Shown here in pieces: positions 1 to 64,000 of a DNA stretch of 64,000 bases. The notes under the pieces are model-generated. The model saw only the letters and a program-made list of their open reading frames with translations, did no database searches and was not told where the DNA came from. The position numbers and the translations under genes were made by a program. Source of the DNA: Carposina sasakii (lineage: Eukaryota; Arthropoda; Insecta; Lepidoptera; Carposinidae); NCBI GenBank assembly GCA_014607495.2, contig CP053175.1:6076001-6140000 (forward strand). Direction: 5' to 3'. Within the stretch, counting starts at the first letter, position 1. Each line of letters opens with the position of its first letter.

Positions 1-1161
1 GTCTAAATACTACCTAGATCGCAATCTTTGTTGATGTAAAAGTATTTAGTCCAATCCAAGATTCTATTGAAATTTTTTGATTTGCTAGTCACAAAACATC
101 CTAAGATGGCATTATAAATTACGGTCCATATTCTAAGCGTCCACCAATATCTACATAAACTGGATTACCGGACAATCAACTATTCAAACCCCATTACGGG
201 GATACTAAAATAGCAGAAGCTACATTTACATAAAAGCCTATGTCCTGAACTATTCGCAGTCTAGGCACGAGCGCGTCGCTAGCTTTCGGAAATGAACCCG
301 CGATCGATTTTGTCCTAACTCGGTCACATGTATGCTCCTATATGTGTATGCGATGCTGGTATATGTATGGAGTTTTAGTGGTTTTAGAAAATGCATGTTA
401 AATTAAATTTGTGGATCTGTATGGTCCAATAATGGATTGAAACATACAAAAGTTGTTTATTTTTGTCAATGGATTTATCGAACATCCCTTCATTTTAATA
501 CTGAAGAAATTATCTATACATTTTGTTTCATCATCCCCCTAACTTCATTGATATAAACATTTAAAAGAGACAAATTCGCCTTACGGGATTTTTTTGTACT
601 ATTTTTCTAATTTCACGTGAACATAAGTAGGTATTTGGAAAGGTAGTGTAATATTTTCTTTAAAAGTTAGTAAAACCTCATTGCACCTTCGAAAACGGGT
701 ACATTTTTGGTAAGGTGTGCACTTCGTGCGCCTGCATTCTAGTCAGTCATTAGAGCTTTCATACACCATATAATGCAAGTCGCATAGTGCATGCGGTGAC
801 CAAATTCTTCTAACAACTTGATCTTTTAAACTTCCAAAGAAACTAATATCGAGAGGACTACTTAAAGTAAATGAAACCATTATTAAATATAAAAACAGCG
901 AACTACCGGATTTATGAACCCACCTAACCCAGTGACGCTCTGAAGATTTATACTCTAGTACTTTAGGCTCTAGCATGCCAAAGAAATAACCCACCTTCTG
1001 GTGCAGTCTGGCTGAGCCTCCATTAACTTATGCTTATTAGCGCCATGCTTAAACATCGACAGTAGAGCCAGGGTCTTTCCCTGGTCTATATTTATATAAG
1101 TTCGCAGACAGAGTCATTATTTGACATACATAACACTAATAAGATGGTTATTTGTTTCCAG
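1..1161. other. intron of par-1 upstream of the first visible exon
   Basis: AT-rich sequence ending in the acceptor tract tttgtttccag at 1151-1161. I see no convincing coding exon or known repeat. A minus-strand open frame at 743-994 has no recognisable domain. The par-1 promoter and N-terminal exons must lie before the window. Confidence 0.6.
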
Positions 1162-36407
<35,246 letters not shown>

Positions 36408-36929
36408 CTGCCCGCTCCGCCGCCCGCGCGCCGCCGCCGCCGCCGCCGCGCGCCCTCGCCCGCCTCCCGCGCCTCCCGCTCGCCCTCCTCCCGCTCGCCT
36501 TCCCCGCCCCGGGCCAGTCTGCCGCCGCCCCCGCCGCCGCCCAGGTCCGATAGCTTGCGTCTCTCCGCAGAAGACATGGTGGTAATCGCCAATGCAGGTA
36601 TGAGGACGTCATCCGGTGCACTAGCCCACTTCCTCGCAGCCTACAGCCCGGCGGAGTTGTCTCTAGCGCGCAGCGACTACCTGCGTCCGCCGCTGTCGCC
36701 GCAGCGTCCGGCGGTGTCGCCGCGATCCGCCTTGTCGCTGCGCGCGGAGAGTGCGGACGCGGACGCGGCGGTGACGCGACTGACACCGCGGGTGACGCCG
36801 CGGGTGACGCACCAGTCGCAGTCGTGCAGTGTGCACGCGTTGCGGAGACAACCGCGGGTCGCGTCGCCGCCCGCGTGCGACTGCCTGCCGACCGATCCGA
36901 TACCGCCGCCCGAGCTGTTCGATTTTTAA
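36408..36929 (+). CDS. open in-frame extension after the par-1 stop (readthrough tail or alternative terminal exon)
   Basis: The frame of exon 20 stays open for 173 codons to TAA at 36927-36929. It begins with an Arg run and Ser/Pro-rich text, passes LSAEDMVVIANAGMRTSSGA and LAHFLAAYSPAELSLARSDY, and ends with PPELFDF. Third positions are overwhelmingly G or C, like the par-1 exons, and the sequence becomes AT-rich within a few bases of the TAA. No known domain is recognised. An acceptor-like site ctctccgcag (36561-36570) would let exon 19 (phase 1) splice to 36571 in the same frame, replacing the last KA1 helix by 119 residues. GC-rich DNA lowers the stop frequency in all frames, so the open frame alone is not proof. 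Confidence 0.5.
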   Translation: MPAPPPARRRRRRRAPSPASRASRSPSSRSPSPPRASLPPPPPPPRSDSLRLSAEDMVVIANAGMRTSSGALAHFLAAYSPAELSLARSDYLRPPLSPQRPAVSPRSALSLRAESADADAAVTRLTPRVTPRVTHQSQSCSVHALRRQPRVASPPACDCLPTDPIPPPELFDF

Positions 36930-37187
36930 TGTTGTGGCGAAGTTTGTCAATTTTGACATTTTCATGATTTTCTGTTGTAATGGTCTTTAGTAAAATTGCG
37001 GTTCTTTTCTCTCGGGTGTAGCAACCGGGCGGTTTTTTAAATCTAAGCAGATTAAATGTTTCGCCATAAAAACATGTAAATTTTACTAGCGTATTTAATT
37101 GATTTGTACAATATTCAATGAAATTTGGTTTTTAATTGTTAACGTTTTAGCTCGTCACTGTAACAACAGAACTATTGGAAATGTATA

Positions 37188-37193
37188 AATAAA
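37188..37193 (+). promoter_or_regulatory. candidate poly(A) signal AATAAA (proximal)
   Basis: First canonical signal after the par-1 coding region, in AT-rich sequence. Confidence 0.5.
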
Positions 37194-37369
37194 TATTATA
37201 ATGAAATTGTGCGTGCGTTAACTGCGCTTCCAAGCAGCTTGACGTTTTATAGAAGGAAAACTAAGCTTATAATGATAAGGGAGTGTTTCTAGTGGAGGTG
37301 TGCCAATTGTTAAGGCTCATGACTCTTGTTGAAGTGTAAGACCGCTCTCACTTTATTGTATTTTGTATA

Positions 37370-37375
37370 AATAAA
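37370..37375 (+). promoter_or_regulatory. candidate poly(A) signal AATAAA (second)
   Basis: Reads tataaataaacataa; suitable alternative end for the par-1 transcript. Confidence 0.45.
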
Positions 37376-38006
37376 CATAATTTCACCGTCATGTCGAAGT
37401 TTATAAGATAAGGGGCCCCGGGTGTGTACCGTGCCGACAATTAAAATGTTTTAGTAATGTTTTTAAGCAAGTTTCAGTGCACGGTTTTTGACTATTTATG
37501 AAGTTTTAAAAGACATGTTTATATAGTATGCCGCTAGGTACACGCCCGAGGATTTAGTGCTATATCCGCTTACCAACCTACGTATAATAATCATGTATGT
37601 ACAAAGTGAGTTCAGCTCAATTAATACAATTTAGCTTTAGTTTTAATTATATTTTTTTCCGATTAATGACAAATATAAATATACAGAATATGGGTGTCAT
37701 GGCGATATTGTTTCTTTTTCATGTAATATCGGTAAAATAACGTCATTAAGTGGTGTTACCATACCAAATTAGGTTGACGTTTAATTTGGTAGGGCAACAC
37801 TAGCGGTCGCCCACTGCAATTGTTACTTTCTAATTATAAGGCTGAATTAGAAAGTGTCAAATGTTCTCTTATTGTAATATTACGGGTTACACACTCAACT
37901 TAGGCGCATTATAGGGTATAACACTATTGAAATAAACAAAAAAATTGTTAGCTGTGTATTTGTAATGTGATCAAAGTATTATGGACTTTGTAGTAATAGC
38001 AATAAA

Positions 38007-39833
38007 GGTTTATTCACGTGTCAAACTGTTATAATCAGCCTCAGTTATTTGAATTAACTCTCGGTTTTCTAGTGATTTGGTGTGATGCTTTCTTATTAAG
38101 TATATTTTTCTTATCTCTTCTGGTGTGAAAAGTCCCGCATACTTACTAGGTGATAATGTTATTAAAATAGGATTTACGTATGTTTGTATGTAAGTGTGGC
38201 GATCGCGTAACGTTTTCTATATTGTAATTAAGCGTAGCGGTTAAAGTCTTTTACAATGAAATCACAAATCTGACGTCTCAGTGGAATTGTTCCGCCATCT
38301 TTATGAACTGACGCTAAAATGAGCGAATTCGCTATTATTTCGTTTTCGAAGTGTTAAAGTACAATATATGTGAACACTGACCTCTACTTATACGAGTACA
38401 CTGGACTGACTATATGTTATTTATTTATCTCTTTTTGACGTTGCATAGGTTGTAATTAACCTTAAACTATGACGGCTAGTTGCAAAAACAAGTGTCAATT
38501 CATAATAGTAATTGACATAACACAAGCCCAGTGTGTTAGTAGAGGTCAGTGAAAACTGTGAGTGAATCTAAAGTGTTACGTAAAACTATGCTCATCCCGC
38601 ATTGGTCCGATTGTCTGTCAGACAAATCTATGTCGGTCTCTTTCACTCTACGTAAGAGAGAAAGGGACGCATTGTGAATTTGACTCGGACAGTCGGCCAT
38701 TTTGGGTAAATACTGTTGTGGAAATTCGGACAAACCTCAGTGATAACTAACTTATATTTGTAGTAATTGTATACGGTATTGTGGTCACTTGATTTTGTGC
38801 TTGATCTCTTATCTTGGTTTCACCAGCATTTAAAATTAAAAACTCTATCAAAAAAGATTACTGACTGATAATTTTGAACTACCCCCATTTACGTTTGTCA
38901 AAAGTGCGTTCTTATTATTTTGCAATTTTTTTAAACGTTTCACACACTTCCAAATAATAAATCAAAATGTATTTTATCTAGTTAATTTTTATTCGAATAC
39001 CTATACAGTACTTGCTAAAAATATAATATTTAAATATCTCATTGAACGTTTGTGAAACCAGGACTTAAATTTGTTCAATCAAGATTTTATGTAAGTAACA
39101 CCTTTTTAATGAAATTGTAATAGAGGGTTGGAATATTTTGGCTTATCTATAGCTCGCCATGGTTATTGTTTTTTTTAGCTAATAAAATTGCTATCATTTA
39201 TGTGGTCACATTCCAAAGTTAAACGTAATAAAATTTGTACTTACAGTTAAATGACGTCAAAAATTGTGCATCCTTTTATAATGCATGGCATGTTTTTAAT
39301 TTGTTTCAAATCTTTATTCCGTTACATGGATAAAAATGCCAGTTAATAGATAAGCCAGGCTCTATGGTGAAAAATATTCCACCCCTTTGAAATAAAACAT
39401 TTTTTTTTACAATAGGCAAAGGTATTTTCTAATTGACATGTCAGATGGTGCCGTTGGTATATAACATAATAATGTTTATAACTGTAGTTATATATTTATA
39501 TATATGAGCTTTGTTTTACGATATGGTTTAGTCGTCGCCTCTGAGGTGAACGTGGTATGGCGTTTGTGAGAGATAATCAGTGGAAATAAATTTTATTTTT
39601 AATTCCAATTTGGTGTTTTCTTAAACAGTGAAAATCTACTGTATGACTTTTCGTGGTTATTGTAGGTACTACAGTGTCTATTTTCAAAACGTATTTACAT
39701 CTTTTTATCCTTGATTATCATCTGTTAATATACAAAAGTTATCCGTTTTGAATATAGAGTAGGTACTGAGTATCTATAAAATATTTTTTAGGTAAGGATA
39801 ATGTGAACAAGGTAATATATTTACATAATGTAC
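38007..39833. other. intergenic between convergent genes
   Basis: AT-rich. Contains a MITE-like inverted pair at 38372-38551 and a further gacctc/gaggtt word at 38730. No gene recognised. Confidence 0.55.
38372..38551. mobile_element. MITE-like element with cactgacctctact ends
   Basis: cactgacctctacttatacg at the left and the reverse of gtgtgttagtagaggtcagtg at the right. Confidence 0.6.
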
Positions 39834-39839
39834 TTTATT
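39834..39839 (-). promoter_or_regulatory. candidate poly(A) signal of the cuticle-like gene
   Basis: TTTATT on the plus strand, AATAAA on the minus strand, about 320 bp after the stop codon at 40162-40164. The intervening 39840-40161 would be the 3' untranslated region. Confidence 0.5.
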
Positions 39840-40161
39840 TACAAATGATTCTTACAATTTACAAGCCAAGTCATCATTTTTACACAACACTTAAAACTAA
39901 AATGTTTTGATTTTTGAGCATTTTGTTTTACTTAGGAATTCAAAAATTTGATTTTTCTAAATTCCGATTTTATCTATGCACTATATGAACATTGTTGCTA
40001 TATAATTCTATGACTATAGTCCTACTAAAAATTAATTTAATAAGACAATAAAATCTAAAACATAATGAATACTGATTAGTAAGAATATTTACAAAGTTAA
40101 TAAATTAAAAGTTAAACCTAAATTGGCAATAATTTACATCTATATTCATTGTTCATTGACT

Positions 40162-43100
40162 TTATTGTCCGCTTTTATTTACAGGGATACCGTCTAAGTC
40201 TATTTCGGTACTTGGTATCAGAGGCGGTTTAAATCCATACTCGATTCTTAAGTTTTTAGGAGTTCTATCGTTTCTCTTATATTCATGGCCTGCACCGTAA
40301 TTATTGTTGTCCTGCCATGAACTATAGCTATTTTCGACTGGCGTAGGACCGTAATATTCACTGCTTTCATTCGAATTATTGTCATCGGGTTCAGAATTTG
40401 TTACATAGTTCAAATAGTTATTCAGAGCAGGAGTTTTTTTGAATTCCTTTTTGGTTCCGTTTATATGTTGGTAGCTGGACGCATACAGATTGCCCCAGTG
40501 AGTTGTTTGAACGTACTGTTCCCTCTCTTTTTGTTTATCGTTCAAATATTGGTAGTAATTTGCTGCGTATTGCTTCTGGTCTCGGATTTTTTTCTGTTGT
40601 TCTGTTAGTGGATGTGGTGGTGATATATTACCTCGGTTATGTACAGGTGCATGTCTTATGTACTGCTGTAAATTTTGTGACGGAGATGCAGCTTGACCGT
40701 AACCGTATTGATAAACAGCGTAGGGTTTTTCTACAATCTTCTCGATACGATATGGCACGTTTATGGGAACATGTACGGGTTTTTCGACGATTTTTTCGAC
40801 CGCATACGGCACTTTTACTTCAACGGGCACCTGTACTGGGTACGGCACTTTCTTTTCAACAATCTTCTCGACGGGATAAGGCACTCTCTTTTCCACAGGG
40901 TACGGTTTGTCTACGTATTTGGTGACAACGTATGGTTTCTCTACAATTTTCTCGACAATAGTCTCAACAGGATACGGGACTTTAACGGGTACTTTCTTCT
41001 CGACGATTCTGTCTACATGCACAGGATATGGAACCTTTTTCTCTACTATCCTGTCAACAGGGTACGGTTGGGGTACAGGTACGTGAATATGATGAGGCAC
41101 AGGTACCTCAACTTTGTAAGGCCTGTCCACATATTTAGTAACAGTTACGGGCTTTTCTACAATGCGCTCTACAGGATATGGTACCCTTTTCTCTACTGGG
41201 ACAGGTATGGGTACTTTTGTTTCGTAATGCACAGGGTACGGTACTTTAGTTTCAACAGGGTATGGTACGGGCACCTGTTTTTGTACCACTGTTTCGACAG
41301 GTACAGGTCTATCTACATGTACCGGTACCGGTACAGGGGTTTCAATAGGTATGGGGTATAGTACCTTTTGCTCTACCGGAAAAGGAACTTCCACGGGATA
41401 TGCGACTGGGGTAGGCACAGGTATTTGTTGGTATATTTGCTTTTCGACTACCTTTTCAACTGGGTAAGGTACGTGAAATGGTCTATCAATGTATACCTTC
41501 TTTTCCACTGGATAAGGCACTTGCACCTCATAAGGTACCTGGTGGTGGATTTCAACAGGGTATGGTTGGTTTACATATTTTGTCACTTCCACTGGTTTTT
41601 CTACAATCCTGTCATAAGGCACTGGGACGGGTACAGGTCTATCTACTGGTACATTTTTGACCACTTCTACCGGTTCTGGGTAAGGTCTATCTATGTAACG
41701 ATCAACATATTTAGTAATAGGCACTTCTTTCTCAATTATAATTGGCTGAATAATATTCTGGCCATTTACATCGTAATTTTGGTACAATTGATACTCATTT
41801 CTTTGACTGTAAGGCTCATTGTTTAATACATGCACAGAAGATTGAATATTTTCGCTGGGTTCTAACTTCTCATTAGATTCTGCACCTTTACTTTCCCCAC
41901 TATCATTGTCTTCGTTTATTATATCATTGACGTTATTTTGCCTTGTTTTTGATTTCATTGCTTGTAAGTATTTGCTATACAGATTTCTAGCCATACCTAA
42001 GGCATCATTATTGTTGTTATTGTTATTATTGCTTCTGCCTTCTTCCAAATACTCGTGTACTTCTACGTCATTTATATGTGTTATTTCCAAAGGAATTGAT
42101 TTTTGGACTTCTACAGTCGTTTTTTCCCTTTTCGGACTTTGTACTCTTTCTAGTATCAATTCACTGTCAGAGGTTTCATGATCTTCGACAGAATTTAACG
42201 TTTCACTATCATTGGCATTGAGCAGACGTAAAGCCACAGTTATAGGTGCTAAATACTTATGGCTGATTGGTCGAGGTGTAACATTGATGTTTTCACCAGA
42301 ACTTTGATAATCATTCTCTTTCCCGTCTGCATTATCGTCCAAACTATTTCTGACTCCAACAATTTCGTATCCATCTTCTATATAGGGAACCATAGTTGAA
42401 ACCAAATTATTTACAATCTGCTGTTTGTAATCATTGTTTAAATCCTGCACTACAATTGGCGAACTAAATTTATATTCATTAGCACTTGTTTGTAGTACTT
42501 GTTCGTTCTGATTATTATGCTCAACATGCTCAACTTCACTGTCTACTAGTTTACCAATTTTGGCTTTTACAGTGATTCTGCTTCTAGGCTTACTGTCTTC
42601 ACCTATATATTTAAAGCTGGTATGTCCATGTTTAAAGTTATATCTTGGTTGCGGTTTTATAAAATCGTCACTTTGTGGTGGAGCATGCTTTTCAGCTGCA
42701 TGATTAATACGCAATAAGTCCTCATTCGTTATTAAATCTTGAGTGGAGGCAACCAATCTTGATATACCATCATCTTCTACGTATCTTATAGAGTTAGCGG
42801 TACTAGTTGGTGTTGAATCAGTTGTGTAGTAATATCTTTCGCTTCTAGCGTTCTCCCTTTGTGGTTCTACCTTAAAATTAACAGCTCCTCTGTAACTAAG
42901 CGGTCGGTGTGTCACGTGTTTTTCTCCAAAATTTCCATTAACATTATGCGACTCGTAGTTTGGTACATTCGCATACACATTGTTAGATTTCTGAAGATTA
43001 TCAAACTGCTGTTTAGGAGATTCGTCATTAGAACAATTGTGGTTCTTGAATACAATCACTGGAGTATCCAAGACAGTTTCGCTTCGTTCGTAAATATCCT

Positions 43101-43449
43101 CTTTTCTTGCATTAAGAGGTTTCGAGCTGAAATCTTGGATCGATTTTGGTTCGTTTGCCTTAAAACTATTTTGATATGTATATTGGACAGGGTGTTGTGT
43201 TTGCAAGTTAAATTGAACTGTGGGGGTAGAAAAAGTGTCGTGTTCGTAGAAACTTGGTGCGGAGTTATATTGGAAGGCGTTGTTAAGTGTGCTTGGAAGG
43301 ATTTGCAGCAGAGGCTCCTGGTTTAAATTCTGAGGGTATTGCTGCTGTAAGAGATAGATGTCCAGTGGTGGTGGCGGCTGAGGAGTCCCCACCAGGGTCT
43401 GTGGTTGGGAAACTGGCGTGGTGTTCGCTGGCGCGTTTCGGTTGTTTGC
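40162..43449 (-). CDS. cuticle-like gene, last exon (repeat exon)
   Basis: 1095 codons plus TAA. Begins ANNRNAPANTTPVSQP after acceptor cattttcag. The repeat section lies at about 40710-41730. The antisense frames here are long too, because the repeats lack stop-generating codons. Ends GIPVNKSGQ. Confidence 0.93.
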   Translation of the reverse strand, partial: ANNRNAPANTTPVSQPQTLVGTPQPPPPLDIYLLQQQYPQNLNQEPLLQILPSTLNNAFQYNSAPSFYEHDTFSTPTVQFNLQTQHPVQYTYQNSFKANEPKSIQDFSSKPLNARKEDIYERSETVLDTPVIVFKNHNCSNDESPKQQFDNLQKSNNVYANVPNYESHNVNGNFGEKHVTHRPLSYRGAVNFKVEPQRENARSERYYYTTDSTPTSTANSIRYVEDDGISRLVASTQDLITNEDLLRINHAAEKHAPPQSDDFIKPQPRYNFKHGHTSFKYIGEDSKPRSRITVKAKIGKLVDSEVEHVEHNNQNEQVLQTSANEYKFSSPIVVQDLNNDYKQQIVNNLVSTMVPYIEDGYEIVGVRNSLDDNADGKENDYQSSGENINVTPRPISHKYLAPITVALRLLNANDSETLNSVEDHETSDSELILERVQSPKREKTTVEVQKSIPLEITHINDVEVHEYLEEGRSNNNNNNNNDALGMARNLYSKYLQAMKSKTRQNNVNDIINEDNDSGESKGAESNEKLEPSENIQSSVHVLNNEPYSQRNEYQLYQNYDVNGQNIIQPIIIEKEVPITKYVDRYIDRPYPEPVEVVKNVPVDRPVPVPVPYDRIVEKPVEVTKYVNQPYPVEIHHQVPYEVQVPYPVEKKVYIDRPFHVPYPVEKVVEKQIYQQIPVPTPVAYPVEVPFPVEQKVLYPIPIETPVPVPVHVDRPVPVETVVQKQVPVPYPVETKVPYPVHYETKVPIPVPVEKRVPYPVERIVEKPVTVTKYVDRPYKVEVPVPHHIHVPVPQPYPVDRIVEKKVPYPVHVDRIVEKKVPVKVPYPVETIVEKIVEKPYVVTKYVDKPYPVEKRVPYPVEKIVEKKVPYPVQVPVEVKVPYAVEKIVEKPVHVPINVPYRIEKIVEKPYAVYQYGYGQAASPSQNLQQYIRHAPVHNRGNISPPHPLTEQQKKIRDQKQYAANYYQYLNDKQKEREQYVQTTHWGNLYASSYQHINGTKKEFKKTPALNNYLNYVTNSEPDDNNSNESSEYYGPTPVENSYSSWQDNNNYGAGHEYKRNDRTPKNLRIEYGFKPPLIPSTEIDLDGIPVNKSGQ

Positions 43450-46400
43450 CTGAAAATGAATATTTTTGGTTACATATAATTATGAAGTTAATGAAAAAGA
43501 TTGAACTAACTATAAACTTCATCTTTATTAAGTTCAAAGGGATCACTTTTCTTTGCAGCGTACGTACTTACAACTAATTGCAATATGTAGTATAGACTTA
43601 AATATGAAAACAATTACATACATATACCTAGCCACGGCTGAGTTCCCGAAATAAGGTAGCCAGAACTGCAGGACCATAAAGGATATCCCCCAGCCACGTT
43701 TAACATAGCTGGGACAGATGTTAATGATCAGCGACAGGTATCTAGCTTATCGCCTGAGAGAATTCCCGAGTTTCGTAGTCTTACGACATGTGCGGAAGAT
43801 GCAGGTGATGTGTTCTAGTGAAGTCTGCATCAGCACAAGACAAATCAATTATTGTGAATTTGATAAGTAATCCACTAATTTCTAGTAGTAGATACAACCG
43901 TTATTAATGGACATTGTTTTTTGCATAAATTAAATTAAGCAAATTACAGGTCAAAGAAGGCATTTTAATTCAGCATGTATTGTTAATATATGAATTAAAA
44001 TCAGCTTGGTAACGCAAAATACAGATGTCGGTATTGCTAATTAGGGAGCCGCGTTTAATTAATTATTTCGTAATCGAATGTATTTTCCGTAATTGCATGA
44101 TTGCTAAACCGCAACGGGATCGGACAATAGATAGTAATTAATACGTGAAAAGATTATTAATTCATCTAGAAAGATACAATACTTTAGTGAAATTTTACAA
44201 TTGGTAATGCTCATCCTACACCGATCGTTTATGTTAAATCTGTTCCCGCAATGCTAAACGTGGCTGTGGGATCTCCTATATGATCCTGTAGTTTTGACTA
44301 CCCATTTCGCGAACACAGCCGTGTGTATCATCAGCCTATTGCAGTCCGCTGCTGGACGTAGGCCTCCCCCAGAGCACGCCACAAGACTGCCATGGGGGGT
44401 ATTTGCCCATAGTCACCACGCTGGGCAGGCGGGTTGCTGACCGCAGTTTGTATTTTGGACTATGTTGTCAACACGGGAGGCGCTGCTGCCCACCTCCCGG
44501 AAACCCTTAATCGCCTCGTACGATACCCACGGGCAGACATGGGGTCGTACGAATTCTACTCTGCCGGCATCACACGGCTAACCGCGAATAAATGAGAACA
44601 GTGCAGGAAGATGATAATGATAGTTGAGAGTAAGGAGGACATAGGTTACATTTTAGCAGTAGCAGGCAAGAGCTAGTGGTTTGAAAATGAAATTGTATTA
44701 GGCGTTACAATTCGGAAGTTCAAACATTCACTATGGGTTCGCCCAGCATTCTGTTTACCTAATGTTTTAGGTTTTAGAGTTTTATAATTAGGTATTTACT
44801 AATTTCTATAATCATGAGGATGCCACGGGTGTTGGTGAAACATATGTAGATTATTAATCTAGTTTTTGATTTCGGAATAGTATTATCTTGCATGCTAGGT
44901 GCTCGGATCTGGTTTCTTGTAGCGATTGTAGGTAGTGCAAGTGCTTGTTTTCGCGATTATGAGTTATCAGATCCGAGGGTCAGTGGAGGGTGTAGGGCTC
45001 GGTGGTGGGCGCACCCATAGTGAAGCTAGTGGTTTAAAAACGCAGCTATATCAACTTGCCTGCTTTTGCAGCTGCAGCGCCCGATCCCCTATAGCGATGT
45101 TGGTGGAACTGGAGCGGTTTCCATCGTGAGAGCTCAGCGCCACCGCGCCGTGGTACCCTGAGGAGTCGGCAGCATACTGCACGCTTTGTTCTGCCTGTGG
45201 GCAATACATAACATATATTATTTCTTGTATTTGTGCCCAAAAGTCGGCAGTAGGCTCCCCCTGCATATAGAATGCATATAGAAAATACATACTTGTAGAT
45301 GCAAAATCAGCGACGCTACACGAGGGCAGAACACCAGTTAAGTAGATATTAAATTCAAATATTCACCTATACTGCAATTATTTAAAAACGCGGGTAGGTA
45401 GGAAAAATTACGACATTCAGCTGTCAAAGAGGTAGAATCTACGCATTTCGTCGAAGGGTTTACCCCGGGTCGGTCGACATATTGTTAGTTCCATATCTAA
45501 AATTTGTCTAAAATACGACGCGAATGTAATAATTATAGAAAAACATGTTAGGTCTAGCAGAAGAGGATACACATGCGTGAAAAATTCACCAGCAGACTGC
45601 CAGGCGCCTGCGCCGGCGAAAAATACCACAGTCCGCTCTAAAGGTAGTTGTTTCTTTTTCTGTCAAAGTTTGTTTTTGTTTAAGTGTATGTGCCTATGAG
45701 CATTTTTGTTCATTCCTATTTAAGGCCCCTTCGCTTTTTGGACATAGGAAGGAAGGTATACATTTTGTTTTAGTTTTTCTTATACGGCAGTGCAATAGGA
45801 TTGTATCTCCGTGACACATCGATAAATGATCAGTTATTCAACGAGTAATTTTGATATACGAGTAGAATATTCCCGATTAACACTGTATTTGTAATGATTT
45901 TGATTACTTATTTCTGTTATACAGGGTGTAACAGAAAGGGTATGTTAAGCGAAAAGCTATGTAAATAGCCCACTATAGAGATCCTATTTCCAATATTTAA
46001 GACTCGAAATCATATTTTTATTTTTCAAGATTGTATGAAGAATTCCGAAACAACCCAGGAATGTCCATATAATCTTGAGAAATAAAAATATGATTTCGAG
46101 TCTCAAATTTTGGAAATAGGATCTCTATAGTGGGCTATTTACATAGCTTTTCGCTTAACATACCCTTTCTGTTACACCCTGTATATTTTGATACATAATA
46201 TAGCTAAAATCATGACCTTACCTGTGGTAATTTAAGGTAGTAGTGTCCCACCGTGCCTGCACCCTGCTCAGGTGGCGCTAGCTGCCAGCCCCACTCGAAA
46301 CTTGCACCACCATTTTGAAATTTCTGAAAGAATAATAACACTTTTGATCAACAAGATGTTAGACAGTACGAATTACTCGAGATATTATTCAAAACTCGAT

Positions 46401-49400
46401 AGCGACAAATATTTGCTATAGTGAAACTGAAATATCGATCGATACATTTGGTTTTCTGTGGCTCGGTGTTACTATCAGTGACGTAGCTACCTAGGGGCTA
46501 GGCGGGGCAGTGCACCGGGGCCTTCAAGCTCAGGGGGCCCTTGAATCCTTACCGTGAAATTCTCGGGTAGAGCTCGAATTTTCAAAAAGTAATACTTGAG
46601 TTACGTGGTAAATACGAGAAAAAATTTCGCGATCGCTCCGCTCGCGCATCTATTATATGTCTGAGCAGTCTTTCAATTATGGGGCTCGTAAACTTCAAAA
46701 ATTCTTGGTAATGTCTAGTCACGTGCAATAAAGAAAAGATAGTCAAAATCTAATTAGTTCAGATAGCAGTAGGGCCCGATTTTTTTTATTTGCCCCAGGG
46801 CCCCTAGTAACCTAGCTACGCCACTGGTCACTATCACCTATTCTGACGTTACACACAAAACTTTAACTAAAAATTAGTAATATCTGTCCCTCGCCATTTT
46901 TATATATATATTTTTAATATTCACACACTACATTCAAACACATTAACCTAGTCCCACAGTATCTTGGGTTGAAATGGATAGGTAGAATGAAATTTTAGTT
47001 TATGTTTATGCGTGGTGATCAGAATCGACCACATTGGTTACATGATTACATAATTTTATGTGAACAGGGAATAAATATTGGTTCTACTTAGATATACATA
47101 TACCACCTGGCTTTTACCTACATAAAGCAAACAAAACACCTGGACTGTGATTTATTGTGGTTATCTCACTTATAACATCCTGTAAATAGAGCAAAGTAGC
47201 TCAGTAGTGGTCAAAGATACTCTCTACTTACGTAACCCCACGTTAGTGTATCCATTTTCTTAAGTATCACTGGATAGGTAATAATTTGCTCTCAGAATAA
47301 ACGAGATGTCAGTAACTATCTAATTTGCCATATTAGTTATACAGACAGATATTAATTATTTCTCGTGAAAAAATCTTGCTACGCGCGTCTATGTGCATTT
47401 ATGCAGAAAAACGCAGTCTATTTACTCAACTTTGGACCCTAATATTTTGGAAACCAGACACTTCCCAGGTATGCTTCCATGGAGAAAAATTATCATGATG
47501 ATGAGGAGATTCCGTAGTTTTCGGGAACGTTGACGACCAAAAATCACCCTGTATGTAAAATATTCATCGATTCACAGTTATATGTTATTAGCTGTTGGCC
47601 GCGTGTTCGTTAAATATAGCCTTAGTGTTATTCTGATGTATAAGTTATAATAACTGTCAATTTATATAAATTTTTATTCGATAGTTTTTGCGTAAAAAAA
47701 ACCTATTCCATCAATCACATTGACAAGTATAATCTCGAACAAATTGCATCTTACAAAACATCATACATCTTTTTGTAATTTTATGTGAGATTGATTCTGC
47801 AATATAGTAAAATAGAGATAATAATATAATATCTATCATCAATACACATATAATTTTATGTTACATAAGTCCGCGTATATGGTAATTAACCTATTTAATA
47901 CACAGCTGACGAACTGACATACATAATAATTATGTTCACGCAATTCTATGAAGAAAAGACATCAACGCGCTCAGTGAACATACTACTCGTATAGTCACGC
48001 CCATTATCTCCCAATGTGGTTGGGCAGAAGTGTGCAAATCACACACCCAGTTTTCACCAGTTAGCTTATTAAGTCTCGTGTGGTAGGGGTGAGCCTACTC
48101 AGATAAACTGAGCTATCTTTGTTTCTTAAACCTGCTTACCTATACGAATTATAGATTTTTATTAAAAGAACATATTTTCCGAGCGTTGTGACACAATATT
48201 TTGGGCACGTTAATGTTCACGAAAAAGTGTAAAATAGGCAAGGCCAATTTCAAATAACCGATCTCAAGAGATTTTTTTGCATTTTTTAAGTTAAACATCC
48301 CATTGTTTTCATACAAAATTACAAATGTCTATGTCTAATTCTACGATTAGGTATGCATAGGCTGTATTCCCGAAATGGGGTACAACTTCATGATCACATA
48401 TCAGGGCCAGATGTAGATCGTATTCAGAACGTATCATACAACTATAACCATATCTACGACATGGATGTGCACGTTAAGTAATATTATTTCGAGTAATTGC
48501 GAGCCAATTTATTGTTTTTATATCCGTTACGTAAAACACAAGTGTAGGTGTAGAGATTACGTAACGGCGGATTATCGAGCAGGTTTTGGCCTGGATCTGT
48601 GTTGGTTGTCAAATTAAGATGGTATTGATTGGATGGTGAACGGAAAGATGGCCGCCTGATAAAGGTTTGTTCAGTGTTTTGATATTTTAGTTTGTTATAT
48701 AATGTTATTTGAGCTGCCCTTTATATCGCTTGGTTTTTAAAGACTGCGATAATAAGCTATTCTGATATTTAAACGTGTAGATGTTTATTGGGGCATTTAA
48801 ATTACGATAATAATTCCCGTGCTGATGCGGGGCTTCACTAGAATACATCAGCTGCATCTCCTTCCGTCCATATCTCAAATCGAATAAGGAACTTCTATGC
48901 TGCTCTGGGAGTGAATAAAAAACTTATAATACTACAGCTGCTTCTCTTTCCGGGCATACTGTACAAGTCAGTAGAGGGACAAGAGGGTCTTGGTGTTTTG
49001 TAGGCGACGGGCTGACCACCTGTCACTACTAACCGAACTTGTACATCTCAACTATACTATACCCTCAAAATTGGTCAGAAGTGGCACCATGTGGTTCTAT
49101 CGGCCCTTGGTGCTCTGCCTACCTCGTAAGGGATAAAGGCGTGATTATATGTATGTATGTATGAATAAGGAACATTTTACATCTGTCCACGCTATGCTGA
49201 ACTTGGCTGTGGGATTTCCTCTGTAATCTTATAGTTCTGGCTACCTGAATTACCTAGTGGTTGGGACAGCCTGGGAATCTTTTAAACACTTACCCTATAA
49301 ATAAATTAATATACACACAGTCTGTGTCGCGGGTAGAATCAACTGTATGTAAATACATAGATAGAAACATCCATGACTCGGAAACAAACATCGATATTTA

Positions 49401-52400
49401 CCATATCAATGTTTGCTGCCGGGATTTGAACCCAATTTAAGACATGTGGCGTCGAAGGCGGGCCCCGTGATTACGTAAAAGCAATAGCAGGGCAAGCGAT
49501 AGCGAAAATTGTACAATATTCGCTTTGAAATGTCAAAGTTCCTTTGAAATTCATTTTACGCAATACGAATTTAACAAGCAATCAGCGATTTTATGTACAA
49601 TTTTCGCTATCGCTTTGCTAGTTAGGTAATAAGGGCTCTACTCTACTCAAAGCCAATCGCCTACCTATTCTATAGTGTAGGTATTAATATATATATAGCC
49701 TCCAGACATGACGTGAACTATTATACCTAAACCAGTCTGCCCGAAAGGAGTGGACCACTTTCCTTAGTTTTTCCCTCCATTCCACTTTTACTTGCTACTG
49801 GCTTATGCTTCGTGTACACGGTGCAAGTTCATAGTACAGTCACTTGTGTATTAGTTGGTCGTTTTGTCAACATAATGCTGTAATTTTCAAACATAAGGAT
49901 ATCGTTCATTCTCTCAGAGAAAAAGCTGGCAACTGTCATTGATAACATCTGTCCCCGCTATTGTAAATGTGGCTGTGGTATCTCTTTTGTGATCCTGGAT
50001 ATTGCCATTTTAGGGACACAGCCGTGTGTATAAGTTTGTACGCCCAGTTACACTTTGTACGTTGTCTGTCCGTCTGTCACCTTAATAACAAAATACGAGT
50101 AGTGTAATTACCTTATATATTTAGCAGATAGGTATCTAACGGCAATTTAGTTTCTCACGGACACCCTAAATGTAGGTCGATTCTGTCGTTAGTGTTAAGA
50201 TTAAAGTATTTTACTGCGTCCGCTAATTCATAATACATAATGAATTAACAAGTAGAGTGCATACACGACGCACGTTACTATCGCCGTGTATGTGCGGCCG
50301 TATGTCACTCTATACCACTTTTACTAGCAACTGGCTTCAACGTATGGGCATATATAAACAACAAGATACCCGGCCTACGCTTCCGCAAGATATACTATGT
50401 TTATACAGGGTGTAATAGATGGGGTGTGTGTAAAGCGAAATGCTATATTGCCGCATTGGACAGCTTGGGTACAAAACTTGAGACTCCCAATCATTTTATT
50501 ATTATTTAAAATAGTATTAAGAGATTTTTTAACTAAGCGAAAATCTTGAAAAACAAATATTAACAAAATTGCGTCTTAAGTAAAATAAACAGATAAAATT
50601 ATTTTTTGTAAGTACCTACTACAAATTCTTATACATGGACGAACTTAATGCCGTCCATGACTGCCAAATTTAGGCAATGTTTAGCTTAAACAAAATTTAA
50701 ATTCTTTTGTAACACAGTATAAGTCTCGAATTGTGTGTCAGATTCTCTATAGCCTGCTATTTTCAAATCACTTCGTTTAATATAGCCTCTTCTATTACAC
50801 CCTGTATATCTAACTGAAAGGGAAATTATTTTTATTACCAAATAAGCGGCTAATATAAATAAACTGCCGATAGTTAGGAAGTGATTGGTATTAACTATTT
50901 ACTTATCTTTGTGCCCTTTCTCTTGTGCTTCCTAAGCCATAAAATGTAATTTACTATCTGTATCAATTAAGGAAAAAAGTTCAACATACTAGTGACTCCG
51001 TACACGTGGATTGCTGCAGAAAAAACATATAGTCGGAAACATTTTTTTCGGGATAAAAAGTATCCTTTCTGAGGATCTAGACTACCTGTGTACAATATAA
51101 ATAGAGGTAAATAATATAAATCGGTCCTATAATTTTGGCGTGAAAGCGCGACTAACAGACAATTGATTTATAGTTTTAAAATTGATTACAATCGAGGATA
51201 ATGCACAACACGAAAACACAATTTTGGTTATCTGTGGCACACCTTAGTTACATAATTTCAACGTAATTTAAAGGTACATAGAGACATAAATATTTTGTTA
51301 TTAATGTTGACCGCCGGGCAATGGAAGTAAAAGTTGAATTACAACTAATCTATGTAGATGTAACATCTTTTAGTTATAGTTTATGGATGCAAACCGCAAT
51401 ATTACGAGCGATAACTACAGACTAATTGCATTTTTATTGTAAGGGCTCTATTATGAAAGATTGTTTGAAATGGATGAAACACAAGTAGGAAGAGACTGTC
51501 AGGGCAGGGCATTAGCTACAAGCAGAACTGTACCTACCGTTTATTAATAATAAATGCAAAAAAATTACTGAATAATAATTTTAAAAAAAGATTGTTGACT
51601 TAATATGGTCGCTTTTGTGCATGACAGGCAGACATGACAGGTATGGCGGGAGCGATCACCAATCTCGTGCTGATGCTTCACTAGAATACATCAGCTGCAT
51701 CTCCTTCCGTGCATGTCGTAGGAGTCGCCTAAGGAACTTAGAGGTACTCTCACAGGCGATGCGCTAGCAACTGGTCACTGTCGCTATACTAAACGTGGCG
51801 GTAGGATTTCCATAGAGAACAAGTTATATAAAGTATATTACACTTAAAGGTTATATTATATCATGATTTATTAACAGAGGAAGTAACAGAATATTAATCT
51901 TTTCGTGATAAATCTTTGCCCATTCGTTTGCTATTAAATTATATTCTAAGCAATGACTTGTAAATCTCGAGTTTATTATCATTGGATGATTGTTCAGTTA
52001 ACATGTAATAAAACCATTCGTACCACCGCTCCGCTAATAACAGCGAAACCGCACTAATTTCGCCATGTTGCATATTTTTATCTTTTTCGCTCGGACGATT
52101 TCGTCGATCTGCTCCTACGCCAGTCACACTTACGCGTCCAGTTCCGCTACTCAAACTACACTTGATCGCAGCGGAATTCATCCAGCACTTTCGCTAATCG
52201 TATTTCGCAGCGAAATTGTACTCCGAGCGTTAAACCACGTTTGTTGAAATGGTAAGCAATAAGTACCATTTTGGAATTCCCCAATGAAAGTTTTCAGTAG
52301 TTTTCGCCTCAGAATCATGGTCTGAAGGCAGCATATCAATATTTGCCTGGCTGTCACTCACACCCTGTATAAATAACACCACATTTATAGACGATTTATG

Positions 52401-53671
52401 TTAAATGCGGTGCGAAATTTTAATTTATTGGATAAAAGGAAATAATAAACTGATATTTCCTGGACTATCCAAAGCAAATAGTTTTATTGATGTTTTTATC
52501 ATTGTAGTAATTTATGGTTACGACATTACAGTACTTACGGTAATTATATCTTCTATTAGTAAATACTCGAGTCGCGGTGTTTGTTACTAAACTTCTCAGA
52601 AACGGCTTGACCGATTTTTGTGAAATGTATAAGTCTGAGAATAGGTTGTAATCTATTTTTTACTAGTGGACGCCCGCGAATTCGTCCGCGTGGACTACAG
52701 AATAAACAAAATGTCGAAATTATCCGGGATAAAAATATTTTGCCAGGATAAAAAGTAGCCTATGTCACCCTATGTGTTAACTCCATACCAAATTTTATTA
52801 AAATCGCTCCAGCCGTTTTTACGTGAAAGAGTAACAAACATCCATCCATCCATACTTACAAACTATCGCATTGACGAGTATAATAAAAGTAAGATAGTAC
52901 AGTAAAGGACAAGCAATAGGCGACAACCACGCACGCGGTCAGAACTGCAGGATCATAAAGGAGATCCCCCAGCCACGTTTAGCAGCGGGGCTGATGTGGT
53001 CAGTGATAGGTTGCTATCTTATCTGCCTTAGTGTATGCCTGAGTTCCTTAGTCGACTCTTACGACTTGCACGGAAGGATATGCAGTTGATGTGTTCTAGT
53101 GAAGCCCTGCATAAATACAGGTGATCCTCCGGGTCGTATTACCTGTAGAAATTTCCTCTCATTTAGAAAGTGAAACATAAACTTCCTGAGTCTACGTCTT
53201 GCGCCTGCGCTGCGGTACAATAGTCCCACATTTACATGTAATTGGTCAGTTTTAGATACTTGCTTTTGTGTTACAATAGTCATTTCCTAGAGTATGCGCG
53301 TTAATTTTGCTGATTGGCGAGAATTTTGGGCACTGATCCAATTCAAATCACCATGTTTTAAGAAAGGTACACAGCCGTGTCTAAATTAGAAGTCTTCATA
53401 AGTAGAGTAGAAACTTGACACATAGAGTACACACCATACATCAGCCTATATCAGTCCACTGTTGGACGTAGACCTCCCCCAGGAAACGCCACAAGACTAC
53501 GAAATTTTTGCCCATAGTAATCACGCTGGGCAGGTGGGTATAATGTAACGTTACCGTTGGTTAGCGTTTGAGAAACTGATAACAGGTATTAAATATAAAA
53601 GTGCATACCGTATGCGTCTGCTGCGTCCATACACTAGTAGATAATGTGAGCGTCAAACATATTCGCACCAA
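40162..53671 (-). CDS. secreted cuticle-like protein with PYPV/VEK repeats, 4 visible exons, 5' partial
   Basis: Exons 53609-53671, 46222-46323, 45060-45194 and 40162-43449 all join in phase 0 and give about 1195 residues. Order: signal-peptide-like segment (1-21), a compact module (22-100) containing FEWGWQLAPP, GTVGHYYLKLPQAEQSVQYA and ADSSGYHGAV, then a long low-complexity chain with an Asn run (about 573) and a repeat region (about 676-1012) with a dozen PYPV and many VEKxV/VDRP words. The pattern G-x-Y-L-P-x-x-x-Q-x-V-x-Y-x-A-D-x-x-G-Y resembles the Rebers-Riddiford chitin-binding motif, in divergent form. Valine/proline repeats of this kind are known from insect cuticular and other extracellular matrix proteins. 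A structural role in cuticle is inferred. The start-codon exon is not found; insect cuticle genes often split the signal peptide by an early intron, which fits. Convergent to par-1; no functional link is implied. Confidence 0.8.
40710..41730 (-). repeat. coding PYPV / VEKxV repeat array
   Basis: Irregular repeats of KVPYPVEKIVEK type, about a dozen PYPV, plus recurring KYVDRPY words about every 100 residues, suggesting a higher-order unit TKYVDRPY...PYPV...VEK. Confidence 0.9.
43640..43835 (-). repeat. dispersed repeat, gcttcactagaatacatcag family (reverse)
   Basis: Contains actgcaggaccataaaggat, agccacgtttaacatagc and gtgttctagtgaagtc in reverse orientation. Other copies: 48825-49255, 51660-51835, 52940-53112, 53933-54115, with fragments at 44245, 49940 and 58060. 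Confidence 0.7.
44331..44600 (+). repeat. dispersed retroelement-like repeat, longest copy
   Basis: catcagcctattgcagtccg ... ctgggcaggcgggttgctga, continuing into gggaggcgctgctgcccacc and cctcgtacgatacccacggg. The latter part alone recurs at 1810-1945. Probably an old LINE or SINE-like fragment. Confidence 0.65.
45060..45194 (-). CDS. cuticle-like gene, third visible exon
   Basis: 45 codons, phase 0: AEQSVQYAADSSGYHGAVAL through ALQLQKQ. Acceptor cccacag. The donor must be GC (CAG|GCAAGT) to keep frame with the next exon. Confidence 0.82.
45195..46221 (-). other. intron of the cuticle-like gene with a MITE
   Basis: Contains the palindromic MITE 45919-46186. The rest is AT-rich. Confidence 0.6.
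45919..46186. mobile_element. palindromic MITE, cagggtgtaa family, best copy
   Basis: tatacagggtgtaacagaaa and tttctgttacaccctgtata are exact inverted ends; the arms pair over about 110 bp, with TA at both edges. Confidence 0.9.
46222..46323 (-). CDS. cuticle-like gene, second visible exon
   Basis: 34 codons: KFQNGGASFEWGWQLAPPEQ and GAGTVGHYYLKLPQ. Acceptor attctttcag, donor CAG|GTAAGG, phase 0 at both ends. Confidence 0.85.
46478..46829. mobile_element. hAT-like MITE with gtggcgtagcta ends
   Basis: Flanked by actatca at 46471-46477 and 46830-46836. Ends gtgacgtagctacctagggg and, in reverse, gaccagtggcgtagctaggt; inner ggggcccttg / gggccctggg also pair loosely. Confidence 0.75.
47335..47555 (+). 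repeat. repeat, inverted partner of 54175-54382
   Basis: Reads gcatttatgcagaaaaacgc ... gaccaaaaatcaccctgta; its reverse complement recurs at 54175-54382 at high identity over roughly 200 bp. Confidence 0.75.
48825..49255 (+). repeat. dispersed repeat, gcttcactagaatacatcag family
   Basis: gcggggcttcactagaatac at the start and cgctatgctgaacttggctg near the end are family ends; the middle is unrelated or diverged. Confidence 0.55.
49459..49638. mobile_element. MITE, gcaatagca family, copy 3
   Basis: gtgattacgtaaaagcaata and the reverse of ctagttaggtaataaggg; inner arms gcgatagcgaaaattgtaca match exactly in inverse. Confidence 0.8.
50403..50808. mobile_element. diverged MITE, cagggtgtaa family, copy 3
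   Basis: tacagggtgtaatagatggg and tctattacaccctgta are the inverted ends; the interior is longer and decayed. Confidence 0.65.
51660..51835 (+). repeat. dispersed repeat, gcttcactagaatacatcag family
   Basis: Contains catcagctgcatctccttcc and actaaacgtggcggtaggat in the family order. Confidence 0.65.
52255..52372 (-). mobile_element. half copy of the 19925-20405 MITE
   Basis: ctcagaatcatggtctgaag and tatttgcctggctgtcactc match one arm of that element in reverse; the other arm is missing. Confidence 0.7.
52940..53112 (-). repeat. dispersed repeat, gcttcactagaatacatcag family (reverse)
   Basis: Reads actgcaggatcataaaggag ... gttctagtgaagccctgc, the reverse of the family. Confidence 0.7.
53437..53550 (+). 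repeat. dispersed retroelement-like repeat fragment
   Basis: catcagcctatatcagtcca ... cacgctgggcaggtgggta, family of 44331-44600. Confidence 0.6.
53609..53671 (-). CDS. cuticle-like gene, first visible exon (signal peptide core)
   Basis: 21 codons, phase 0: LVRICLTLTLSTSVWTQQTHT after acceptor tttatttcag, donor ACG|GTATGC. A hydrophobic core followed by a polar mature start fits the second half of a signal peptide. It reads in frame into the FEWGWQL module. The Met exon is upstream and unseen. Confidence 0.7.
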
Positions 53672-53932
53672 CTGAAATAAAAAAATACAAATTAATTTAA
53701 TTAATAAACACATGCAATGTAAGTAAAACCACGAAAAATTCTTAATAGCCGCATATAGGTACGTGTGGCTAGGTTGGCAAAAAAAATAAATAAAAATAAA
53801 ATCTTTTTATTTCAGGCTTGTGCCCATAGTGTTAGTATTACAAAAACTTAAATTTTATGTTAGTATATAGTACAAAAAAGAAAAGAAAAATCGGTGTATT
53901 ATATTTTATTATCCTGAAAAGTTGGCTGATTG

Positions 53933-54115
53933 GCGGGGCTTCACTAGAATACATCAGCTGCATCTCCTTCCGTGCATGTTGTAAGAGTCTACTAAGGAAC
54001 TCGGGCATTCACTCAGGCGAAAAGCTACTTGTCACAGATTATTTTACATCTGGCCCCGCTATGCTCAACGTGGCTGTATAGGATATCCTTTATCACCCTG
54101 CAGTACTGGCACAGC
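53933..54115 (+). repeat. dispersed repeat, gcttcactagaatacatcag family, good copy
   Basis: gcggggcttcactagaatac, cgctatgctcaacgtggctg and cctgcagtactggcacagcc occur in family order. Confidence 0.7.
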
Positions 54116-54174
54116 CATACGAGTATGTGTATGTTAAAAGTTTTAACGCAGATAAAAGATAAAGGCATATTTAC

Positions 54175-54382
54175 TATACAGGATGATTTTTGGTCGTCAA
54201 CTTTCCCGAAAACTACAGAATCTCCTCATCATTTTTCTCCATGGAAGTATACCTGGGAAGTGTCTGGTTTCCAAAATATTAGGGTTCAAAGTTGAGTAAA
54301 TAGAATGCGTTTTTCTGCATAAATGCACATTGACGCGTGTAACAAAATTTTTTCACGAAAAATAATTAATATCTGTCTATAA
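54175..54382 (-). repeat. repeat, inverted partner of 47335-47555
   Basis: tacaggatgatttttggtcg ... gcgtttttctgcataaatgc ... aataattaatatctgtct; reverse complement of the earlier copy. Confidence 0.75.
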
Positions 54383-55526
54383 AAAAACTAGCATAAACAC
54401 CGGACACTATAAATTTCGCCCGATCAAGTAATTAAAAAATGTTTTTCAAAAAATATTACATCGTTTCCCAGCATTTTTTTTGGCATAAACTTACTTTATT
54501 TGATGTATAGAGTACGTACCCTTCGTTAAGGGTGGCAACGAAAGAATACCTGTATATTTTTCGACGTCGATATTTTACGCATTGGTATCATAATTATGTA
54601 TGTATTCAGCGCAAATCCTCTCTAATATAGTGTTTCATAAGCTCAAGTCAAAAGTTCAAGTGGCATACATTGTAGAAATATGCAAGAGTACCTACACACG
54701 TATACCTAATTAGGAGTCAATTTTTTGCCATTTACTTCATACTAGCTTATAAAATAACGTGAGAAATGGTTTATAAGTAAAGTAGGTACCTACTTGATCA
54801 ACCGTGTTATTAATTAATTCATAGAAGTTATATTATAATATTTACCTATGTCTATTTGATCATGGGAGAAAAGCTACTAGAAACATTTAAATCAAATGGA
54901 ATCAAGCGGTCACAGACCATGTACATACCTACCAAATTTTAACTGCATGGTAAGTCAAATATATAGTTCCGGAATAAAGAGACTGTGATATACAGACATA
55001 CATAACATAGAGCTTTTTACCAATGTGCTACGGAACCATAAAAAAAGCTTTTGAACACACCTCAATACGTAAAGTGGCCACATATTACATAAAATATAAG
55101 CACATATATTGTTATTCAACGGCTCAGCTGTCCGATAAGCCTTTCACTGTTATGTGTCTCAGTAGATCAAATGGGTCATGCATGCATCATGTTTGACGGA
55201 AGTGTGTTAAGAAATGATATCTTACACTTAACTTGAGAAAAATAATAGGGAATGTGTGTCAGTTTTTTTTATATATTTTAGTCGAAAGATATTACAAATA
55301 AAAGCCGAACAGTGCAAAAATAACATCAATCGGTTAATAAATACCAAAGTTACAGGTGTTTAAAAGTTTAAAAGATTGAAAGATATTTACAACATAGAGT
55401 AAAAACATACAATTTTATCCATATTTTGAGTTATGTCGTTGATTTAATAAATACTTTATTTATACCTATTTATAAACAATTTTAGACTGTTGTCTACTAT
55501 GACGTCAAAGTCTATGCCATTTTAGT

Positions 55527-55556
55527 ATAGATAGATAGATAGATAGATAGATAGAA
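55527..55556. repeat. (TAGA)n, 3' tail of LINE A
   Basis: Seven or so tetranucleotides directly after the LINE A poly(A) signal on the minus strand. Confidence 0.9.
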
Positions 55557-56285
55557 TTTATTTGACAATTACATATACACGGACAGCAACAACAACATAA
55601 AACAAGACAATGGAAATAGGGTAGAAAAAGACACAATAGAAAAGAGTAGGCAAGCAGGTAAGAACACACATGTAGAAAAGAACAGTAACAGGAAGAACCG
55701 TGCACCCTAATTGGAGCCCCGCAGTCACGTCCCGTGTAAGTGCAACCGCCAAATAGGTCCCTTTTCAGCTGAATGCTGCTAGAACAAGGTAAGGCCTGCC
55801 TACCATGCAAGCAGCGCTGATTTTCAAAAAGGACCTAATGGGAGCTGACGTCACAGAATTTACAGAATATAATATATTTACATACAAATACAGACTATAA
55901 TATATATAAGTGCATAAATGTATCTTATACATGTACGTATCAATAAATTAAAATAAGAGCATACAGATTATATAAAATACATAATATATACAATGTGATG
56001 CAAAGTAAAAATAAACACTATACTAAATAAATATAAGATTACACGACACGGAGAGATATAACGCATGGAGTGCGTTGCTAGCAGTCCTAGTGTGACAATA
56101 CTTTTGGCCCAGTAGTATGTATAATTAATGACAAAAAAAAAAAAAAAAAAATATAATAATTGTAACAGTGTCATTGACATATAAAATAAAAATCTACACA
56201 ATTTTGAAGAGCGCCATTAGTTCAAAGCCAGGCAAAACTGCAATTTAGGCTGTCAACCATGGAGATGGATCGATGTAGAAACGAC

Positions 56286-57695
56286 TCACTTCAGATTAAT
56301 TTTTTGGGAAGATAAGAGGAGCTTCTTAAGATTACTTTTAAATGTATTTACTGTTTTTAAGGCACGGATTGGAGGGGGTAGGTCATTCCAACATTTAAAG
56401 GCAGCAAACCTAAAGGAACCCCTGAAGGCCACCGACTTGTGTCGAGGCGTAGTAAACACATGAGTGCAATTTCTTCTATCATAGCGAAAATAGTGGTCTT
56501 TCGCCCACCTGAGTTTGGTAAGGAGATACTCAGGTATCTTTCTGTCCAGGATTCCAAACAGAAGAGTGGCAAGGTGAAGTTTCCTGCGAGCCTTCATCTT
56601 AAGCAAGCTAGAATTGTCCAAATATGGGGTCACATGGGTCCGAGGAGGGATGTGAAAGCAGAAACGTGCACAAGCGTTTTGCACCCTCTGTACCAACTTC
56701 TCGGTTCTAGCCAATAAGCAAGGCCCATAGACGACATCACAATAATTCAGCTTGGATAAAACAAGAGACTCACACAGAGCAATACGGACTTCCTCACTTA
56801 TGTATGGTCGGATTTTGTAGAGGGTTTTCAACCTATAAAAACAGTTTCTTACACACTCAGCAACGTGGCCCTCAAAGCGAAGTGTACTGTCTAGGATTAA
56901 TCCCAGACTTCTGGCCTCAACTACTCTTTCAACATTGACTCCTCCTATCTCGATATTAATTGAGGTGTTTGAGAGCCCGGCCAGCCCTACTCTTGTTCCT
57001 GTCAATAGAAATTTTGACTTGGTGGGGTTGAGTACCAAGCTATTTGATTCTGACCATTGAAGTATCCGTCTCAAGTCACTATTCACCTTCATTACAGAGT
57101 CTGAAATATCGTGGAGATGGAATGAATGATACAATTGCACATCATCAGCATACAAATGGAACATGCAGTGTGATATGGCACTGGTGATGTCTGCAGTGTA
57201 CAGGATAAACAAGATAGGTCCAAGTATAGATCCCTGGGGGACCCCACGAGGGACCGGTTGGAGTGTAGATCTAAGTGTGCGACCATCAGGTAACCCAAGC
57301 TCCACACACTGCATCCTATGATGCAGATAGCTAGCAAACCACCTCACCGAGTTAGAGTCGAAGCCATAATATGACAGCTTAGAGAGGAGGAGGGGGATGC
57401 TTATGGAATCAAAAGCTCTAGAAAAATCTAAAAGGACCAGGATACTAGACATTCCCTGATCCTGTGCGGCAAGAAGGTTGTCCACCACATCAAGAAGAGC
57501 CGTAGCAGTACTGCGTCCTCCACGGAAACCTGACTGAAGCTTAGGTAGTATGTGATGATCTTCCAGATACTTGACAAGCTGCATGCTCACAATCTTTTCT
57601 AGTAGTTTAGATAAGCATGGGAGCAAGCTGATTGGTCTGAGATCACCAAGTCCAGTAGGTTGAGTCTTCTTAGGTATAGGCTTAACAACTGCCAA
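56286..57695 (-). CDS. reverse transcriptase of LINE A, C-terminal part
   Basis: About 469 residues without internal stops. Visible RT motifs in order: VKPIPKK and LRPISLLPCLSKLLEK (motif 1-2), QSGFRGGRST, LVLLDFSRAFDS (motif A), VPQGSILGPILFILY (motif B), YADDVQL (motif C, about residue 190), then the thumb with LGLILDSTLRF, and a C-terminal tail with FKCWNDLPPPIR as in CR1/Jockey-type LINEs. It lacks endonuclease and ORF1. The TTG/ATG choice is arbitrary, since the frame is truncated. An intact frame suggests a young copy; family assignment needs a search. Confidence 0.9.
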   Translation of the reverse strand: MAVVKPIPKKTQPTGLGDLRPISLLPCLSKLLEKIVSMQLVKYLEDHHILPKLQSGFRGGRSTATALLDVVDNLLAAQDQGMSSILVLLDFSRAFDSISIPLLLSKLSYYGFDSNSVRWFASYLHHRMQCVELGLPDGRTLRSTLQPVPRGVPQGSILGPILFILYTADITSAISHCMFHLYADDVQLYHSFHLHDISDSVMKVNSDLRRILQWSESNSLVLNPTKSKFLLTGTRVGLAGLSNTSINIEIGGVNVERVVEARSLGLILDSTLRFEGHVAECVRNCFYRLKTLYKIRPYISEEVRIALCESLVLSKLNYCDVVYGPCLLARTEKLVQRVQNACARFCFHIPPRTHVTPYLDNSSLLKMKARRKLHLATLLFGILDRKIPEYLLTKLRWAKDHYFRYDRRNCTHVFTTPRHKSVAFRGSFRFAAFKCWNDLPPPIRALKTVNTFKSNLKKLLLSSQKINLK

Positions 57696-57720
57696 TCTCC
57701 AAACATATGGAACAAACGGA

Positions 57721-58149
57721 GCGTTTCAAAAACATTTTGCCGGCTCGTATTTTTGAATCGCTGTAAATCCGAAACGGTTAAACTTAGATTCGTCTGTCTA
57801 ATTTTTTATCAAAATGCGTAACTCCAAAAAAAAAAACGAAATTTTACTTTTAGTGCCATCTGGCGTAGAATCATGTTACCTTCCTGTTAGTATAATGCAA
57901 TTTCGATATTTTTTTGGAGTTACGCATTTTGATAATTAGACCGACTATATGCCATTCCAAAGGCAAACTTTATTATTTTTTTACGTAGAATCTAAAAAAG
58001 AAATAACAAAAATTCATGAATAGGTATTGCTACATAAAACACGGTTGTGTTACCACAATGGGATTGCTAAAACTGCAGGATCACTAAGGAATCCTACAGG
58101 CACGTTTAGCATGGCGCGGGTCAGGATGTAAAAATAACTAATCAATCAC
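57721..58149. other. inverted-repeat segment and dispersed fragment
   Basis: tcaaaatgcgtaactccaaa (about 57809) and ttggagttacgcattttga (about 57913) are inverted. A reverse fragment of the cacgtttagc family is at 58060-58120. Confidence 0.55.
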
Positions 58150-58463
58150 CCAATGTCGCTATTTGCTGACGACAGCACTGTCATTTTCGTGGGAAATGAC
58201 AAATACTTTTGACCAAGAGATTAATAAGACATTAAAAAATATAGTACACTGGACGAGCTGAAATAATATTAATATGCAACAAACTTGACATTAATTATAA
58301 TAATAAAAATATTCACAAAATTGCCGTTACAAAATTTTTGGGGTTAAATATTGACAGTAACTTGAATTGGAAGGCCCACATTGACATAACAAGCAAAAAA
58401 ATAAATTCGTTCTCATACGCGATACGAATGTTGACATAGGTTGTAAACGGTTCTAACAGTATA
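58150..58463 (+). pseudogene. decayed LINE B reverse transcriptase, left part
   Basis: Translation in shifting frames gives SLFADDSTVIFVGND (motif C) and later KFLGLNIDSNLNWKAHID, typical RT palm-thumb text. Stops and frameshifts lie between. The element continues at 61060 after a Helitron block. Confidence 0.75.
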
Positions 58464-59307
58464 TCTATACTAATATACTAATATTATTATAAAGCTGAAG
58501 AGTTTGTTTGTTTGTTTGTTTGTTTGTTTGATTGAACGCGCTAATCTCCGGAACTACTGGGTCGAATTAAAAAATTCTTTTTGTGTTGGATAGTCCATTT
58601 ATCGAGGAAGGCTTTAGGCTATATATCATCACAGTGCGACCAATAGGGACGAAGAATAAGAGGAAAATGTGGAAAAAACGGGGAAAATCTATACTATAAT
58701 CTATACTAATATTATAAAGCTGAAGAGTTTGTTTGTTTGTTTGTTTGTTTGTTTGTTTGTTTGATTGAACGCGCTAATCTCCGGAACTACTGGGTCGAAT
58801 TAAAAAATTCTTTTTGTGTTGGATAGTCCATTTATCGAGGAAGGCTTTAGGCTATATATCATCACAGTGCGACCAATAGGGACGAAGAATAAGAGGAAAA
58901 TGTGGAAAAAACGGGGAAAATTATTCAACTTTGGAGACTTCCGTTGCGTGCGCTGCGTAAACGGTTCAAGTTATCCAAAAAATATGTATGAAAGAATAAA
59001 ATGACGTAGAAATGATATGAAAGAAAAAAATTGAAGGTCTAGACTGCCTGATGCAGAACCCTTAGCAGCCCAGCTAAACTTTGAGAGATATGAAAATACC
59101 GTCTTAGGAAAAGTTGCTCAGCATGATAAGCACTTTCTAATAACGTAATAAAATTGAAGGTCTAGATAACCTGATGCAGAACCCTTAACAGCCCAGCTAA
59201 ATTTTGAGAGATATGAAAATACCGTCTTAGGAAAAATTATTCAACATGATAAGCACTTTCTAATTTATACTATTGACTCATTATAACCTGTATATCAATA
59301 TTTAATA

Positions 59308-59608
59308 GCTGTTGCCCGCGGCTCCGCTCGCGTGGATATCGCTTATTTCGTGGAAGGGTTATGAAAAACAGATAGTAGCCGATTCTTAGACCTACTGAAT
59401 CCTACTAATATTATAAACGCGAAAGTTTGTGAGTATGGATGAATGGATAGATGTTTGTTACTTGCACGTAAAAACAGCTGGAGCGATTTTAATAAAAATT
59501 GACAGGCTACTTTTTATGTAGGCTATACCTATTTTATATACTTTTTATAAAGATAAAAGTTTGTTTTTTTCTGCAGTCCACGCGGACGAAGTCGCGGGCG
59601 TCCACTAG
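59308..59608. mobile_element. short Helitron-related pieces inside the array
   Basis: 59308-59395 carries tagctgttgcccgcggctcc in reverse orientation. 59399-59608 is a short plus-strand unit from ctactaatattataaacgcg to gacgaagtcgcgggcgtcca and ctagt. Confidence 0.6.
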
Positions 59609-60405
59609 TAATATTATAAAGCTGAAGAGTTTGTTTGTTTGTTTGTTTGATTGAACGCGCTAATCTCCGGAACTACTGGGTCGAATTAAAAAATTCTTTT
59701 TGTGTTGGATAGTCCATTTATCGAGGAAGGCTTTAGGCTATATATCATCACAGTGCGACCAATAGGGACGAAGAATAAGAGGAAAATGTGGAAAAAACGG
59801 GGAAAATTATTCAACTTTGGAGACTTCCGTTGCGTGCGCTGCGTAAACGGTTCAAGTTATCCAAAAAATATGTATGAAAGAATAAAATGACGTAGAAATG
59901 ATAAGAAAGAAAAAAATTGAAGGTCTAGACTGCCTGATGCAGAACCCTTAGCAGCCCAGCTAAACTTTGAGAGATATGAAAATACCGTCTTAGGAAAAGT
60001 TGCTCAGCATGATAAGCACTTTCTAATAACGTAATAAAATTGAAGGTCTAGATAACCTGATGCAGAACCCTTAACAGCCCAGCTAAATTTTGAGAGATAT
60101 GAAAATACCGTCTTAGGAAAAGTTATTCAACATTTTAAAAGAATTCAATTCCCTGTTAAGTTATCTTTTGCTGTAACAATTAATAAATCACAGGGGCAAA
60201 CGTTTAAACACGTTGGAATTGACTTACGTCAAGACTGCTTTTCACACGGCCAATTATATGTCGCGTTGTCAAGATCGGGTTGCGGAGAAAATCAGTATGT
60301 TCTTCTGCCACAAGAAAATAAAACAAAAAATATAATTTACGCAGAAGTACTTTAAAATATTTTATTCTGTTTGTTGACGCGGACGAAGTCGCGGGCAACA
60401 GCTAT
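59609..60405 (+). mobile_element. Helitron copy carrying the helicase C-terminus
   Basis: Begins taatattataaagctgaag, contains the shared 5' block and, before its 3' hairpin, the last codons of a RepHel helicase at 60130-60354. Ends gcgggcaacagcta. Internally deleted: no Rep nuclease. Confidence 0.75.
60130..60354 (+). pseudogene. Helitron RepHel, PIF1-like helicase C-terminal remnant
   Basis: Plus-strand frame: [20 protein letters not shown], then [24 protein letters not shown] and [22 protein letters not shown]. The TINKSQGQT and QLYVALSR motifs are helicase motifs V-VI of the PIF1/Helitron family. Only about 75 residues remain of a protein usually well over 1000. Confidence 0.88.
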
Positions 60406-61059
60406 ATATTATATTATATATATCTATACTAATATTATAAAGCTGAAGAGTTTGTTTGTTTGTTTGATTGAACGCGCTAATCTCCGGAACTACTGGGTCG
60501 AATTAAAAAATTCTTTTTGTGTTGGATAGTCCATTTATCGAGGAAGGCTTTAGGCTATATATCATCACAGTGCGACCAATAGGGACGAAGAATAAGAGGA
60601 AAATGTGGAAAAAACGGGGAAAATTATTCAACTTTGGAGACTTCCGTTGCGTGCGCTGCGTAAACGGTTCAAGTTATCCAAAAAATATGTATGAAAGAAT
60701 AAAATGACGTAGAAATGATATGAAAGAAAAAAATTGAAGGTCTAGACTGCCTGATGCAGAACCCTTAGCAGCCCAGCTAAACTTTGAGAGATATGAAAAT
60801 ACCGTCTTAGGAAAAGTTGCTAAGCATGATAAGTTGTTGACGCGGACGAAGTCGCGGGCAACAGCTAGTAATATTATAAAGCTGAAGAGTTTGTTTGTTT
60901 GAACGCGCTAATCTCAGGAACTACTGGTCTGATTTGAAAAATTCTTTCAGTGTTAGATAGCCCATTTACCAAGGAAGGCTACAGGCTATACAACAACCTG
61001 CCCGGCTTCGCACGGGTGCAACGCCCCCTCACGCGGACGAAGTCGTGGGCGGCCGCTAG

Positions 61060-61848
61060 TCATGCATATGTCGCAATAACAATGCGATATGGAGTTATTT
61101 TTTGGGGTAACTCAACAGACAAAGACATTATATTCAAGTCTCAAAAAAGATGTATTAGAGCAATGGCTAACCTAAAGCAAACGGACAGTTACAGACCTTA
61201 TTTTAAAAGTTTAAACATATTTCCACTCCCATGCATGTACATCTTGGAGATTGCATTGTATGTTAAAAATAATTTAGACTCATTTTGTAAGTTAAAAGGA
61301 GAACGATACAAACATAAGATATGCATGCCGCACTGTAAATCTGTTTAATATAATAATACCGTGTTTGGTATGTTTCCTAGTATTTACAATAAACTGCCTG
61401 CAAAACTATGTAAAATTGACAATATATCTTTATTTAAGAGTCAGCTTACAGAGTTATTACTTAACGATGTACCTATATTACTCTGTTAATGAATTTCTTT
61501 CTTCGAAATTTGATAGAAAATTTATATCAAATTGTGGACATGCCTATTATGTATTGAATTTGTATATTTCTATTATTGATTGGTAAATTTACATTTTGAT
61601 ATTGACATTGAAATAGTAGTTATTGACATAGTGTATTTCTGTTGTTATTTATTGTTAAATTGTCATTTTTTATTGGAATTTATTACAACTAATTAATGCC
61701 TGCTTGATGTTGAATTGTATGAAATAAAAATTTGCATGTCAGATATGACGAAATATGTAGAACGCTTGCTGTAAATACAAATAATAACATGTATATATAT
61801 ACACATATTTGAGCAAATAAACATATTGATTGATTGATTGATTGAAAA
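61060..61848 (+). pseudogene. decayed LINE B, right part and 3' tail
   Basis: Encodes YGVIFWGNSTDKDIIFKSQK and RCIRAM, then further C-terminal RT text, KSLNIFPLPCMYILEIAL, to a stop near 61348, with KLPAKLC text after. Ends aaataaacatattgattgat(tgat)n at about 61815-61848, its 3' repeat tail. Complements the left part at 58150-58463. Confidence 0.8.
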
Positions 61849-61931
61849 GATCGATCGGTCGAAAGTTTAGTTTCTTAGAATAGTTTCTTAGTCGCCTCTT
61901 AACAACATGATATAGGTACCTGGTTCTAGAG

Positions 61932-62083
61932 CAGTGTTTCCCGAAGAGGGCGATAACGCCCCCTTGTGGCCGCTCGAGGCTTAGACGGGGCCGGCAAAGG
62001 GCACAGAAAAAAATAGTGCGACAGGAATTGGGGCGCTATAATTTCACAGAGGATGTTAGATGAAATAAGTTTGGGAACCTCTG
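61932..62083. mobile_element. 152-bp hAT-type MITE with perfect 8-bp target duplication
   Basis: ttctagag occurs at 61924-61931 and 62084-62091. Ends cagtgtttccc and, in reverse, cagaggttccc. Size and 8-bp duplication match the hAT superfamily. Confidence 0.88.
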
Positions 62084-62105
62084 TTCTAGAGCGAGCCTAC
62101 AACAG

Positions 62106-64000
62106 CAAACTGAAGAATAAAATAATATGTATATATAAGAATAAAATAATAAGAATAAAATAAAAGGAAAAAAGCAGATTAGATTGCCTTGGATCAGTGA
62201 CAATGTAACTCGACTATGTGAAAAACGTGACAAACTATTTAGATCTTGGAAAAATAACCAAAATGACCATAAATTAAAACTAGAATACAATAAAACCCGA
62301 AATAAAGTACACAAAATTATAGAAAATAACAGAAACTTATATTATATTAACCATATAAACAATAATTTTAAAAACACAAAAAAAGTATATCAAATTGTCA
62401 ATCAAATGCTAGGCCGAATGACACCGTCCATTGATACTGCTATCCTCAAAGCTTTTGAGACTCAAGGACTGTCTTCCCAAACTATAGCCGATAACTTTGC
62501 AAGCCGATTCGACCAAGCAGTAAAAGATATCATTCCTAACTGTAATGTGAAGCTAATTGACCCCGGTAAATACTGTAACTCAGTTAACACTAGTATGCTC
62601 TTCCGTAAGGCGTCATGTAAATCCATAAATACAATAATAAAAAAAATGAACGCCAACAAAGCGCCAGGACCAGACAACATTAGAGTGTCTGTTGTAAAAA
62701 TGATAAGTGAGAAATTATCAATCTCTATTGCTAATTTAATTAATTGTAGTGTCAAACACGGCCTTTATCCAGACGACCTTAAGGTAGGCTGCGTCCGACC
62801 GGTGTATAAAAAAGGAAAACGTAGTGATTTCTCAAACTATCGTCCTATTACACTTCTTTCTACGATAGATAAGATAGTAGAAAAATATATATGTCAACAG
62901 ATACATGCCTTTTATAGGAAGCATGACGTTATATACCAAAATCAATTCGGATTCCAGACTGGAAAGGGTACGAACGATCTCCTGTCGCGATTCACCGAGG
63001 AAGTCAATAACCACCTTAATAATAAAAAATATGTACTCTCATTGTTTATAGATTTCTCACGCGCGTTTGACACTCTTGAACATAAACAATTAGTAAACAA
63101 ATTAGATGACTGCGGAGTTCGTGGCCCCCTCCTGAAATGGTGTGAAAACTACCTGTATAATCGTAAATTTACCGTAAAAGTTGACGACTCGTACAGCGAT
63201 CCCATACTGGTTACAGAGGGCACAGCCCAGGGATCCGTACTGGGCCCTCTGTATTTTTTAACTTATGTCAACGACATTAGTAAATGCATTAAAAACTGCT
63301 CGTGTTATCAGTTTGCTGATGACACATGTCTAGTAATAGCTGATAAAGACCCTAGAAAAGCCTGTAACCTGCTTCAGTCCGATCTAAACGCACTGATAAG
63401 ATGGTGCCATGATGCTGGCCTGGTATTAAATGCAAGCAAGACAAAAATACTTATTATTAAATCGCCTTATACAGGACATATTCCAATAAAAGACCTAGTG
63501 ATCCACAAACATAATTGCCTGCATTCCCTGTATAAAAAAATATGTAGCTGCCCTAAAATTGAAGTTGTCAACAGACAGACGTACCTCGGAGTATCGATAG
63601 ATAATAAATTTAATTGGTCTAGTCATATCGAATATGTATGTAATAAATTGAGACAGTTCTTAGCTAATATTATACTACTTAAAGATCGAATCCCATTCAA
63701 GGTTAAGTTAATGTTATACAATTCATTAGCTGAGTCATAGGTCCAGTATGGACTCAGCAGTTATGGTCGTACTTTTACCACGTATCTTAACCAAATATAT
63801 AGGCTTCAAATAAGAATCTTAAAAAATATAGTTTCTAAAAAGGTTAAAATAAGATATCAAGATGACGAAATTGGCCTCCTTAGATATTGTAAATCATTAC
63901 CTGTTCATATTCAATGCATATATATGCTTCTAAAAGATAACTTCTTTAATGAGTCCATTTTGAATGTAATAAATCATTCTGTGTATACCCGTGCAGTCGC
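62106..64000 (+). mobile_element. non-LTR retrotransposon (LINE C), 5'-truncated, runs off the window
   Basis: A reverse transcriptase frame is open from the AT-rich junction near 62106 and continues, apart from one TAG, to the last base. It differs in sequence from LINE A and LINE B. Confidence 0.85.
62184..63740 (+). CDS. reverse transcriptase of LINE C, interrupted by TAG
   Basis: 518 codons from the first usable TTG; the frame is open further upstream (KKQIRLPWISDNV), so this start is not real. RT motifs: NKAPGPDNI, VRPVYKKGKRSDFSNYRPIT, LFIDFSRAFDTLEH (motif A), GTAQGSVLGPLYFL (motif B), YQFADDTCLVIA (motif C, about 375-386), TYLGVSIDNKFNW. TAG at 63738-63740 breaks the frame, but the same frame stays open from 63741 to the window end with RT C-terminal text (VQYGLSSYGRTF). 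Probably a recently disabled copy. Confidence 0.88.
   Translation: MPWISDNVTRLCEKRDKLFRSWKNNQNDHKLKLEYNKTRNKVHKIIENNRNLYYINHINNNFKNTKKVYQIVNQMLGRMTPSIDTAILKAFETQGLSSQTIADNFASRFDQAVKDIIPNCNVKLIDPGKYCNSVNTSMLFRKASCKSINTIIKKMNANKAPGPDNIRVSVVKMISEKLSISIANLINCSVKHGLYPDDLKVGCVRPVYKKGKRSDFSNYRPITLLSTIDKIVEKYICQQIHAFYRKHDVIYQNQFGFQTGKGTNDLLSRFTEEVNNHLNNKKYVLSLFIDFSRAFDTLEHKQLVNKLDDCGVRGPLLKWCENYLYNRKFTVKVDDSYSDPILVTEGTAQGSVLGPLYFLTYVNDISKCIKNCSCYQFADDTCLVIADKDPRKACNLLQSDLNALIRWCHDAGLVLNASKTKILIIKSPYTGHIPIKDLVIHKHNCLHSLYKKICSCPKIEVVNRQTYLGVSIDNKFNWSSHIEYVCNKLRQFLANIILLKDRIPFKVKLMLYNSLAES

What the first reader, a model, noticed from the sequence alone, without database searches (positions are those of the whole stretch)
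36405..36929. 173-codon in-frame, coding-like extension behind the par-1 stop codon
Seen: after the TGA that ends KA1, the same frame is open to 36926. Third positions are almost all G/C, as in the par-1 exons, and composition drops to AT-rich right after the second stop. The UGA is followed by C. Seen also: an acceptor-like ctctccgcag at 36561-36570 whose use from exon 19 keeps this very frame. Known: UGA-C is a leaky context and C-terminal extension by readthrough is documented in many insect genes. Inference: either a readthrough isoform with a Ser/Pro/Arg-rich tail or an isoform in which the last KA1 helix is replaced. Caveat: GC-rich DNA opens other frames too, as seen on the minus strand here.
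Basis: partly seen in the sequence, partly recalled or inferred. Interest (0 to 1): 0.8.

Follow-up and report, generated by a model that had tools for sequence, protein, structure and literature searches.

The report
Conserved moth par-1 stop-codon readthrough tail
In moths and butterflies the stop codon of the cell-polarity kinase gene par-1 is followed by about 170 further codons whose protein sequence has been preserved by evolution, so some ribosomes very probably read through the stop and make a longer kinase, as reported for the fruit-fly gene.

Summary
In detail: KA1 of par-1/MARK ends at TGA 36405-36407 and the frame stays open for 173 codons to TAA 36927. Openness alone means little (343 of 5000 shuffles). 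Conservation decides. 29 database proteins carry this tail; the 17 with organism names are all moths or butterflies. Five gene models that apparently read TGA as Trp run unbroken from KA1 through the stop into the tail, and the stretch right behind the stop, with its arginine run, is conserved. Two wrong-frame models imply the same reading, with differences from the window mainly at third codon positions, 25 against 8. 30 of 30 sequences share PPP[EA]LF[DE]F at the second stop. Best reading: stop-codon readthrough, rather than the acceptor at 36570 or a separate gene. Dunn et al. 2013 list a 696-nt extension with a predicted nuclear signal for Drosophila par-1, so this is a well-conserved lepidopteran member of a known kind. 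Moth DNA, moth translation and homology to the fly tail were not examined.

The parts
   Evidence: phmmer to MARK1/MARK3 KA1 chains, E 1.8e-29 and 1.1e-28; Pfam KA1
36349..36404 (+). last ordinary par-1 coding stretch, end of KA1 (...KIANELKL)
   Evidence: last 18 residues identical in the five contiguous relatives
36405..36407 (+). first stop UGA, context UGA-CUG, proposed readthrough codon
   Evidence: W at this place in five gene models; P0022 implies TGA or CGA, P0019 TGA, TAA or a Leu/Ser codon; relatives' DNA not seen
36408..36575 (+). 5' part of extension: LP, arginine run, Ser/Pro/Arg-rich and poly-Pro stretches, RSDSLRLSAED (56 codons; 41-62 in relatives)
   Evidence: 61-75% identical to six relatives over aligned residues; 0 of 1000 shuffles reach the alignment score in each of the six (of 21) pairs tested
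36429..36449 (+). seven-arginine run, NLS-like or membrane-binding candidate (function inferred)
   Evidence: five or more consecutive Arg in 7 of 7 sequences that begin at or before the stop; P0008, starting inside this stretch, has four
36576..36926 (+). 3' part of extension, MVV...PIPPPELFDF (117 codons); modelled as separate proteins of about 80-120 aa in several moths
   Evidence: 65-75% identical to six relatives over aligned residues; found in 20 and 28 database proteins
36927..36929 (+). second stop TAA, end of the extension
   Evidence: PPP[EA]LF[DE]F at this place in 30 of 30; in the five models that read on, the following residues look unrelated by eye
36561..36570 (+). acceptor-like ctctccgcag, judged coding sequence rather than the main route to the tail
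   Evidence: 15 of 22 pyrimidines upstream, against 14 of 22 at the KA1 last-exon acceptor (that one taken one base off); it lies inside conserved codons
37188..37193 (+). first AATAAA after the extension, so the tail fits in the 3' region of the par-1 mRNA
   Evidence: consensus match only. An ATTAAA at 37051 is nearer; neither motif lies between 36301 and 36926

Best explanation
A fraction of ribosomes read the par-1 UGA (UGA-C context) as a sense codon and go on to the UAA at 36927. This gives Par-1 a second C terminus: a 173-residue, mostly disordered tail directly behind the last KA1 helix. The tail begins with LP and an arginine run, continues with Ser/Pro/Arg-rich and proline stretches, then the conserved blocks SDSLRLSAEDMV..ANGG.RTPSGALAHFLAAY, RSDYLRPP and PRSSLSLRADS, and ends in PIPPPELFDF-COOH. 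Shown here: protein-level conservation across and beyond the stop in Lepidoptera, with a common end at the second stop. Inferred: that readthrough happens in this animal and at what rate; that the codon in the relatives is TGA; that the arginine run acts as a nuclear localization signal or strengthens KA1's contact with membrane or kinase domain; that the free C terminus is a short-motif ligand (F-x-F-COOH resembles class II PDZ ligands; recalled, not tested).
For: 29 database proteins (clusters at 90% identity) share the tail; the 17 with organism names are all Lepidoptera. Five (P0001, P0002, P0012, P0023, P0024) run ...[11 protein letters not shown][GS]S.PRRRRR... unbroken into the tail. 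W very probably stands for TGA, because four of these five also carry W at the second stop. KA1 end 18 of 18 identical, 5' part 61-75%, 3' part 65-75% to the window. Two wrong-frame models, P0022 (Chrysodeixis) and P0019 (Choristoneura), imply frame-0 readings that fit the consensus at 14 of 14 places around the stop and 15-16 of 16 in the tail, where the best of 100 shuffles in those tests reached 12 to 14. Minimal inferred differences in three tail blocks: 25 at third positions against 8 at the other about equally determined position, binomial P 0.0023. Drosophila par-1 is listed with a 696-nt extension, PhyloCSF 654.90 and a predicted NLS. UGA and a following C are typical of readthrough genes in Anopheles and Drosophila (PMC5100048); disordered, low-complexity, motif-rich tails are typical in the fly (PMC4999894, passages).
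Against: No ribosome profiling, peptide or RNA data could be seen for any moth. The W models give no DNA, so TGA is inferred; TGG at the first stop is not strictly excluded. The fly extension's sequence was not obtained, and the search for long proteins with a similar tail returned no fly protein. No unusually stable RNA fold lies at the stop: z +0.93, +2.05 and +1.19, that is, less stable than shuffles. The predicted structure of the tail is of low confidence (mean pLDDT 59). The codon-position count rests on inferred DNA and blocks chosen by me; both species are compared with the same window, so counts are not fully independent; the two shift-2 blocks alone give 13 against 6, P 0.08.
Confidence: 0.85

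Rival explanations
1. Alternative splicing from exon 19 (35825) to the acceptor-like 36570/36571 replaces the last KA1 helix by the tail, without passing the UGA.
For: The acceptor has 15 of 22 pyrimidines upstream and keeps the frame.
Against: Codons 36408-36575, which this splice would skip, are conserved as protein (61-75%). SDSLRLSAED is conserved across the supposed junction. The search for proteins of about 495-1575 aa with this tail gave one hit of 1171 candidates, an off-frame model that enters the last exon upstream of the stop; clustering at 90% could hide isoforms.
Confidence: 0.05
2. A separate small gene or downstream cistron started at AUG 36576, as several moth annotations have it (uncharacterized proteins of about 117 aa).
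For: Stand-alone models in Pectinophora, Achroia, Plodia, Tuta, Phthorimaea, Anticarsia, Vanessa and others.
Against: 56 codons upstream of the first in-frame AUG are conserved in the same frame, and no in-frame ATG lies between the stop and 36576. P0024 has Ile in place of this Met. A gene finder that obeys stops has to start a new model here (inference).
Confidence: 0.04
3. The UGA is bypassed by another route: A-to-I editing to UGG, selenocysteine, or a short intron removing the stop.
For: Any of these would give the same conserved protein; editing would give Trp.
Against: Lepidoptera with complete genomes were reported to lack selenoproteins (PMC2500217, passages). A short intron is hard to square with conserved codons starting right after the stop (LPGSAPRRRRR). 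Editing was not testable.
Confidence: 0.04
4. A chance open frame in GC-rich DNA without function.
For: 343 of 5000 shuffles are open in frame 0; an antisense frame is open as well.
Against: 29 homologous proteins, common end at the second stop, third-position bias.
Confidence: 0.01

Closest known systems
Drosophila melanogaster par-1 readthrough extension (Dunn et al. 2013, PMC3840789, Table 2)
   Same: Same kinase family gene, an extension behind the annotated stop (696 nt there, 519 nt here), positive coding-conservation score, predicted nuclear localization signal; the moth tail has an arginine run.
   Different: Reported for the fly; homology of the two tails was not tested because the fly sequence was not obtained.
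Ancient readthrough genes shared by Anopheles and Drosophila (Jungreis et al. 2016, PMC5100048)
   Same: UGA followed by C, conserved stop, extension less constrained than the first frame.
   Different: Diptera only; a word search of its main text found no par-1, Lepidoptera, Bombyx, butterfly or moth. RNA structures are enriched there (9% of candidates); none found here.
MARK1-4 / PAR-1 kinases with KA1 C terminus
   Same: Kinase, UBA and KA1 exons match MARK chains.
   Different: Those chains were compared only up to KA1; readthrough tails of other MARK genes were not examined, apart from the unnamed sequences P0031-P0051.

Membership tests
Conserved stop-codon readthrough gene | Open second frame in phase with the first, ending at a second stop | tested here: met
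Conserved stop-codon readthrough gene | First stop conserved in orthologues | tested here: met
   W in 5 of 5 contiguous models; TGA/CGA implied in P0022 and TGA/TAA/Leu/Ser in P0019. Inferred from proteins; DNA not seen
Conserved stop-codon readthrough gene | Protein-coding conservation of the second frame (synonymous-biased change) | tested here: met
   amino-acid identity 61-75%; 25 against 8 differences at third positions, inferred DNA; no PhyloCSF run
Conserved stop-codon readthrough gene | Conservation stops at the second stop | tested here: met
   30 of 30 carry the same end motif; 25 end there, five read on into residues that look unrelated by eye
Conserved stop-codon readthrough gene | Leaky context (UGA, next base C) | tested here: met
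   UGA-CUG in the window; next residue Leu in the five contiguous models, so C or U in those
Conserved stop-codon readthrough gene | No alternative splicing or downstream start explains the tail | tested here: inconclusive
   conserved upstream codons argue against both; no RNA-seq available
Conserved stop-codon readthrough gene | Ribosomes or peptides found beyond the stop | not testable with these tools
   listed for fly par-1 in a ribosome-profiling study; no moth data
Stem-loop-assisted readthrough | Stable conserved RNA structure within 100 nt behind the stop | tested here: not met
   z-scores +0.93, +2.05, +1.19, none more stable than shuffles; window sequence only, conservation of structure not tested
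MARK/PAR-1 kinase | Kinase, UBA and KA1 in one gene | tested here: met
   exon order in the window, no transcript seen
Selenoprotein | Sec machinery in the lineage | not tested
   a paper reports loss in Lepidoptera (PMC2500217, passages)

The most novel reading that the evidence does not exclude
The par-1 stop codon has been a readthrough stop since before Lepidoptera and Diptera split, perhaps across arthropods, while the tail behind it was rebuilt in each lineage. Besides the lepidopteran-type tail, 21 unnamed KA1-ending models read W at the stop, 18 of 21 with Leu next (biased, since the query profile held W-L), and three groups of these share tails among themselves by eye (P0032/33/34/38, P0037/39/40, P0035/42/44/45), though members of a group may be close relatives. 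The conserved thing would be a translational switch that puts a lineage-specific, motif-bearing tail on the end of the KA1 domain.
Probability: 0.4. Interest if true: 0.7.

Novelty: new member of a known kind. Interest (0 to 1): 0.52.

Why it matters
Par-1 is a conserved regulator of cell polarity, and KA1 is auto-inhibitory in C. elegans PAR-1 as in human MARK1 (PMC6451319, abstract). A second C terminus fused to KA1 would be a way to change the kinase's place or activity without new transcripts (inference). The tail is strongly conserved in Lepidoptera, yet public annotations show it as separate uncharacterized proteins. A 2024 moth genome paper says its authors are not aware of the frequency of readthrough being documented in Lepidoptera (PMC10917498, passage). 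With fly par-1 already listed as readthrough, function can be tested in two insect orders.

Tried and rejected
Chance open frame: not excluded by shuffling, excluded by homologues. Splice to 36571 and stand-alone gene: see rivals. RNA stem-loop as stimulator: no excess stability. Folded domain in the tail: Pfam finds nothing in P0021 at E 1, and AlphaFold2 gives mean pLDDT 59 with the KA1 helix and three short helices; no fold search was made on so weak a model. PhyloCSF: not possible without moth DNA; replaced by DNA inferred from two wrong-frame gene models. In one search five of eight region-and-shift tests matched; the other three (best 11 of 14, 9 of 14, 12 of 16) did not, as expected if each region was read in one wrong frame. 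One search was a first, unselective version that listed weak diagonals too, its output cut; I replaced it by five blocks picked. Its two longest diagonals through the stop, misaligned stretches included, give third against other position 27 to 16 (P0022) and 35 to 22 (P0019). In one search the placement of one block (36551) is tied in distance with 36734 and was kept because it fits the consensus. The two KA1-end blocks (3 and 1 differences, all at third positions) and one difference at a degenerate position are left out of 25 against 8. One search took two splice acceptors at slightly wrong bases; only the 36571 value and, with that warning, the KA1 one are used. Searches used a wrong frame and are not used. 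Literature: asked for par-1 with readthrough and gave the Dunn paper and one other, on a different gene; some searches asked for readthrough in Lepidoptera, and none of the listed titles or abstract beginnings reports par-1; the papers listed do not hold the readthrough term. Most of these papers were seen as listings only, and the library lacks most subscription papers.

Full report
What is there. The window holds a par-1/MARK gene on the + strand. Kinase and UBA exons match MARK1-4 chains of the PDB (the domain name UBA is recalled) and the KA1 exon matches MARK1 and MARK3 KA1 (E 1.8e-29 and 1.1e-28). The last exon begins at 36349 and KA1 ends ...[10 protein letters not shown] at 36404; TGA is at 36405-36407, followed by CTG CCC. 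The frame stays open for 173 codons to TAA 36927-36929. AATAAA sites follow at 37188 and 37370, with an ATTAAA at 37051 and neither motif between 36301 and 36926, so the tail can lie in the same mRNA.

Is it more than chance? By itself hardly. In 5000 dinucleotide shuffles of the 519 bases, 343 were open in frame 0 and 963 in any of three frames; for the last 127 codons the numbers were 229 and 773. GC at codon positions is 0.70/0.69/0.82, synonymous GC3 0.819 against 0.792 for 413 codons of conserved par-1 exon stretches. Codon choice fits par-1 best in frame 0 among the + frames, but one antisense frame does as well.

Conservation. A search with the tail gave 20 proteins. A second, with a profile including the KA1 end, gave 49, of which 28 carry the tail and 21 only KA1. 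A third, restricted to proteins of about 495-1575 aa and scored on the tail, gave one of 1171 candidates. Together 29 distinct database proteins carry the tail; 17 bear organism names, all moths or butterflies (that these genera are Lepidoptera is recalled). The database is clustered at 90% identity, so these are not counts of species. The two small-protein searches scored only 7992 and 7974 candidates, those sharing most words, so absence elsewhere means little.

Across the stop. Five models (P0001, P0002, P0012, P0023, P0024) read ...[21 protein letters not shown]... and run on into the tail. Four of these, and also P0027, show a W at the second stop too, followed by 4 to 32 residues that look unrelated by eye. 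I conclude that these gene calls read TGA as Trp; the DNA itself could not be seen. P0011 (Epargyreus clarus) starts at the residue behind the stop. The last 18 residues before the stop are identical to the window in all five. Between the stop and the first in-frame Met, six relatives are 61-75% identical to the window over aligned residues, and 0 of 1000 shuffles reached the observed score in each of the six (of 21) pairs tested. In the rest they are 65-75% identical. An arginine run of five or more stands just behind the stop in 7 of 7 sequences that begin at or before it. All 30 sequences (29 plus the window) carry PPP[EA]LF[DE]F at the second stop.

Codon-position test without DNA. Two models, P0022 (Chrysodeixis includens) and P0019 (Choristoneura fumiferana), slipped into wrong frames of the last exon. 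Their residues restrict the underlying codons. The implied frame-0 reading fits KA1-stop-LP and the tail at 14 of 14 and 15-16 of 16 places, where the best of 100 shuffles in those tests gave 12 to 14; three of the eight tests did not match. Choosing the codons closest to the window, three tail blocks need 34 differences: 25 at third positions, 8 at the other well-determined position and 1 at a degenerate one. 25 against 8 has a one-sided binomial P of 0.0023; the two shift-2 blocks alone give 13 against 6, P 0.08. Both KA1-end blocks differ only at third positions. The blocks were chosen by me, one placement is a tie, and both species are compared with the same window, so this is a small substitute for PhyloCSF, not its equal.

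How it works. The simplest reading is readthrough of UGA-C. A splice to 36571 would skip conserved codons; a start at AUG 36576 would leave conserved codons untranslated, and P0024 lacks that Met. Selenocysteine is unlikely because Lepidoptera with complete genomes were reported to lack selenoproteins (PMC2500217, passages). RNA editing remains open. No stable stem-loop was found. The tail looks disordered and matches the published picture of fly extensions: disordered, rich in Pro, Arg and Ser and in short motifs (PMC4999894, passages), with variable low-complexity stretches between conserved ones (PMC4528330, passages). Function is inference. The arginine run could be a nuclear signal, as predicted for fly par-1, or could add to KA1's membrane binding (recalled), or affect KA1 auto-inhibition, which is reported for C. 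elegans PAR-1 and human MARK1 (PMC6451319, abstract). The near-invariant C terminus suggests a ligand that must be free.

Known and new. Dunn et al. 2013 (PMC3840789; section 16 and passages read) list par-1 among Drosophila C-terminal extensions, 2R:15370912-15371608, PhyloCSF 654.90, predicted NLS. Jungreis et al. 2016 (PMC5100048; passages and the first part of section 7) describe ancient readthrough shared by flies and mosquitoes, with UGA-C preferred; a word search of its main text found neither par-1 nor Lepidoptera. A 2024 moth paper says its authors are not aware of the frequency of readthrough being documented in Lepidoptera (PMC10917498, passages). So the gene is known as readthrough in the fly; I found no description of the lepidopteran tail in searches, most of whose papers I saw only as listings. 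Whether fly and moth tails are homologous is untested.

Wider hint. Of the 21 unnamed KA1-ending models listed up to E 1, all read W after ELKL and 18 of 21 have Leu next. The query profile contained W-L, so this is a biased sample. Three small groups share their own tails, and members of a group may be close relatives. It suggests, no more, that a readable UGA at this place is old in arthropods.

Noticed in passing
P0032, P0033, P0034, P0038: Unnamed KA1-ending models share a different tail behind the W: LPVLEG.CS...PSRGWR...PWR. A second conserved par-1 extension in another animal group is possible.
   Followed up: partly
P0035, P0042, P0044, P0045: Short tails of about 13-14 residues behind the W that end alike (...NP), from KA1 domains reading [19 protein letters not shown]; possibly a short readthrough extension.
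   Followed up: partly
P0003, P0005, P0006, P0007, P0017, P0026; P0019, P0022: Public moth annotations carry the par-1 tail as separate 'uncharacterized' proteins, once as 'formin-like protein 3'; P0019 and P0022 are off-frame models, probably caused by the stop.
   Followed up: yes
window 40162-43479, - strand: A 1105-aa open frame with many PVEK/PYPVE-type repeats, perhaps a single-exon structural or secreted protein (by eye).
   Followed up: no
window 56286-57725 (-) and 62145-63740 (+): Two long reverse-transcriptase-like open frames, probably non-LTR retrotransposons (by eye).
   Followed up: no
window 60056-60355, + strand: Helicase-like fragment (...[17 protein letters not shown]...), perhaps a Helitron remnant (by eye).
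   Followed up: no
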